Below, in pieces: positions 1 to 64,000 of a stretch of 64,000 nt of DNA (its first letter is position 1; every line of letters begins with the position of its first letter). Made by a program: the position numbers and the translations under genes. The stretch is from Brochothrix thermosphacta DSM 20171 = FSL F6-1036 (lineage in GTDB: Bacteria; Bacillota; Bacilli; Lactobacillales; Listeriaceae). The notes under the pieces are model-generated. The model searched no databases. It saw only the letters and a list, made by a program, of their open reading frames with translations, and was not told the DNA's origin. The stretch covers positions 930,001 through 994,000 of the forward strand of contig NZ_CP145608.1 of the NCBI RefSeq assembly GCF_036884295.1, written 5' to 3'.

Positions 1-70
1 CTGAAGGGAACGGTCTTGAAAACCGTCAGGCGAGTAAAATCGCGCGGGGGTTCGAATCCCTCATCCTCCT
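1..70 (+). tRNA. tRNA-Ser(UGA), 5' truncated by window edge
   Basis: The sequence from the anticodon arm to the acceptor end is identical to the complete copy at 187-276. About 20 nt of the 5' end lie outside the window. Anticodon TGA; no CCA encoded. Confidence 0.93.
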
Positions 71-186
71 TAACTGAACTCACTGTGATGGTTTTATACT
101 ATAGCAGCTGATAACAGTAACTTACAAACGTAAGCGAGTAAGGTAAGCAAAACTAGTTAAAAGTTAAAATCAAATATTTTTATTTC

Positions 187-276
187 GGAGGATTACCCAA
201 GTCTGGCTGAAGGGAACGGTCTTGAAAACCGTCAGGCGAGTAAAATCGCGCGGGGGTTCGAATCCCTCATCCTCCT
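187..276 (+). tRNA. tRNA-Ser(UGA)
   Basis: Class II tRNA with a long variable arm. Acceptor GGAGGAT pairs with ATCCTCC, anticodon TGA, T-loop TTCGAAT. No CCA encoded. Middle copy of the tandem array. Confidence 0.95.
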
Positions 277-391
277 TAACTGAACTCACTGTGATGGTTT
301 ATACTATAGCAGTTGATAACAGTAACTTACAAACATAAGTGAGTAAGGTAAGCAAAACTAGTTAAAAGTTAAAATCAAATATTTTTATTTC

Positions 392-481
392 GGAGGATTA
401 CCCAAGTCTGGCTGAAGGGAACGGTCTTGAAAACCGTCAGGCGAGTAAAATCGCGCGGGGGTTCGAATCCCTCATCCTCCT
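392..481 (+). tRNA. tRNA-Ser(UGA)
   Basis: Third copy in the tandem array and first gene of the 954-bp block. Same sequence as 187-276; anticodon TGA. Confidence 0.95.
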
Positions 482-555
482 TAACTGAGAATCACTGTGA
501 AGGTTTTAATCGAGCAGTTGATACACAGTAAATTAACAAGTACTATTTATATTAT

Positions 556-629
<74 letters not shown>

Positions 630-657
630 TTGCAAGTTAGCTTGCAAACAAGTTTTT

Positions 658-731
658 GGTCTGGTAGTTCAGCTGGTTAGAATGCCTGCCTGTCACGCAG
701 GAGGTCGCGGGTTCGAGTCCCGTCCAGACCG
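658..731 (+). tRNA. tRNA-Asp(GUC)
   Basis: Acceptor GGTCTGG/CCAGACC, discriminator G, anticodon GTC in CTGTCAC. Confidence 0.95.
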
Positions 732-740
732 TTTTTTTTT

Positions 741-813
741 GGCTCAGTAGCTCAGTTGGTAGAGCAACGGATTGAAGCTCCGTGTGTCGGCAGTTCGACT
801 CTGTCCTGAGCCA
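741..813 (+). tRNA. tRNA-Phe(GAA)
   Basis: Acceptor GGCTCAG/CTGAGCC, discriminator A, anticodon GAA in TTGAAGC. Confidence 0.94.
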
Positions 814-824
814 TATTTTATGAT

Positions 825-898
825 GGCGGTTGTGGTGAAGTGGTTAACACACCTGATTGTGGTTCAGGCATGCGTGGGTTCGATCCCCATCATCCGCC
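825..898 (+). tRNA. tRNA-His(GUG)
   Basis: An extra G at -1 pairs with C73, as usual for tRNA-His. Anticodon GTG. The acceptor contains one T-T mismatch. Confidence 0.92.
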
Positions 899-908
899 TT
901 TTGTATAT

Positions 909-979
909 GCGAGTGTAGTTTAGTGGTAAAACTACAGCCTTCCAAGCTGTTGTCGTCGGTTCGATCCCGATCACTCGCT
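909..979 (+). tRNA. tRNA-Gly(UCC)
   Basis: Acceptor GCGAGTG/CACTCGC, anticodon TCC in CTTCCAA. Confidence 0.94.
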
Positions 980-997
980 TTAGTAAGTTAGAAAATA

Positions 998-1071
<74 letters not shown>

Positions 1072-1077
1072 TTGTTA

Positions 1078-1150
1078 TCCGCAATAGCTCAGTTGGTAGA
1101 GCACACGACTGTTAATCGTGTTGTCGTAGGTTCGAGCCCTACTTGCGGAG
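1078..1150 (+). tRNA. tRNA-Asn(GUU)
   Basis: Acceptor TCCGCAA/TTGCGGA, discriminator G, anticodon GTT. Confidence 0.94.
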
Positions 1151-1153
1151 TTA

Positions 1154-1241
1154 GGGGAAATACTCAAGTGGCTGAAGAGGCGCCCCTGCTAAGGGTGTAG
1201 GTCGCGAAAGCGGCGCGAGGGTTCAAATCCCTCTTTCTCCG
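1154..1241 (+). tRNA. tRNA-Ser(GCU)
   Basis: Class II tRNA with a long variable arm. Acceptor GGGGAAA/TTTCTCC (one G-T), discriminator G, anticodon GCT. Confidence 0.94.
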
Positions 1242-1252
1242 TATTATATTTA

Positions 1253-1324
1253 GGCCCGTTGGTCAAGCGGTTAAGACACCGCCCTTTCACGGCGGTATCA
1301 CGGGTTCGAATCCCGTACGGGTCA
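1253..1324 (+). tRNA. tRNA-Glu(UUC)
   Basis: Acceptor GGCCCGT/ACGGGTC, anticodon TTC. Last gene of block copy 1. Confidence 0.95.
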
Positions 1325-1340
1325 TAGCAGTAAAAAAATA

Positions 1341-1368
1341 TTGACAATGAAAGCATACGTGTTATACT
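1341..1368 (+). promoter_or_regulatory. Sigma-A promoter inside the tRNA array
   Basis: TTGACA (1341-1346) and TATACT (1363-1368) are 16 bp apart, 18 bp upstream of tRNA-Thr. It sits just past the end of block copy 1, so the tRNAs from 1386 on probably start an independent transcript. Confidence 0.8.
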
Positions 1369-1385
1369 TACTATTGTCGTGTTAA

Positions 1386-1458
1386 GCCGACTTAGCTCAG
1401 TTGGTAGAGCAACTGATTTGTAATCAGTAGGTCGCGGGTTCGACTCCTGCAGTCGGCA
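1386..1458 (+). tRNA. tRNA-Thr(UGU)
   Basis: Acceptor GCCGACT/AGTCGGC, anticodon TGT. Confidence 0.95.
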
Positions 1459-1513
1459 TACATCTTCCTAGAAGATGTTGCTAGAAATAAATATTCAGCT
1501 TGTTGAAAAACAA

Positions 1514-1586
1514 GAGCCGTTAGCTCAGTTGGTAGAGCATCTGACTTTTAATCAGAGGGTCGCTGGTTCGAGCCCAGCACGGCTCA
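1514..1586 (+). tRNA. tRNA-Lys(UUU)
   Basis: Acceptor GAGCCGT/ACGGCTC, anticodon TTT. Confidence 0.95.
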
Positions 1587-1589
1587 TAT

Positions 1590-1661
1590 GCGAAAGTAGT
1601 TCAGTGGTAGAACATCACCTTGCCAAGGTGGGGGTCGCGAGTTCGAATCTCGTCTTTCGCT
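1590..1661 (+). tRNA. tRNA-Gly(GCC)
   Basis: Acceptor GCGAAAG/CTTTCGC, anticodon GCC. Only 3 nt separate it from tRNA-Lys. Confidence 0.94.
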
Positions 1662-1678
1662 TGTAATAAAATTTTTAA

Positions 1679-1764
1679 GCCGGGGTGGCGGAACTGGCAG
1701 ACGCACAGGACTTAAAATCCTGCGGTGAGTGATCACCGTGCCGGTTCGATTCCGGCCCTCGGCA
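1679..1764 (+). tRNA. tRNA-Leu(UAA)
   Basis: Class II tRNA; acceptor GCCGGGG/CCTCGGC, anticodon TAA, extended variable arm. Confidence 0.95.
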
Positions 1765-1782
1765 TAGTACGACTAATAAAAA

Positions 1783-1856
1783 GCGCCCATAGCTCAATTG
1801 GATAGAGTACTTGACTACGAATCAAGCGGTTAGAGGTTCGACTCCTCTTGGGCGCA
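1783..1856 (+). tRNA. tRNA-Arg(ACG)
   Basis: Acceptor GCGCCCA/TGGGCGC, anticodon ACG (normally edited to ICG by TadA). Confidence 0.95.
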
Positions 1857-1865
1857 TTTACAGCA

Positions 1866-1939
1866 CGGGAAGTAGCTCAGCTTGGTAGAGCACTTGGTTT
1901 GGGACCAAGGGGTCGCAGGTTCGAATCCTGTCTTCCCGA
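1866..1939 (+). tRNA. tRNA-Pro(UGG)
   Basis: Acceptor CGGGAAG/CTTCCCG, discriminator A, anticodon TGG. Confidence 0.95.
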
Positions 1940-1992
1940 TTGTATAGACATACATATACAAACGTAATATTCCAGTAATTACCCATTTTTAT

Positions 1993-2068
1993 GGGGCCTT
2001 AGCTCAGCTGGGAGAGCGCCTGCCTTGCACGCAGGAGGTCAGCGGTTCGATCCCGCTAGGCTCCACCA
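1993..2068 (+). tRNA. tRNA-Ala(UGC), CCA encoded
   Basis: Acceptor GGGGCCT/AGGCTCC, anticodon TGC. CCA is encoded at 2066-2068, unusual within this array. Confidence 0.95.
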
Positions 2069-2096
2069 ACAAAAGCAAACTCATTATATTATATAT

Positions 2097-2173
2097 GGCG
2101 GTGTAGCTCAGCTGGCTAGAGCATTCGGTTCATACCCGAAAGGTCGTGGGTTCGACTCCCTCTGCCGCTACCA
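2097..2173 (+). tRNA. tRNA-Met(CAU), elongator, CCA encoded
   Basis: Starts GGCGGTG with G1-U72 and two further wobble pairs in the acceptor. Anticodon CAT. CCA encoded at 2171-2173. Confidence 0.92.
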
Positions 2174-2191
2174 TTTTTTTATTATAATGCA

Positions 2192-2265
2192 GGACCTTTA
2201 GCTCAGTTGGTTAGAGCAGACGGCTCATAACCGTCCGGTCGTAGGTTCGAGTCCTACAAGGTCCA
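2192..2265 (+). tRNA. tRNA-Ile2 (CAU anticodon, probable lysidine target)
   Basis: Acceptor GGACCTT/AAGGTCC and a genomic CAT anticodon in CTCATAA. This body and its place right after tRNA-Met match the third CAU tRNA of Bacillus arrays, which TilS converts to read AUA. The Ile2 assignment is inferred from family resemblance. Confidence 0.85.
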
Positions 2266-2284
2266 TTATCATCATTTTTATTTC

Positions 2285-2374
2285 GGAGGATTACCCAAGT
2301 CTGGCTGAAGGGAACGGTCTTGAAAACCGTCAGGCGAGTAAAATCGCGCGGGGGTTCGAATCCCTCATCCTCCT
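2285..2374 (+). tRNA. tRNA-Ser(UGA)
   Basis: Identical to 392-481. Anticodon TGA. Confidence 0.95.
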
Positions 2375-2448
2375 TAACTGAGAATCACTGTGAAGGTTTT
2401 AATCGAGCAGTTGATACACAGTAAATTAACAAGTACTATTTATATTAT

Positions 2449-2522
<74 letters not shown>

Positions 2523-2550
2523 TTGCAAGTTAGCTTGCAAACAAGTTTTT

Positions 2551-2624
2551 GGTCTGGTAGTTCAGCTGGTTAGAATGCCTGCCTGTCACGCAGGAGGTCG
2601 CGGGTTCGAGTCCCGTCCAGACCG
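2551..2624 (+). tRNA. tRNA-Asp(GUC)
   Basis: Identical to 658-731. Confidence 0.95.
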
Positions 2625-2633
2625 TTTTTTTTT

Positions 2634-2706
2634 GGCTCAGTAGCTCAGTTGGTAGAGCAACGGATTGAAGCTCCGTGTGTCGGCAGTTCGACTCTGTCCT
2701 GAGCCA
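2634..2706 (+). tRNA. tRNA-Phe(GAA)
   Basis: Identical to 741-813. Confidence 0.94.
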
Positions 2707-2717
2707 TATTTTATGAT

Positions 2718-2791
2718 GGCGGTTGTGGTGAAGTGGTTAACACACCTGATTGTGGTTCAGGCATGCGTGGGTTCGATCCCCATCATCCGCC
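2718..2791 (+). tRNA. tRNA-His(GUG)
   Basis: Identical to 825-898. Confidence 0.92.
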
Positions 2792-2801
2792 TTTTGTATA
2801 T

Positions 2802-2872
2802 GCGAGTGTAGTTTAGTGGTAAAACTACAGCCTTCCAAGCTGTTGTCGTCGGTTCGATCCCGATCACTCGCT
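2802..2872 (+). tRNA. tRNA-Gly(UCC)
   Basis: Identical to 909-979. Confidence 0.94.
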
Positions 2873-2890
2873 TTAGTAAGTTAGAAAATA

Positions 2891-2964
<74 letters not shown>

Positions 2965-2970
2965 TTGTTA

Positions 2971-3043
2971 TCCGCAATAGCTCAGTTGGTAGAGCACACG
3001 ACTGTTAATCGTGTTGTCGTAGGTTCGAGCCCTACTTGCGGAG
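2971..3043 (+). tRNA. tRNA-Asn(GUU)
   Basis: Identical to 1078-1150. Confidence 0.94.
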
Positions 3044-3046
3044 TTA

Positions 3047-3134
3047 GGGGAAATACTCAAGTGGCTGAAGAGGCGCCCCTGCTAAGGGTGTAGGTCGCGA
3101 AAGCGGCGCGAGGGTTCAAATCCCTCTTTCTCCG
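3047..3134 (+). tRNA. tRNA-Ser(GCU)
   Basis: Identical to 1154-1241. Confidence 0.94.
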
Positions 3135-3145
3135 TATTATATTTA

Positions 3146-3217
3146 GGCCCGTTGGTCAAGCGGTTAAGACACCGCCCTTTCACGGCGGTATCACGGGTTC
3201 GAATCCCGTACGGGTCA
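3146..3217 (+). tRNA. tRNA-Glu(UUC)
   Basis: Identical to 1253-1324. Last tRNA of the array. Confidence 0.95.
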
Positions 3218-3226
3218 TAACAGTAA

Positions 3227-3260
3227 AGATGTTAACTTTTAAAGTTAGCATCTTTTTTTA
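3227..3260 (+). terminator. Terminator of the tRNA array
   Basis: AGATGTTAACTT pairs with AAGTTAGCATCT (one wobble) and is followed by a run of seven T. It starts 10 nt after tRNA-Glu. Confidence 0.85.
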
Positions 3261-3265
3261 TTTTT

Positions 3266-3330
3266 CTCGTAGTGAATTTCTCCGCATACGAGGACAGTAT
3301 GGGGCGGAGTGAAAGCGAGTACCAATCCAT
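3266..3330 (+). repeat. Dispersed structured repeat, copy A
   Basis: Shares the core TACGAGGACAGTATGGGGCG and the tail GCGAAAGCGAGTACCAATCC-like segment with copies at 13185, 26879 and 60477. The small GAAA-capped hairpin is partly kept; the upstream hairpin is degenerate in this copy. Confidence 0.75.
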
Positions 3331-3445
3331 TCTATTAAATTAAGAACCTTTTTGGAGTATAGATTAAGTTCTATCCTCTTTTTTTGTATACGATTAATTA
3401 TTGAAACAGAGAAAAAACGATTTCGGAATTTGTGAAATTATTAGC

Positions 3446-3496
3446 TCCAAAAAAGAAGCACTTATGAGGGCCTATTTGCCGACGTAAGTGCTTCTT
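3446..3496 (-). terminator. menA: menA terminator
   Basis: A 12-bp stem (AAGAAGCACTTA/TAAGTGCTTCTT, 3453-3464 and 3485-3496) is followed on the minus strand by a run of T. It lies 20 nt past the menA stop. Confidence 0.85.
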
Positions 3497-3516
3497 TAAT
3501 ATAATAACTGTTTGAT

Positions 3517-4437
3517 TTAAAAAGCTAAGCCAATGATTAAAGCGAGTGCTGTCAGTAATCCGTAATATTTGATTGCCTTAGAACATGTAGCCATTCCAGG
3601 AATCATCTTCATGACTTCATTTTGTTTCCAAAAGATATAGATAGACATGAGTGCTGGTGGTACAGCAATAAGTGTAATAAAGAGGAATGGTGTAAGGTTC
3701 ATTGTAAATACTAATGACCAAGTCCATCCAAATGCGAATAACCACATAGCTGCATAAAATACCGTTGCCCAACGTCTACCCAGTAAGATTGCTAAAGTGA
3801 GTCGTCCGTTGCGAGTATCTTCTTCAATATCACGTAAGCTGTTTGCTAACAACATGTTACCAATCATAACGATTAACGGGAATGAAAGGAAAATAATTGT
3901 TTTATTCAAGTAGCCTGTCTGAATAAAAAAGCTGAGGTAAGTAATAATACCACCCATGAAAAATCCAGCGATCAATTCACCAAAGGGTGTATGTGCAATT
4001 GGGAGTGGACCACCGGTATATAAAAAGCCGACAATCATTGAAATTACTCCGATAGCAGCGAGATACCAACTCACAGTGATACAAAGATAGACGCCTAGAA
4101 GAAGGGCGATTAGGAAGCTTAAAATGGCTAAATTGCGAATCAAGCTAGCAGACATCTTCTCTTTTGTGATAGCACCACCATGACCTACTTTATTTTCATC
4201 GTCATGACCACGTTTATAATCGTAGTACTCATTAAATAGATTAGTTCCTGTTTGAATTAAAAAGGCTGCAAATAACATTGCTAAAAATGGTAAGACCTTA
4301 AAGGTTGAATAGTGCAATGCTGCTGCAGAACCAACAAATACAGGAACATAGCTGGAAGCCAACGTATGTGGACGTAATAATTTCCACCATTTATTTTGTG
4401 TGATGCGAGCCAGTTTAGAACTCTGACCTTGTTTCAA
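3517..4437 (-). CDS. menA: 1,4-dihydroxy-2-naphthoate polyprenyltransferase
   Basis: UbiA-family integral membrane prenyltransferase that joins a polyprenyl chain to 1,4-dihydroxy-2-naphthoate, giving demethylmenaquinone. The two Asp-rich motifs of the family are visible: NEYYDYKRGHDDENK near residue 80 for diphosphate/Mg binding, and NSLRDIEEDTRNGR in the middle. Many hydrophobic helices separate them. I place the start at TTG 4437, about 6 nt after AAAGGAGAGG. This gives 306 residues, close to the B. subtilis length. A longer reading from 4470 lacks a ribosome site. Divergent from menF, as in Listeria. Confidence 0.93.
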   Translation of the reverse strand: MKQGQSSKLARITQNKWWKLLRPHTLASSYVPVFVGSAAALHYSTFKVLPFLAMLFAAFLIQTGTNLFNEYYDYKRGHDDENKVGHGGAITKEKMSASLIRNLAILSFLIALLLGVYLCITVSWYLAAIGVISMIVGFLYTGGPLPIAHTPFGELIAGFFMGGIITYLSFFIQTGYLNKTIIFLSFPLIVMIGNMLLANSLRDIEEDTRNGRLTLAILLGRRWATVFYAAMWLFAFGWTWSLVFTMNLTPFLFITLIAVPPALMSIYIFWKQNEVMKMIPGMATCSKAIKYYGLLTALALIIGLAF

Positions 4438-4535
4438 AAAAACCCTCTCCTTTATTGCGTAATTATACAAATTTAACTATAACACACTATAAACTGCCAT
4501 AACAGTAAGTAAGAGTATGATACAGTGATATTTTT

Positions 4536-4544
4536 TGTTATAAT
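4536..4544 (+). promoter_or_regulatory. Extended -10 promoter of the men operon
   Basis: TGTTATAAT is an extended -10 element with no clear -35. It lies about 115 nt before menF, in the menA/menF divergent region. Confidence 0.6.
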
Positions 4545-4574
4545 TGGTGTGGCAGAGTAAACATAAGCTGATAT

Positions 4575-4625
4575 AAAAAGAGCTATTCGTTGGTTTTATG
4601 CGTTCGAATAGTTTCTCTCTTTTTA
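4575..4625 (+). terminator. Terminator-like hairpin in the menF leader (possible attenuator)
   Basis: CTATTCG (4583-4589) pairs with CGAATAG (4605-4611). AAAAAGAG before it can pair with CTCTTTTT after it, and the 3' side is T-rich. It lies between the promoter and the menF start, where a terminator would attenuate the operon. No ligand-binding domain is recognised. Confidence 0.5.
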
Positions 4626-4657
4626 TATGGAGCATCTATATAGGGGCGATATATCTA

Positions 4658-6073
4658 ATGAAACTAGCAAATAAAGTGACAGAGTCTATTAAACAGGCAG
4701 TTGAACAAGCAAGAAAGACTGAAAATGCAGTGTTATTGAGCATCATTACTCCGATAGAAGAAATTAATTTTCCAAAGGTGTTAATTAATTTACCTCAAAC
4801 AGAGGATGCTTTTTATTGGCAAACACCCGATGATTCATTAGAATTTACAGGGATAAAGACAGCGGCAGTGTTTAATGAAAAAATGATGAGTGCAACAGGG
4901 GTACAACAAGAGTGGTCGCAGCTTCTAAAAGATGCAGTAATAAGCGATCAAGATAAGGCAAATAGTGGTTTGCCATTACTTTTTGGTGGTTTTAGTTTTG
5001 ATGATAAAGCAGAAACAACTGGAACAATTTGGAGTGTTTTTGGAAAACAGATGTTTTTGTTACCTGAGTTAATGTTTATGCGCAAAGAGAAGCTAAATAC
5101 GTTGACAATTAATTGCATTGTTCAAGCGGATGATACTTTTATGAGTATTGAAAAAAAACTGAATAACAGTTATGCGCAAGCAAGGACTTTAAATATAACG
5201 TCAGAAAAAGAAAGAACACCTTTAATAATTAAGAAGATTGAAGATTTGATTACGCCCACTGATTGGGATAAGATGTTAAATAAGGGCATTGAACATATTG
5301 AGGCAGGTGTATTTACGAAAGTCGTCCTTGCACGCCAAAAAGAAATTGTGTTTAATCGTTCATTACACATTGGTGAATTAATGGCAGCCTTACTTTTACA
5401 ACAACCGAATTGTTACCGTTATTTGTTGCGTTATCAAGGCACTAGCTTTTTAGGTGCATCACCTGAGCGTTTATTATATAAAGAAGGGCAATCAATCTAT
5501 TCAGCAGGTGTCGCAGGGTCAATTGCAGCAGGAAAAACAGAAGAACAGCGACAAATGTACGCCGATGAATTATTGGCAGATCCTAAAAATCTACATGAGC
5601 ATGAAATTGTTGTGAGCATGATTACTAATAAATTAGCAGGTCTTTGTCATGATTTAAACTACTCATCACAGCCTCAAATTTTAAGCAATCGTGATATTCA
5701 ACATCTATATACACCCATTAAGGCCGAATTAAATAGTGGAATGTCTTTTTTAACATTGGTGAAACAAATGCATCCAACCCCAGCTTTAGGTGGTTTTCCA
5801 TCTAAGAAAACAGTGGAATGGATTGCAAAAGAAGAACCGCTTATCCGAGGCTTTTTTGGTGCACCAATCGGTTGGTATGATAGTAATGAAAACGGCGAAT
5901 TCGCAGTAGGTATTCGCTCATTAGCTGCACAAGAAAAAACAGCTCGCTTATTTGCGGGTTGTGGGATTGTTGCGGATTCTGTTCCTGAAAATGAATGGCA
6001 TGAAACAGCAATGAAATTTCAACCAATGTTAAGATTATTAGGAGGGACAGACAATGACACAGCATCAAATTGA
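4658..6073 (+). CDS. menF: Isochorismate synthase, menaquinone-specific
   Basis: Converts chorismate to isochorismate, the first committed step of menaquinone synthesis. The C-terminal chorismate-binding domain shows SPERLLYKEG, SAGVAGSIAAGKT, the HEHEIVV segment, HPTPALGGFP and AGCGIVADSVPENEW, all family hallmarks. The start is ATG 4658, 9 nt behind TAGGGGCG. An in-frame ATG at 4598 has no ribosome site and lies in a hairpin. The resulting 471 residues match B. subtilis MenF. Its 3' end overlaps menD by 20 nt, so the two are probably translationally coupled. Confidence 0.93.
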   Translation: MKLANKVTESIKQAVEQARKTENAVLLSIITPIEEINFPKVLINLPQTEDAFYWQTPDDSLEFTGIKTAAVFNEKMMSATGVQQEWSQLLKDAVISDQDKANSGLPLLFGGFSFDDKAETTGTIWSVFGKQMFLLPELMFMRKEKLNTLTINCIVQADDTFMSIEKKLNNSYAQARTLNITSEKERTPLIIKKIEDLITPTDWDKMLNKGIEHIEAGVFTKVVLARQKEIVFNRSLHIGELMAALLLQQPNCYRYLLRYQGTSFLGASPERLLYKEGQSIYSAGVAGSIAAGKTEEQRQMYADELLADPKNLHEHEIVVSMITNKLAGLCHDLNYSSQPQILSNRDIQHLYTPIKAELNSGMSFLTLVKQMHPTPALGGFPSKKTVEWIAKEEPLIRGFFGAPIGWYDSNENGEFAVGIRSLAAQEKTARLFAGCGIVADSVPENEWHETAMKFQPMLRLLGGTDNDTASN

Positions 6074-7799
6074 AATGACGCGTTATCTTTCGTCTTTTAT
6101 TGAAGAGCTTGTACAAGCAGGAGTCAAGGATGCAGTGATCAGTCCAGGTTCACGTTCAACGCCGTTAGCAATGCTAATGGCAGAACATCCGACTTTAAAA
6201 ATATATGTGGATATTGATGAACGTTCAGCAGGTTTTTTCGCATTGGGATTGGCTAAAGCGTCACACCGTCCCGTTGTATTGCTTTGCACATCAGGCACAG
6301 CAGCAGCTAACTATATGCCAGCAGTAGTAGAAGCTAACCTCTCTCAAATTCCATTGGTTGTATTAACATCAGATCGCCCACACGAATTGCGCGGTGTAGG
6401 TGCACCACAAACAATTGATCAAATTCATTTGTATGGTCATCATGTGAAAGATTTTGTTGATATGGCTTTACCAGAAGATCGTCCAGAAATGTTACAATAT
6501 GCCAAATGGCATGGAGCACGTGCTGTAGATTTGGCTTTAAAGGCGCCTAGTGGGCCAGTTCACCTTAATTTCCCACTAAGACAACCATTGATGCCTATAT
6601 TAGACCCCTCGCCTTTTAGTGGCGAAGAAAAGCGTCATCATGTACATATCTATTTGACAAAAGAAACAGTTGAAAAAGATCTTTTAAACCAAATTATCGC
6701 AGTTTGTCATGGGAAAAAAGGTTTGATTGTCATTGGTGATCTTGATAAAGCTGAAGGTTTTGCAGAAAAATTGGTTGAGCTATCCTTGCAACTAGGTTTC
6801 CCCGTTTTAGCAGATCCGTTATCGCAAATTCGTTCTTTTGGTAAAAATGATATTAAAGTAATTGATCAATACGATAGTTTCTTACGTATCGATAGAGTAA
6901 AACAAGCGATGAAAGCAGATGTGGTTATCCGTTTTGGAGCAATGCCGGTTTCAAAATTCCTTAGTCAATATCTTGATACCTTAGACGATGCCCGTCATTT
7001 TGTAGTTGACCCAGGCTCTAGTTGGCGCGATCCAATTAAAGCAGTGACAGATATGATTCATTGTGAAGAACACGTTTTTGTAGAAGAATTGTTAACGACA
7101 GTTGATTATACACAACGCAATACGGAATGGTATGATCAATGGCAACGATTAAATACTTTAAGTAAAGCTACTGTTAATAAGTATTTACAAACAATTGAAG
7201 GTTTGGATGAAGGGAAAGTTATTAGTGAATTACAGCAACATCTTCCGAACAATGCGACTTTATATATCGGAAATAGTATGCCAATTCGTGATATTGATAC
7301 GTTCTTCCAACAAACAGAACGTCACATTAAACTCTACGCCAACAGAGGCGCTAACGGTATTGATGGTAATGTGTCAACTGCGTTAGGAATGAGTGTTGTT
7401 AAGCAACCAATGTATGCCTTAATCGGCGATGTCACATTCTTTCATGATATGAATGGTTTATTGATGTCACGTACAAATCAACTTAACATGACTTTAATTG
7501 TTATTAATAATAATGGTGGAGGTATCTTTTCATTTTTACCACAAGCAGACAGTCCGCGTCATTATGAGCAGCTATTTGGAACACCAACGGACATATCTAT
7601 TGAGAAAGCAACTTCATTGTATGATGGTAATTACTATGGCATATCAGATTGGGAAGAATTCCAAGACGCTTTAGACCAATCTGCACATGATAAAGGCTTA
7701 AATATTATTGAAATTAAAACAAATCGTTATGAAAATGTAGTCACTCATCGCAGTGTGTGGGATAATATACAGGAAGTGATTGGTTATGAAAGCTTATAA
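6054..7799 (+). CDS. menD: SEPHCHC synthase (2-succinyl-5-enolpyruvyl-6-hydroxy-3-cyclohexene-1-carboxylate synthase)
   Basis: ThDP-dependent enzyme that adds a succinic semialdehyde unit from 2-oxoglutarate to isochorismate. Typical features are ISPGSRSTPLA near residue 25, the DERSAGFFALGLAK segment, LLCTSGTAAANY, and the C-terminal ThDP/Mg region NRGANGIDGNVSTALG followed by IGDVTFFHDMNGL and NNNGGGIF. 581 residues is full length. The start lies inside the menF 3' end behind AGGAGGGACAGACA, and the 3' end overlaps menH by 14 nt. Confidence 0.95.
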   Translation: MTQHQIEMTRYLSSFIEELVQAGVKDAVISPGSRSTPLAMLMAEHPTLKIYVDIDERSAGFFALGLAKASHRPVVLLCTSGTAAANYMPAVVEANLSQIPLVVLTSDRPHELRGVGAPQTIDQIHLYGHHVKDFVDMALPEDRPEMLQYAKWHGARAVDLALKAPSGPVHLNFPLRQPLMPILDPSPFSGEEKRHHVHIYLTKETVEKDLLNQIIAVCHGKKGLIVIGDLDKAEGFAEKLVELSLQLGFPVLADPLSQIRSFGKNDIKVIDQYDSFLRIDRVKQAMKADVVIRFGAMPVSKFLSQYLDTLDDARHFVVDPGSSWRDPIKAVTDMIHCEEHVFVEELLTTVDYTQRNTEWYDQWQRLNTLSKATVNKYLQTIEGLDEGKVISELQQHLPNNATLYIGNSMPIRDIDTFFQQTERHIKLYANRGANGIDGNVSTALGMSVVKQPMYALIGDVTFFHDMNGLLMSRTNQLNMTLIVINNNGGGIFSFLPQADSPRHYEQLFGTPTDISIEKATSLYDGNYYGISDWEEFQDALDQSAHDKGLNIIEIKTNRYENVVTHRSVWDNIQEVIGYESL

Positions 7800-8592
7800 T
7801 GTGAAGATACGTTCGCGTTCCTATCATCTGTTGATAGAAGGTTCTGATGAATTACCTACAATATTATGGTTACATGGTTTTACTGGCAGTTCACAAACCT
7901 TTTTAAAGACCGCTACTTCAATCGATGGTTTTCGCCATGTTTTACTTGATTTAGCAGGGCATGGTCAAACTATTGCCACAGAATGTAATTATGCTGAACA
8001 GTTGGCTGATATCATCGCTATAATGACTCAATTGGGTAGTGAACACTTTAATGTTGTTGGCTATTCAATGGGTGGCAGAGTGGCATTGGGATTAGCTTGT
8101 GAATACCCTGAAAAAGTGACACGACTTGTTATTGAAAGTAGTTCTCCGGGGTTGGCAACAGCAGAAGAACGGGCAGAACGCCGTCACAGTGATCAAAAAC
8201 TTGCTCAACGGTTGGAAACAAATGGATTGGAAGCCTTTATTGATTTTTGGGAAGGGATTCCACTGTTTGAGTCGCAACGAATATTATCAACGACTGTAAA
8301 AGAACACCTTCGCAAACAGCGAGAAAATAATACTGTGGTTGGTTTGCAGGAATCGTTGTATGGCATGGGAACAGGTTCACAACCCAGTTACTGGGATAAA
8401 CTTAGTGACATTAACTGTCCTGTTACATGCATTGTTGGTCTATTGGACAATAAATATGTCAGCATCGCAAATGCGATGAGGCTCAACCAGCCAAGCTTCG
8501 AAATCGAAGGTGTACCAGATGCAGGTCATGCGGTACATATTGAAAAAAGTGGTTATTTTAATAACTATTTAAAAAAAGTGTTTAAAAATTAG
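7786..8592 (+). CDS. menH: SHCHC synthase, alpha/beta-hydrolase
   Basis: Alpha/beta-hydrolase fold enzyme that eliminates pyruvate from the MenD product to give SHCHC. Visible are LWLHGFTGSS (oxyanion region), LLDLAGHGQT, the nucleophile elbow GYSMGGR (Ser) and the terminal DAGHAVHIEK (His). I chose ATG 7786, inside the end of menD. A TTG two codons upstream is possible. At 268 residues it is close to the B. subtilis protein. Its place between menD and menB supports the specific assignment over a generic hydrolase. Confidence 0.9.
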   Translation: MKAYNVKIRSRSYHLLIEGSDELPTILWLHGFTGSSQTFLKTATSIDGFRHVLLDLAGHGQTIATECNYAEQLADIIAIMTQLGSEHFNVVGYSMGGRVALGLACEYPEKVTRLVIESSSPGLATAEERAERRHSDQKLAQRLETNGLEAFIDFWEGIPLFESQRILSTTVKEHLRKQRENNTVVGLQESLYGMGTGSQPSYWDKLSDINCPVTCIVGLLDNKYVSIANAMRLNQPSFEIEGVPDAGHAVHIEKSGYFNNYLKKVFKN

Positions 8593-8604
8593 GAGGAATA
8601 GAGA

Positions 8605-9426
8605 ATGAAAACATATGACTGGAAACAAGTGAAAGAATATCAAGAGATTAAATTTGAAAAAACAAACCACGTGGCAAAAATAACAATTAATCGTCCACAT
8701 GTACGTAATGCATTTACACCTTTAACTGTAATGGAAATGATTGATGCATTTACAATCTGTCGTGAAGATGCAGATACAGGTGTTATTATTTTAACTGGTG
8801 AAGGCGATTTAGCATTCTGCTCAGGTGGGGATCAAAAAGTACGTGGAAACGGTGGTTATGTAGGTGATGATAACATCCCACGTTTAAACGTTTTAGATTT
8901 ACAACGCCTTATCCGTGTAATGCCTAAACCTGTTATTGCAATGGTTCGTGGTTATTCTATCGGTGGTGGTAACGTTCTACAATTAGTGTGTGATATTACA
9001 ATTGCAGCAGACAACGCCATCTTTGGTCAAACAGGGCCTAATGTTGGTAGCTTTGATGCTGGATATGGTTCAGGCTACTTGGCACGAGTTATAGGTCATA
9101 AACGTGCGAAAGAAGTTTGGTTCATGTGTCGTCAATATACTGCAGCAGAAGCTTATGATATGAACTGGGTAAATAAAGTGGTACCATTGGCACAAGTAGA
9201 AGAAGAAACAATGGATTGGGCAGAGGAAATGTTGAAGAAAAGCCCAACATCATTACGTTTCATCAAAGCAGCCTTTAACGCAGATACAGATGGTTTAGCT
9301 GGTTTACAACAATTTGCTGGTGATGCAACATTGTTATACTATACAACAGACGAAGCAAAAGAAGGCCGCGATGCTTTTAAAGAAAAACGTGAGCCAAACT
9401 TTGATCAATTCCCTAAATTCCCATAA
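8605..9426 (+). CDS. menB: 1,4-dihydroxy-2-naphthoyl-CoA synthase
   Basis: Crotonase-family enzyme that closes the second ring, turning o-succinylbenzoyl-CoA into 1,4-dihydroxy-2-naphthoyl-CoA. Motifs are [21 protein letters not shown], the oxyanion loop RGYSIGGG, and [20 protein letters not shown], which is characteristic of MenB among crotonases. 273 residues is full length. An AGGAGGAATAG ribosome site precedes the ATG, 12 nt after menH. Confidence 0.95.
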
Positions 9427-9444
9427 AGTGAGAGGGTGGAGTAA

Positions 9445-10881
9445 ATGTTTGTGAATAATTGGTTAAGCCAAAGGGTGGAACAGTCACCCACAGCCAGTGC
9501 ACTTATTTATGATAACGAAACAACGACCTTCCGTGAATTAGGGAAACGTGTGTGGTCAATAGCGGGGAAATTACAAACAGTTATTTCTCCGGGACAACAC
9601 GTGGCGTTGCTAGGTGAAAATAATCGTGCAATGTATGAGCTAATATTGGCATTACAACAAATCGGAGCGGTAACCGTTTTTATTAATAACCGCTTAACCG
9701 CCTCTGAAATTAACTATCAATTAGAGCAAAGTGATACAACACAACTCCTTTATGCAGATAACTTCAAAGAGTTGGTTGCCGTGCTAGATTTAGCACAGCG
9801 ACCTGCTCTTTCGTTTGTATCGTTAGAGAAGTTAACCGCACCTGCGATGATACCAAATAAAACGGTATCTTTAAAGGCGACAGCATCCATGATGTTTACG
9901 TCAGGCTCGACGGGTCATCCTAAAGCGGTGCAACAAACCTACGGAAACCATCTCGCATCAGCAATGGGAACCGCCATGACAAACGCTTTAGGAGTGGGTG
10001 ATTGTTGGTACTGTGCGGTGCCCTTGTTTCACATAAGTGGTTTATCAATTATGATGCGCTCATTATTGTTTGGTACGGCTGTGATGCTAGAACAAAAATT
10101 TGATGCGTTTCGCCTCGGTTTATTATTAACCGAAGGTACCATTACGCATGCGTCAGTTGTAACAACAATGTTGCATCGACTGCTTGATACAACATCATCA
10201 ACCTATCGTTGTCACCCAGCAGTTAAAGTAGTATTGCTTGGTGGTGGACCGGTGACAAAAGAATTATTAGCAGCCTGCCAAGAACGAAATATTCCAGTCA
10301 TACCTTCATACGGTATGACAGAAACCGCAGCACAAGCTGTTGCAATGCCTTTGGACAAAGTTGCTGATAAATTAGGTTCTGCAGGTTTGCCGCTTTTTCA
10401 AACGCAATTGCGTATTAATAAGGGAACTGAAGCCGCTGATACTGTCGGTGATATTTGGCTCAAAGGTGCTAATATTACACCAGGCTACTATGGTAAACAA
10501 TCAACTGATTTTCAAAACGGATGGTTTAGAACAGGCGATGTCGGTTACCTTGATAACGAAGGCTTTTTATATGTAAAAGAACGTGCGGGTGATTTGATTA
10601 TTTCTGGTGGCGAGAATATTTACCCCACTGAAATTGAACATGTACTTTTGGGTCATCCTGCAATAAAGGAAATTGCTGTTGTCGGTGTTCCAAATGAGCA
10701 ATGGACACAAGTGCCTGTTGCCTACATTGTTACAGATAAAGCAGTGACAGAAGCTGAACTCGCTCACTTTTTGAAGAATAAACTAGCAAAATATAAATGG
10801 CCACAGGCCTATTATCACGTAGAAAAGTTACCACGAACAGCTACGGGTAAGATACAACGCCACTTGTTGCGTCAACAATAG
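9445..10881 (+). CDS. menE: o-succinylbenzoate-CoA ligase
   Basis: Adenylate-forming enzyme that activates o-succinylbenzoate with ATP and CoA. The P-loop-like motif MFTSGSTGHPKAV lies near residue 150, PSYGMTETAA in the middle, GWFRTGDVGYLD toward the C-terminus, and the catalytic lysine in RTATGKIQR at the end. 478 residues is normal. It is the last men gene here. In B. subtilis menC follows menE, but here murT does, so the enzyme that makes its substrate must be encoded elsewhere. Confidence 0.93.
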   Translation: MFVNNWLSQRVEQSPTASALIYDNETTTFRELGKRVWSIAGKLQTVISPGQHVALLGENNRAMYELILALQQIGAVTVFINNRLTASEINYQLEQSDTTQLLYADNFKELVAVLDLAQRPALSFVSLEKLTAPAMIPNKTVSLKATASMMFTSGSTGHPKAVQQTYGNHLASAMGTAMTNALGVGDCWYCAVPLFHISGLSIMMRSLLFGTAVMLEQKFDAFRLGLLLTEGTITHASVVTTMLHRLLDTTSSTYRCHPAVKVVLLGGGPVTKELLAACQERNIPVIPSYGMTETAAQAVAMPLDKVADKLGSAGLPLFQTQLRINKGTEAADTVGDIWLKGANITPGYYGKQSTDFQNGWFRTGDVGYLDNEGFLYVKERAGDLIISGGENIYPTEIEHVLLGHPAIKEIAVVGVPNEQWTQVPVAYIVTDKAVTEAELAHFLKNKLAKYKWPQAYYHVEKLPRTATGKIQRHLLRQQ

Positions 10882-10956
10882 CTTACTATTTTGGAAGAAA
10901 CAACACATGTGGTAAAATAAATTGAATGAATACGATTGATTGGAAGGGGAAATAAC

Positions 10957-12303
10957 ATGTCACTACGTAGTAAAATGGCAGCTGTGGTCGGGAAAACCGT
11001 CTACATGACAGTGCAGACATTAACCAAAGGAGGAAGCAGTTTTCCAGGCCGTGTTGCGCTGAAACTTGATCCGACTGTGTTAGAAGAAATCTCTAAAAAT
11101 TATGAAGTGATAATTGTTACCGGTACAAATGGTAAAACAGTAACGTCAGCTTTGATGCATAATGTATTGAAACAACTTGATCCTGATACGATTTCGAACA
11201 CAACAGGGGCTAATATGTTACAAGGAATTACCTCAACATTTTTGAAAAATTATCAACCAGGTCGCAAAGAAAAATGTCATGCTATTTTAGAAGTAGATGA
11301 AGCAAGTCTTGTGAGTATTACTGAGTATGTAAAACCACATGCGATTGTTTTTACCAATGTATTCCGCGATCAACTTGATCGTTATGGTGAAGTCTATACG
11401 ACATTAAAATTAATGCTTGATGGCGCTCGTTTAACGCCTGAAACAAAATTATTTGTAAATGGTGATGCACCGATCTTCCATGATTTAGATGTACCGAATC
11501 CAGTAACTTATTTTGGTTTTGACATTGAAAAAGGTGAAGCACAAGAAGCGCAAATCAATGCAACCGCTACTTTGTGTCCACATTGTAAAAAACCATTAAA
11601 ATATAACTTTATTACTTATAATAATCTTGGAGATTACTATTGTGAAACATGTGATTATAAACGTCCAGAACTGACGTATCGCTTGAATGAAGTGACGCGT
11701 TTAACGGACCAAGAAGCGGATGTTCAAATTGATAATGACCCTTACCACTTAACTGTCGGAGGCTTGTATAATAGCTATAATGCTTTATCGGCTTATGCAA
11801 TTGGACGTGAATTTGGTTTATCAACAGAGCAACTTCAACGAGGATTAGTCCTTGATCAAGCTGTTTTTGGACGTCAAGAAGCCGTAATGGTTGGTGACAA
11901 ACGAGTACATGTTATTTTAGTTAAAAACCCTGTTGGGTTTAATCAAGCGATTGAAACGATTGCTTTGCATGAGAAGGAGTTCTCATTGTTCTTACTGATG
12001 AACAACCATTATGCAGATGGTATTGACGTGAGTTGGATTTGGGATGTTAATTTTGAAAAATTAGCTGAAATGCCAATCCCAAGTTATAGTGTAGGTGGCG
12101 AACGTTATTACGATTTAGGTGTGCGTTTGAATGTTGCTGGAATTCCAGAAGATGAAATTGGCATTGTACCGACAATCGATGGTTTAATCGAAGCGATTCA
12201 AAAAGAAAAAACAGATGATGTCTACGTATTAACAACGTACACAGCAATGTTGCGTTTCCGTGAAGAGCTGTACAAAAATAACATGTTGAAAGGAAAGTGG
12301 TAA
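10957..12303 (+). CDS. murT: Lipid II isoglutaminyl synthase, MurT subunit
   Basis: Mur-ligase-like subunit that, with GatD, amidates the alpha-carboxylate of D-Glu in lipid II at the cytoplasmic membrane. The ATP motif GTNGKTVTSAL is at residues 56-66. A four-cysteine zinc ribbon interrupts the middle domain (CPHC at 207-210, CETC at 229-232), and a DUF1727-type C-terminal domain follows. I place the start at ATG 10957 behind GGAAGGGGAAATAAC. An earlier in-frame codon at 10936 has no ribosome site. The stop is 2 nt before the gatD start, a tight two-gene operon. Confidence 0.93.
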   Translation: MSLRSKMAAVVGKTVYMTVQTLTKGGSSFPGRVALKLDPTVLEEISKNYEVIIVTGTNGKTVTSALMHNVLKQLDPDTISNTTGANMLQGITSTFLKNYQPGRKEKCHAILEVDEASLVSITEYVKPHAIVFTNVFRDQLDRYGEVYTTLKLMLDGARLTPETKLFVNGDAPIFHDLDVPNPVTYFGFDIEKGEAQEAQINATATLCPHCKKPLKYNFITYNNLGDYYCETCDYKRPELTYRLNEVTRLTDQEADVQIDNDPYHLTVGGLYNSYNALSAYAIGREFGLSTEQLQRGLVLDQAVFGRQEAVMVGDKRVHVILVKNPVGFNQAIETIALHEKEFSLFLLMNNHYADGIDVSWIWDVNFEKLAEMPIPSYSVGGERYYDLGVRLNVAGIPEDEIGIVPTIDGLIEAIQKEKTDDVYVLTTYTAMLRFREELYKNNMLKGKW

Positions 12304-12304
12304 T

Positions 12305-13045
12305 ATGGATATGTCATTAACAATGTGTCATCTTTACGCCAACCTGTTAAATACGTATGGCGATAATGGCAATTTATTAGTGCTTAAACATCGTGCGAAT
12401 GCGCGCGGTATTGCTTTCGATATCGAAACAATCAGCTTGGATCAACCATTTGATGGCGATAAATACGATATGGTTTTTATTGGTGGCGGTCAAGATTATG
12501 AACAACTATTAGTAGCAAAAGATTTACAAACAAAAAAAGCAGCCTTAACAGCCTACATTGAGAATAATAAAGTGATGTTAGCTATTTGTGGTGGCTATCA
12601 AATGTTGGGTCAATATTACATGGACGCTGATGGCAATCGTATCGATGGTATTAGTGTGATGCCACACTATACGGTGAATGGCGACGAACGTTTTATCGGT
12701 GATGTAATTTTACACAATAAAACGTTTGACGAAAAATATGTTGGCTTTGAAAATCATGGGGGACGTACATACCTTGGTGAAGGTCAACAACCGTTGGCAA
12801 TGGTTGAAAAAGGACGAGGCAACAACGGTGAAGATGGTACAGAAGGAACGATTTATAAAAATACATTTGGTTCGTATTTACATGGTGCATTGTTAGCAAA
12901 TAATGCGGATTTAGCTGACCGTTTATTATTAAATGCGTTACAAACGAAATATCCTGAATTAGCGGAATTACCACCGTTAGTAAGTAAATTCCAGGCAAAA
13001 GCGAAAGCCGAACGTCTATTGGGACGAGATGCTACAGATAAGTAA
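12305..13045 (+). CDS. gatD: Lipid II isoglutaminyl synthase, GatD glutaminase subunit
   Basis: Class I glutamine amidotransferase of the CobB/CobQ type that supplies ammonia to MurT. The nucleophile Cys95 sits in MLAICGGYQ, with the oxyanion loop FIGGGQDYEQ upstream and the catalytic His in GSYLHGALL near residue 190. 246 residues. It overlaps the murT ribosome-site region, and an alternative ATG lies two codons in. The amidated peptidoglycan made by this pair improves cross-linking and lysozyme resistance in other Firmicutes. Confidence 0.92.
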   Translation: MDMSLTMCHLYANLLNTYGDNGNLLVLKHRANARGIAFDIETISLDQPFDGDKYDMVFIGGGQDYEQLLVAKDLQTKKAALTAYIENNKVMLAICGGYQMLGQYYMDADGNRIDGISVMPHYTVNGDERFIGDVILHNKTFDEKYVGFENHGGRTYLGEGQQPLAMVEKGRGNNGEDGTEGTIYKNTFGSYLHGALLANNADLADRLLLNALQTKYPELAELPPLVSKFQAKAKAERLLGRDATDK

Positions 13046-13113
13046 TACCGTAAAACTATGGCTCTATGTCAAATAGTGTTGTTATTCAAAATTTAGTAAA
13101 ATAAGTCATTTTT

Positions 13114-13147
13114 GCAGCTGCCTTTTTTGGTAGCTGCTTATTTTTTG
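13114..13147 (+). terminator. murT-gatD terminator
   Basis: GCAGCTGCC (13114-13122) and GGTAGCTGC (13129-13137) form a 9-bp stem with a six-T loop, followed by TTATTTTTT. Confidence 0.88.
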
Positions 13148-13184
13148 TCATTGCTAATACCGTAGCGGATTGCTAATATCGTTG

Positions 13185-13290
13185 CGAATTCATGAGCTTA
13201 CGAGAATAGTATGGGACGGAGATTGCGTAAGCAATTGAGTACCAATCAGTAGTTAGAAGCTTTACGAGAGTACCATTCCTTTCAACTATT
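13185..13290 (+). repeat. Dispersed structured repeat, copy B
   Basis: Core TTACGAGAATAGTATGGGAC, then ATTGC-GTAA-GCAAT (GNRA-type hairpin) and GAGTACCAATC. A second, shorter GAGAGTACCATTCCTTT follows near 13265. Same strand as the other copies. Confidence 0.78.
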
Positions 13291-13389
13291 TCTTCTAAAT
13301 TTGCGGATAACTCCTTATCCTCCTCGCTCCGCGGTGGGGTATTCGGACGCCACTTTTCCGTTTCGCGCAGTCACCCTCACAACCATCAC

Positions 13390-13754
13390 GACTGTACACG
13401 TTTATGTTTAAAAGCAAATAGAATTCAATTTCGAAATGAGTGGGATTTCGATAACCAAAAGAAACCCGTTTGATGAGCTTAATTTTGTTGTTGATTCCTT
13501 CTATATGTCCATTCTAATCTTTGTATATAAAGCTGATTGATAAGCTGAATTTTTTTGGTTTGCAGATCAATCAGTAATTTATATGTTAATGGATAGACTT
13601 CCTTGGATTTAACATCCTCCTTGATACACACACTGCGGTGTATTAAAATGTCACTCTTTCCGACAGCTCCACGCTCAAAATTGTCATGACTATCTTTGAG
13701 GCGTATACACTCACACGGAATAGAAACCCATCGTAAGTTTAATAACGTTATCAA
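13390..13754 (-). pseudogene. ISL3-family transposase remnant
   Basis: On the minus strand around 13400-13500 a frame reads NGHIEGINNKIK followed by LIKRVSFGYRNPTHFE. This is the well-conserved C-terminal part of ISL3-family transposases. The frame has a stop just upstream, and the remaining upstream coding continues in a different frame (13479-13754), so the gene is frameshifted and truncated. No terminal inverted repeats were found. It marks an old insertion next to the KAP NTPase gene. Confidence 0.75.
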
Positions 13755-14172
13755 CCGTCGGATAGCTGGTTATGTAAGATTAATGTGAAATATAACGGTG
13801 TTAATGAGGTGTTGATTAATGGATTATTCAGAAGATACAGGTTATTAGGAAAAGAAAATGCTTGATTGTTTTAATAATGGTTTCAGTCGTTTCTTTTATC
13901 TTAAATAGCCATTGATTCGTCTATTAATTCCTTCGACTGATTACATGGATCTAGATTTTTTTTAAAAGTTTTTTGTAACAGGTCTGTTTCTTTACTAATA
14001 ATCTATTTTGTTAAGTTGTTCCATACCATAAAGATGTTAAGTGCTTTTTTGTCATCGTAGTACCTCATAATTTTAAATGTTTTTTAATTGTACAACATAT
14101 AAAGTTTCTAAGAGCGCAAAAAAACTAGTATTAAACGAACAATAACGTATAATTAAAGTATATTATTGATAT
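13755..14172. other. AT-rich non-coding stretch before the KAP gene
   Basis: No open frame with a ribosome site and no recognised RNA. It probably holds decayed insertion-sequence DNA plus the promoter of the next gene, which I could not pin down. Confidence 0.4.
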
Positions 14173-14185
14173 TGGAGGGTGAATT

Positions 14186-15811
14186 TTGACAGAAGATGAG
14201 TTACAAGCACTGTATACAAAAAGAAAAGAGATAAAAAAAGAATTTGATGGAATTTTGGAAGATCTTTTCGATGACGATGAAGCTAAGGAATTACATAGGG
14301 TACAAAACCCTGATGAAACAGAAGAATATTTAAGTAGCCTTCCAGAAAACAGGTTGAGTGATTTAAAAAAACAATTACATACTATTGATAATCGGTTAGG
14401 CACGCATCATCAAAAAGAATTTCTAGACAAGCATCGAATCTCTATTGAGGAAGAATATACAACACATATATCTGAAGATTATTTAGACCGCAGTTCTTTG
14501 GCCGATTCAGTTGCTAAGTTAATTGGATCAAATAATTCGAAAAATAATATGAGTGTAGGCATTATAGGAGAGTGGGGGAGTGGTAAATCTACATTTTTAG
14601 AGTTAATTAAAAAGAAAATGATAGCTAATAAATTTGAAGGAGTTTCTGTTGATTTTAATGCCTCGAAGTACGATGATCAGGAACAAATATGGCATTCACT
14701 CCTTCAATCTGTTTCTGAAAAACAGTTATTATTGCAACCATACTTTGGTAAAATACGTTTTATTTTGAAGTCTATTAAAAACAAGAAAAAAATAAAGTCA
14801 ACAATTGTATCTATTTCGATGCCTTTTGTTTTTATAATCCTATTAAATTGGACGATACATATACTAGCTGACGCTAACTTTAAATACAATAGTTTAAGTC
14901 TAGTAACAGGTTTTTCGAGTTTAATAGCGGGTGTTATTTCTTATGACCTTATCAAAAAACTATATTTAGATACGTTAAGTTATTTTAAAAGAAAAGGAGA
15001 AGATATACTGCGGAGTCATAAATACCCTAATTATGAGAAAATGTTAGGTTTAAGAGCTAACGTTCGTCAAGAACTTACTACTTTCAAGGACGTCATGGTT
15101 AATAAAAATAAAGATAGCAGCTTAGTTATATTCGTGGATGAACTTGATAGGTGTTCTAAAGATACAATAATAAACTTCTTCTCGTCAATAGAGGCTTTTA
15201 TAGACATAAAAGGAATAACTTTTGTGTTCTCTATAAATCCATTTGTTGTATACCCAGCTTTAGATAAGATATCTTCTTTAGATAGTACAAATTCCATGTT
15301 AAATAGTGATGAACCTTATTATGAAGATAGTTCTGGCAAGCTCTTTATAGAGAAATATATAACGAATTTTATAACGCTACCTGTCAGTAATGACTATAAA
15401 GAATTTATAAATATAAATTTGAAACAAGCGCTTAAATCAGATGTTATAGATAATATCTCTAATCTAATAACCTCTATCGCGCATTATCAAACGATGACTC
15501 CTAGAGAAGTTAAAAAGATATTAGATATCATCTTAATTAATTCCAATTACTTTAATGATTTTACTACAACTCAATTTGCATCTTTAGTTATAATGAAAAG
15601 ATATTTCAAAGACTGTATGAAATTGTTTAACGAAGTTCCTGAAAATTCAAATGCTTTAATAAAAGATATTGCTAGTACATATATAAAATACAGTGATACA
15701 AAAATACCTTTTGATGTTTTTTCACAATTTATCGCAATGATAGGTAGCTCAAGTACATATACAGTTAAGAGTTATAGCGATAAAATTGATCGTATACTTT
15801 ATTACGTATAA
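14186..15811 (+). CDS. KAP-family P-loop NTPase with membrane segments
   Basis: The N-terminal ~90 residues are charged and probably coiled coil. Walker A GEWGSGKST lies at about 128-136 and Walker B IFVDELDR at about 315-322. Two hydrophobic segments (about 206-228 and 238-257) sit between them, the insertion pattern typical of the KAP family (Kidins220/ARMS/PifA). Start TTG 14186 is 7 nt behind GGAGGG. The gene is more AT-rich than its neighbours, has its own terminator, and lies beside an ISL3 remnant, which suggests acquisition. Bacterial KAP proteins include the phage-exclusion protein PifA, but the function of this one is unknown. Confidence 0.82.
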   Translation: MTEDELQALYTKRKEIKKEFDGILEDLFDDDEAKELHRVQNPDETEEYLSSLPENRLSDLKKQLHTIDNRLGTHHQKEFLDKHRISIEEEYTTHISEDYLDRSSLADSVAKLIGSNNSKNNMSVGIIGEWGSGKSTFLELIKKKMIANKFEGVSVDFNASKYDDQEQIWHSLLQSVSEKQLLLQPYFGKIRFILKSIKNKKKIKSTIVSISMPFVFIILLNWTIHILADANFKYNSLSLVTGFSSLIAGVISYDLIKKLYLDTLSYFKRKGEDILRSHKYPNYEKMLGLRANVRQELTTFKDVMVNKNKDSSLVIFVDELDRCSKDTIINFFSSIEAFIDIKGITFVFSINPFVVYPALDKISSLDSTNSMLNSDEPYYEDSSGKLFIEKYITNFITLPVSNDYKEFININLKQALKSDVIDNISNLITSIAHYQTMTPREVKKILDIILINSNYFNDFTTTQFASLVIMKRYFKDCMKLFNEVPENSNALIKDIASTYIKYSDTKIPFDVFSQFIAMIGSSSTYTVKSYSDKIDRILYYV

Positions 15812-15834
15812 AAATACCTCTTGTATACAACTGA

Positions 15835-15870
15835 AGTATTTTGACACTTTATGTCAGAATGCTTTTTTTA
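15835..15870 (+). terminator. Terminator after the KAP gene
   Basis: AGTATTTTGACA (15835-15846) and TGTCAGAATGCT (15852-15863) form a 12-bp stem with two wobble pairs. The loop is CTTTA, followed by a T run. Confidence 0.85.
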
Positions 15871-15966
15871 GTGTGATAATTAGCCATCAACCCGACACAG
15901 AAAAACGAGCTGACAAATGTTATAATCATGAGATAGTATATAAAGTAGTATAAAGGAGCGGAACGT

Positions 15967-17082
15967 ATGAAAATAACGATTGTGGGCGGTGGCATTGTCG
16001 GAATGACAGCAGCCTATTTATTAACAAAAGAAGCAGATATTGAGGTGACATTGATTGATCGTGAAGGTGCTGGTCAATCATCGGCAGCAGCATCCGGAAT
16101 TGTTTGTCCATGGGTATCAAAAAGACGTAATAAAACATGGTATCGTTTAGCTGTAGAAGGCGCACGTTTTTACCGTGAATTAATTCCTCTATTGGAGCAA
16201 GAAGCGACAGTTGATACAGGGTATAAACAAACGGGTGCATTAATATTACGCGATCAACTTTCTAAAATCGTTGAGTTGCAGGAGATTATTACTGAACGTT
16301 TAGAAGAAGCCCCTGAAATAGGAGAGCTATTAATACTAGATGAAGCGGATATTCAAAATCGTTACCCATTTTTAGCAGCTGAATTAGTGGGACTCTTTGT
16401 GAGTGGGGGAGCCCGTGTTGATGGTACTAATCTTGTGGCAGCTTTACAAGAAGTGGCACTACGTAATGGATTGAAGTTAGTGAAAGGCACAGCTGTATTA
16501 AAACGCAAAGAAGAACAACTGCAGGTGTGGGTAAATGATAACGAACTAATTGCTGATAAAATCATTTTAGCTGCAGGTGCGTGGTTAGGAAAAATGTTTG
16601 ATGATGATGTTTTTTGTGATATTGATACGCAAAAAGGGCAACTTTTTCACTTGAACCCTCAACAAGCGACAGGAGAATGGCCAGTGATGATGCCAGCTTC
16701 TGCTTATAGTTTCGTGCCGTTTGATGGTCAGCATCTTGTCATTGGGGCTTCACATGAAAAGGGCAAAGACTTTGATTTAGCACCCACTATCGGTGAACTG
16801 AATGATATTGCAACAGAAAGTTTACGTTTTGCGCCGGGATGGCGCGATTCTCAAATAATTGAAGTGCGTACGGGCACACGAGCCTATACCTCGGATTATA
16901 CACCAGTAATTGGTCAAGTACCGTTTGCTAGTAATGCCTACGTAGCAAACGGACTAGGTGCATCTGGGTTAACTGTAGGACCTTATGCTGCCAAAATCGT
17001 AGCCGATTTAGTTTTAGGGCGTGATGTTCAAATTGATTTGAGTGACTATCCTGTGGCGCAGTATTTACGATTGAAAGATTGA
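15967..17082 (+). CDS. FAD-dependent oxidoreductase, D-amino acid oxidase/dehydrogenase type
   Basis: The N-terminal dinucleotide-binding motif VGGGIVGMTAAYLL is followed by LIDREGAGQSSAAASG, the usual DAO-family FAD contact. The C-terminal segment with GTRAYTSDYTPVIGQV and ANGLGASGLTVGPYAA closes the FAD site. 371 residues, no signal peptide or membrane helix. It may deaminate D-amino acids or oxidise glycine/sarcosine-like amines; the sequence does not settle the substrate. AAAGGAGCGG precedes the ATG. It appears monocistronic, with a hairpin at 17169. Confidence 0.85.
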   Translation: MKITIVGGGIVGMTAAYLLTKEADIEVTLIDREGAGQSSAAASGIVCPWVSKRRNKTWYRLAVEGARFYRELIPLLEQEATVDTGYKQTGALILRDQLSKIVELQEIITERLEEAPEIGELLILDEADIQNRYPFLAAELVGLFVSGGARVDGTNLVAALQEVALRNGLKLVKGTAVLKRKEEQLQVWVNDNELIADKIILAAGAWLGKMFDDDVFCDIDTQKGQLFHLNPQQATGEWPVMMPASAYSFVPFDGQHLVIGASHEKGKDFDLAPTIGELNDIATESLRFAPGWRDSQIIEVRTGTRAYTSDYTPVIGQVPFASNAYVANGLGASGLTVGPYAAKIVADLVLGRDVQIDLSDYPVAQYLRLKD

Positions 17083-17168
17083 ACAATTGAACGTTTTTTT
17101 GATTTAGAATGTTTTCAATCGTTAAGAGTATTATCACAGCTGCTTTCCAAGTACAATTTTCCCTATAA

Positions 17169-17198
17169 AAAAAGCTTAATCAGATGATTAGGCTTTTA
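17169..17198 (+). terminator. Probable terminator after the DAO gene
   Basis: AAAAGCTTAATC pairs with GATTAGGCTTTT around an AGAT loop. The 3' T run is short but lies within the stem. Confidence 0.65.
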
Positions 17199-17258
17199 AA
17201 CGGATCATTTATTGCAAGAAGGGGTAAGGATAAAATAAGGTATGATTGATTGAGTTGA

Positions 17259-17429
17259 TTATTCTCTGAAATTATAAACGGATGACATGCTAATAACAGC
17301 AAATAATCCTAGTGAAAAAAGGAAATTAATAAACAATGTACGAATAATGTTATCACTCGAGTTGAAAATGATGCTTAAAAGTGAGATGAAGACGAAAAAA
17401 GCGAGACAAATCAATAATTTTTTTAGCAT
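17259..17429 (-). CDS. Small membrane protein, 56 residues
   Basis: Two hydrophobic segments (about residues 4-21 and 31-49) are separated by a short polar loop (NSSDNIIR). The start MLKKLL is set by a perfect AGGAGG six nucleotides upstream; a longer reading from 17453 would run through that site. I do not recognise a family. It is alone on the minus strand between two + strand/minus strand units. Confidence 0.6.
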   Translation of the reverse strand: MLKKLLICLAFFVFISLLSIIFNSSDNIIRTLFINFLFSLGLFAVISMSSVYNFRE

Positions 17430-17581
17430 AGTGGACCTCCTAGTATGAATCATAATCGGTAGTGCTAAACTAATTGTATAATGAGTGAACTGAAAAGTAT
17501 GTAAACGTATTCTATTGTAAGTATAACAAAAAACGTATCAATAAAGAAATTTTCGATGGATGCAAACAATTTAAACCATCA

Positions 17582-17610
17582 AAAAAAGACACTTAACAGT
17601 GTCTTTTTAT
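17582..17610 (-). terminator. Terminator of the Lin0512-family gene
   Basis: AAAGACACT and AGTGTCTTT form a stem with T runs on both strands, so it may work in both directions. It lies 14 nt past the stop at 17624. Confidence 0.8.
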
Positions 17611-17623
17611 TTGTAAGAAGCTA

Positions 17624-17983
17624 CTAATAACCTGCTTCAACACTCGCATTCACGATATACATTAAGTCATTTTTATCGCCTTTTTCGGGAATAATAATGC
17701 CATGAGTTGTTACCATACCACCGCGTTGTGTTTCAACGGTAACTGTGCCAAAAGGGATGCGAGCTTTAACAGCTTCTATATCCAGCTCTGCTTCATCAGT
17801 AGGAATTGCTAATTTAACAGTAACACACATATTATTTAAATCTTCATTTGGGAGCATTGCTTCAATACCAGCCATTGAATTATGATAAATGGCATTATCA
17901 ACAGCTCGAACAGCTGCTTTAGTGACATCTTGGCCATGAACATCGACACCAAAACCCGTTTGGATAAAGAGTACTTTTTTCAT
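17624..17983 (-). CDS. Lin0512 family conserved protein
   Basis: 119 residues starting MKKVLFIQTGFGVDVHGQDV, with a conserved region NMCVTVKLAIPTDE and GGMVTTHGIIIPEKG. This matches the Lin0512 family, named from Listeria innocua, which has no established function. No membrane segment or signal peptide. The start is behind GGAGG at 9 nt spacing. It is monocistronic, facing away from mazG. Confidence 0.8.
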   Translation of the reverse strand: MKKVLFIQTGFGVDVHGQDVTKAAVRAVDNAIYHNSMAGIEAMLPNEDLNNMCVTVKLAIPTDEAELDIEAVKARIPFGTVTVETQRGGMVTTHGIIIPEKGDKNDLMYIVNASVEAGY

Positions 17984-18177
17984 AACAAAAAACCTCCATT
18001 CGTATAGTTTCAGTATAGGTGTAGAAAGCTGTTAAATCAAGTTGTTCAGCCTTTACAAAAAATGATACAATAATGTATGAGTATTATTGTAAAATTGAGT
18101 CCATATAAACGTCAAAGTGACGAATGAGCAATTGTCTTAATATAATAGACAGTTGGGAAATCGAAAGGATGATAACG

Positions 18178-18507
18178 ATGACAGATAAGTCAATGCGCAC
18201 GATCCAACAAGAAGTAGATGACCATATCGGTCAATTTAAAACGGGTTATTTTTCACCATTAGCGATGATGGCACGTATTACCGAAGAAACCGGTGAATTG
18301 GCACGTGAAGTTAATCATTTTTACGGTGAAAAACCCAAAAAAACGAGTGAAGCAGAAGTCACTGTTAAAGAAGAACTTGGAGATGTTTTATTCACAATAA
18401 TTTGTATGGCTAATTCATTAGGCATTGATTTACAAGAGGCACACGAAGAAGTGCTGCATAAATTTAACACCCGCGATAAAGATCGTTGGGAACGAAAGGA
18501 TGACTAA
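18178..18507 (+). CDS. MazG-like nucleotide pyrophosphohydrolase
   Basis: All-alpha NTP pyrophosphatase, closest in memory to B. subtilis YpjD. Metal-binding motif [10 protein letters not shown] near residue 38 and [10 protein letters not shown] near 68, the ExxE...ExxD pattern of the fold. I chose ATG 18178 behind GAAAGGATGATAACG, giving [13 protein letters not shown] and 109 residues, the YpjD length. Earlier in-frame starts (18124, 18169) lack a comparable ribosome site. It is followed directly by dapB, as in B. subtilis. Confidence 0.88.
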
Positions 18508-18508
18508 A

Positions 18509-19303
18509 ATGATAAAAATTGCGGTAACAGGTTATACGGGACGCATGGGTTCAGAGGCGGTTCGTTTAGTTTTAAATGATGAAAATTATGAATTGGTCGG
18601 CGTATTAGGTTACCGTCACCAACATCAAAATATAAATGAAATTGCTGAATTTAATACTTATGATGTACCGGTTTACAATGAGATTGAAACATTATTTTCT
18701 GAGGAAAATTTTGATGTACTCATTGAATTAACAACACCTGCAGTGGGTTACAAACATACTAAAATGGCACTTTCACACAAAGTAGCACCTGTTGTAGGAA
18801 CAACTGGTTTTACACCAGAACAGATAGAAGAATTACAGACTTTAGCAATCACAAATCAAACAGGTGGTTTAATTGCACCTAATTTCGCAGTCGGTGCTGT
18901 CTTGATGATGAAATTTGCACGTATGGCAGCGAAGTATTTTCCTGATGTTGAAATTACAGAACTCCACCATGATCGTAAGTTAGATGCTCCATCTGGAACC
19001 GCTGTTAAAACAGCTGAGATGATTGCAGAAGTACGTCCAGAGCATTACCAAGGAAATGTAGATGAAGAGGAAACAATGCCTGGTGCTCGTGGTGCTAATT
19101 ATGAAGGTATGCGTATTCATAGTGTCCGCTTACCCGGTTTAATTGCACATCAAGAAGTGCTATTTGGTGCATCAGGACAAGGTTTAACAATTCGTCACGA
19201 TTCATATGACCGTGCGTCATTTATGTCGGGTGTAAAACTAGGTGTGGATCACGTGGTTGTAAATCCTGGATTAGTTTATGGATTGGATAACATATTAGAT
19301 TAG
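18509..19303 (+). CDS. dapB: 4-hydroxy-tetrahydrodipicolinate reductase
   Basis: Reduces the DapA product with NAD(P)H on the way to meso-diaminopimelate and lysine. The N-terminal [10 protein letters not shown] is the nucleotide-binding loop. [15 protein letters not shown] in the middle carries the catalytic His/Lys pair and the substrate-binding DAPSGTA. I chose ATG 18509, 8 nt behind GAAAGGA, giving 264 residues. The ATG at 18500 abuts the ribosome site. The start region overlaps nothing of mazG beyond its stop. Confidence 0.93.
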
Positions 19304-19314
19304 GTAGGGATGTC

Positions 19315-20493
19315 ATGTTAACAGGAAAATTTAAAGAGGCTCTGCCTTTATTAGAAACATTAACAACTGCTGGATACGAAGCTTATTTTGTTGGTGGCTC
19401 CGTGCGGGATGTCATTCTTAATCGACCAATCGCTGATGTGGATATTGCCACTTCGGCTTATCCAGAAGAGGTTAAAAAACTCTTTAGCCATACAATTGAT
19501 ACGGGAATTCAACATGGAACCGTGACGGTAATGATGGAAAAAGAAGGGTATGAAATCACAACCTTCCGAACAGAGTCAACATACCAAGATTATCGCCGTC
19601 CAGACGAAGTCACATTTGTACGTTCGTTAAAAGAGGATTTAAAACGTCGTGATTTTACGATGAATGCCATCGCAATGGATCAATTTGGTATTTTGCATGA
19701 TCCTTATCAGGGTCAAGCAGCGATTGTGGCACAAATAATTGAAGCAGTTGGTATTGCTGATGAGCGTTTTTCAGAAGACGCATTACGAATGATGCGTGCA
19801 TTACGATTCGTGAGTCAACTCGGATTCACATTGGAGCTAGCAACAAAGAACGCCATTAAAAATAACCGTGCATTATTGGAGCATATTGCAGTTGAACGTT
19901 GTTATGTTGAAATGACAAAACTATTATTAGGGAGTAATGTGCAACAAGGATTAGCGTTAATCACTGATACAAACATATACCAGCATCTGCCCGGTTTAGC
20001 AGAAGCTGCCACCAGTTTAGAAAAACTACAAACAATTAACTGGCCAAGTGAACGTCAACCGCAATTAGTATGGACGCTTTTTTGTTCCGAGGTCGCGCCA
20101 CTAGAAGCGAAACGTTTCTTAAAAAAATGGAAAGCTTCAAATGAAATGATGACGGCTGTCAGTCACGCATTGACTTATTACCAAACAGTGCCTGTGTGGT
20201 CTTCACTTACATTATACGATGCAGGTGAAGCTACAATCACATTAGTAGAGCAACTAAAGAGGGCACATAATATAGCAACAGACACAACAGAAGTTTTGGA
20301 ACAATACCACCAATTACCAATTCAGAATCGTCATCAATTGGCAGTTAGTGGTCATGATTTAATGCTTTGGTTAGAAAAAGCACCAGGTGCTTGGATTGCG
20401 ACACTGATACGCAAGATTGAAGTTGCTATTGTTGAAGGTTTATTAGCGAATGAAGCAAGTGCAATTAGAGAGTGGGTAGAAAATGAAAACTGA
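19315..20493 (+). CDS. cca: CCA-adding tRNA nucleotidyltransferase
   Basis: Adds CCA to tRNA 3' ends. The nucleotidyltransferase motif GGSVRDVILNRPIADVDIAT near residue 25 has the two catalytic Asp, followed by TFRTE, RRDFTMNAIAMD and the RMMRALRFVSQLGF helix, all class II CCA-enzyme features. 392 residues. It is essential in this genome, because nearly all the tRNA genes at 1-3217 lack an encoded CCA. The 3' end overlaps birA by 11 nt. Confidence 0.93.
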   Translation: MLTGKFKEALPLLETLTTAGYEAYFVGGSVRDVILNRPIADVDIATSAYPEEVKKLFSHTIDTGIQHGTVTVMMEKEGYEITTFRTESTYQDYRRPDEVTFVRSLKEDLKRRDFTMNAIAMDQFGILHDPYQGQAAIVAQIIEAVGIADERFSEDALRMMRALRFVSQLGFTLELATKNAIKNNRALLEHIAVERCYVEMTKLLLGSNVQQGLALITDTNIYQHLPGLAEAATSLEKLQTINWPSERQPQLVWTLFCSEVAPLEAKRFLKKWKASNEMMTAVSHALTYYQTVPVWSSLTLYDAGEATITLVEQLKRAHNIATDTTEVLEQYHQLPIQNRHQLAVSGHDLMLWLEKAPGAWIATLIRKIEVAIVEGLLANEASAIREWVENEN

Positions 20494-21454
20494 TATTCGA
20501 AAAGCCTTATTAGAACTTTTTTCTTCAACAGAAACTGAATTTGTTTCTGGACAAGCGATTGCGGATCATCTTAACTGTTCACGCACAGCGGTTTGGAAAC
20601 ATATGAATGCCTTGAAAGAAGAAGGTTTTTTGGTTGAAGCCGTGAGAAATAAAGGGTATCGCCTAGAACAAAACACCGATCAAATTTCAGAAAATGAACT
20701 TTATCTTGGTTTGAAGACAGAGGTAATTGGCCAAAAAATTGTGTATGTCGAAGAGACAAGTTCAACCCAATTGATTGCACAACAACTACTGCACCAAGAT
20801 ACACCAGAAGGCACGCTTGTTGTGACTAACTTTCAAAGTGCAGGTCGCGGACGTTTGTCACGCACTTGGTTATCAGAGCCAGGGGATAATATCGCTATGA
20901 GTCTCATTTTAAAACCAAAGTTATCGATGCAACAGTTTCCACAATTGACATTTTTAGCTTCAGTATCAATCGTAGCGGCTATAAAAGAAGTTGTAGGGAT
21001 TGAAGCACAGATTAAATGGCCTAATGATATTTTCATTGCAGGTAAAAAAGTTTGTGGCGTATTGACGGAAATGGTCAGTGATCCGGAAGAAGTAAAAGCA
21101 GTCATCATCGGCATGGGAATCAACGTTAATCAGGCTGTTTTTTCTGAGGATATTGCAACGATTGCAACGAGTTTACGACTTGAAAGTGGAGAAAAACAAC
21201 AGCGCAGTGCTTTAATACAAGCAATTTTAGTACACTTCGAAGCATTTTATCAACAATACTTGACTGAAGGTTTTTCTCCAATTAAAAAATATTGGGAAGC
21301 GCATGCTTTGCAGTTTAATAAAAACATTAAAGCTCGTACCTTAAAAGGTGTTTTAGAAGGCGAATTTAAAGGTATTACCGATGATGGCGTATTATTATTA
21401 CAAGATGTAGCAGGTGAAATTCACCACGTATATTCAGCTGATATTGAAATATAA
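20483..21454 (+). CDS. birA: Biotin-protein ligase / biotin operon repressor
   Basis: Bifunctional BirA. N-terminal winged HTH (SGQAIADHLNCSRTAVWKHM, residues 20-39), then the ligase domain with GRGRLSRTW (biotinyl-AMP loop), KWPNDIFIAGKKVCGVL, and a C-terminal SH3-like cap. It charges biotin onto carboxylases and, with biotinyl-AMP, can repress biotin uptake or synthesis genes. It starts inside cca, so it is co-translated. In B. subtilis panBCD follows; here a terminator and the deo cluster follow. Confidence 0.93.
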   Translation: MKTDIRKALLELFSSTETEFVSGQAIADHLNCSRTAVWKHMNALKEEGFLVEAVRNKGYRLEQNTDQISENELYLGLKTEVIGQKIVYVEETSSTQLIAQQLLHQDTPEGTLVVTNFQSAGRGRLSRTWLSEPGDNIAMSLILKPKLSMQQFPQLTFLASVSIVAAIKEVVGIEAQIKWPNDIFIAGKKVCGVLTEMVSDPEEVKAVIIGMGINVNQAVFSEDIATIATSLRLESGEKQQRSALIQAILVHFEAFYQQYLTEGFSPIKKYWEAHALQFNKNIKARTLKGVLEGEFKGITDDGVLLLQDVAGEIHHVYSADIEI

Positions 21455-21505
21455 ATAGTCAACATAAACTTCAATATGTAGTGACCCCGATAAGTAAGAC
21501 TTTTA

Positions 21506-21533
21506 GGGAGTGGATAAATCCACTCTTTTTTTA
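21506..21533 (+). terminator. cca-birA terminator
   Basis: GAGTGGA (21508-21514), TAAA loop, TCCACTC (21519-21525), then a T run. Confidence 0.9.
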
Positions 21534-21550
21534 TGTTTTAAAATGGATGA

Positions 21551-21721
21551 TTATTTTAATGATTTTATCAAGTAATACAAAAGTAAAAACGACAAAGAAA
21601 GAAGAATTAATATTAATATTGAGATAGGTATCAGTATGTTAAAAACCCTTTGGATATTTACCGGTACGAATAAATAACTGAATACAATTATTAATATGAA
21701 AATTAAAGGAATGAAAATCAT
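21551..21721 (-). CDS. Possible small hydrophobic protein (low support)
   Basis: About 56 residues, almost wholly hydrophobic, with two likely membrane helices separated by VNIQRV. The best start is the ATG 12 nt inside the longest frame, behind a weak AATAGGA. No family recognised. In AT-rich DNA such frames can arise by chance. Confidence 0.3.
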   Translation of the reverse strand: MIFIPLIFILIIVFSYLFVPVNIQRVFNILIPISILILILLSLSFLLLYYLIKSLK

Positions 21722-21733
21722 TTTCCTATTCAA

Positions 21734-22088
21734 TAGGGATGCAACTCTTTTGCGATGTTTTGAAATTCTTTTAACGTAGAAAGTTCATTATAAAACATCT
21801 TATTTATTTTGTCTTATTACTTTTTGAGCAAAAGGTAACTATTAATATAACCTAATAAAAATGCCTTTTTTAGCTAGTGATATTTATTAAATATATAAAT
21901 ACAAGAAATATAAAATCCCTAATCGTTTCTTTGCAGAGCATCAAAATATTCTGATATCTAGAAGTAAGGAGTTAAACTTGTTACTTCTTTTTTATCAACT
22001 TCTAATAAATATCCTAGCTTTTTTTGATGCATACGGCTATCATTTAAAGGGAATAGCTAAAGGCAATAACCAAAGAGGAGTGTCGAAC
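21734..22088. other. AT-rich intergenic region before deoR
   Basis: No supported gene and no clear hairpin. It should contain the deoR promoter, which I could not assign. Open reading continues upstream from 21978 in the deoR frame but has no ribosome site. Confidence 0.4.
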
Positions 22089-23033
22089 ATGCCGGAAGAA
22101 AAAGGTCAATTAAGTGTTGCAGTTGCTCGCTTATATTATGAAGCGGAATTAAGTCAACAAGAAATTGCTAATCAATTACAAATATCACGACCAACCGTTT
22201 CACGTTTATTGGCGTATGCCAAAGAGAAGGGGTATGTGCAAATCAATATTTCTGATCCGTTCACTGATATTGAAGGTGTAAGAACAGCTTTACGGGAGCG
22301 CTACCAGCTTAAAGACGTACAATTAGTATTTGCACCCACTACCTCAGAAGAGAAACTATACGACACCTTAGGTGAGTTTGCAGCGCGTTATATTGAATCA
22401 ATCACAAAGGATGATGATGTTATTGGCGTGAGCTGGGGAAAAACAATTCATGCCATTGCAAAACATCTCACACCACAAGAATATAAAAATATTCAAGTCG
22501 TGCAACTAAAAGGGGGTATCAGTCAATCGAAAGTTGATACTTATGCAAATGAAACATTGAATATTTTCGCGAAAACGTTTAATACAGTGCCTCAAGCATT
22601 GCCTTTGCCAGTCGTTTTTGATAATGAAGTAACAAAACATGTAGTCGAACAAGATCGTCACATCCAAGCAATTAGTAATTTAGGTAAACGTGCGAATACT
22701 GCTATTTTTACTGTGGGTACAGTTCGCCCAGAAGCATTGTTGTTTCAATTAGGCTATTTAACAGCAGATGAAATAGAATTATTAAAAAAGAAAGCTGTTG
22801 GCGATATTTGCTCGCGTTTTTATGATGAAAACGGAGAAGTTTGTGCCCCGACAATTGATAATCGTACGATGGGAATTGAATTAGCGGATTTGCAAGATAA
22901 GGAAAATGCGATTTTGGTTGCTGGCGGTGTTCGTAAAATTCAAGCGATTGATGCGGCATTAAAGGGAAAGTATGGCAATATCTTGCTGTTAGATTATGAA
23001 ACAGCAAAAGGTTTGTTAGCCTATCCGTCATAA
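22089..23033 (+). CDS. deoR: DeoR, SorC-family deoxyribonucleoside regulator
   Basis: N-terminal HTH (LSQQEIANQLQISRPTVSRLL, about residues 22-42) and a C-terminal sugar-binding domain with VIGVSWGKTIHAIAKHL. This is the SorC/DeoR(Bsu) architecture, which senses deoxyribose-5-phosphate. I chose ATG 22089, 8 nt behind AGAGGAG, giving 314 residues, near the 313 of B. subtilis DeoR. An upstream in-frame stretch from 21978 has no ribosome site. It precedes deoC, whose promoter region carries a matching palindrome. Confidence 0.9.
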   Translation: MPEEKGQLSVAVARLYYEAELSQQEIANQLQISRPTVSRLLAYAKEKGYVQINISDPFTDIEGVRTALRERYQLKDVQLVFAPTTSEEKLYDTLGEFAARYIESITKDDDVIGVSWGKTIHAIAKHLTPQEYKNIQVVQLKGGISQSKVDTYANETLNIFAKTFNTVPQALPLPVVFDNEVTKHVVEQDRHIQAISNLGKRANTAIFTVGTVRPEALLFQLGYLTADEIELLKKKAVGDICSRFYDENGEVCAPTIDNRTMGIELADLQDKENAILVAGGVRKIQAIDAALKGKYGNILLLDYETAKGLLAYPS

Positions 23034-23045
23034 TTAAAAATAAAT

Positions 23046-23061
23046 TTGAACATTGGTTCAA
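23046..23061 (+). promoter_or_regulatory. Probable DeoR operator
   Basis: TTGAAC-ATTG-GTTCAA is a perfect 6-bp inverted repeat just upstream of the deoC promoter. It resembles the ATTGAAC-type operator of the B. subtilis dra-nupC-pdp operon. A partial half-site, TTGTTCA, lies between the -35 and -10. Confidence 0.7.
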
Positions 23062-23068
23062 ACTAATG

Positions 23069-23097
23069 TTGTACATTTGTTCACGATGTAGTATACT
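23069..23097 (+). promoter_or_regulatory. deoC promoter
   Basis: TTGTAC (23069-23074) and TATACT (23092-23097) with a 17-bp spacer, 32 nt before the deoC start. Confidence 0.75.
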
Positions 23098-23129
23098 CAA
23101 AATATAAAGAGAAAAGGAGTGATTGAATC

Positions 23130-23795
23130 ATGAACTTAGCAAATATGATTGATCATACATTATTAAAACAAGACGCAACACGCGAACAAATTTTAAAACT
23201 GACAGCAGAAGCTCGTGAACACGATTTTGCATCAGTATGTGTTAATCCTTACTGGGTTAAATTATCAAGTGAAGAATTAGATGGCGCATACGCAAAAGTA
23301 TGTACTGTTATTGGTTTTCCTTTAGGTGCATCAACAACAGCAGCGAAAGTAGCAGAAGCTAAAGATGCTGTGGCAAACGGTGCAAACGAAGTAGATATGG
23401 TTATTAACGTTGGCGCTTTGAAAGATGGCGATAACGAAGTTGTAAAAAATGATATTCAAGCAGTCGTTGAAGCTGTTAAAGGTCAAGCAATTGTAAAAGT
23501 TATCATTGAAACATGTCTGTTAACAGACGAAGAAAAAGTACGTGCATGTGAATTAGCAGTTGAAGCAGGTACTGATTTTGTTAAAACTTCAACAGGTTTT
23601 TCTACTGGTGGAGCAACAGCGGAAGATATTGCTTTGATGCGCAAAACAGTTGGACCTAACATTGGAGTTAAAGCTTCAGGTGGCGTTCGCTCAAAAGAAG
23701 ATGTTGATGCAATGATCGCAGCAGGAGCAACTCGTATTGGAGCAAGTGCTGGTGTCACAATTATTGCTGGTGGAACTTCTAAATCGGACTACTAA
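23130..23795 (+). CDS. deoC: Deoxyribose-phosphate aldolase
   Basis: Class I aldolase that splits 2-deoxyribose-5-phosphate into acetaldehyde and glyceraldehyde-3-phosphate. The Schiff-base lysine region reads [15 protein letters not shown] near residue 150, with the second lysine in [24 protein letters not shown] is at about residue 55. 221 residues is standard. AAAAGGAGTGATTGAATC precedes the ATG. It is followed by a terminator, so it can be expressed alone. Confidence 0.95.
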
Positions 23796-23875
23796 GAAAT
23801 AGCGAAAGCTAAGTCGATTTTTGTCCGGAATATTACGAAAAAGCTCAGTTGGTGTTACAACTACTAAAACTGAGG

Positions 23876-23912
23876 ATGAATAAGCACAATCTGTTGCTTA
23901 TTCATTTATTTT
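23876..23912 (+). terminator. Terminator between deoC and nupC
   Basis: ATGAATAAGC (23876-23885) and GCTTATTCAT (23896-23905) form a 10-bp stem followed by TTATTTTT. Confidence 0.85.
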
Positions 23913-23936
23913 TCACCTTTATTGTAGTTCATGTTG

Positions 23937-23962
23937 TATAATGTTAAATGTAAACGATTGCA
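23937..23962 (+). promoter_or_regulatory. nupC promoter -10 and cre site
   Basis: TATAAT at 23937-23942 (weak -35) is followed by TGTAAACGATTGCA at 23949-23962, 13 of 14 matches to the CcpA cre consensus TGWAANCGNTNWCA. A cre just downstream of the start point implies carbon catabolite repression of nupC-pdp. Confidence 0.75.
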
Positions 23963-23995
23963 GTTGTAATCGTAAAAACTAAAAGGTGGTCTCTT

Positions 23996-25180
23996 ATGAA
24001 ATATTTAATTGGTATTATCGGTATTATTGTTGTGTTATTGATGGCATGGGCTTTCAGTAAAGATAAGAAAAAAATCAAGTACCGTCCTGTTGTTATCATG
24101 ATTGTTTTACAATTTATTCTTGCTGCCGTATTGTTGAATACGAACGTAGGTAATATATTAGTCGGTGGGTTTGCTAAAGGATTTGAATACCTTTTATCTT
24201 ACGCTGCTGAAGGAATCAACTTTGTATTTGGTGGTCTCCTTAATGCTGACGCACAATCAAGCTTCTTTTTAGGCGTGTTAATGCCAATTGTATTTATCTC
24301 AGCGTTAATCGGGATTTTACATCACTTCAAAATTCTACAAATTTTCATGCGTAGCGTCGGTTACTTATTAAGTAAAGTAAACGGTATGGGTCAATTAGAG
24401 TCATATAACGCTGTTGCATCTGCAATACTGGGTCAATCAGAAGTTTTCATTTCAGTGAAAAACCAATTGAGCCTATTAAATGAAAAACGTCTCTACACAT
24501 TATGTGCATCAGCAATGTCAACAGTATCAATGGCAATTGTTGGCGCATATATGACAATGTTAAAACCAGAATACGTTGTTACAGCAATCGTATTAAACCT
24601 TTTTGGTGGTTTTATCATCGCTTCAATCATCAACCCTTACGAAGTAGCACCAGATGAAGATATTCTCGAAGTTAAAAAAGAACGTAAACAATCGTTTTTC
24701 GAAGTACTTGGTGAATACATCATGGATGGTTTCAAAGTAGCTATTACAGTTGGGGCAATGCTGATCGGTTTCATCGCAATTATTGCGTTGGTTAACGGTA
24801 TTTTCTCAGCGATTTTAGGAATTTCTTTCCAAGATCTATTAGGATATGTTTTTGCTCCGTTTGCTTTCATCATGGGTATTCCGTGGTCAGAGGCAATCAG
24901 TGCCGGAAGTGTTATGGCAACGAAATTAGTATCGAATGAATTTGTTGCAATGGACTTCTTGACAAGTGGTAACTTCGACTTCTCAGGACGTACAACAGCA
25001 ATCGTTTCAGTATTCCTTGTATCTTTTGCAAACTTCTCTTCAATCGGTATCATTTCAGGTGCGATTAAAGGATTGAACGAAGAAAAAGGTAACATGGCAG
25101 CTAAATTTGGGTTACGCCTTCTTTATGGTGCAACACTTGTAAGTTTCTTAACAGCTACAATTGTAGGATTAATTTACTAA
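23996..25180 (+). CDS. nupC: Concentrative nucleoside transporter, NupC family
   Basis: Cation-coupled nucleoside uptake protein of the CNT family with eight or more hydrophobic helices over 394 residues. Visible family segments include LGQSEVFISVKNQL (nucleoside site, about residue 145), ASAMSTVSMAIVGAYM, and FANFSSIGIISGAIKGL near the end. It supplies the substrates for Pdp and DeoC. Start behind AAAAGGTGG. pdp follows after 24 nt, in the same transcript. Confidence 0.93.
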   Translation: MKYLIGIIGIIVVLLMAWAFSKDKKKIKYRPVVIMIVLQFILAAVLLNTNVGNILVGGFAKGFEYLLSYAAEGINFVFGGLLNADAQSSFFLGVLMPIVFISALIGILHHFKILQIFMRSVGYLLSKVNGMGQLESYNAVASAILGQSEVFISVKNQLSLLNEKRLYTLCASAMSTVSMAIVGAYMTMLKPEYVVTAIVLNLFGGFIIASIINPYEVAPDEDILEVKKERKQSFFEVLGEYIMDGFKVAITVGAMLIGFIAIIALVNGIFSAILGISFQDLLGYVFAPFAFIMGIPWSEAISAGSVMATKLVSNEFVAMDFLTSGNFDFSGRTTAIVSVFLVSFANFSSIGIISGAIKGLNEEKGNMAAKFGLRLLYGATLVSFLTATIVGLIY

Positions 25181-25204
25181 AAAACAAAGGACTGGTGATT
25201 TATT

Positions 25205-26506
25205 ATGAGAATGGTAGATATTATAGCAAACAAACGCGATGGAAAAGAATTATCAACAGAGGAAATTAATTTCTTTATCGATGGTTACACAGCTGGCGAT
25301 ATTCCTGATTATCAAGCAAGCGCATTAGCGATGGCAATTTTCTTTCAAGATATGACAGATAATGAACGTGCCTCTTTAACAATGGCAATGGTTAATTCTG
25401 GAGAAACAATTGATTTATCAGGTATTGAAGGCGTAAAAGTGGATAAACATTCGACTGGTGGTGTTGGTGATACAACAACACTTGTATTAGCACCACTTGT
25501 AGGAGCTTTAGATATTCCTACAGCTAAAATGTCTGGTCGTGGTTTAGGTCATACGGGTGGAACAATCGATAAATTAGAAGCTGTTAAAGGCTTCCATGTT
25601 GAAATTACGAACGAAGAGTTTATGGAAATCGTCAACCGCGATAAAGTTGCTGTTATTGGTCAATCAGGAAACTTAACACCAGCAGATAAAAAAATGTATG
25701 CATTACGTGATGTTACAGGAACAGTTAACTCGATTCCTTTAATCGCAAGCTCAATCATGAGTAAAAAAATCGCAGCAGGTGCTGATGCAATTGTCTTAGA
25801 TGTTAAAACAGGTGCCGGTGCCTTCATGAAAACAGATGAAGATGCACAAAACCTTGCACATGCAATGGTTCGTATAGGTAATAACGTGGGTCGTCAAACG
25901 ATGGCAGTTATTTCTGATATGTCACAACCTTTAGGTTATGCGATTGGTAATGCTCTGGAAGTTAAAGAGGCAATTGACACACTTAAAGGTGAAGGACCAG
26001 AAGATTTAACAGAATTAGTTTTAACATTAGGCTCGCAAATGGTTGTGCTTGCTAAAAAAGCAGAAACATTAGAAGAAGCGCGTGAATTGCTTAAAGAAGT
26101 AATTGCTAATGGAAAAGCACTCGATAAATTCAGAACGTTCTTACACAATCAAGGTGGCGATGAAACAGTTGTGGATCATCCAGAACGCTTGCCACAAGCA
26201 GAATTTGTGATTGATGTACCAGCTAAACAAACGGGTGTTGTATCAAATATGGTTGCCGATGAAATTGGTATCGCAGCAATGTTATTAGGTGCAGGACGTG
26301 CAACTAAAGAAGATGAAATTGACTTAGCAGTTGGTTTAATGTTACGTAAAAAAGTTGGCGAAGCAGTGAAAGAAGGCGAGCCACTTGTAACAATTTATTC
26401 TAATAGAAAAAATGTTGATGATGTTATTGCGAAAATCTATGCTAACATTTCAATTGCTGATAGCGCAGTGGAACCAACACTTATCCACTCAATCGTTACT
26501 GAATAA
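25205..26506 (+). CDS. pdp: Pyrimidine-nucleoside phosphorylase
   Basis: Phosphorolytic cleavage of uridine, thymidine and deoxyuridine to base and (deoxy)ribose-1-phosphate. Family motifs are [20 protein letters not shown] (phosphate site, about residue 80) and [17 protein letters not shown]. 433 residues is full length. Together with NupC and DeoC it feeds deoxyribose into glycolysis. The phosphopentomutase needed between Pdp and DeoC is not in this window. AAAGGACTGGTG precedes the ATG. Confidence 0.95.
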
Positions 26507-26555
26507 AAGCAAGTTTAACCGTGTTAAAACACTGGTAAATTGGAATCTATAACAA

Positions 26556-26648
26556 AGTCACTACTTTTAGACTAAGGAATTTAAGTTAGGATAGACTGAT
26601 CCATGTCTATTTAAAACTTAAATTTCAGGTCTGGTAGTGGCTTTTTTT
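26556..26648 (+). terminator. Large nested hairpin with T tail downstream of pdp
   Basis: Outer arms AGTCACTAC/GTAGTGGCT and AGAC/GTCT, middle arms AATTTAAGTT/AACTTAAATT, inner arms ATAGAC/GTCTAT, then seven T. It is far longer than needed for termination and may be a miniature inverted-repeat element that took on that role. Confidence 0.65.
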
Positions 26649-26663
26649 ATAGGGTATGAAATT
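26637..26663 (+). repeat. 27-bp direct repeat (second copy 26852-26878)
   Basis: GTGGCTTTTTTT followed by ATAGGGTATGAAATT occurs at both places, just behind two different terminator hairpins. Confidence 0.75.
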
Positions 26664-26802
26664 TCCAGATGTTTTAGGTTAAAGTGCTAGAGAATTAAGA
26701 GAAACGTCAATCTAGGTTGTTACAATTTGCTCATTCGGGATTGCGTACCTTATGTACGCGCACCGTCATTCACGCATCGTGCCTACTAGCTCAACATTTC
26801 TC

Positions 26803-26863
26803 TTCTTCTAAAAAATATTATAAGAAAACCATCATTAGAATTTTTCTAGTGGTGGCTTTTTTT
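26803..26863 (+). repeat. 61-bp terminator repeat, copy 1 (copy 2 at 27592-27652)
   Basis: Identical to 27592-27652 except one position (26852 G, 27641 A). It contains the stem CCATCATTAGAA/TTCTAGTGGTGG and a T run, so both copies are intrinsic terminators. No gene ends just before either copy. Confidence 0.8.
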
Positions 26864-26878
26864 ATAGGGTATGAAATT

Positions 26879-27085
26879 ACTATCATCGTTGCAAATTTAT
26901 TTGCTTACGAGGATAGTGTGGGTGTTGACACCGTTGCAAATTAATTTGCTTACGGAGACAATATGGGACGGAGCGAAAGCGAGTACCATTCCTTATGTTA
27001 ATGTCTTGAGAGTACCAATCCTTATATTAATTCCTATGCTAATTCCTTAAGAGCATCATTCCTTAGAGTAAGAGAGTACCAATCG
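26879..27085 (+). repeat. Dispersed structured repeat, copy C (partly doubled)
   Basis: The 5' half occurs twice: GCAAAT-TT-ATTTGC near 26891 and GCAAATTAATTTGC near 26936. The core TATGGGACGGAG follows, then the GC-GAAA-GC hairpin, then several GAGTACCAWTCC sub-repeats. Same strand as the other copies. Confidence 0.78.
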
Positions 27086-27146
27086 TTGTTGTTTTTTCAA
27101 TACAGTTAAAATGAAAACCGTATCATTTAATATAACCTCCATAAAA

Positions 27147-27377
27147 TTAAGAATTATATCCTAAATAAAGAGCAATAAGCATAATAAAACAAAGTACTAA
27201 AATAAGACTAAAAGATAATATCATAGATATGATAGTTAGTAGTGTAGAATTCTTTGTTCTATTTTTCCATGATAATATAAACCAAAAAAAGCAAAATAAT
27301 GTAGGTATCATAAGGATAATAATATACATATAGCGTTGTTTAAACATAAACCAAAATTCAGTTATAAACTCATTCAT
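27147..27377 (-). CDS. Small membrane protein, 76 residues
   Basis: Two strong hydrophobic segments (about residues 16-35 and 46-72) are joined by a basic loop SWKNRTKNS, so the termini are probably on the same side. AGTAGGTG lies about 7 nt before the ATG. No family recognised. It is alone in a repeat-rich intergenic region, and its composition is AT-rich. Could be a real small protein or a chance frame; the ribosome site tips it slightly to real. Confidence 0.45.
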   Translation of the reverse strand: MNEFITEFWFMFKQRYMYIIILMIPTLFCFFWFILSWKNRTKNSTLLTIISMILSFSLILVLCFIMLIALYLGYNS

Positions 27378-27591
27378 TGATACACCTACTTTCTTGAGAA
27401 GCGGTTACATACACTTTTATAATACACATTTTATGTCGATAAGACAATGATGGTAATATAAGAAGTTCAAAAGTTAATCCCAATATAGTTTATGCAAATG
27501 AAAATAGTGTATCAAAAGACTTAAAAATGATGGATGTATGAAATGTTGACAAATTATGCTTGTAATTCTAGAGATAAAGCTAACATTTCTC

Positions 27592-27652
27592 TTCTTCTAA
27601 AAAATATTATAAGAAAACCATCATTAGAATTTTTCTAGTGATGGCTTTTTTT
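27592..27652 (+). repeat. 61-bp terminator repeat, copy 2
   Basis: Stem CCATCATTAGAA/TTCTAGTGATGG (27618-27629 and 27633-27644) followed by eight T. See the copy at 26803-26863. Confidence 0.8.
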
Positions 27653-27778
27653 TGGAAAATAGATAAGATGATTTAGTTTTATGACAAGTATTAATAGTCA
27701 TTTGTTAAAATTTACAGTTGATTTGATAAAACTACCTTGATATGAAACGTTTTGTAGCTATAAAAATGGTGCTGTGTT

Positions 27779-27787
27779 TGTTATAAT
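27779..27787 (+). promoter_or_regulatory. dinG extended -10 promoter
   Basis: TGTTATAAT, an extended -10 identical to the one before menF, about 70 nt ahead of the dinG start. Confidence 0.55.
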
Positions 27788-27856
27788 GGTAAGGATAATA
27801 ACAATAATAAAAGGCTACCTGTGTGACATTATATAGAGGGAGCTAAGAGAAATTAG

Positions 27857-30649
27857 GTGATTCACATAGCGAGATATGTTGTTGTAGATATCGAAACAAC
27901 AGGCCATCGCCCAAATGAAGGCGATCGAATAATAGAATTTTCAGCCATTGTCATTGAGCATGGGGAAATTGTACATGAATTTTCAACGCTAGTGAATCCT
28001 GATCGGACGATTCCACCGTTTATTACGGAGTTGACTAAAATCAATTCAAAAAAGGTGGCAACCGCCCCTTATATTGAAGATATAATGACAATCATAGCTT
28101 CATTATTGTCAGATTCTGTTTTTGTAGCACATAATGTCCAGTTTGATTGGCCATTTATACAATCGGAAGCAAAACGTTTAGGGTACGATTTTGATATAGC
28201 TCGTGTGATTGATACGGTTGAATTAACACGCATTTTATTTCCAACTTTAGATAGTTATCGTCTCAGTGATTTGAGTGAGGATTTTAATATCACTCATGAC
28301 CAACCCCACTCAGCAGCAAGTGATACTTTAGCAACTGTACATTTATTTTTAGAAGCCATGCAAGCATTGGATAAAGTACCCACTTCAGTTTTAGAGCAAT
28401 TATATGAATTAATGCCTCATTTACTTAGCGACTTTTCAAAGGAGATTTATACTCTTATTCAGAAAAAAGAGCGACGTAATGAACCGTTGTCAAAATCATT
28501 AGTAGCATTTGAAGGATTGATTTTTCGCCGACCAATTGAAACTGAAATCTTAAATAAAACAGTTGAAGATGTTTCTTATCCACATACAATGGCGGAAAAA
28601 GAGAACTTAATCCAACAGTCTTTTTCAAATTATGAGCCGCGATCGAATCAGTTCGTGATGATGGATCAAATATATGATCAATTACGATTAGATCATCATC
28701 AAGCAATTGAAGCGGGCACTGGTATTGGTAAAACGTTGGGTTACTTACTGCCTGCAGCTTATTTTTCACAAGAAAGTGGGAAGCGTGTAGTTGTTGCAAC
28801 ATACTCACTTTTATTACAAAACCAAATGATGGCTCAAGATGTACCACGGCTGCAAAAACTGTTACCTTTTCCAACAAAAGTTGCGACGGTCAAAGGGCGC
28901 ACTCATTATGTTAGCCTTAACAAACTATCCGTTGTATTAAAGGCACCAGGGAATAATTATGATGAATTTTTAACGAAGGCTCAATTGTTAATATGGTTAT
29001 TACAAACAAATAGCGGTGATATGACTGAGCTTAATCATCCTGGTGGCGGTAAAAATATTATGTATCAGGTAACAAGTAGTGCGCGTGATGATGGTTCTAT
29101 TTTTGAAGAGTACGAGTATTACTCACGAATGAAACGTGAAGCTGCAGCAGCGAACATTGTTGTTACAACACACGCAACATTATGGTTAGATACTGTTTCT
29201 CAAACCGATGTGTTAGGAGATTATGACCACGTTATTGTCGATGAAGCCCATCACCTTACGGATTCTGCTCGCCAATTTTTAGGTGCACAGTTCTCATTAC
29301 AACAAACGCGTTATATGTTGAATCGGATTACGTCATTGCATAAAGAGAATACTTGGAGTGAAATGAAGAAAAAAAGTGATTTAGCAGATTCTCTCTTTGA
29401 GATTGGTCTTACGGTCACTAGTTTAGATATGGAACTGGGCCATTTTTTCACTTATATAAATGAATTATTTTTGAATGAAAAAGAAAAACGACCTGGCGCA
29501 TTTCGTGTCGCATTATCGGATGGTGAGAAAGCCACAGTTGCCCAATTACCTGATCATATTGTTGTTTCTTACCGACGTTGTGAAAATTTTTATAAGGTTT
29601 TAAGCGAGCAGTTGTTAGAAATGAGCACTGCAAAATCGGTGAGTGAAGAAGCGCTCTTTGAAATTGAAGTCACACGAGCAATTAGCTTTATCAAGGAGCA
29701 ACAGCAAGCCTTGGTTAGACTAATGACAGAGACAGAACCTGAGATGGTTGTTTGGTACGAAACAGACCGTAAAAACACTCGTAATGGCAGTCGCTTGGTT
29801 GGTGAGCCATTGCAAACGGCACCACTTATTCAAGAACGTCTTTTTCAAACGAATAAGTCAGTGATTTTAACATCAGCAACACTCACCACTGACCGATCGT
29901 TTGATTATTTAGAAAAAGAATTGGGTTTTGAAACGAGTGCGCTACCAACGCTAGCTTTAGCGGCTTCATTTGATTATGCCACGCATGTGCGATTGTGCTT
30001 GCCTGAAGATATGCCATCAGTAAAACAGGTCAGTGTGAATGAGTACGCTCATGCTTTAGCTGATTATCTGAGTGATGTTGCTCAAGTAACTGATGGACGG
30101 ATGTTAGTATTATTTACAGCCTATGATATGCTGACTGCAACCTACCATCGATTAAATAAAGATAAAAAATTAGATGCTTACCGTGTATTAGCACAAAATG
30201 TAACATCGGGTAGTACACAACGATTGATTCAACAATTTAAACGGACGGATAAGGCAATTTTATTAGGGACGACTAGTTTTTGGGAAGGGCTCGATATTCC
30301 AGGGGAAGCATTAAGTTGTATTGCTATTGTAAGATTACCCTTTATTTCACCAGAAGACCCTTACATGAAAGCGCAGATGCGTCGTTTCAAAGAACAAGGT
30401 GAGAATGCTTTTGAAAAATATGCATTACCACAGGCTATCTTACGATTTCGTCAAGGGTTTGGCCGTCTGATGCGTCATGAAAATGATCGTGGTATCATTT
30501 TAGTATTTGATCAACGAATTGATAACACGGATTTTGGACAAGCCTTTCTACATTCGATCCCTTCCGTTGATATTGTTAAAGGAACAAGCGAAGTGATTTT
30601 ACCAGCAATTGCTGAATGGTTGCCACAAACAACAATAATCGACCATTGA
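27857..30649 (+). CDS. dinG: DinG-family helicase with N-terminal 3'-5' exonuclease domain
   Basis: The N-terminal DEDD exonuclease carries VVVDIETTGHRPNEGDRIIE (residues 8-27) and HNVQFDWPFI. An XPD-like superfamily 2 helicase follows, with Walker A EAGTGIGKTLGYLLP near residue 285 and the DEAH box VIVDEAHHL near 463. The C-terminal GTTSFWEGLDIPGE and RQGFGRLMRHENDRG are motifs V/VI. 930 residues, the exonuclease-fused Firmicutes form. I see no Fe-S cysteine cluster of the E. coli DinG type. GTG start with a weak ribosome site. Confidence 0.92.
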   Translation: MIHIARYVVVDIETTGHRPNEGDRIIEFSAIVIEHGEIVHEFSTLVNPDRTIPPFITELTKINSKKVATAPYIEDIMTIIASLLSDSVFVAHNVQFDWPFIQSEAKRLGYDFDIARVIDTVELTRILFPTLDSYRLSDLSEDFNITHDQPHSAASDTLATVHLFLEAMQALDKVPTSVLEQLYELMPHLLSDFSKEIYTLIQKKERRNEPLSKSLVAFEGLIFRRPIETEILNKTVEDVSYPHTMAEKENLIQQSFSNYEPRSNQFVMMDQIYDQLRLDHHQAIEAGTGIGKTLGYLLPAAYFSQESGKRVVVATYSLLLQNQMMAQDVPRLQKLLPFPTKVATVKGRTHYVSLNKLSVVLKAPGNNYDEFLTKAQLLIWLLQTNSGDMTELNHPGGGKNIMYQVTSSARDDGSIFEEYEYYSRMKREAAAANIVVTTHATLWLDTVSQTDVLGDYDHVIVDEAHHLTDSARQFLGAQFSLQQTRYMLNRITSLHKENTWSEMKKKSDLADSLFEIGLTVTSLDMELGHFFTYINELFLNEKEKRPGAFRVALSDGEKATVAQLPDHIVVSYRRCENFYKVLSEQLLEMSTAKSVSEEALFEIEVTRAISFIKEQQQALVRLMTETEPEMVVWYETDRKNTRNGSRLVGEPLQTAPLIQERLFQTNKSVILTSATLTTDRSFDYLEKELGFETSALPTLALAASFDYATHVRLCLPEDMPSVKQVSVNEYAHALADYLSDVAQVTDGRMLVLFTAYDMLTATYHRLNKDKKLDAYRVLAQNVTSGSTQRLIQQFKRTDKAILLGTTSFWEGLDIPGEALSCIAIVRLPFISPEDPYMKAQMRRFKEQGENAFEKYALPQAILRFRQGFGRLMRHENDRGIILVFDQRIDNTDFGQAFLHSIPSVDIVKGTSEVILPAIAEWLPQTTIIDH

Positions 30650-30682
30650 AAACGATTTTTACTTTATTTTAAGCAGTAAGAT

Positions 30683-30691
30683 TGCTATAAT
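30683..30691 (+). promoter_or_regulatory. Extended -10 promoter for tseB-aspB-asnS
   Basis: TGCTATAAT with a weak TTTATT 17 bp upstream, about 50 nt before the next gene. Confidence 0.55.
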
Positions 30692-30740
30692 ATGCTAGTG
30701 AGTAGGGTGGAATTTCACCTTTTACAAATAACTGAAATAA

Positions 30741-31292
30741 GTGACAGAAAGTGTGAGACTTATCAAAACATTATTGAAGAGAAGTCATGAACATCGTAGA
30801 CGTCGTCGTTGGCCGTGGATTGTGTTAGGTTGTTTTTTAGTTATCATAGGTATCGCTACAACAGTCTACCTGGTTTCAACAGCACCACTTCGAGAAGCGA
30901 AAGCTGATGCGTTTGAAGTGGCTCAAAAAGAAAAGAATATTGTCTCCGTTAGTGATTTTTACTACTATAATGGTATTAAAGATAAATATTCTGTTATTGT
31001 GGGACCAAATAATAAAAAACAAGAAACAGCTGTTTTTGTTCCGCGAGGCGTTAAAGGGAAATACGCGAACAAAACAATTAGCTATCTGATGAAAGATGGC
31101 ATCACTAAGGAAAAAGCAATTGAAATTGTAGAAAAAGAAAAAAGTCCTAGCAAGATATTAACAACGCATCTTGGAATGGATGAAGGCACTCCGATATGGG
31201 AAATTTCTTATCGTAAAGCCGACGGGACACTCAATTATTTAGAAATTAATTTCATCACGGGTTCGTGGTATCGCCAGATTAATAATTTATAA
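30741..31292 (+). CDS. tseB: TseB/YpmB-like membrane protein
   Basis: Short cytoplasmic N-terminus with an Arg cluster (HRRRRRW), one membrane helix (about residues 25-45), and an extracellular domain of PepSY-like type (KYSVIVGPNNKKQ, KEKAIEIVEKE). This is the B. subtilis YpmB/TseB pattern; TseB modulates PBP2A in cell elongation. The position between dinG and aspB matches B. subtilis. The start is uncertain: GTG 30741 has no good ribosome site, and a second GTG lies four codons on. Followed after 13 nt by aspB. Confidence 0.8.
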   Translation: MTESVRLIKTLLKRSHEHRRRRRWPWIVLGCFLVIIGIATTVYLVSTAPLREAKADAFEVAQKEKNIVSVSDFYYYNGIKDKYSVIVGPNNKKQETAVFVPRGVKGKYANKTISYLMKDGITKEKAIEIVEKEKSPSKILTTHLGMDEGTPIWEISYRKADGTLNYLEINFITGSWYRQINNL

Positions 31293-31305
31293 GGAGGCAG
31301 TAACA

Positions 31306-32496
31306 ATGACATTTGAATTATCGAAGCGTGCGTTAAACATTACGCCATCAGCAACATTGGTTATTTCAGGTAAAGCAAAAGAGATGAAAGCCTCTGGTAT
31401 TGATGTAATTGGTTTAGGTGCAGGTGAACCGGATTTTAATACGCCAGATTATATTTTGGATGCTGCAAAAGCAGCGATGGATAATGGCGAAACAAAATAT
31501 ACTGCAGTTGGTGGTATCATTGAGTTGAAACAAGCAATTGTTGATAAATTAGCCATTGATAATGGTTTAACTTATACAACCAATCAAGTTATTGTTACAA
31601 CGGGTGCTAAAAATGCTATTTATACATTGTGCCAAGCAGTGTTAAATGCAGGGGATGAAGTTATTATTCCTGCACCTTATTGGGTCAGCTATACTGAAAT
31701 GGTTAAATTGGCCGAAGGTGTTCCTGTTATTATTGAAGGAAAGCAAGAGCAACAATTTAAAGTGACAGCTGCTGAAATTGAAGCAGCGATCACGCCAAAA
31801 ACACGTGCTCTTTTTATCAATTCACCAAGTAATCCAACGGGTACAGTTTATAGTCGTGAGGAGTTACAGGCGATTGCAGAAGTAGCAGTTAAACACCAAA
31901 TTATGGTTATTTCAGATGAAATTTACGAGAAATTAATTTTTGGTGAGGCTGAACATATTTCAATTGCTTCTTTAGGTGATGAAATCAAACAGTTAACGAT
32001 GATTATAAATGGCGTGTCAAAATCACATGCAATGACAGGATGGCGTATTGGATATGCAGTCGGTGATGCACAAGTGATTAAAGCGATGACCGAGCTAAAT
32101 GGTCATGCCACAAGTAATCCAACGTCAATTGCGCAGTATGCTGCATTGGGAGCTTATACAGGAGATCAAACAGCAATTTCTGTAATGAAGGAAGCCTTTG
32201 GCAAGCGTTTAGATACAATTTATCCGCAAATCACTGCAATTCCTGGTTTCAAAGTAGATAAACCAAGCGGCGCCTTTTATCTCTTTATTGAGGTAAGTGA
32301 AGCAGCAAAACAAACAGGTTTTGATTCGGTCGATGCGTTTGCAACGGCATTGTTAGAAGAAGCGCACGTTGCGGTTATTCCGGGATCAGGGTTTGGTACG
32401 CCAAACTATATTCGTATCTCGTATGCTACCTCATTAGAGTTATTGGAAGAAGCGGTCAAACGAATGAAAAACTTTGTTATTTCAAAACAACATTAA
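31306..32496 (+). CDS. aspB: Aspartate aminotransferase, class I/II
   Basis: PLP-dependent transaminase interconverting aspartate/2-oxoglutarate and oxaloacetate/glutamate. The internal lysine lies in GVSKSHAMTGWRIGYA (about residue 235), with INSPSNPTGTVYSREEL and ISDEIYEKL upstream. 396 residues, the AspB subgroup (I-gamma). AAGGAGGCAGTAACA precedes the ATG. Its placement just before asnS links aspartate supply to asparaginyl-tRNA formation. Confidence 0.92.
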   Translation: MTFELSKRALNITPSATLVISGKAKEMKASGIDVIGLGAGEPDFNTPDYILDAAKAAMDNGETKYTAVGGIIELKQAIVDKLAIDNGLTYTTNQVIVTTGAKNAIYTLCQAVLNAGDEVIIPAPYWVSYTEMVKLAEGVPVIIEGKQEQQFKVTAAEIEAAITPKTRALFINSPSNPTGTVYSREELQAIAEVAVKHQIMVISDEIYEKLIFGEAEHISIASLGDEIKQLTMIINGVSKSHAMTGWRIGYAVGDAQVIKAMTELNGHATSNPTSIAQYAALGAYTGDQTAISVMKEAFGKRLDTIYPQITAIPGFKVDKPSGAFYLFIEVSEAAKQTGFDSVDAFATALLEEAHVAVIPGSGFGTPNYIRISYATSLELLEEAVKRMKNFVISKQH

Positions 32497-32520
32497 AGTG
32501 AAATTATTGGAGGCAATGAA

Positions 32521-33813
32521 TTGAAAATTACAATTAAGCAAGCAAAAGATTATGTAGGACAAGTCGTAACAATCGGTTGTTGGTTAGACAACAAACGTTC
32601 AAGTGGTAAAATTGCGTTTTTACAATTACGTGATGGTTCTGGCTTTATGCAAGGTGTTGTCGTTAAAGCTGAGGTTTCAGAAGAAATGTTTGATTTAGCA
32701 AAACATATCACTCAGGAAACAAGTCTTTATGTAACTGGTGAAATCCGTGAAGATTCACGTTCTAAATTTGGTTTTGAAATGGGCGTGCAATCAGTTGAAG
32801 TCATCGCTGAAGCAAAAGATTACCCAATCACACCTAAAGAACATGGAACAGAATTTTTAATGGACAACCGTCATTTATGGTTACGTTCTAAACGTCAACA
32901 TGCCATTATGAAAGTGCGTAACGAATTAATTCGTGCGACATATGAATTCTTCAATGATAATGGTTTTACAAAAGTTGATCCGCCGATTTTAACTGGTAGT
33001 GCACCAGAAGGAACAACGGAATTATTCCATACAAAATATTTTGATGAAGATGCATTTCTTTCTCAAAGTGGCCAACTATACATGGAAGCGGCAGCAATGG
33101 CTTTAGGTCGAGTATTTTCATTCGGACCAACATTCCGTGCTGAAAAATCAAAAACACGCCGTCACTTAATTGAATTCTGGATGATTGAACCAGAAATGGC
33201 ATTTGTACAACATGCAGAAAGTTTAGAAATTCAAGAACAATATGTTTCTTATATTATCCAATCGGCGCTTAAAAACTGTGAATTGGAATTAGATACATTA
33301 GGTCGTGATACATCTAAATTAGAATTAGTAACAGGTGAATTCCCACGTATTACTTATGATGAAGCAATTGAATTATTACACAAATTAGATTTTGATGATA
33401 TTCAATGGGGTGATGACTTTGGTTCGCCACATGAAACAGCAATTGCTAATCATTTTGATAAACCAGTCTTTATCACTGAATACCCAACAGCAATCAAATC
33501 TTTCTACATGCAACCAAAACCTGGACGTCCAGAAGTTGTTTTATGTGCTGATTTAATTGCTCCTGAAGGTTATGGTGAAATTATTGGTGGGTCAGAGCGT
33601 ATTCATGATGCTGATTTAATGTTAGAACGTGTTAAAGAGCATGGCTTAGATCCAGAAGCATACTCATGGTACTTAGATATCACTAAATATGGCGATGTGC
33701 CACACGCTGGATTTGGTTTAGGTTTAGAGCGTTTAGTAGCATACGTAACAGGTGTTGAACATGTGCGTGAAACAATTCCGTTCCCACGTTTGTTAAACCG
33801 TATCTACCCATAA
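32521..33813 (+). CDS. asnS: Asparaginyl-tRNA synthetase
   Basis: Class IIb synthetase. N-terminal OB fold ([15 protein letters not shown]), then motif 1 with [18 protein letters not shown], motif 2 with [20 protein letters not shown], and motif 3 [13 protein letters not shown]. 430 residues is normal. The start is TTG 32521 behind GGAGGCAATGAA; no in-frame ATG is close. The order aspB-asnS-dnaD-nth is that of B. subtilis. Confidence 0.95.
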
Positions 33814-33818
33814 ATAAA

Positions 33819-33920
33819 AGCTCAGACCACAAGCTTAACACCAAAGCATTTGGAATCTTTGACAAACGACTAGTTGTGTCGGTAGGAGAAGATGAAAATG
33901 GACAGGTGTTAGTGGTCTAA
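33819..33920 (+). other. Possible gene remnant downstream of asnS
   Basis: A frame without a start reads protein-like sequence ending FGIFDKRLVVSVGEDENGQ and a stop at 33918. The same DNA holds an inverted repeat (AGACCAC/GTGGTCT and TAACACC/GGTGTTA), and CAGACCACAAG recurs about 120 nt on. It may be the tail of a lost gene or a chance frame. Confidence 0.25.
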
Positions 33921-33964
33921 ACTAGATAATAAAAAAAGTACAGACCACAAGATATAAATCTGAG

Positions 33965-33997
33965 ACGCATCATCCAATTATTGTGATGGTGCGTTTT
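33965..33997 (+). terminator. Hairpin before dnaD
   Basis: ACGCATCAT pairs with GTGATGGTGCGT (bulged) and is followed by TTTTATT. Probable asnS terminator; dnaD may have its own promoter or depend on read-through. Confidence 0.6.
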
Positions 33998-34017
33998 ATT
34001 AATACAAGGAGGTACTG

Positions 34018-34752
34018 ATGGATTATCAATTTTTAGCTAAAAGCATGATGGCTGGTTCCGTTAACCTGCCTGTACCTTTGTTACAATATCACCACCAATT
34101 AGGTTTGGAAGATACAGATGTGTTGTTATTAATTCATCTACATGGTTATATCCAACAAGGCGAATATTTACCACCTATTGCTGAATTAAGTAAACGGATG
34201 GCGCTGACACAATCGGAGTGTTATATTAAAATACAAAAACTGATTGATGCTAAAGTACTTAAAATTAACACTGAAATTGATGCACAACGTCGGGTAACTG
34301 AAAGATATGATTTAACACCACTGTGGGAAAAAATTGCACTCCAGGTTGTTAATCAAGTTGAGGATGAAGTTGTAGAAGAAAAGCAGGCTCGTGATATGAG
34401 TATGTATGCCTTGATTGAGCGAGAGTTCTCGCGACAATTATCACCTATTGAAGGTGAAACAATTGCTAATTGGACTGAACTAGAACATTATGAACCAGAA
34501 CTTATTAAAGAAGCGTTGAAGGAAGCTGTAATTGCAGGCAAAAAAAACATTCGTTATATTGATCGGATTTTAAGTAATTGGCAAGCAAATGGTGTTAAAA
34601 CCTTGGATGATGCTAAAGCTGCTAGCCGTGAATTTGGTACTCATACGATGAAAACAAATACCAAATCATCCCCCAATTTAACCAGTGAAGCAAAACCAGC
34701 AAAACCATTTAAGATGTATAATTGGTTAGACGATAATAAACCAAAAACATAG
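34018..34752 (+). CDS. dnaD: DNA replication initiation protein DnaD
   Basis: N-terminal winged-helix oligomerisation domain (about residues 20-110, with LLLIHLHGYIQQGE and a helix-turn-helix-like region), a linker, and a C-terminal DnaB_2/DnaD domain (about 130-200) with ISNW-type ending: IRYIDRILSNWQANGVKT. Loads the replicative helicase with DnaB and DnaI. A low-complexity tail ends in YNWLD. AAGGAGGTACTG precedes the ATG. nth follows after 17 nt. Confidence 0.92.
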   Translation: MDYQFLAKSMMAGSVNLPVPLLQYHHQLGLEDTDVLLLIHLHGYIQQGEYLPPIAELSKRMALTQSECYIKIQKLIDAKVLKINTEIDAQRRVTERYDLTPLWEKIALQVVNQVEDEVVEEKQARDMSMYALIEREFSRQLSPIEGETIANWTELEHYEPELIKEALKEAVIAGKKNIRYIDRILSNWQANGVKTLDDAKAASREFGTHTMKTNTKSSPNLTSEAKPAKPFKMYNWLDDNKPKT

Positions 34753-34769
34753 GTGTAAAGGAGAATGAT

Positions 34770-35429
34770 ATGCTCTCTAAGCAAAAGACAACTGAAGTAA
34801 TTGCAGAGATGGGTGAGCTTTTTCCAAATGCTCACTGTGAATTGATACATGAAAATCCGTTTGAATTGTTAGTTGCTGTCATGTTATCGGCGCAATGTAC
34901 AGATAAACTTGTTAATCGTGTCACGGAAAACTTATTTGAAAAGTATAAAAAACCGACAGATTATCTCGAAGTGCCATTAGAAGAACTGATGGATGATATT
35001 AGATCAATTGGTTTATATCGGAATAAAGCTAAAAACATTCAAGCAACAGCTAAAATAATTCATGAACAATATAACGATGAGGTACCAGAATCAATGAAAG
35101 CACTCGTGAGTTTACCAGGTGTTGGACAAAAAACAGCAAATGTTGTGATGTCAGTGGCATTTGATTACCCAGCAATTGCCGTAGACACACATGTCGAACG
35201 TGTTTCTAAACGATTGGGTATTTGTCGTTATAAAGATAATGTTAAAGAAGTGGAAATCACGCTTCAAAAAAAGATACCTCAGGAATTATGGTCGGTATCA
35301 CATCATCGAATGATCTTTTTTGGACGTTATTTCTGTACAGCACGATCACCAAAATGTCCAGAATGTCCCTTCCTTTCTTTTTGTCGTGAAGGTAAAAAAC
35401 AAGCAAAAGCACGAGGTTTTGACGGTTGA
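34770..35429 (+). CDS. nth: Endonuclease III
   Basis: Base-excision repair glycosylase/AP lyase for oxidised pyrimidines. Helix-hairpin-helix LPGVGQKTANVVM (115-127) holds the catalytic Lys121, and Asp139 lies in AVDTHVERV. The [4Fe-4S] ligands C-X6-C-X2-C-X5-C are at Cys189, 196, 199 and 205. 219 residues, full length. Start behind AAAGGAGAATGAT. Last gene of the dinG-to-nth block. Confidence 0.95.
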   Translation: MLSKQKTTEVIAEMGELFPNAHCELIHENPFELLVAVMLSAQCTDKLVNRVTENLFEKYKKPTDYLEVPLEELMDDIRSIGLYRNKAKNIQATAKIIHEQYNDEVPESMKALVSLPGVGQKTANVVMSVAFDYPAIAVDTHVERVSKRLGICRYKDNVKEVEITLQKKIPQELWSVSHHRMIFFGRYFCTARSPKCPECPFLSFCREGKKQAKARGFDG

Positions 35430-35456
35430 TAAAACAGTAACAGCTACGATTGATAG

Positions 35457-35488
35457 GCAGCGACACTTTTTTGTTGCTGCTTATTTTT
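35457..35488 (+). terminator. nth terminator
   Basis: GCAGCGACA (35457-35465) pairs with TGTTGCTGC (35472-35480) and is followed by TTATTTTT. Confidence 0.8.
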
Positions 35489-35503
35489 CATCAAACATTG
35501 TGG

Positions 35504-35532
35504 TTGCGCTCTCATTCTAGTCGTGTTATTAT
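35504..35532 (+). promoter_or_regulatory. bgl operon promoter
   Basis: TTGCGC (35504-35509) and TATTAT (35527-35532), 17-bp spacer, upstream of the antiterminator site. Confidence 0.7.
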
Positions 35533-35549
35533 AAGGTTAGTTAAAAACA

Positions 35550-35579
35550 GGCATGTGACTGGTAAAGCAGGCAGGACCT
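35550..35579 (+). promoter_or_regulatory. RAT, ribonucleic antiterminator for LicT
   Basis: The 30-nt element contains ACTGGTAAAGCAGGCAGGAC followed by CT and fits the sac/bgl RAT consensus. Its 3' part overlaps the left arm of the terminator at 35568-35646, the arrangement needed for antitermination by a BglG-family protein such as LicT, encoded at 39038. Confidence 0.9.
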
Positions 35580-35646
35580 AAATAAAGCAATTTTCAACTA
35601 TTATCATGAGGTTGAATGTTTTATTTAGTTTCTGCCTGTTTTTTTT
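35568..35646 (+). terminator. Leader terminator controlled by LicT
   Basis: CAGGCAG/CTGCCTG and CTAAATAA/TTATTTAG form the main stem, with an inner TTCAAC/GTTGAA helix, then eight T. Mutually exclusive with the RAT structure. Confidence 0.9.
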
Positions 35647-35697
35647 GCGTAATATTTGGCCAATATTGCGTAACTACCTAAAAAAGGAGCGTTAGTT

Positions 35698-37524
35698 ATG
35701 GATTATAAAGAAACCGCTAAATCAATTTTAAAATTAATTGGTGGCAAAGAAAATGTTTCTCATCTTGAACATTGTTCGACTCGATTACGTTTTACTTTAA
35801 AAGATAATCAAATAGTCGATACAGATAAACTTGAAAAAGTAGATGGGGTCATTGGTGTTCGCCAAAATGTTCAAACGCAAGTAATTATTGGGAATGAGGT
35901 TGTAGAGGTTTACGATGAAATAAAACCATTAATAGGTGAAGTTTCTCAGACTAATACATCAAAAGAAAAACAAAAAATAGGGGCAGTTATTCTTGATTTT
36001 ATTATTTCTATCTTCCAACCATTAATACCAGCAATTGCTGGTGGTGGTATCTTAAAATCACTGCTATTACTTGGATCAGCAACTGGGGTGATGAACGACC
36101 AAAGTTCAACTTATCAATTATTGAACCTGATCGGTGGCGCACCCTTGTATTTCTTACCGATTTTAGTTGCAATCACAACAGCTAATAAATTAAAAGTGAA
36201 TCAATTAGTTGCAGTCTCTGCAGTAGGTGTGTTAATTCTACCTGAAGTAACAACCATGCTAGCTGACGGAACATCATTTTTGGGAATGGGAGTAACTAAT
36301 ATTGCTTATGCTTCCCAAGTCTTCCCAGCAATTTTGACAGTTCTATTTTATGCTCAAATTGAAAAACTATTTACTAAAATTTCACCGAAACCGATTAGAA
36401 TTTTCTTTGTACCTATGATGAGCTTATTAATCACTGTACCAATCGCGCTACTTATCTTAGGCCCATTGGGTTATAACGGCGGTACAGTTTTCTCAGCAGT
36501 GATAATTTGGTTATACAATCATTTTGGTTGGGTGGCAACTGGCTTACTTGCGGCAGTACTTCCTTTCATGGTTGTTACGGGTATGCATAAAGCGATGATT
36601 CCTTATGCTGTTTCATCAATGAGTAAAATGGGTGCGGAATTATTATATTTACCAGCTTCATTAGCTCATAATATTGCAGAATCGGGTGCGTCGTTTGCTG
36701 TTAGTATTAAAACAAAAGATAAAAAATTAAAAGCAACAGCAGTATCAGCAGGTATTTCAGCCTTGTTTGGAATTACTGAACCTGCCTTATACGGCGTAAC
36801 AATTTTACATAAACGCGTCCTATATAGTGTGATGTTTGCTAGTTTAATTGGTGGTAGCTTTGCTGGAATTATGGCAATCAAAGCATTCGCTCTAGTTGGA
36901 CCTGGATTGGCAAGTATCACAATGTTTGTTGAAAAAGTAAATCCCATGAATTTAGTATGGGCGTTTGCTACATTCGGTATTTCTTTTGTTATAGGTTTTA
37001 TTGCCGTATTAATTATCTATAAAGACCCACAAGATGTTTCAGAAGAGGTGTTAAAAGAAAACGGATTAGAACATTTAACAAGTCCTACTAGTGGAGAAAT
37101 TGTCTCACTTTCATCAATCAATGATGAAGTCTTTGCAAGTGGCATGATGGGTGATGGCCTTGGGATTGTTCCAAAAGAAGGAGAATTGGTTGCGCCTGAA
37201 GAGGGTGAGGTAACAATGGTGTTTGATACGAAACATGCTTTAGGATTAAAAATGAATAACGGTGCAGAAATATTGTTTCATATTGGTTTAAATACTGTGC
37301 AGTTAGCGGGTGAAGGATTCGAAACATTTGTTAACGTTGGAGATAGAGTAATTAAAGGACAAAAATTAATAGCTTTTGACTTAGATAAAATTGTTGCAGC
37401 TGGATATGATCCAACCGTTATTTGTGTCGTTACGAATAAAGAATCCTATCAAGTGAAATCAATACATCAGTCTGAGTCGGTAACAACGGATACGGAAGTT
37501 TTATCAATCGTACCCATTGTTTGA
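35698..37524 (+). CDS. bglP: Beta-glucoside-specific PTS transporter, EIIBCA
   Basis: Takes up and phosphorylates aryl-beta-glucosides or cellobiose-like sugars. The EIIB domain has the phosphocysteine Cys26 in HLEHCSTRLRF. A multi-helix EIIC domain (about residues 100-450) carries the GITEPALYGV motif. The C-terminal EIIA domain has the phospho-His528 in LFHIGLNTVQL. 608 residues, all three domains present. AAAAAGGAGCG precedes the ATG. First gene of an operon with bglA and licT. Confidence 0.94.
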   Translation: MDYKETAKSILKLIGGKENVSHLEHCSTRLRFTLKDNQIVDTDKLEKVDGVIGVRQNVQTQVIIGNEVVEVYDEIKPLIGEVSQTNTSKEKQKIGAVILDFIISIFQPLIPAIAGGGILKSLLLLGSATGVMNDQSSTYQLLNLIGGAPLYFLPILVAITTANKLKVNQLVAVSAVGVLILPEVTTMLADGTSFLGMGVTNIAYASQVFPAILTVLFYAQIEKLFTKISPKPIRIFFVPMMSLLITVPIALLILGPLGYNGGTVFSAVIIWLYNHFGWVATGLLAAVLPFMVVTGMHKAMIPYAVSSMSKMGAELLYLPASLAHNIAESGASFAVSIKTKDKKLKATAVSAGISALFGITEPALYGVTILHKRVLYSVMFASLIGGSFAGIMAIKAFALVGPGLASITMFVEKVNPMNLVWAFATFGISFVIGFIAVLIIYKDPQDVSEEVLKENGLEHLTSPTSGEIVSLSSINDEVFASGMMGDGLGIVPKEGELVAPEEGEVTMVFDTKHALGLKMNNGAEILFHIGLNTVQLAGEGFETFVNVGDRVIKGQKLIAFDLDKIVAAGYDPTVICVVTNKESYQVKSIHQSESVTTDTEVLSIVPIV

Positions 37525-37542
37525 CAAAAAAATTAATAATAG

Positions 37543-39021
<1,479 letters not shown>

Positions 39022-39037
39022 TAAGGAGTGAGTTTAA

Positions 39038-39889
39038 ATGATTTTAGTGAAAAAAATATTGAACTCAAGTGTTGTTTTGGTAGATAATGATGGACAAGAA
39101 ATGATTGCCTTAGGTAAAGGGATTGGCTATGGAAAGAAAAATGGAGATATCATTTCAGATTCAGTTGTTGATAAAATTTTCTTGCCAATTGAAGCAAAAA
39201 AATCAACCCACTTTGCAGAGTTAGTTAATGAAATTCCAATAAAGTTTTTTGAAATAACGAAAGAGATTGTATCTTTGGCAGAAACTGAATTGTCTTATCA
39301 ATTAAATCCTTCGATTTATTTAACACTATCAGATCATCTGCACTTTGCTGTTGAACGGAATGAAAAGGGGATTAATACATCGAATCGCTTGTATTGGGAG
39401 ATTAAAAATTATTATCCAAAAGAGTATCATGTTGGTGAAGTGGCGCTTAAACAAATCAAAGAGAAACACTCTTTTAATTTACCAGAAGAAGAGGCTTCTA
39501 ATATTGCTTTTCATCTTATTAATGCTCAGTCAGATATTGCTGAAGACCAAGATGGGCTAAGAAAAGCTAAATTAGTTGGTACCATTGTTAATATGGTAAG
39601 GTACTCCATTCAACACAACTTAGATACAAATTCAATCCATTATACGCGATTTATTACCCATGTTCGTTTTTTCGTCGACCGTTTTTTCTCAGGAGGCTTA
39701 ATTCAAGAAAAAGAAGACGAATTGTATCGACAAATGTGGTCGTTATATCCAGCTGCTATGGAGGTAGCAACGAAGGTGAAAAGTTATGTTGATCAAGCCT
39801 ATAATACAAAGATACCAGAAAATGAAATTGTCTATCTAGGTGTTCATATTAATCGACTAATGAATCATACACTACTAAATAAAGAGTGA
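39038..39889 (+). CDS. licT: Transcriptional antiterminator, BglG/LicT family
   Basis: N-terminal RNA-binding CAT domain (residues 1-56, with KILNSSVVLV and LGKGIGYGKKNGD) and two PTS regulation domains. PRD1 carries His in LSDHLHFAVER; PRD2 carries TRFITHVRFFVDRF. EII phosphorylates PRD1 to inactivate it, and HPr activates through PRD2. 283 residues. It is the last gene of the operon it controls through the RAT at 35550, so its own expression depends on antitermination. Confidence 0.93.
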   Translation: MILVKKILNSSVVLVDNDGQEMIALGKGIGYGKKNGDIISDSVVDKIFLPIEAKKSTHFAELVNEIPIKFFEITKEIVSLAETELSYQLNPSIYLTLSDHLHFAVERNEKGINTSNRLYWEIKNYYPKEYHVGEVALKQIKEKHSFNLPEEEASNIAFHLINAQSDIAEDQDGLRKAKLVGTIVNMVRYSIQHNLDTNSIHYTRFITHVRFFVDRFFSGGLIQEKEDELYRQMWSLYPAAMEVATKVKSYVDQAYNTKIPENEIVYLGVHINRLMNHTLLNKE

Positions 39890-39907
39890 TAGATAAAGCT
39901 ATAAAAG

Positions 39908-39936
39908 CACAATCCTCAACTGGATTGTGTTTTTTA
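39908..39936 (+). terminator. bgl operon terminator
   Basis: CACAATCC and GGATTGTG around a TCAACT loop, followed by TTTTTT. Confidence 0.9.
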
Positions 39937-39985
39937 TTATTTTATTACATAAATGATTATTTTTTTGTCTATAAGGGGCTTGTAA

Positions 39986-40034
39986 TTGACAAAAAAACGA
40001 GTGCCGTCTATGATAAGAATGTAATTATTTATCA
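39986..40034 (+). promoter_or_regulatory. Promoter and possible operator of the TetR gene
   Basis: TTGACA (39986-39991) and TATGAT (40009-40014) with a 17-bp spacer. TGATAA-N12-TTATCA (40011-40034) overlaps the -10 and start point and is a candidate autoregulatory operator. Its TTATC/GATAA half-sites recur before the ABC permease gene. Confidence 0.65.
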
Positions 40035-40066
40035 GGGTATTGAGTACAAAAAGGAGAGTGCACGGC

Positions 40067-40663
40067 ATGGCACAACCAACCAATCGCGCATTGGAAATGC
40101 AAAAGACACGTCAACGTATCGTCGCAACTGCAGAAGCATTATTTATGGATAAGGGGTATCGTTTTGTAACAACCCGTGAAATTGCCAAAGAGAGCAATAT
40201 CACGCAACCTGCACTCTATCATCATTTTAAAGATAAAGAAATGATCTATGTTGCAGTTATGGATGCTGTTACCACAGATGTTCGAGAGCATTACGCAACA
40301 TTAAAACTGGATGAATTAGCGCTAAAACCTGCGTTAATTTCGTATTTTGAATTATTGATTGTTAAACATCCTTCTAACTTAGCAATGATGATTAATGATA
40401 TAAACAGTCAATTTTCAGAAGCTAACCGTCTGTTCTTGTTTAAAATGTGGCAATCGACTTATTTTATTCCAATGACAACGTTTTTTGAAGATCGAATTAA
40501 AAAAGGCGAACTACGATTGGATAAAACGGCGTCTTCAATGACCCAGTATACTTTTGGAGTTGTTATGTCGCTAGTATCGTTGAAGCTTCCTCATCAAACG
40601 GATGAACAACTTTTGATTAAAATAAGCGAAAGTATTGATTTTTTACTTGAAGGTTTAGTATAA
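40067..40663 (+). CDS. TetR-family regulator, HrtR-like
   Basis: N-terminal HTH with TTREIAKESNITQPALYHHF (residues 35-54) and an all-helical ligand domain. I chose ATG 40067, 10 nt behind AAGGAG, giving 198 residues; a longer frame begins upstream at 40040 without a ribosome site. It directly precedes an HrtB/HrtA-like ABC pair, the same order as Lactococcus lactis hrtRBA, where HrtR is a haem-sensing TetR repressor. The function is inferred from this context. I did not find the lactococcal operator sequence. Confidence 0.8.
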   Translation: MAQPTNRALEMQKTRQRIVATAEALFMDKGYRFVTTREIAKESNITQPALYHHFKDKEMIYVAVMDAVTTDVREHYATLKLDELALKPALISYFELLIVKHPSNLAMMINDINSQFSEANRLFLFKMWQSTYFIPMTTFFEDRIKKGELRLDKTASSMTQYTFGVVMSLVSLKLPHQTDEQLLIKISESIDFLLEGLV

Positions 40664-40712
40664 TTAAAGAACTTAAGATAAGCCTTTTGCAGAAAAGTTT
40701 TTTTTTATAAAT

Positions 40713-40738
40713 TTTCACTTATCGAATGATAAATGAAA
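40713..40738 (+). promoter_or_regulatory. Candidate TetR operator before the ABC genes
   Basis: TTTCACTTATC-GAAT-GATAAATGAAA has 11-bp arms with one mismatch, 15 nt before the permease start. Position and symmetry suit a TetR-family repressor. Confidence 0.65.
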
Positions 40739-40752
40739 AAAGGAGGAATAAT

Positions 40753-41829
40753 ATGTTTTTAGGGTGGAAGGAAATTAAGCATGCAAAATTGCGATATGGT
40801 TTAATCATAGGGGTTCTTGTACTTGTTAGTTATCTTGTATTTGTATTATCTGGATTAGCAAATGGTCTAAAAGATATGAACCGTCAAGCAGTTGATCAAT
40901 GGGATGCATCAAGTATTGTATTAACGTCGGATTCTGATGTGAGTTTGACAGCCTCAACGTTAACGCTTAAAGAAGGGAAAGCGATAGATGTTCCTGAGAA
41001 AAACAAAGCGTACATAGGTAATATGGCAACAGTTATTAAGAAAAAAGGAACAGAAGATAAAGAAAAAATCACTCTTATGGGGATTGAAAAAAATCAGTTT
41101 ATCATGCCTGAAATCACTAAAGGTAAGGCCTTTGCCAAAGAAGGTGAAGTTGTTGCTAATGATTCTTTAGAGGATGCGGGTTATAAAATCGGTGATACTT
41201 TTACAGTGGCATCATCTGAAAAAGAAGTGAAAATTGTTGGTTTTACAACAAAAGCAAAATTCAATGCCGCGCCAGTCTTATATACATCAATGGCTTCTTA
41301 TCAAGATTTAAAATATGGAAAAGTTGATGAAAAAAATGCGCCTATTAATGCGGTTGTTTTAAAAGGTGAAGACGCGAGTAAAGTGAAGGTATCTAAATCT
41401 TTAGAAGTCACACCAATTGAGACTTTTATTGAAAAATTACCAGGATACAGCGCTCAAAATCTCACATTAAACTTTATGATTATCTTTTTGTTTGTGATTG
41501 CATCGATTATTATCGCAATCTTCTTGTATGTTTTAACAATTCAAAAAGTAAGTATGTTTGGAGTATTAAAAGCGCAAGGAATTTCAAGCGCGTTCCTAGC
41601 ACGTTCAGTTGTTGCACAAACATTTATATTATCAGTTATAGGTGTTTTAATTGGTTTTGGCCTAACCGCAATTACTGGAGTTGCTTTACCTGCTGCAGTT
41701 CCAATTTCAATTGATTACGTGACATTAGTCTTTTATGCGCTGATTTTTGTAGCGGTGGCGATACTTGGTGGACTTGTATCCGTACGTACAATTGTGAAAA
41801 TTGATCCATTAAAAGCGATAGGGGGTTAA
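40753..41829 (+). CDS. hrtB: ABC transporter permease, HrtB-like (haem efflux)
   Basis: FtsX-type permease: one N-terminal membrane helix (GLIIGVLVLVSYLVFVLSGL), a ~200-residue extracellular domain, then three C-terminal helices. MFLGWKEIKHAKLRYGL and LSGLANGLKDMNRQ resemble the lactococcal and staphylococcal haem exporter HrtB. I chose ATG 40753 behind AGGAGGAATA; the frame could open at 40726 without a ribosome site. 358 residues. The ATPase starts 3 nt after its stop. Confidence 0.82.
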   Translation: MFLGWKEIKHAKLRYGLIIGVLVLVSYLVFVLSGLANGLKDMNRQAVDQWDASSIVLTSDSDVSLTASTLTLKEGKAIDVPEKNKAYIGNMATVIKKKGTEDKEKITLMGIEKNQFIMPEITKGKAFAKEGEVVANDSLEDAGYKIGDTFTVASSEKEVKIVGFTTKAKFNAAPVLYTSMASYQDLKYGKVDEKNAPINAVVLKGEDASKVKVSKSLEVTPIETFIEKLPGYSAQNLTLNFMIIFLFVIASIIIAIFLYVLTIQKVSMFGVLKAQGISSAFLARSVVAQTFILSVIGVLIGFGLTAITGVALPAAVPISIDYVTLVFYALIFVAVAILGGLVSVRTIVKIDPLKAIGG

Positions 41830-41832
41830 GAG

Positions 41833-42501
41833 ATGTCGATTTTAGAATTAAATGACGTAACAAAAACATATGGTGAGGGTCATAAAAAAGTAGAAGCGTT
41901 AAAATTAACTAACTTTGTAGCGAATAAAGGTGAGTTAATCGCTATTATTGGACCATCTGGATCAGGTAAAAGTACGTTTCTAACGATTGCTGGTGGCTTA
42001 CAAACACCATCAAAAGGCAGTATTCTTATTAATGGCACAGATTTTACGAACATGAAAGAAAAACAACGAGCAGCGACACGTTTGCAAGAAGTTGGTTTTA
42101 TTTTACAAGCATCAAATCTCGTACCATTTTTAACAGTAGAAGAACAATTGACGTTATCGGACAAAGTGAAGAAAAATAATATGAATGCAAAAGAACGAAA
42201 ACGTTTGTTGGAAGAGTTAGGAATTGAGGATTTACTAGCTAAGTATCCAGCAGATTTATCTGGTGGGGAGCGTCAACGTGTAGCCATTGCGAAAGCTCTT
42301 TATACCCAACCAAGTTTGATTTTGGCTGATGAGCCAACCGCATCGCTCGACTCGGATCGTGCATTTGAAGTGATGAAAATACTTTCGCGTGAAACGAAAG
42401 AAAACAATAAAGCAACCATCATGGTGACGCATGATCAACGTTTAACACAGTTTTGTGATCGAGTTTATAAAATCGTTGACGGCACCCTAAGTGAACAATA
42501 A
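41833..42501 (+). CDS. hrtA: ABC transporter ATP-binding protein, HrtA-like
   Basis: Walker A GPSGSGKST (about residue 39), Q-loop FILQASNLVPF, signature LSGGERQRVAIAKAL, and Walker B LILADEPTASLD followed by the switch His in MVTHDQR. 222 residues, the MacB/LolD-like class that pairs with FtsX-type permeases. With the upstream permease it would export haem or another hydrophobic compound. The regulator-permease-ATPase order supports the Hrt assignment. Confidence 0.85.
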   Translation: MSILELNDVTKTYGEGHKKVEALKLTNFVANKGELIAIIGPSGSGKSTFLTIAGGLQTPSKGSILINGTDFTNMKEKQRAATRLQEVGFILQASNLVPFLTVEEQLTLSDKVKKNNMNAKERKRLLEELGIEDLLAKYPADLSGGERQRVAIAKALYTQPSLILADEPTASLDSDRAFEVMKILSRETKENNKATIMVTHDQRLTQFCDRVYKIVDGTLSEQ

Positions 42502-42641
42502 AAGCAAAATCCACTCATTATAGATAGTGTTTTTGAAATTTAAAAGTTATTAGTGGGTGTAGCTAGAAAACAATAAAAGTAAAACCCATTCATTCAATAA
42601 CGATTAAATTGGAACCACTGAAAACGATAACAGCCTGTTAA

Positions 42642-42761
42642 ATGGTGACTAGCTTGAATGAAAATGAAGACGGCTATCTGTCCCTACTGATTTTATGGAA
42701 AGAAAGTAAGCCATTGACTGTTATAGTTGGAGAAAAAATTAGTGTGATGCTTTTTGAATAA
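42642..42761 (+). other. 39-codon open frame, possible gene remnant
   Basis: The frame reads MVTSLNENEDGYLSLLILW then KESKPLTVIVGEKISVML. It is protein-like but lacks a ribosome site, and a TAA lies directly before the ATG with further protein-like sequence upstream (LEPLKTITAC). I do not recognise it. The rest of 42502-43015 shows only the hairpin at 42774. Confidence 0.25.
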
Positions 42762-42773
42762 CGATAAAAATTC

Positions 42774-42798
42774 AGCAGCCATTTATGGCTGCTTTTTT
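42774..42798 (+). terminator. Terminator before cshB
   Basis: AGCAGCCAT and ATGGCTGCT form a 9-bp stem with a tight loop, then T5. Confidence 0.85.
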
Positions 42799-43015
42799 AT
42801 TCTTAGGCAGTGTATAAATAATTCGATAGTGAAAAAAACGGCTAATTTAAAGATAGTTCATGAGGGACTTAATGTGCTTTTTTCATGATAAAAGTAAGCT
42901 TTTTTGAAAGAATCTATGAAAACACAAGCCATTTGCGCTAAAATAAGTTATAATTAAAAACGAGTGTAGTGCGAGAGAGAACGTAGAAGGCTCGCCACAA
43001 AGGAGAGAAAATCGA

Positions 43016-44359
43016 ATGACAGAAAAAAAATCGAAATTTGATATTTTTGGGTTCAAGCCATTTATTAACGAAGCAATTGCTAAAAAGGCTTTCTTTAAAC
43101 CAACAAAAATTCAAGAACAATTAATGCCAACAATTCACCGTGGTGAATCTGCAATTGGACAATCACAAACAGGAACAGGTAAAACACATACTTACTTGTT
43201 ACCATTATTGGATAAAATTGACCCTTCATTGAATGAAGTGCAAGTGATCATCACTGCACCAAGTCGTGAGTTAGCAACACAAATTCACGAAGAAGCACGT
43301 CAAATCGCAAAATTATCAGACCCAGAAATTCATACGCGTCTAATGATTGGTGGAACTGATAAGAAACGTGCAATGGGGCAACTCAAAACACAACCGCAAA
43401 TCGTTATTGGAACACCAGGTCGTATTTATGACCTTATGCGTGAGAAAGCATTAGAAACTTATACAACAACAACACTCGTTGTCGATGAAGCTGATTTAAT
43501 GTTGGACATGGGATTCCTTGAAGACGTAGATAATATTGCAAGTCGTTTAGCTGAAAAATTACAAATCTTAGTTTTCTCTGCAACTATTCCAGAGAAATTA
43601 AAACCATTTTTAAAGAAATATATGGAAAACCCGCGTTATGCGCATATTCAACCTGAAGCGATTATCTCACCAACAGTAACAAATGTACTTGTTGATTTGA
43701 AAAGTAAATCGCGCGAACACTTAATTTATGATATTACAAAAACAATGACACCGTTTATGGCGTTAATTTTCTGTAATACAAAAGCTGACGCAGATACTTT
43801 AACAGAGTTCTTATTAGAGAAAGAGCTTAATGTTGCAAAAATTCATGGTGGCGTACCTGCTCGAGATCGTAAACGTATCATGAAACAAATCCGTAACCTT
43901 GATTTCCAATATGTTGTTGCAACTGATTTAGCAGCACGTGGCATTGATATTGAAGGCGCAAGTCATGTGATTAACTACAACTTGCCAGATGATCCTGATT
44001 TCTTTATTCACCGTGCAGGTCGTACAGGTCGTGCAGGACAAGAAGGAATTAGTATTTCAATCTATGAACCAGAAGATGAAGAGAAATTAGTAGCACTTGA
44101 AAAACGTGGTGTTGAATTTGAATACAAAAACCTTAAAAAAGGTGAATGGATTCAAATGGCTGACCGTAACCGTCGTAAATATCGTAAAGAAAAACGTGAC
44201 GATGTTGATCCACGTATTGGTGGAATGGTTAAAAAAGCAAAAGCAAACATCAAACCTGGTTATAAGAAAAAAATTAACCGTGCGATTGAAAAAAATAAAG
44301 AACGTGCAAAACGTGCTGGTACTCGTGCTGGTAAAAACTCGCAAGGTAAACATAATTAA
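43016..44359 (+). CDS. cshB: DEAD-box RNA helicase, CshB-like
   Basis: Q motif FFKPTKIQEQLMP, Walker A SQTGTGKTHTY (about residue 57), VDEADLML (the DEAD box), VFSATIP (SAT), and the C-terminal HRAGRTGRAGQEG. The tail is very basic (RRKYRKEKR, KKKINRAIEKNKERAKRAG), suited to RNA. 447 residues, near B. subtilis CshB/YqfR. It is followed by nfo, as yqfR-yqfS in B. subtilis. Probably acts in ribosome assembly and cold growth. Confidence 0.9.
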   Translation: MTEKKSKFDIFGFKPFINEAIAKKAFFKPTKIQEQLMPTIHRGESAIGQSQTGTGKTHTYLLPLLDKIDPSLNEVQVIITAPSRELATQIHEEARQIAKLSDPEIHTRLMIGGTDKKRAMGQLKTQPQIVIGTPGRIYDLMREKALETYTTTTLVVDEADLMLDMGFLEDVDNIASRLAEKLQILVFSATIPEKLKPFLKKYMENPRYAHIQPEAIISPTVTNVLVDLKSKSREHLIYDITKTMTPFMALIFCNTKADADTLTEFLLEKELNVAKIHGGVPARDRKRIMKQIRNLDFQYVVATDLAARGIDIEGASHVINYNLPDDPDFFIHRAGRTGRAGQEGISISIYEPEDEEKLVALEKRGVEFEYKNLKKGEWIQMADRNRRKYRKEKRDDVDPRIGGMVKKAKANIKPGYKKKINRAIEKNKERAKRAGTRAGKNSQGKHN

Positions 44360-44373
44360 TTAGGAGGTAGCTT

Positions 44374-45267
44374 ATGTTGAAAATTGGCTCACATGTGTCA
44401 ATGGCTGGCAAGCGCATGTACGCTGGCGCAGCAGAAGACGCACATAGTTATGGCGAAACAACTTTCATGGTTTACACGGGCGCACCTCAAAATACGCGTC
44501 GTAAACCAGTGGAAGAACTAAATATTGAAGAAGGCCAAGAATTAATTGAAAAATATGGTATGAGTGACATTGTCGTTCATGCACCATATATTATTAATCT
44601 TGCCAATACGACAAAACCAGAAACCTTTGAATTGGCTGTAGAATTTCTAACAAAAGAAATTTTACGTACTGAAGCGTTAGGTGTTAATCAAATTGTCTTG
44701 CACCCAGGTGCGCATGTTGGTGCTGGTGCTGATGTTGGGATTGCTCGTATTATCGAAGGGTTAAATCAAGTGCTTCATGCAGACCAAACAGCTCAAATTG
44801 CCTTGGAAACAATGGCAGGTAAAGGTACTGAAATTGGTCGCTCATTTGATGAATTAGCACGTATTATGGATGGTGTGACTCACAGTGATAAGTTATCAGT
44901 TACGTTAGATACCTGCCATGTGAATGATGCTGGATATAACATCAAAGAAGATTTTGATGGTGTATTGAATGAATTTGATAAAATTGTTGGTTTAGATCGC
45001 TTGAAAGTTTTACATATTAACGACAGTAAAAATGAACGTGGTGCTGGAAAAGATCGTCATGCCAATATTGGTTTTGGAACAATCGGATTTGAAGCACTTA
45101 ACTATATCGTTCATCACCCACAATTGACAGAACTGCCTAAAATATTGGAAACACCCTTTGTTGGTGAAGATAAAAACAATAAAAAAGCACCTTATCGTTT
45201 AGAAATTGAAATGTTTAAGAAACAAACATTCGATCCTGATATACTTGCAAAAGTGTTAGCTGAATAG
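44374..45267 (+). CDS. nfo: Endonuclease IV
   Basis: Zn-dependent AP endonuclease. The TIM-barrel metal ligands lie in [49 protein letters not shown] and [10 protein letters not shown]. 297 residues is typical. TAGGAGGTAGCTT precedes the ATG, 14 nt after cshB, so the two share a transcript. It complements Nth (34770) in base-excision repair. Confidence 0.94.
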
Positions 45268-45337
45268 AAGACTGAGCCACTCTGTGTCATTGGGGTGGTT
45301 TCTGTCATAAAAAAGATATGAAAAGAGGAATCAAATA

Positions 45338-46156
45338 ATGAGTTTATGGATTGTCGCAATTGTACTGGGAATCGTTGAAGGTTTGACTGAATTTTTACCA
45401 GTATCATCAACAGGACACATGATTTTAGCTGCTGAGTTAATGGGTGTTCAAAACACTTGGAAGCAAATTAATACCTTTGAAGTCGTTATTCAACTAGGAT
45501 CAATCATGGCGGTAGTTGTGGTCTTCTGGCGTCGTCTTTGGGCAGTTGTAGGTGTTAAAACAGGTGAATACAAAGGTCGTAAGAATCAGTTAAATCTTAT
45601 TCACGTTATTGTTGGTTGTATTCCAGCTATCATTGCCGGATTGATTTTTGACGATATGATTGATAAGCATCTGTTCTCTTATCAAACTGTTATTATCGCA
45701 TTAATTGCAGGTGGTATTTTAATGTTGATTGCTGAAAAAGTTGCGCATAAAAATCGTAATTTATCGGAAACACTCGATCAATTATCATATAAACAAGCAT
45801 TATATATTGGTTTTTTCCAAGTATTAGCTTTGTGGCCAGGTTTTTCACGCTCTGGTTCTACGATGTCAGGTGGTTTAATCGTTGGAGTGGGTCGTAAGAC
45901 AGCTGCTGAGTTTTCATTTATTATTGCTGTGCCAATGATGATTGGTGCAACGGGATTAAAAGTATACAAAGCACTTGATACAATGACAATGAGTGATGTT
46001 CCGATTTTTATTGTCGGAAGTATTGTTGCATTTGTTGTTGCAATGTTAGCGATTGTATTCTTCTTGAAATTGATTGAGCGTGTGACATTACGTGGTTTTG
46101 CTTATTATCGCTTTATCATCGCGTTCATCTTTATTTTATACATGATTTTCAGATAA
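45338..46156 (+). CDS. uppP: Undecaprenyl-diphosphatase, UppP/BacA family
   Basis: Membrane phosphatase recycling undecaprenyl-PP to the monophosphate for cell-wall synthesis; overexpression gives bacitracin tolerance. The two consensus regions are present: GIVEGLTEFLPVSSTGH near residue 10 and LWPGFSRSGSTMSGG near 165. About eight membrane helices over 272 residues. GAAAAGAGGAATC precedes the ATG. Monocistronic, with a strong terminator after it. Confidence 0.94.
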   Translation: MSLWIVAIVLGIVEGLTEFLPVSSTGHMILAAELMGVQNTWKQINTFEVVIQLGSIMAVVVVFWRRLWAVVGVKTGEYKGRKNQLNLIHVIVGCIPAIIAGLIFDDMIDKHLFSYQTVIIALIAGGILMLIAEKVAHKNRNLSETLDQLSYKQALYIGFFQVLALWPGFSRSGSTMSGGLIVGVGRKTAAEFSFIIAVPMMIGATGLKVYKALDTMTMSDVPIFIVGSIVAFVVAMLAIVFFLKLIERVTLRGFAYYRFIIAFIFILYMIFR

Positions 46157-46170
46157 AACTATTTTTAAAA

Positions 46171-46212
46171 GCAATCAATTGACCGTTTTCACAGCGGTAG
46201 TTGGTTGCTTTT
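46171..46212 (+). terminator. uppP terminator
   Basis: GCAATCAATTGACCG pairs with CGGTAGTTGGTTGC (wobble and one bulge), then seven T. Confidence 0.85.
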
Positions 46213-46350
46213 TTTAGTGATAGCCTCATCGTATTAGTGGTAGTTTTATTCCAATCAAAATCAATGAAGATCAGTGTGGATATTGCTTCTTTACCTAATT
46301 TAGAAGGTATGCTATCATAAAGTTAATAAAGTGAAACGGAGGTGGTTAGT

Positions 46351-46482
46351 ATGTGTTTATTATCTGTGGTTACGAGTGAAAAAAGACAAGCGGTTCTTAC
46401 ATTCACACGTGGTCTTTCTTATGCATTTTTCAACTCACTGGAGGAGTCTGTCAAAAATCATAATAAAGTAAACCACAGCTGA
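46351..46482 (+). CDS. Leader peptide ORF upstream of the ABC-F gene, 43 residues
   Basis: ATG 46351 is preceded by a strong ACGGAGGTGG site. The peptide begins MCLLSVVTSEKRQ and ends NKVNHS. The last codons (AACCACAGCT, 46471-46480) are perfectly complementary to AGCTGTGGTT just before the ABC-F ribosome site. An intrinsic terminator lies between. This is the layout of a translated attenuation leader, in which a drug-stalled ribosome changes the folding of the RNA. Peptide function beyond that is not implied. Confidence 0.65.
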   Translation: MCLLSVVTSEKRQAVLTFTRGLSYAFFNSLEESVKNHNKVNHS

Positions 46483-46540
46483 TATTACCGTATTAATCAC
46501 TATTTTAACCCCATTCATTTATGATGAAGGTTATAACTAG

Positions 46541-46573
46541 AGTCGGATGCTGTTAGCATGCGGCTATTTTTAT
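46541..46573 (+). terminator. Attenuator terminator in the ABC-F leader
   Basis: AGTCGGATGCT (46541-46551) and AGCATGCGGCT (46555-46565) pair with one mismatch around GTT, then ATTTTTAT. Its right arm and T run also belong to a competing hairpin, GCTATTTTT/AAAAATAGC (46564-46586). Confidence 0.75.
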
Positions 46574-46617
46574 ACACAAAAATAGCTGTGGTTTTCTAAT
46601 AAACGGAGGAAAACAAA

Positions 46618-48462
46618 ATGTTGATTAAAGCGGAAGCAGTTACAAAAATAATAGGTGGGACACTCATCTTTGAAGATTTAACATTAACAGCGAATCAAAA
46701 ACAAATCATCGGAATTGTGGGTCGTAATGGTTGTGGAAAAACAACATTACTTAAATTATTAGCAGATGTCGAAACAGCAGATGTGGGTCGGATAATTAAA
46801 CGTAAAGGGATTAGAACGGGATATTTGCATCAGATTCCACAGTTTGAAATAGAATACACTGGAAAAGATGTCTTACATCTAGCGTTCTCTCAAACGTTGG
46901 CACTACAGGTAGAATTAGAAGAATTAGAAAGGCGTATGGTGACACTTACTGGTGATGCGTTAGAGCGGAAATTACTTGTTTATGGTGAAAAACAAGAGGC
47001 TTTTATTCAAGCTGGTGGTTATGAGATTGAAGCTAAAGTAAATCGTGTAGTAAAGGGACTGAAATTAGAGTCAATCATTGAGACAACGTTTACCCAACTT
47101 AGCGGGGGTGAACAGACCAAAATTATGTTGGGGCAGTTGCTTTTGAGTGAACCTGATGTCTTGTTGCTAGATGAACCGACCAATCATCTTGATATGTTGG
47201 CGATTGATTGGTTAGAAGACTATTTACGTAATTTTGAAGGTGCTACGCTTATCATTTCACACGATCGTTATTTCCTTAATGCTGTATCTACAAGTATTGC
47301 TGAGATAGAAGACGGTGTTTTGAAGACATACAATGGAAATTATGATCGTTATGTTAAAGAAAAAGAAGCTGAAATCATGCAAGCCTTCCAACAGTATGAT
47401 GAGCAACAAAAGAAAATTAAAAAGATGCAAGAAGCCATTAAGCAATTAAAAATATGGGCGAATGAGGCATCGCCACCTAGTGCTTCGTTGCATCGTCGTG
47501 CTAAGAATATGGAAAAAGCCTTAGCGCGAATTGTTGTGAAAAAACGCCCACCTGTTGCTAAAAAAATGAACCTTAGTTTACAAAATGCTGACCGTGCTGG
47601 AAATGATGTATTAGGATTAGAAGCGGTTAGTTTTGGTTACGGTCAGACGCTCTTTAATTGTGTAAATGTATCTATTGGTTGGAAAGACCATATTGCTATT
47701 GTCGGTGAAAACGGGGCAGGTAAAACCACTTTATTGAAGATAATGAGTGGTGAATTGTCGCCCGACAATGGTCAGGTGAAAAGTGGAAGCAACGTGAAAA
47801 TAGGATATCTCTCACAAAAGTTGAATCATCAAGCGACTGATATACGATTAATCGATGCCTTTCGAGAAAATATCAGTATAACGGAAGAAGAAGCGAGAAG
47901 CGTTCTTGCTAGCTTCTTGTTTTATGGTTATGATGTCTTCAAGCAAGTTGCTTCATTAAGCGGTGGTGAGCGTATGAGGTTACGTTTAGCGCAGTTGATG
48001 TACGAAGATGTTAATGTCCTGGTGCTAGATGAGCCAACTAACCATTTGGATATTGAATCGCGTGAGGTTCTAGAAGAACAGTTAGCTCTATTCAAAGGCA
48101 CAATTATAGCTGTTTCACATGATCGTTATTTTCTTAATGCCTTGTTTAATCGCATAATCTGGCTAGAAAATCGGACAGCTAAGCTTTATTCGGGCAACTA
48201 CGACGAGGCTAAGAAGCAACACGGTATCGCTCATGCAAAAGTACCTTTGGAAAAAATTGCGGTAAAAAAAGATTATCGTAATAATACAACTATGCGTGAT
48301 TATGAAGGAGAATGCTCTAATATAGAGCAACAAATCTCCACTTTGAAGCAGGAAATCACGAACGAATCTAACTGGGAAAATTACCAGGATTTAGAAAAAG
48401 AGTTAACAACATTGGAAAAAAAATTACAGGTGCTTTTAAACGAATGGGTCATGAATGAGTAA
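46618..48462 (+). CDS. ABC-F family ATPase, probable ribosome-protection protein
   Basis: Two ABC cassettes without membrane domains. Cassette 1 has GRNGCGKTT, LSGGEQTKI and LLLDEPTNHLD; cassette 2 has GENGAGKTT, LSGGERMRL and LVLDEPTNHLD. A linker of about 90 residues (LKIWANEASPPSASLHRRAK) joins them, and a coiled-coil tail ends the 614 residues. ABC-F proteins act on the ribosomal E site. Those with attenuation leaders, such as VmlR, confer lincosamide, streptogramin or pleuromutilin resistance. The leader upstream is the main reason to suspect a resistance role. I cannot assign the subfamily. Confidence 0.88.
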   Translation: MLIKAEAVTKIIGGTLIFEDLTLTANQKQIIGIVGRNGCGKTTLLKLLADVETADVGRIIKRKGIRTGYLHQIPQFEIEYTGKDVLHLAFSQTLALQVELEELERRMVTLTGDALERKLLVYGEKQEAFIQAGGYEIEAKVNRVVKGLKLESIIETTFTQLSGGEQTKIMLGQLLLSEPDVLLLDEPTNHLDMLAIDWLEDYLRNFEGATLIISHDRYFLNAVSTSIAEIEDGVLKTYNGNYDRYVKEKEAEIMQAFQQYDEQQKKIKKMQEAIKQLKIWANEASPPSASLHRRAKNMEKALARIVVKKRPPVAKKMNLSLQNADRAGNDVLGLEAVSFGYGQTLFNCVNVSIGWKDHIAIVGENGAGKTTLLKIMSGELSPDNGQVKSGSNVKIGYLSQKLNHQATDIRLIDAFRENISITEEEARSVLASFLFYGYDVFKQVASLSGGERMRLRLAQLMYEDVNVLVLDEPTNHLDIESREVLEEQLALFKGTIIAVSHDRYFLNALFNRIIWLENRTAKLYSGNYDEAKKQHGIAHAKVPLEKIAVKKDYRNNTTMRDYEGECSNIEQQISTLKQEITNESNWENYQDLEKELTTLEKKLQVLLNEWVMNE

Positions 48463-48470
48463 AGAAAAAC

Positions 48471-48502
48471 GCCACTGAGATATTAGTCTCAGTGGCATTT
48501 TT
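48471..48502. terminator. Bidirectional terminator between the ABC-F gene and ponA
   Basis: GCCACTGAGA and TCTCAGTGGC form a perfect 10-bp stem. T-rich sequence follows on both strands, serving both converging genes. Confidence 0.9.
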
Positions 48503-48506
48503 AGTA

Positions 48507-50900
48507 TTATGATTCTTTTTTATCACCAGAATTATTTGTCCTTTTTGGAGGAGTCGCATTGTTTTCTGGTTTATCGTTAGATGCATTACTTTCATTGGAA
48601 TTGGTTTCTTTTGTTTGTTCCTGACTACTTGAAGAAGAACTTTCGCTTTCTTTTTCTTCAGTAGTTGAAGAAGAACTTTCGCTTTCTTTTTCTTCAGTAG
48701 TTGAGGAAGAAGAAGATGATGAACTTTGTTTTTCTGATGATGAAGATTCTTTCTTTTTACTTGTTGATTTTTTTGCTTTATCTATTGGAGATGTTCCATA
48801 ACTAAATGGCTGTGTTCCTGCTATAAATAATTCAGTTGTTGATGTTGTTCCTTTTGCTGCAAGTAGTGGTGGGTTAGACTTAGCAGCAATACTGAGGCTT
48901 AATACATCATCAGGTTGATTGAAATCTTCGGTGCTTGTTTTGCTTGAAATATAACTCATCATTTCACGATAGATCAGTTTGGCATAATTTTGTTCGGATT
49001 TTGAAAGATAAACTTTCTTTTGCTCATATCCAGTCCAAACACCCATCGTATAACGAGTTGTATAACCAGCAAACCATGAATCAGGTACACTAGCAGGATC
49101 AGAAATACCGTAATCAGACATTTCTTGATCTGTATAGTTAGTTGTCCCAGTTTTACCAGCAGCCTGTAAACCACTAATAGCAGCTGTTGTTCCTGTTCCT
49201 TTAGTCAGTGTATCTTTTAACATATCTGTAATCATATAGGCAGTATGAGGTGCCATAACGCGCTTGCTTTCGGGTGCCATTTCGATTGTATCCCCTTGGC
49301 GAGTCGTGATTTTTTTAACTGTGTGTGGTTTATTATAAACACCATTATTTGCGAATGCGCCATAACCACCTGTTAGTAGAAGAGGGTTAACTTTGTCATA
49401 GGCACCAATTGCAATCGATTCACCTAATTTGTCACGATCAAATTTAAAATCCATTTTTTCCATAAAGTTGAGTGAACGATCGAGCCCAACCGCTTGTAAG
49501 GCTTTTAATGCAGGAATATTACGTGAATCGTATAATGCTTGACGAATAGTAATTTTCCCTTGGTAAGAGCGATCCCAGTTATTAATTTCAGCACCATTGC
49601 TATATTGATAAGATGAATCATCAAGAATATGGGCTGTAGACCAGTTCAAATATTCAATTGCGGGCGCATAATCTGCTAACGGTTTGAATGTAGAACCTGG
49701 TTGACGGTTAATATCGGTTGCAAAGTTAAAACCAAGTTTAATATCTTGTTTAGAATTACGATTACCACTACCAATTGCTAATATTTCACCGTTTGTACTA
49801 TCCATAAACACAAAACCAGTAGTTAAACGATCATCTGAGTAGGAAATTATTTTGTTTGTTGTTGCTAATTTATCAGCATACTGTTGCGCATCTCTATCTA
49901 AAGTAGTATAAATTTGTAACCCATCAGTATAAATATCGTACTTACCATCAGCTTGTACTTCTTTTATAACTTGGGTGATATAGTTATTGTATTTTGAATC
50001 TGTTTTGCTATCAATAGATGTTGTACGTTTACTTTCTGGTACAAGTCCAGTGTTGATTGGTTCTGCACGGTACTCGTCCATTTTTGCTTGCGTTAATTTT
50101 CCATTTTCAACCATACGTTGCATCACAGTATCGCGACGTTCTTTTGCAGCTTCTGGATGGTCATAAGGATTTAATTCGTTGGGACTGTTCGGAATTCCCA
50201 CTAACAAAGCCACTTGTGGAATTGAGAGCTGACTTAGTTTTTTGTTATAAAAGTGTTTTGCTCCAGTAGACATCCCATAAACACTGTCGCCCATATATAC
50301 TTTATTGATATATATTTCAAGAATTTGTTCCTTGCTATATTTTTTCTCTAATTCCATTGCTAGATAAGCTTCTTGAGATTTTCGCTTAATTGTTGCATCG
50401 GTGTAATCAAGTAGTGAAAGTTTAATGACTTGTTGAGTTAACGTACTTCCTCCTTGAGATCCAAAACCACCTGTTACGTTAGCTACTGCTGCACCGGCTA
50501 TACGAATGGGGTCGATACCATGGTGCTTATAAAAGCGCATATCTTCAACGGATATTAACGCATCAGTCACATCGGTAGGCACATCTTTGATATCAATATG
50601 TTCTCGTTGTTCTTTACCAATCTTAGCAAAAACCTTCCCCTCGATATCATAAAGATTCGATGACAACGTATCACTTAATGCTTGATCTGTTATTTTTGGT
50701 GCAGTATCAGCATATGTTTTGAAAACAATGAGGCCAGCGGTGATACCTACAATCATCAGTGCTAACATCGTGAAGACCAACCATTTTATTGCTCTCCATA
50801 GAATGCTTTGTTGTTTATTTTGTTTTTGTTGTTTCTTTTTAGCGGGTTGTTTTTTGTTGCTTTGATTCTTTTGAACCCGTGTTTGTGTTTGGTCCGACAT
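48507..50900 (-). CDS. ponA: Penicillin-binding protein 1A, class A
   Basis: Bifunctional peptidoglycan synthase. Basic cytoplasmic N-terminus, membrane helix at about 37-60, GT51 glycosyltransferase with SVEDMRFYKHHGID (Glu119) and QGGSTLTQQVIK. The transpeptidase has STFK (403-406), SRN (459-461) and KTGT (583-586). After residue ~700 comes a low-complexity Ser/Glu/Lys tail with tandem repeats (STTEEKESESSSS), an extracellular region not needed for catalysis. 797 residues. Transcribed behind recU with a 19-nt gap, as in B. subtilis. Confidence 0.95.
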   Translation of the reverse strand: MSDQTQTRVQKNQSNKKQPAKKKQQKQNKQQSILWRAIKWLVFTMLALMIVGITAGLIVFKTYADTAPKITDQALSDTLSSNLYDIEGKVFAKIGKEQREHIDIKDVPTDVTDALISVEDMRFYKHHGIDPIRIAGAAVANVTGGFGSQGGSTLTQQVIKLSLLDYTDATIKRKSQEAYLAMELEKKYSKEQILEIYINKVYMGDSVYGMSTGAKHFYNKKLSQLSIPQVALLVGIPNSPNELNPYDHPEAAKERRDTVMQRMVENGKLTQAKMDEYRAEPINTGLVPESKRTTSIDSKTDSKYNNYITQVIKEVQADGKYDIYTDGLQIYTTLDRDAQQYADKLATTNKIISYSDDRLTTGFVFMDSTNGEILAIGSGNRNSKQDIKLGFNFATDINRQPGSTFKPLADYAPAIEYLNWSTAHILDDSSYQYSNGAEINNWDRSYQGKITIRQALYDSRNIPALKALQAVGLDRSLNFMEKMDFKFDRDKLGESIAIGAYDKVNPLLLTGGYGAFANNGVYNKPHTVKKITTRQGDTIEMAPESKRVMAPHTAYMITDMLKDTLTKGTGTTAAISGLQAAGKTGTTNYTDQEMSDYGISDPASVPDSWFAGYTTRYTMGVWTGYEQKKVYLSKSEQNYAKLIYREMMSYISSKTSTEDFNQPDDVLSLSIAAKSNPPLLAAKGTTSTTELFIAGTQPFSYGTSPIDKAKKSTSKKKESSSSEKQSSSSSSSSTTEEKESESSSSTTEEKESESSSSSSQEQTKETNSNESNASNDKPENNATPPKRTNNSGDKKES

Positions 50901-50919
50901 TTAAAAAATTCCTCTCTGT

Positions 50920-51528
50920 TTACAAGTGATAGACGTTTTTAATCACTTGAATGTAATCTACTCTTGGGTGGTAGCCTAAAATAATAGGATGCCCAGTTGC
51001 TTCTATTTCTTTAAGTGCAATTGATTTCCGACCATCGTTAAGCATCCGCTGCCAATAGTAATGTAGTTGTTTGATATCTAATAGATAGGTTGATGATAAG
51101 TTTGTGAAGCGGATAATAACAAAGGCGATGCCGGACTGTTCATGGACTTGAAGCATGTGTTTTAATTGATGCTCATGGATATTTTTCAGTGGGAAAGCAG
51201 TGCTACTTGTGGTTTCTTTGGCTTCGAAATCAATATACTTTCCTTTAAAGACACCGTTGTAGTCCGTAGTAGACGCTTGTGAAAAATAGGCCTCCGTAAT
51301 CAATGCTTGTGAACGACTAGGATATTTAACTTTCACAATTTTAATAGGAGTAGGTTTTTTATGTACTACCGCTATGTTGTGAGCTAAATAATAACGATTG
51401 CTGTCGTTAAGGTCATCTTCTAAGCTCATCCCACGCTTTGAATGGCTCATTTTTTTTAAGCTTGTTAATTTTTTGGGGGTAGTAGTTAAGGGTGTGTATT
51501 TTTTCCCGTTTGAATAATTGATTGTCAT
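50920..51528 (-). CDS. recU: Holliday junction resolvase RecU
   Basis: Endonuclease for recombination intermediates and chromosome segregation. Family features are RGMSLEDDLNDSNRYYL, the metal-binding stretch YNGVFKGKYIDFEAKET (D and E-x-K), and FPLKNIHEHQLKHM. I chose the ATG at 51528, 7 nt behind GGAGG, giving 202 residues. A TTG two codons upstream is less well placed. First gene of the recU-ponA operon on the minus strand. Confidence 0.93.
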   Translation of the reverse strand: MTINYSNGKKYTPLTTTPKKLTSLKKMSHSKRGMSLEDDLNDSNRYYLAHNIAVVHKKPTPIKIVKVKYPSRSQALITEAYFSQASTTDYNGVFKGKYIDFEAKETTSSTAFPLKNIHEHQLKHMLQVHEQSGIAFVIIRFTNLSSTYLLDIKQLHYYWQRMLNDGRKSIALKEIEATGHPIILGYHPRVDYIQVIKNVYHL

Positions 51529-51730
51529 ACACAAACCTCCCCATCTTAATTTAATAGCAATATCATCTATTGTACCAAAAAAAAAGTAAAAAAGAGAGAT
51601 TTAACCCTAAATTTAGAATAAATCGTATAATTTTAGCATGCATAACTACATTGTAAGACGAGTAATGATATTATAGAAGAAAGTCATTATAAAATAAAGT
51701 GAGATAAGTTATAAAGGGGTTTTGATAAAA

Positions 51731-52087
51731 ATGATAGAAAAACAAATACAAGCTGTTTTAGATGGTATAAAAGAGATTGAAGCTATCAAAAAACGAGCAG
51801 AAAATGGCGAGACGTTCGATTTTAGAACGGATATTGAACCATTTGTAAATCGTATGTCAGAAATAGCTGAAATTTATAAAAAAGAAGGTGTTGGTTATAT
51901 TCAAAAAACACCAGTAAAGTATATGTCAGACGCACAGATCATTACAGCGGGTGACAATTTAAAAAGATTAGCTGTGAGTTGTTTTGCTCCTAAAGTGAAT
52001 GAAACACAGTATAATCGTCATATTTATGCGGTGACATATACACAAGAACGCTTTTTAGAAGGACTTACTGGTGGTGAATTATTGTGA
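51731..52087 (+). CDS. YppE-like DUF1798 protein
   Basis: 118-residue helical protein of unknown function. The segment KYMSDAQIITAGDNLKRLAV and CFAPKVNETQYNRHIYAVTY resemble B. subtilis YppE, which lies in the same region between recU and ypsA. I chose ATG 51731, 11 nt behind AAAGGGG; a TTG at 51722 is too near that site. It overlaps ypsA by 4 nt. Confidence 0.75.
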   Translation: MIEKQIQAVLDGIKEIEAIKKRAENGETFDFRTDIEPFVNRMSEIAEIYKKEGVGYIQKTPVKYMSDAQIITAGDNLKRLAVSCFAPKVNETQYNRHIYAVTYTQERFLEGLTGGELL

Positions 52088-52632
52088 AACGAGTGGCTAT
52101 CACAGGATATAAATCGTTTGAATTGGGTATATTTAAAGATAACGACCCTAGTGTAACAATTATCAAAAAAGTAATCCAACAGCGTCTTGAACAGTATATT
52201 GATGAAGGGTTAGAGTGGGTCATTATTTCAGGACAACTGGGCATTGAACTATGGGCTGGACAAGTGGTCATTGAACTGAAAAAAGAGTACCCGGAGTTAC
52301 AATTGGCGATAATAGCACCTTTCATTGAACAAGACAGTAAATGGAACGAAACCAATAAATTAGCATACTCAACCCTGATTAATGCAGCAGACTATACGAA
52401 TAGTGTCTCTCATTCACCGTATGAGTCACCACAACAATTTCGTGATAAAGATGTTTTTCTTATCAAAAACACGGATGGTGCTTTGGTCATTTATGATGAA
52501 GAACAAGAAGGTGGACCAAAATTTATTTTGAAATTGATGGCAAAATATGCAGAAACAACCGATTATATTATTGACCAAGTTGATTTTTTTCAACTACAAG
52601 ATATTGCGTCAGGTGATGGGTTTATTGATTGA
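52084..52632 (+). CDS. ypsA: YpsA, SLOG-family protein (DUF1273)
   Basis: Begins VAITGYKSFELGIF and continues with VIISGQLGIELWAGQVVIEL, the Rossmann-like glycine pattern of the SLOG/DprA-like superfamily, and TDGALVIYDEEQEGGP. 182 residues. GTG start overlaps the upstream stop (GTGA). In B. subtilis YpsA influences cell division and oxidative stress tolerance, and the gene precedes gpsB, as here. Confidence 0.9.
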   Translation: MKRVAITGYKSFELGIFKDNDPSVTIIKKVIQQRLEQYIDEGLEWVIISGQLGIELWAGQVVIELKKEYPELQLAIIAPFIEQDSKWNETNKLAYSTLINAADYTNSVSHSPYESPQQFRDKDVFLIKNTDGALVIYDEEQEGGPKFILKLMAKYAETTDYIIDQVDFFQLQDIASGDGFID

Positions 52633-52772
52633 ATTAAGGGCAAAACATTGACATCGTCGTTGATTTTTGGAAAAATAGAGTTATGATAAGCATATAGACG
52701 TTAATTTAGAGAAATATAAAAATATCGATATTAATAAAATGTGTTTAATAAAATGATAAAGGTGGTTATGAT

Positions 52773-53087
52773 ATGCCAGTAGAAAAATTCAACTTAACAT
52801 CTCAAGAAATTTTAGACAAAGAATTCAAAACCGGTATGCGCGGTTACTCTGCAGAAGAAGTAGATCAATTTTTAGATTTGGTCATCAAAGATTATAATAC
52901 TTATAATGATGAAATCAAACAATTAAAAGCCTCTATATCTCGTTTAGAACAACGTTTGAGTACTGAAACTCCTGTTGTTAAAGAAACTGTTGAGGCTCCA
53001 GAACAACAAGGGACAACTAATTATGATATTTTAAAACGATTGTCTAATTTAGAACGTCATGTTTTTGGCAGCAAAATGAACGATTAA
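52773..53087 (+). CDS. gpsB: Cell cycle protein GpsB
   Basis: DivIVA-like N-terminal coiled coil (LTSQEILDKEFKTGMRGYSA, residues 7-26; VDQFLDLVIKDY), a short linker, and a small C-terminal trimerisation segment (YDILKRLSNLERHVFG). 104 residues, typical. Shuttles class A PBPs between septum and side wall. In Bacillus and Listeria it binds PBP1A, encoded here at 48507. Upstream AAAGGTGG. Confidence 0.93.
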   Translation: MPVEKFNLTSQEILDKEFKTGMRGYSAEEVDQFLDLVIKDYNTYNDEIKQLKASISRLEQRLSTETPVVKETVEAPEQQGTTNYDILKRLSNLERHVFGSKMND

Positions 53088-53099
53088 TACAAATAAACC

Positions 53100-53127
53100 T
53101 TGCAATTTCGCACAGTAGTTTTATAAT
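53100..53127 (+). promoter_or_regulatory. rnpB promoter
   Basis: TTGCAA (53100-53105) and TATAAT (53122-53127), 16-bp spacer, start predicted about 53133. Confidence 0.75.
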
Positions 53128-53130
53128 TAA

Positions 53131-53519
53131 GGATGTAGTATTCGGGTAATCGCTGGAATAGCAATGTTTCAGAGGAAAGTCCATGCTCGCACGGTACTGA
53201 AATGTCCGTAGTGTTTGTGCTCGGTGAAAAAATAAGCCGAGGCCCGCTTAGGCGGTGATGGCGAGTGACACACCTAAGTCTTTGATATGGTGTTAGCTCT
53301 GAAAGTGCCACAGTGACGTAGTCTTTTTGGAAACAAAGAGAGTGGAACGAGGTAAACCCCACAAGCGAGCAACCCAAATTTTGGTAGGGGCACTTTGTTC
53401 ACGGAATAACAACGTAGAACAGAGGCGAATAGTTCGTAGACAGATGGTTATCGCTCTTGTATCCGTTAAACCTGGCGGTATAGGAGTACAAAACATGGCT
53501 TATAGAATACTACATCAGG
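53131..53519 (+). ncRNA. rnpB: RNase P RNA, Bacillus type B
   Basis: Catalytic RNA for tRNA 5' maturation. Conserved blocks are TTCGGGTAATCGCT, GAGGAAAGTCCATGCTCGCA, GAAAGTGCCACAGTGACG, GTGGAACG-GGTAAACCCC, AACCCAAATTTTGGTAGGGG and the 3' AAAACATGGCTTATAGAA. The ends pair (GATGTAGTATTC/GAATACTACATC), which fixes the boundaries to within a few bases. Located between gpsB and rlmL, as in B. subtilis. Confidence 0.95.
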
Positions 53520-53587
53520 TTTTTAATTAACAAAAACGTCAGTAGTAACTGGCATTCAAATATCACGCCCGAACCTAGTTTGGACAT

Positions 53588-53619
53588 AGTCCTTCGCGTA
53601 TCCATGTGAAGGACTTTTA
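53588..53619 (+). terminator. rnpB terminator
   Basis: AGTCCTTC (53588-53595) and GAAGGACT (53608-53615) followed by TTTTA. Moderate T run. Confidence 0.65.
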
Positions 53620-53697
53620 TATTGTGTTGAGACCGAAGTGGATTTTTATCTGTGACGGGTTAAAATAGAGATAAAAGAGAAGAAAGTGGGAAAATAC

Positions 53698-54852
53698 ATG
53701 TCGAAAAAATATCAGTTAGTTGCCACAGCAGCATCGGGTTTAGAAGCTGTAGTTGGGCAAGAAATGCGTCATTTAGGTATTGAACATAAGGTTGAGAACG
53801 GGAAGGTTTATTTTTCAGGGGATGAGCATACAATCGCGAAAGCCAATTTATGGTTACGTGTAGCCGATCGTGTGAAGATTATTATTGGAACGTTTAAAGC
53901 AACAACATTTGATGAATTATTTGAACAAACAAAAGCATTACCATGGGAAGATTATTTGCCGCTTGATGCCGCTTTTCCAGTTGCGGGTAAAAGTGTCAAA
54001 TCAACACTTTATAGTGTCCCAGATTGCCAAGCAATTACTAAAAAAGCAATTGTTGATCGCTTGAGTACTGTGTATCATCGCTCATCACGTCTTACTGAAA
54101 CGGGATCGCTTTTTAAATTAGAAGTGGCAATTTTAAAAGATGAAGTAACATTGACGCTCGATACTTCAGGTGCTGGCTTGCATAAACGTGGGTATCGTGT
54201 GGCGCAAGGTGGCGCACCGTTGAAAGAAACAATGGCAGCAGCGTTAGTATTGCTTACTAACTGGCACCCAGACCGCCCATTCGTTGACCCGCTTTGTGGT
54301 TCAGGAACATTAGCTATTGAAGCAGCTTTAATTGGACAAAACATCGCACCAGGGTTTAATCGTGAATTTGCTTGTGAAGCATGGGATTGGATGCCTAAAT
54401 CTGTCTTTGAAAAAGCTCGACTTGAAGCAGAAGAAGCTGCAAACTATGATCAGGTCTTGAATATCAAAGGTCGCGATATTGATCATCAAATGATTAAAGT
54501 CGCAACACAAAATGCAATTGAAGCCGGTTTAGGAGATATTATCGACTTTAAACAAATGCAAGTGCGTGATTTTTCAGACGATGCAGAAGCTTATGGTGTT
54601 ATTGCAACCAACCCGCCTTATGGTGAACGTTTGTCAGATGAACCAGGTATTATTGAAATATACCGTGATATGGGAGCGTCGTTTAAACAATTAACTAATT
54701 GGTCTTTCTATGTATTAACTTCGTATGAAGATTTTGAAATTGCTTTTGGCAAACGCGCAACCAAAAAACGCAAATTGTATAATGGTTTTTTACGTACTGA
54801 CTATTATCAATTCTGGGGCCCACGCCCTAAACGTCCACAAAGAGATGCATAA
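53698..54852 (+). CDS. rlmL: 23S rRNA (guanine-N2)-methyltransferase, RlmL/YpsC-like
   Basis: N-terminal THUMP domain (about residues 45-155) followed by a Rossmann methyltransferase: FVDPLCGSGTLAIEAALIG (SAM site, about 200-218) and IATNPPYGERL (catalytic NPPY, about 302-312). 384 residues from ATG 53698; a GTG four codons earlier is the alternative. This is the short form without the RlmK domain of enterobacterial RlmL. The specific target base is inferred from the family. Confidence 0.88.
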   Translation: MSKKYQLVATAASGLEAVVGQEMRHLGIEHKVENGKVYFSGDEHTIAKANLWLRVADRVKIIIGTFKATTFDELFEQTKALPWEDYLPLDAAFPVAGKSVKSTLYSVPDCQAITKKAIVDRLSTVYHRSSRLTETGSLFKLEVAILKDEVTLTLDTSGAGLHKRGYRVAQGGAPLKETMAAALVLLTNWHPDRPFVDPLCGSGTLAIEAALIGQNIAPGFNREFACEAWDWMPKSVFEKARLEAEEAANYDQVLNIKGRDIDHQMIKVATQNAIEAGLGDIIDFKQMQVRDFSDDAEAYGVIATNPPYGERLSDEPGIIEIYRDMGASFKQLTNWSFYVLTSYEDFEIAFGKRATKKRKLYNGFLRTDYYQFWGPRPKRPQRDA

Positions 54853-54877
54853 AATATAATTTCAAGGAGTGAGTAGG

Positions 54878-56386
54878 ATGACGGAAATAAAAACGGTAAG
54901 TATCAATTTTACTAAACAATGTCAGACCATTAAATCATATGAAGAAGCTTTAGCGCTTGTCTATTGGGATATGCGTACAGGGATTCCTCCCAAAGGAACG
55001 CAACAGCGTTCTGAAGTTGTTGGTCTTTTATCAGCAGAGATTTTTCGTTTATCTACTGCTCCTGAATTTATGAAAAACTTAACGTTTTTAAAGACAGTGC
55101 AAGATGAAGTAGAGCCATTAGTTCAAGCGCTAGTAATTGAGATGTCTAAAAAGGCCGCGTTATTTGAAGCGATCCCTGCTGATGAATATGCAGCATATGC
55201 TGTTTTGCAATCAAAAGCAGAAGCTGCTTGGTCAGAAGCACGCGACCAGTCAGATTATAAGATTTTCCAACCACATCTAGAAGAAATTATTGCGTACAAG
55301 AAAAAATTCATTGGTTATTGGGGCAAAAAAGCAACCGCCTATGATACACTACTAGATCAATTCGAACCAGGAATGACCGTAGCCATCCTTGACGAGGTTT
55401 TTGCAGAGGTTCGTGAAGCAGTGATTGCTTTACTTAAACAAACGCAAGCTGCGCCACATCAGCCTAAGTCTAATTTGCTGGAACGTTCATTTGCCAAGGA
55501 TAAACAAATTGCGTTTAGCCGTGAAATATTGACTAAAATGGGTTTTGATTTTGAAGCGGGGCGTATCGATGACACCATTCATCCTTTTGCGATTACAATG
55601 AATCAAGGCGATGTGCGAATTACAACGCGTTACGATGAAATGAATTTTAAAATGGCTGTGCTTGGCTTGATTCATGAAGGCGGTCATGCCATTTATGAAC
55701 AAAATATCGCGCCGGAATATGATGGAACACCATTATCTGAAGCTGTATCGATGGGGATTCACGAATCACAATCACTCTTTTATGAAATTATCTTAGGTTC
55801 AAGCCGCGCTTTTTGGGAAGATAATTATGCGCGTTTCCAACACTATGCTGCACCATCGTTCGATGATGTTTCTTTTGAGTCATTCTATGAAGCGTTAAAT
55901 GTGACTGAACCGTCACTCGTTCGTATTGAAGCTGACATATTAACCTATGCATTGCATATTATTATCCGCTATGAAATTGAAAAAGCGATATTTAACGATG
56001 ATTTGGATGTTAAAGAGCTTCCAACAGTTTGGAAGGCTAAGTATAAAGAGTACCTCGGTATCGAGCCAAAAAACGATTTAGAAGGCATTTTACAAGATAT
56101 TCATTGGGCGGGTGGCGATTTTGGCTATTTCCCTTCTTATTTGCTTGGTTTGCTTAATGCTGCACAGTTAGAAGTCGCAATGCGTCAAACGATTGATATT
56201 GAGGCAACTGTTGCTACAGGAGACTATACAGCTATTAAAAACTGGTTGACAGAAAACGTCCATCAATTCGGTAAAGCAAAAGAACCATTAGCTATTATGG
56301 TTGATGCAACAGGGGAAAAATTAAATCCAAAATACCTCATTGACTTCTTGACAAAACGATACAAAGATGTCTATAAACTAAAATAA
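54878..56386 (+). CDS. M32-family metallocarboxypeptidase
   Basis: Thermostable carboxypeptidase 1 (Taq) family. The zinc motif HEGGH lies in LGLIHEGGHAIYEQNI (about residue 265), with the third ligand Glu in SMGIHESQSLFYE. 502 residues, no signal peptide, so cytoplasmic. The counterpart in B. subtilis is YpwA, in the same region. I chose ATG 54878 behind AAGGAGTGAGTAGG; a GTG at 54869 abuts the ribosome site. Confidence 0.92.
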   Translation: MTEIKTVSINFTKQCQTIKSYEEALALVYWDMRTGIPPKGTQQRSEVVGLLSAEIFRLSTAPEFMKNLTFLKTVQDEVEPLVQALVIEMSKKAALFEAIPADEYAAYAVLQSKAEAAWSEARDQSDYKIFQPHLEEIIAYKKKFIGYWGKKATAYDTLLDQFEPGMTVAILDEVFAEVREAVIALLKQTQAAPHQPKSNLLERSFAKDKQIAFSREILTKMGFDFEAGRIDDTIHPFAITMNQGDVRITTRYDEMNFKMAVLGLIHEGGHAIYEQNIAPEYDGTPLSEAVSMGIHESQSLFYEIILGSSRAFWEDNYARFQHYAAPSFDDVSFESFYEALNVTEPSLVRIEADILTYALHIIIRYEIEKAIFNDDLDVKELPTVWKAKYKEYLGIEPKNDLEGILQDIHWAGGDFGYFPSYLLGLLNAAQLEVAMRQTIDIEATVATGDYTAIKNWLTENVHQFGKAKEPLAIMVDATGEKLNPKYLIDFLTKRYKDVYKLK

Positions 56387-56479
56387 ATTTTCAAAAAAAA
56401 TTCTATAAAAATATTTTAATTGTGCAAACATGCGTGGTAATTGACTTCTTCTTGTCAAGTGTTTTTTTGAGAAGACATA

Positions 56480-56495
56480 ACACTACATTTTGTGT
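56480..56495 (+). promoter_or_regulatory. NrdR box upstream of nrdH
   Basis: ACACTACATTTTGTGT fits the NrdR consensus ACACWATATATWGTGT with few deviations. A degenerate second copy starts at 56522 (ACACAATATGATGT), about four helical turns away. NrdR would repress the operon when dATP is high. Confidence 0.7.
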
Positions 56496-56625
56496 TTATG
56501 ATATGATAGAATAGTTTTTGTACACAATATGATGTTATGTGAAAGAAAGCGTTCCTGTCGTTTTAGGTTATCAAACGAGCTGCGGGAAGGTCTTTTCTTT
56601 TTTTGTAACGAAGGAGGAGCAGAAC

Positions 56626-56856
56626 GTGAGTAAAACAATTGTATATACGAAATACGGGTGTCCACAATGTGATATGACGAAAACATTATTAGCAGGTGAA
56701 GGTATTGATTTCGAGATACGCAATGTGATGGATGATGAAAAAGCTTTAGCATTCTTGAAAGATAGTGGTTACAGCAGTACACCAGTTACTTTTAAAGATG
56801 GCTTTGATCCGATTGTTGGCTTTGCTCCAGATAAATTAAAAGGATTAGCTGATTAG
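56626..56856 (+). CDS. nrdH: Glutaredoxin-like electron donor NrdH
   Basis: 76-residue thioredoxin-fold protein with the redox motif CPQC (12-15) and the C-terminal SSTPVTF and GFAPDKL segments of NrdH. Donates electrons to NrdE. I chose GTG 56626, 5 nt behind AAGGAGGAGC. A longer frame begins at 56539 but runs through a ribosome site. nrdI starts 1 nt after its stop. Confidence 0.93.
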   Translation: MSKTIVYTKYGCPQCDMTKTLLAGEGIDFEIRNVMDDEKALAFLKDSGYSSTPVTFKDGFDPIVGFAPDKLKGLAD

Positions 56857-56857
56857 A

Positions 56858-57241
56858 ATGATTGTTGTTTATATGACTTTGACTGGTCAGTCAAGGCGAT
56901 TTGTCAATAAACTACAATTTGAAAGCTATGAATTATCGACAGCTTTTCCATCTAAAGAAATGACAACGGATTTTGTTGTTGTTGCACCTACTTATGATTA
57001 TGAAATGACAAGTATTATCGATGATTTTATCGATTACAAAAATAATGGTCACTTTTTTAAGGGAGTAGCAGGAAGTGGTAATATCAACTTTGCGGATTTA
57101 TTTGTCTTCACTGCGAGGGATATTGCTAAGAAATACAATGTACCGATTATCGCTGAATTTGAATTTAGCGGTACTGAAACGGACGTTGAAAAATTTATTA
57201 AAGGGGTTGAGTCGATTGGAAACACCTCGTTTACAGAGTAA
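56858..57241 (+). CDS. nrdI: Flavodoxin-like NrdI
   Basis: FMN protein that helps assemble the Mn(III)2-tyrosyl radical cofactor of NrdF. MTLTGQSRRFVNKL near the start is the phosphate loop, and VVVAPTYDYE and GVAGSGNINFADLF contact the flavin. 127 residues. It overlaps the nrdE start by about 26 nt, so translation is coupled. Its presence marks the class Ib (Mn/Fe) system. Confidence 0.93.
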   Translation: MIVVYMTLTGQSRRFVNKLQFESYELSTAFPSKEMTTDFVVVAPTYDYEMTSIIDDFIDYKNNGHFFKGVAGSGNINFADLFVFTARDIAKKYNVPIIAEFEFSGTETDVEKFIKGVESIGNTSFTE

Positions 57242-59387
57242 ACCAAAAGAAATAACATATTTTAAGCTTAACAATGAATTGAATCGACCTGTTGATGGTA
57301 AGATTCCTTTAAACAAAGATCGTGAAGCAGTTCATGCCTATTTTTTAGAGCACGTTAATCCAAACACTGTTTTTTTCCACTCATTACAAGAAAAATTACA
57401 TTATTTAATTAATAATGATTATATTGAACGTGAATTTATTGAACTTTATTCAGGTGAATTTGTGAAAAAAGTTTTCCAAAAAGCCTATGCAAAAAAATTC
57501 CGTTTCCGCTCGTTCATGGGAGCGCATAAATTTTATACACAGTATGCTTTAAAAATGAATGATGGTGAGCGTTATTTAGAACGTTATGAAGACCGAGTAT
57601 CATTTAATGCTTTATACTTTGCAAATGGTGATGAAGAATTAGCGCTTGATTTAGTTGACGAAATGATTCATCAACGTTATCAACCAGCAACGCCTTCATT
57701 CCTTAATGCAGGACGTAAACGCCGAGGAGAACTTGTTTCGTGTTTCTTGATTCAAGCAACCGATGATATGAACAGTATTGGGCGTATTGTTAACTCAGCA
57801 TTACAATTGTCACGTATTGGTGGTGGTGTTGGAGTATCTCTTTCTAACCTACGTGCAGCTGGTGATCCAATCAAGGGTTACGAAGGTGCCGCAAGCGGTG
57901 TCGTTCCTGTTATGAAGATTCTTGAAGATTGCTTTAGTTATAGTAATCAACTTGGTCAACGTCAAGGAGCAGGTGCTGTATACCTAAGTGTCTTCCATCC
58001 TGATGTCGTATCTTTCTTAGCAACTAAAAAAGAAAATGCGGATGAAAAAATCCGTGTTAAAACACTTTCACTTGGGCTAGTTGTTCCAGATAAATTTTAT
58101 GACTTGGCTAAAAATGATGATTTTATGTATCTTTTCAGTCCTTATGATGTTGAGCGTGTATATGGAAAACCATTTTCATACGTTGATATCACAGCAGAAT
58201 ATGAGGCAATGGTTAACAACCCTGACATTCAAAAATCAAAAATTCGCGCACGTGAGTTAGAGACAGAAATCTCTAAATTACAACAAGAATCAGGTTATCC
58301 GTATGTTATTAACATCGATACTGTTAATAAGGAAAACCCTGTTGATGGTAAAATTGTTATGAGTAACCTTTGTTCAGAAATTTTACAAGTACAAAAACCA
58401 TCAATCATTAATGATGATCAAACGTACGAAGAAATGGGAACAGATATTAGCTGTAACCTCGGATCTTCAAATATTGTTAACTTAATGGCTTCGCCAGACT
58501 TTGGTAAGTCTGTTCGAACAATGACACGTGCCTTAACATTTGTTACTGATTCATCATCAATTGAAGCAGTACCTTCAATCAAAAAAGGTAATGATTTAGC
58601 ACATACAATTGGTTTAGGTGCAATGGGATTACACACGTATCTTGCGATGAATAAAATGTCATATGGTTCAGAAGAATCACTTGATTTTACCAATATCTAC
58701 TTCTTGTTATTAAATTATTGGACATTAGTTGAAAGTAATAACATTGCTAAAAATCGTAATGAAACTTTTGATGGATTTGAAAAATCTAAATATGCTGATG
58801 GTTCATACTTTGATAAATATACAGATAAAACATGGGCGCCAGAAACAGATAAGGTAAAAGACATCTTTAAAGATATCTTTGTTCCAACGCCTGAAGATTG
58901 GGCTGCCTTACGTACTGAAATTATGGCAACTGGTTTATACAACCAAAACCGTCTTGCAGTAGCTCCTAACGGCTCTATTTCATATGTGAATGAAACAAGT
59001 GCATCATTGCACCCAATCACGCAACGTATCGAAGAACGCCAAGAGAAAAAAACAGGTAAAACTTATTACCCAGCGCCTTATCTTTCGGATGAAACGATTC
59101 CTTATTATACATCTGCTTATGATATGGATATGCGTCGAGTGATTGATGTTTATGCAGCAGCACAACAACATATCGATCAAGGTATGAGTTTAACGTTGTT
59201 CATGCGTTCGACAATGTCGACTGAGATTTATGAATGGAAAAAATCTGAGAAACAAACAACACGTGACTTAACAATCCTACGTCACTACGCACATCGCCAA
59301 GGTATTAAATCGCTTTACTACATTAGAACATATACTGACGATGCTGAAGAAGTGGGAAGCAACGATTGTGAAAGCTGCTCAATCTAA
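57216..59387 (+). CDS. nrdE: Ribonucleoside-diphosphate reductase class Ib, large subunit
   Basis: Reduces ribonucleotides to deoxyribonucleotides. RRGELVSCFLIQATDDM carries one active-site Cys, and MSNLCSEI the thiyl-radical Cys with N and E. The C-terminal ESCSI tail holds the shuttling cysteines. No N-terminal ATP-cone is visible, as usual for NrdE. I chose TTG 57216, 9 nt behind AAGGGG inside nrdI, giving 723 residues; a TTG at 57207 is possible. The nrdF start lies 35 nt past the stop. Confidence 0.93.
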   Translation: METPRLQSKPKEITYFKLNNELNRPVDGKIPLNKDREAVHAYFLEHVNPNTVFFHSLQEKLHYLINNDYIEREFIELYSGEFVKKVFQKAYAKKFRFRSFMGAHKFYTQYALKMNDGERYLERYEDRVSFNALYFANGDEELALDLVDEMIHQRYQPATPSFLNAGRKRRGELVSCFLIQATDDMNSIGRIVNSALQLSRIGGGVGVSLSNLRAAGDPIKGYEGAASGVVPVMKILEDCFSYSNQLGQRQGAGAVYLSVFHPDVVSFLATKKENADEKIRVKTLSLGLVVPDKFYDLAKNDDFMYLFSPYDVERVYGKPFSYVDITAEYEAMVNNPDIQKSKIRARELETEISKLQQESGYPYVINIDTVNKENPVDGKIVMSNLCSEILQVQKPSIINDDQTYEEMGTDISCNLGSSNIVNLMASPDFGKSVRTMTRALTFVTDSSSIEAVPSIKKGNDLAHTIGLGAMGLHTYLAMNKMSYGSEESLDFTNIYFLLLNYWTLVESNNIAKNRNETFDGFEKSKYADGSYFDKYTDKTWAPETDKVKDIFKDIFVPTPEDWAALRTEIMATGLYNQNRLAVAPNGSISYVNETSASLHPITQRIEERQEKKTGKTYYPAPYLSDETIPYYTSAYDMDMRRVIDVYAAAQQHIDQGMSLTLFMRSTMSTEIYEWKKSEKQTTRDLTILRHYAHRQGIKSLYYIRTYTDDAEEVGSNDCESCSI

Positions 59388-59421
59388 AGCAAGCGCATGT
59401 GAGAAGGAAGGGGTAATACCA

Positions 59422-60384
59422 GTGACTACTAACAATAAAGCATATACAGCAATTAACTGGAACGAGATTGAAGATGTTCTTGATAAAAAAACATGGGAGA
59501 AATTAACTGAGCAATTTTGGTTAGATACACGAATCCCTATTTCAAATGATTTAGATGACTGGCGTTCACTTTCTGATGTTGAAAAACATCTTGTTGAGCG
59601 TGTGTTCGGTGGTTTAACATTATTGGATACATTACAATCACAAGATGGTATGGCATCATTACGTGAATCTGTACGTACACCTCATGAAGAAGCAGTATAT
59701 AATAATATTCAATTTATGGAGTCTGTTCACGCAAAAAGTTATTCATCGATTTTCAGTACACTTAATACACCAAAAGAAATCAATGAAATTTTCTCATGGA
59801 CAAATACCAATGAATTCTTACAGAAAAAAGCATTGATGATCAATGAAGTGTATCAAAATGGTACTGCTCTTGAAGCGAAAGTTGCCAGCGTTTTTCTTGA
59901 AAGCTTCTTATTCTATTCTGGTTTTTATACGCCGCTTTACTTCTTAGGTAACAACAAGCTACCTAACGTAGCGGAGGTTATTAAACTTATCATTCGTGAT
60001 GAAAGTGTTCATGGAACTTACATAGGTTATAAATTCCAGTTAACATTTAATGAAACAAGCGAAGCAGAGCAAGAAAAATTAAAAGGTTGGGTTTATGCTT
60101 TCCTTTATGAACTTTATGAAAATGAAGTGAAGTACACTGAATCTTTATATGATGCAGTTGGTTGGACAGAAGACGTTAAGGTCTTCTTGCGCTACAATGC
60201 AAATAAAGCCTTGGCTAATATGGGCTTCAGCCCACTTTTCCCAGATACTGCCGATGATGTGAGCCCAATCGTTATGAATGGATTATCTACTGGAACAAAC
60301 AACCATGATTTCTTCTCACAAGTGGGAAATGGTTATTTACTTGGACAAGTAGAATCAATGTCTGACAGCGATTACCTCATCTAA
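59422..60384 (+). CDS. nrdF: Ribonucleoside-diphosphate reductase class Ib, small subunit
   Basis: Generates the tyrosyl radical used by NrdE. The dimetal ligands sit in the helices around NNIQFMESVHAKSYSSIF and IIRDESVHGTYIGYK, with the first Asp/Glu region at WRSLSDVEKHLVERVFG. I chose GTG 59422, about 8 nt behind AAGGAAGGGG, giving 320 residues, the usual length. A frame opening at 59341 overlaps nrdE and would add a non-conserved extension. Confidence 0.92.
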   Translation: MTTNNKAYTAINWNEIEDVLDKKTWEKLTEQFWLDTRIPISNDLDDWRSLSDVEKHLVERVFGGLTLLDTLQSQDGMASLRESVRTPHEEAVYNNIQFMESVHAKSYSSIFSTLNTPKEINEIFSWTNTNEFLQKKALMINEVYQNGTALEAKVASVFLESFLFYSGFYTPLYFLGNNKLPNVAEVIKLIIRDESVHGTYIGYKFQLTFNETSEAEQEKLKGWVYAFLYELYENEVKYTESLYDAVGWTEDVKVFLRYNANKALANMGFSPLFPDTADDVSPIVMNGLSTGTNNHDFFSQVGNGYLLGQVESMSDSDYLI

Positions 60385-60418
60385 TCGTAAACTTTTAAAC
60401 TAATAAAAAGATATAAAA

Positions 60419-60472
60419 ACATCCTATCAGTACATTACTTTGAAAAAAGTTTTGCTGAGAGGGTGTTTTTTT
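60419..60472 (+). terminator. nrd operon terminator
   Basis: ACATCCTATCAG (60419-60430) pairs with CTGAGAGGGTGT (60455-60466) with two mismatches/wobbles; then a T run. Confidence 0.75.
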
Positions 60473-60476
60473 GTGC

Positions 60477-60570
60477 TACTATCGTAGCGAATTTATTCGC
60501 TTTACGAGAGTAGTATGGGACGGAAATTGCGATAGCAATTGAGTACCAAACCTTCAATGAATTGAGTACC
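60477..60570 (+). repeat. Dispersed structured repeat, copy D
   Basis: GCGAAT-TT-ATTCGC (60487-60500), core TTTACGAGAGTAGTATGGGA, ATTGC-GATA-GCAAT, then GAGTACCAAACCTT. The best-formed copy. It leads straight into the 45-bp tandem array. Confidence 0.8.
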
Positions 60571-60870
60571 ACACCTTATGTTAATGTCATGAGAGTAGGA
60601 GTCCTTAAGAGTATCACACCTTATGTTAATGTCATGAGAGTAGGAGTCCTTAAGAGTATCACACCTTATGTTAATGTCATGAGAGTAGGAGTCCTTAAGA
60701 GTACCACACCTTATGTTAATGTCATGAGAGTAGGAGTCCTTAAGAGTACCACATCTTATGTTAATGTCATGAGAGTAGGAGTCCTTAAGAGTACCACACC
60801 TTATGTTAATGTCATGAGAGTAGGAGTCCTTAAGAGTACCACTTCTTATATTAATCTTTTGAGAGCATCA
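60571..60870 (+). repeat. 45-bp tandem repeat array, six units plus a degenerate seventh
   Basis: Units start at 60571, 60616, 60661, 60706, 60751 and 60796 (degenerate at 60841). Each holds CTTATGTTAATGTCATGAGA, GTAGGAGTCCTTAAGAGTAY and CACA. Differences are single bases. It looks like local amplification of the GAGTACCA-CCTTA tail of the dispersed repeat. The period is a multiple of three, so all frames stay open together; I do not regard the resulting ORF as a gene. Confidence 0.9.
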
Positions 60871-60919
60871 GCCTATTTGAGCTCCATTCGACTAAGTTTT
60901 CAAAATTTATTATCAAGGA

Positions 60920-60949
60920 TGTCACACTTTGTGTGGCTTTTTTTGTTGC
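60920..60949 (+). terminator. Hairpin with T run after the tandem array
   Basis: GTCACAC-TTT-GTGTGGC followed by seven T. It is not directly behind a gene. Confidence 0.65.
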
Positions 60950-60960
60950 TAGTAATGTGA

Positions 60961-61467
60961 TTTTTTTGATTACGAGAGTGCTATTCAACTAATTCAGTTT
61001 AAAGTTATCTAGGCAGTTGCTTTTTGTTAGTGATTTATTTTAATAAACTCACACAAAAATTATAGTGAAAAAATATAATTAATACCCCTATAAAGCTAAA
61101 AATTACGCTTTTTAACAGTATTGAATATCAAAAATTACATTATTAGATGGATAAAATGAAAAAGACCATTCAAATATATATTTTTGAACAACATGTTTTG
61201 AAACCTTCATCCTGTTATGAGTGCTAAATTTACTATGTATTGTAATTTATTGACATTTTTAACAATGTTTTATTGAGTAATAATCACTGTTTTTAGTTGA
61301 AATGCTTTATATATAGGGCTTAACCACAGATTCCAAATACAGTTGTATGTTGCTCTTAGAATGGGACACGCAGACATAACAAATATTATATAGTTATACA
61401 AGTAGGCAAGAACCGTGGTTAAGAGTGTAGTAAATATTCAATATAATAACGAGGGGAGACTATCAAT
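60961..61467 (+). other. AT-rich upstream region of the surface-protein cluster
   Basis: No coding frame supported. TTGACA at 61250-61255 has no clear -10 at standard spacing. A 9-bp inverted repeat (CTTAACCAC 61319-61327, GTGGTTAAG 61415-61423) encloses about 87 nt just before the gene and could be a leader structure or paired operator half-sites. Confidence 0.45.
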
Positions 61468-63549
61468 TTGAAAGACACACGAAAGAAAATTAACGGTTTG
61501 TTAGCATTAGCGATTATGGGCGTGGGGTTTACAATGGCACCGACAATGACGTCGGCATTGACGCTGCCTGAGCCTAGCGCAATAGCACCGGATGCTCTGG
61601 ATTTGACAAATATTTTTGAAGCAGCTTCTGGAGGTACAAGTAGGATTATTGATGAAGGTGTTGGTCAGTCAGTGGTTGTAACTGATAATAGCCTTAATCA
61701 AGTCGGCGCAATATTTTCAACCGATGATTATAGAATTAAATTAACAGAAGACTACCATGCGCGTTTTGCTTTGTACTTCGGCAGCTCTGATCCTTCGAAT
61801 GCTGGAGACGGAATGGCCTTCGTTATACATAGTGATCCTAAATATGCAAAACAGATTTTAGCAGAAGCTAAAGGTCAGCGTTTAGGTGTGTATGGGAAAG
61901 ATACTGTGTCGAATAAAGGAGCGAATGCAATAGCAAATTCATTTGCAATTGAATTTGATGCATTTGCAAACCAAGATTATAAAACTGCTGATGGATCAAA
62001 CTTTGATTACGGCGGGGATTTTTCAAAAGAAGCCAACCATATTGCGTATAACTATCCTTCAAAACCAGCAACATATATCGAGAATAGCCATGGTGGCGTT
62101 TTAGGTATAGGAGCTACTAAATCAGTTAAGATAATCCATAATAACTTGCAATCAAAGAAATTTGTTGATAATAAGTGGCATTATTTAGACATTAGCTATG
62201 AATTATCGTTAAATCAATTAACCTATCAATTTGATAACCTTCCGCCGGTCAAAGCCATAACTTCTAACGCAGATTTCGGAGGAGCCAATGATTTATATTG
62301 GGGATTTACAGGTGCGACAGGTCAAAAAAGTTTAAATCAAAAAGTGCGTTTTGTAGAGTTGCCAGGTTTGGTTAATGCGAAAATTTCGATGTCTGCTGAG
62401 GTAGCTACAGGTGACGGTTTGGGTTGGAGTGATTTACCTAACGGTACAGTTGTTGAACCTAATCAACGCGTGAAGCATATAGCATCATTACATTATACAG
62501 ATGGTAAACAAGGGTGGGTAAAACCACAAGTGCAAATACCTTTAGATGTAAATGAAGAATTGGTACCAAATACTACAAAATATATTAGTGCTGGTAATCG
62601 AGATGCTAAGATTTCAGATGATGATTGGATAGTAGGTGCTGACGGGCAATTAACACTAAAAACTACAGTTCCTGATCTGAATGGTATAAAGTATTTCACA
62701 GATGTTACCTATGAAACACGTCCCAAAAATGTAAAAACAGAGACCACTGTTACAAATACATATGATGTTGTTGGTAAGAATTTAATTAAAAATTTAGAAA
62801 CAAAACCAACTTATAAAATCGCTGCAAATAAAAAACCTGTTATACGTTGGCCTGATGCCTACAAGTCATTTGAGATTGGTCGTTCAGAAGTAATTGAAAC
62901 TTATGCCAATGTCAGTGATGTTGACAGTGACTCTGTTGATGTTTTCTATAGATTAAATAGTGCTCCTTATAAAAAATTTGGAACTGTAAAAGGTAAACAA
63001 AAAGAAGCAGTTAAAGTTCCCTTTGAAATTAAAGGAACTGATTTAGTCGAAGGTAAAAATACCATACAAGTAGTAGCGACAGATTCATTAAATGCTGATT
63101 CAGATATTGATGTCGGAACTATTGCTAGTAATGTTTTCTTAGTTGGAAAACTAGAAATGATGTCGATTCCGAACTTCAGTTTCGGGGATTATACAATAGA
63201 TCAATTACCTCAAACTGCAAAAATAACGGTGGATAAGCCATTGATAGTTTCAGATTTCCGTGAAAAAAATCAAACGTGGAAATTATATGCACAAATGAAA
63301 ACGCCTTTTAAAAACGAGGATGACCACATTGGATTTGTAGAAGGATTTACGTACACTTCACCAATTAGCGGTGCAACAGTAAGTGATATATCTAATAATA
63401 CTTTGATTATAGAAGGTAAATCAGGCGGTAAAGAAGAAACGCTAACGGTAGATCAACTACAAGACAGTTTTAAATTAACTATTCCGGATGGAATCCGTAG
63501 TGGAAATTATACTGGGATAATAACGTGGACATTTTCAGAGACACCCTAA
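61468..63549 (+). CDS. WxL-domain surface protein with L-type lectin-like domain
   Basis: Secreted protein of 693 residues. A signal peptide ends near MTSALT (about residue 31). A legume-lectin-like domain follows (about 45-300: FALYFGSSDP, DGMAFVIHSD, NSFAIEFDAFAN, HYLDISYEL). Then come Ig-like segments (DVDSDSVDVFYRLN) and a C-terminal WxL domain with WKL at about residue 604 and YTGIITWTFSETP at the end, which binds peptidoglycan non-covalently. TTG start behind GAGGGGAGAC. Such proteins form a surface complex with neighbours. The carbohydrate ligand is unknown. Confidence 0.88.
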   Translation: MKDTRKKINGLLALAIMGVGFTMAPTMTSALTLPEPSAIAPDALDLTNIFEAASGGTSRIIDEGVGQSVVVTDNSLNQVGAIFSTDDYRIKLTEDYHARFALYFGSSDPSNAGDGMAFVIHSDPKYAKQILAEAKGQRLGVYGKDTVSNKGANAIANSFAIEFDAFANQDYKTADGSNFDYGGDFSKEANHIAYNYPSKPATYIENSHGGVLGIGATKSVKIIHNNLQSKKFVDNKWHYLDISYELSLNQLTYQFDNLPPVKAITSNADFGGANDLYWGFTGATGQKSLNQKVRFVELPGLVNAKISMSAEVATGDGLGWSDLPNGTVVEPNQRVKHIASLHYTDGKQGWVKPQVQIPLDVNEELVPNTTKYISAGNRDAKISDDDWIVGADGQLTLKTTVPDLNGIKYFTDVTYETRPKNVKTETTVTNTYDVVGKNLIKNLETKPTYKIAANKKPVIRWPDAYKSFEIGRSEVIETYANVSDVDSDSVDVFYRLNSAPYKKFGTVKGKQKEAVKVPFEIKGTDLVEGKNTIQVVATDSLNADSDIDVGTIASNVFLVGKLEMMSIPNFSFGDYTIDQLPQTAKITVDKPLIVSDFREKNQTWKLYAQMKTPFKNEDDHIGFVEGFTYTSPISGATVSDISNNTLIIEGKSGGKEETLTVDQLQDSFKLTIPDGIRSGNYTGIITWTFSETP

Positions 63550-63585
63550 ATACCTGTAAGAGTAATAACAAAGGAGGTGCGTTTG

Positions 63586-63939
63586 ATGGATACGATGATG
63601 AAAAAAGTGTTAGGTGTTTTGTTAGTGGCAGTAATGTTAATTCCGATGTTGATGAATGTTGCTTATGTTAAAGCTGCAGAAAGCAAAAGTAGTATTTCTA
63701 TTCGCTTTACGAATGAAGGTAAAGATAACGGAACTGATAAGGGAACTAGCAATGGTACTGGATCTGATAACGGTAAAGGAACTGGTAATGTTAACAAGTC
63801 TGATAACGGAGGTAAGTTACCAGTGACAGGTGAACAAACACAGGGTTTTATCTTATTGATGGGGCTTGTATGCGTGATGGTATTTGCCGTTAGAATAAGG
63901 CAAATCAGAGTAGTTACAAATAAAAAGGAGGAAATTTAA
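63586..63939 (+). CDS. Small LPXTG-anchored surface protein
   Basis: 117 residues: signal peptide (VLGVLLVAVMLIPMLMNVAY), a Gly/Asn/Thr/Asp-rich spacer with GTDKGTSNGTGSDNGKGTG, the sortase motif LPVTG, a membrane helix and a basic tail (RIRQIR). Start ATG 63586, 8 nt behind AAGGAGG; the longer frame at 63577 runs into that site. Short LPXTG proteins are a regular part of WxL clusters, where they are thought to give the complex a covalent wall anchor. Confidence 0.85.
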   Translation: MDTMMKKVLGVLLVAVMLIPMLMNVAYVKAAESKSSISIRFTNEGKDNGTDKGTSNGTGSDNGKGTGNVNKSDNGGKLPVTGEQTQGFILLMGLVCVMVFAVRIRQIRVVTNKKEEI

Positions 63940-64000
63940 ATGAAATTAGTAAAACCTTTGGCTACATTAGGAATGGCTTCAGCCATTCTCTTATCAGCGA
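63940..64000 (+). CDS. Secreted protein, N-terminus only (window end)
   Basis: ATG 63940 abuts the LPXTG gene stop, behind AAAAAGGAGG. The visible 20 residues, MKLVKPLATLGMASAILLSA, form the start of a signal peptide. Position suggests another WxL-domain protein, but no diagnostic residues are in the window. Confidence 0.7.
   Translation, partial: MKLVKPLATLGMASAILLSA

Follow-up and report, generated by a model that had tools for sequence, protein, structure and literature searches.

A worn leader ahead of a Brochothrix thermosphacta ABC-F gene belongs to a putative class of RNA leaders that precede ribosome-drug resistance genes

The window analysed here, a stretch of 64,000 nucleotides of the Brochothrix thermosphacta genome, carries an open reading frame (ORF), a terminator and repeated segments directly ahead of an ABC-F gene. 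This arrangement raises the question of what kind of leader it is, and whether it could switch the gene on in response to a drug. A sequence-only reading had proposed a translated attenuation leader of the vmlR/lmo0919 kind. Translated attenuation is still the best reading and has comparative support, but the uORFs of the vmlR/lmo0919 kind have three codons, and the window leader lies outside that tripeptide class. The earlier proposal thus appears, with partial support, correct in kind and wrong in detail, having misread the pairing roles and drawn its comparison with tripeptide systems. Our models place the leader as a diverged, worn member of one RNA leader class, here named the RAxF/rliI leader class. 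The window leader taken alone is an unremarkable, worn case, and the interest lies in the class to which it leads.

The elements that the earlier proposal named are present (Table 1): the 43-codon ORF with its strong ribosome site, the intrinsic terminator and T5 between the repeats, the alternative hairpin that uses the 3' part of the terminator, and an exact complementarity between the end of the ORF and the downstream repeat, which reaches 11 nt if the next pair is counted. The terminator hairpin, AGTCGGATGCT/AGCATGCGGCT, spans 46541–46565 with one G.G mismatch (−12.9 kcal/mol), and the rival hairpin overlaps it. A third copy of the repeat had been overlooked: CTGTGGTT also pairs with AACCACAG at 46471–46478. 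Missed too was the main covarying helix, P1, in which the ribosome site, start codon and opening codons of the leader pair with the end of the ORF and the bases past its stop; in the predicted fold of the window it pairs 46341–46371 with 46471–46501. Both the P1a helix and P2 covary in relatives. Although the ORF had been thought long, its length is ordinary within this class: the leader ORFs of relatives mostly encode 36–48 aa and some 26–27 aa.

Table 1. Positions of leader and ABC-F features in the window
Feature	Position	Strand	Basis
Leader and ABC-F block, absent between the same two genes in G001	46157–48506		Genome comparison
Promoter-like TTTACC-17-TATCAT, TG preceding the second hexamer	46290–46318	+	Consensus scan
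Leader ribosome site GGAGGT, seven bases before ATG	46338–46343	+	Sequence
P1a 5' strand GGUGGUUAGUAUG (ribosome site and start codon), partner 46489–46501	46341–46353	+	Predicted fold
Leader ORF, 43 codons and TGA, MCLLSVVTSEKRQAVLTFTRGLSYAFFNSLEESVKNHNKVNHS, ends AGC TGA	46351–46482	+	Sequence
Segment 1, CTGTGGTT, codons 5–7, pairs with segment 2 (P1b)	46364–46371	+	Repeat search and predicted fold
P2 hairpin within ORF, GUGAA 46376–46380 / UUCAC 46402–46406	46376–46406	+	Predicted fold
Degenerate GGGA..GTnTGnCC.TTTTT class element, GGAGGAGTCTGTCAAAAA region	46441–46456	+	Alignments
Segment 2, AACCACAGCT, partner segment 1 or segment 3	46471–46480	+	Repeat search
P1a 3' strand	46489–46501	+	Predicted fold
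Intrinsic terminator hairpin and T5	46541–46571	+	Hairpin search
Rival hairpin, excluded by 2:3 pairing	46559–46590	+	Predicted
Segment 3, AGCTGTGGTT	46584–46593	+	Repeat search
SL4 hairpin GTTTTCT/GGAAAAC, covers part of ABC-F ribosome site	46591–46614	+	Predicted folds
ABC-F gene, 614 aa, ribosomal protection-like	46618–48462	+	NF000355, 474.5 bits, cut-off 380
Terminator-like hairpin past ABC-F gene	48471–48496	+	Hairpin search

The folds had also been described as mutually exclusive. Pairing of segment 2 with segment 3 (2:3) does exclude the rival hairpin, but the terminator nests inside 2:3 and is not excluded. A role for 2:3 as a simple antiterminator is ruled out because its 3' strand is made only after this nested terminator. 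An exact inverted repeat with a loop of at least 60 nt arose in 5 of 1,000 dinucleotide shuffles at a length of at least 11 nt and in 26 of 1,000 at a length of at least 10 nt. The 1-2-3 triple is rarer by chance, appearing in 0 of 1,000 shuffles at 8 nt and in 1 of 1,000 at 7 nt, and the leader folds 3.43 s.d. below 100 shuffles. Promoter-like sites are as common in shuffles (mean 9.4) as in the window leader region (10 found), and the promoter entered in Table 1 is therefore a guess.

The downstream gene was assigned by family models. NF000355 was the only model over its cut-off among the matches listed (25 of 199 families), and in that same list the protein stayed under the cut-offs of the Vga, Sal, Msr, Lsa, OptrA and CplR subfamilies. 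Its best solved relative is 8buu, labelled ExpZ. Because only the general protection-like model was passed, we infer resistance for this protein partly from the company that the leader keeps.

Placement of the leader relied on sequence–structure models. Covariance model R1 was built from 18 leaders of Lysinibacillus, Jeotgalibacillus, Kurthia and relatives, all of them ABC-F leaders and the window excluded. It matches the window at 46332–46508, a span that encloses the leader ORF, with 33.9 bits (E 2.3e-7 in the window and 9.2e-6 in the genome). The next window match, at 39351–39493, has 18.0 bits and was treated as background; the next listed genome match after the two members has 13.8 bits, and off-target matches in 578 kb of relatives reach 20.3 bits. 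An nhmmer profile of 22 leaders, the set from which the 18 of R1 were taken and likewise without the window, matches 46335–46511 (E 5.9e-5, with a bias correction of 9.7 bits), and the next best match in 64 kb has an E of 1.4. When 87 further ABC-F loci were scanned with R1 (E up to 0.1), 84 gave a match at the expected place of the leader. Since background overlaps each of the weakest of these matches (mostly Listeria-type, 17–25 bits), they rest on position and on R2, a model trained on 74 leaders with the window included. A leader ORF with ribosome site and motif, the motif being one that we chose after looking, is found in 97 of 110 stretches upstream of the ABC-F gene and its homologues (the best 30 loci of 60 genomes, the window's own included, and 80 further loci). 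The 13 stretches lacking a motif ORF include the window, L031 and L042, which have an evident family ORF, and L087 and L102, which are truncated by contig ends.

The peptide of the window gave a weaker signal. It has no match to the RAxF-45 family (NF041642, cut-off 27 bits) at E up to 10. Of the seven leader peptides tested, that of the window included, four exceed the cut-off, a Listeria-type peptide falls just under it (24.9 bits) and that of L004, like the window's, gives nothing. A profile of 86 leader peptides scores the window peptide at 2.0 bits and leaves it unplaced. Its best global alignment was equalled by 109 of 3,000 shuffles and its mean score by 19 of 3,000. Homology of the peptide alone was set aside after ranking 775 among the window, 20,000 shuffles and a few other ORFs. 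The peptide being too weak a witness, membership therefore rests on the DNA and RNA models. Alignment to relatives shows one extra base in the window near 46424, compensated by a loss further on. The distal ORF is therefore read in another frame, while the stop still lies at the homologous site.

Comparison across relatives defines the class structure. In an alignment of 18 leaders made from sequence only, 89.9% of cells pair compared with 87.2% after shuffling (0 of 500), and the covariation score is 0.134 compared with 0.087 for shuffles (0 of 500); slid, it reaches no more than 0.072. The both-side changes of these 18 leaders are located in P1a, P1b and P2. Shuffles do as well, however, in the number of pairs that change on both sides (6; 134/500) and in that of further pair types (22; 246/500). 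Among 74 rows aligned to R1, an alignment that includes the window and L112 and leans toward the model, 40 of 44 pairs change on both sides (700 cells versus 235.5) and the covariation score is 0.520 versus 0.188.

The ORFs of relatives also carry a coding signal. For 66 near pairs, pN/pS is 0.59 in frame versus 0.89 and 0.95 off frame. Over the first three fifths of the ORF, 226 differences fall on third positions versus 121 on first and 116 on second positions, and the last two fifths have no third-position excess (105 versus 124 and 108). This pattern suggests that translation and part of the peptide matter as far as about the RAxF motif and that the distal part is kept as RNA. The distal element of the class, AcGGGAtanGTnTGnCCtTTTTTA (lower case, 55–80%), is read in different frames in the RAxF and the fexA leaders and sits past the stop in L004. 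Its core, GGGA..GUnUGnCC.UUUUUA, is kept independently of reading frame and hence looks like a distinct RNA or transcription-pause signal; that it may be a pause signal like that of vmlR is a guess by analogy. The window retains only GGAG.AGTCTGTC of this element and its T run is gone, so that it does not count as carrying the element.

How such a leader might switch was approached by folding. All 40 leaders searched have a terminator-like hairpin and T run between ORF and gene (−10.8 to −24.1 kcal/mol, the best hairpin being taken per leader). Equilibrium folding was rejected as proof of a transcription switch, the terminator being formed to 0.73–1.00 at every ribosome position in 18 of 18 leaders. 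In that run a ribosome on codon 1 opens the ABC-F ribosome site by at least 0.05 in 10 of the 18 leaders; the window is among the other 8, with an openness of 0.36 with the ribosome on codon 1 versus 0.56 without it. Snapshots with RNA made as far as the terminator 5' arm, which are a stand-in for kinetics only, were used to follow P1. In all 26 leaders folded this way, the window among them, P1 is abolished by a ribosome on codon 1 and reduced to less than half by one on codon 5; a ribosome at codon 12 or beyond generally spares it.

The same snapshots showed how many pairs the freed region gains with the terminator arm. This gain has a mean of 5.4 in 33 leaders and lies above the shuffled-arm mean in 25 of them. 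(The sets of 26 and 33 were our own choice from the 40 terminator-searched leaders plus L112.) The gain is clear in L112, L061, L052, L097 and L024 (0 of 30 shuffles) and absent in L062, L063, L070, L076, L094, L095, L101 and L108 (at least 17 of 30 shuffles as high). The window gains 2.0 pairs, a value equalled in 7 of 30 shuffles, which leaves transcription control without support in its case; among candidate partners of the window's terminator arm none stands out (193 of 200 shuffles as good). As a general partner of the terminator 5' arm the conserved element is also unsupported across the 40 leaders, though strong in a few (L058, 11 of 200).

In folding predictions for the window, the 2:3 pairing responds to ribosome position. 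With RNA to 46600, 2:3 has 10.6 pairs with the ribosome on codon 1 versus 0.0 without, about 4 with the ribosome at codons 3–7 and 0.1 at codon 9. It overlaps the 5' arm of SL4, and the ABC-F ribosome site, GGAGG at 46605–46609, is partly within SL4. Once SL4 is transcribed, 2:3 is lost at equilibrium and the ribosome site is 0.46–0.47 open at every ribosome position tried. Because equilibrium with SL4 removes it, 2:3 would have to act during transcription.

We consider it probable that the window leader is a RAxF/rliI-class member with drug-switched control of a gene that protects the peptidyl-transferase centre. This reading draws on the homology of the window, its ORF, the covariation of P1 and P2 in the class, predicted terminators in the relatives tested and the kinds of gene downstream. 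Without drug, ribosomes would traverse the ORF and P1 would form between leader start and leader end, so that the RNA would stop at the terminator or the ribosome site of the gene would stay folded. P1 would be prevented if a drug arrested the ribosome within codons 1 to about 7, the likely stall zone in the folding model. In many relatives and in the second leader of this genome the freed 3' strand would then pair with the terminator 5' arm; in the window, segment 2 would pair with segment 3 and disturb the hairpin over the ABC-F ribosome site. The gene product would be made mainly in the presence of such a drug. For vmlR, stalling on the first codons has been argued for lincosamides, pleuromutilins and streptogramin A (PMC9226507); by analogy these drugs would fit first-codon stalling and may be the relevant ones here.

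It is unlikely that the leader is instead a decayed class homologue that has lost its switch and allows fixed low expression through a partly efficient terminator. The frame shifts of the distal ORF, the lost T run, the undetectable antiterminator of the window and the ribosome-site opening that is unaffected at equilibrium all point this way. However, the three segments of the 1-2-3 repeat still match exactly, which no shuffle reproduced (0 of 1,000), the ORF, ribosome site and homologous-site stop are retained, and the R1 score is still 33.9 bits.

Other carriers of the class were surveyed with both models. R1 (E up to 1e-3) finds leaders in 60 of 250 genomes of the taxonomic class, in 34 of 106 genera, and in 11 of 148 genomes of the order; R2 finds them in 155 of 398 genomes of the taxonomic class and 57 of 146 genera. 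Within the family, R2 (E up to 0.01) matches 34 of 36 genomes, the window's own included, and misses G001 (same genus, 85% complete) and G028. These surveys overlap. Downstream genes were read for 81 matches, which do not count as independent events because the window and closely related species are among them. They comprise 72 ABC-F genes and a 73rd by eye, 4 Cfr, 2 FexA-type, 1 other MFS and 1 methyltransferase gene; resistance-type genes thus follow 80 of the 81, one of them by eye. The R1 surveys contributed 41 of these matches: 38 before ABC-F genes (L143 and L146 with partial frames), one before Cfr (L138, 606.1 bits, cut-off 468), one before FexA (L145, 918.6 bits, cut-off 900) and one before the MFS gene of the second copy in this genome, described below. 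The other 40 are R2 matches hand-picked for other genera and second matches. BLAST places 34 of them before ABC-F genes (L186 and L196 partial) and frame reading one more (L177); three precede Cfr (L162, L164 and L190, each at least 615 bits), and L169 precedes a FexA-like protein (709.4 bits, below the cut-off of 900). L165, L166 and L185 precede another ABC-F type (33–34% identity); their leader ORFs have 10–11 codons, and the GGGA..GTCTG.CC element is retained. L171:51-224 scores 47.8 bits with R2 and only 17.0 bits with R1, ahead of a methyltransferase-like gene of unknown role without a close NCBIfam match; it may be chance or a new target gene.

Mobile copies of class leaders occur on plasmids. 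Plasmid records that match number 263 for the L145 leader of fexA and 109 for the L162 leader of cfr. On the S. aureus plasmid pGMI17-006 (loci L202:3017-4364 and L203:2039-3860) the 'hypothetical protein' annotated before cfr and before fexA is the leader ORF, and R1 scores the two leaders at 32.9 bits (cfr) and 36.1 bits (fexA). The plasmid cfr and fexA leader peptides tested against RAxF-45 are not members. An ABC-F leader on an S. epidermidis plasmid is marginal (15.3 bits with R1, 30.8 with R2). A mobile copy of the window leader was sought and discarded: 16 plasmid records match the gene and none the leader among the matches listed.

Known systems resemble the window leader in part. On paper the vmlR leader of Bacillus subtilis has the same set of parts, namely a uORF, anti-antiterminator, antiterminator, terminator and ribosome-site hairpin, but compared by description its uORF has three codons (MIN) and that of the window 43 (PMC9226507). 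Likewise rli53/lmo0919 has drug-responsive termination ahead of an ABC-F gene but carries a three-amino-acid ORF (PMC8079631). The bmrB leader of bmrCD is also translated and long, at 53 aa, and 50S drugs act on its attenuation, although, by its description, its terminator lies inside the ORF (PMC4191407). The fexA attenuator is a listed translation attenuator (PMC5418344), and the plasmid fexA leader belongs to the R1 matches above; unlike the window leader it controls an efflux gene, and the part of that source used here names no shared class. The RAxF-45 model describes a protein. For rliI (RF01487, upstream of lmo2760 in Listeria), 2 of 12 loci scanned, both of the Listeria family, have an Rfam match, and in both the R1 match upstream of the ABC-F homologue lies on it; the window has no rliI match at gathering score.

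Three further alternatives were weighed. It is improbable that the 43-codon ORF is incidental and that the leader works as an attenuator of the vmlR/rli53 type through a very short uORF. In the folding test P1 does depend on the first codons only, and three R2 matches (L165, L166 and L185) have leader ORFs of about 10 codons, yet the frame of relatives is selected far past the first codons (226 versus 121 and 116). Very improbable is an ORF that encodes a small protein with a function of its own, the RNA folds being secondary: coding selection in relatives and the NCBI family name RAxF-45, which denotes a protein, agree with it, but the leader sits ahead of resistance-type genes, RNA covariation runs across the ORF, its last two fifths show no third-position excess and the window peptide lacks most of the family sequence. 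We give hardly any credence to a mainly trans-acting small RNA, as proposed for RliI, which is catalogued as an sRNA and for which tested pairing with the lmo1035-lmo1036 transcript is reported, since the linkage to resistance-type genes is tight and the same source also describes RliI as putatively a conditional terminator that acts on lmo2760 (PMC8079631).

The genome holds a second, better copy of the leader. The best R1 match in the genome is C1:1395951-1396124 on the minus strand (44.6 bits), which outscores the window leader. It has 42 codons and stands before a 414-aa MFS transporter of drug-efflux type (Pfam MFS_1, 112.9 bits), followed on the same strand by two SmdA/SmdB-type ABC exporter genes, both below equivalog cut-offs (locus L117:1950-6867). 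No other leader computed gains as many antiterminator pairs as this one (11.8, 0 of 30 shuffles).

In G001, the other genome of the genus, uppP is followed by 27 bases and then the end of the penicillin-binding-protein gene (L232:858-884); in the window a 2350-base block of leader and ABC-F gene lies between these two genes, with a G+C of 0.371 versus 0.369 for the window. Leader and gene were gained or lost together. Elsewhere in the window, 30 tRNA genes are clustered at 187–3217, and the block Ser, Met, Asp, Phe, His, Gly, Ile, Asn, Ser, Glu occurs twice there in the same order.

As judged by the models, the class consists of putative RNA switches, mostly with a leader ORF of about 40 codons, before ribosome-drug resistance genes in many Gram-positive bacteria. 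We lean, by a little, towards a wider proposal: that leaders so far catalogued separately, namely the rliI 'sRNA', the RAxF-45 'proteins', the fexA attenuator and the hypothetical ORF ahead of plasmid cfr, form a single homologous class whose members sense, as RNA, drugs of the peptidyl-transferase centre. Such a class would travel with its gene, would have been put to use ahead of ABC-F, Cfr, FexA and other MFS genes, would form a small regulon of two copies in this genome and would carry the distal element as a distinct RNA or transcription-pause signal. No paper uniting these leaders was found in the portion of the open-licence PubMed Central literature consulted. If true, this would explain what an orphan 'small RNA' of Listeria does, and likewise a small-protein family that has a name but no explanation, and a large uncharacterised ABC-F group, lmo2760 included, would be predicted to be drug-inducible protection factors. 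It would place the stall position at the first codons, where it is testable, and raise the question of why some 20 further codons are under selection. Finally, the control of mobile cfr and fexA would be tied to a chromosomal device found across Bacilli.
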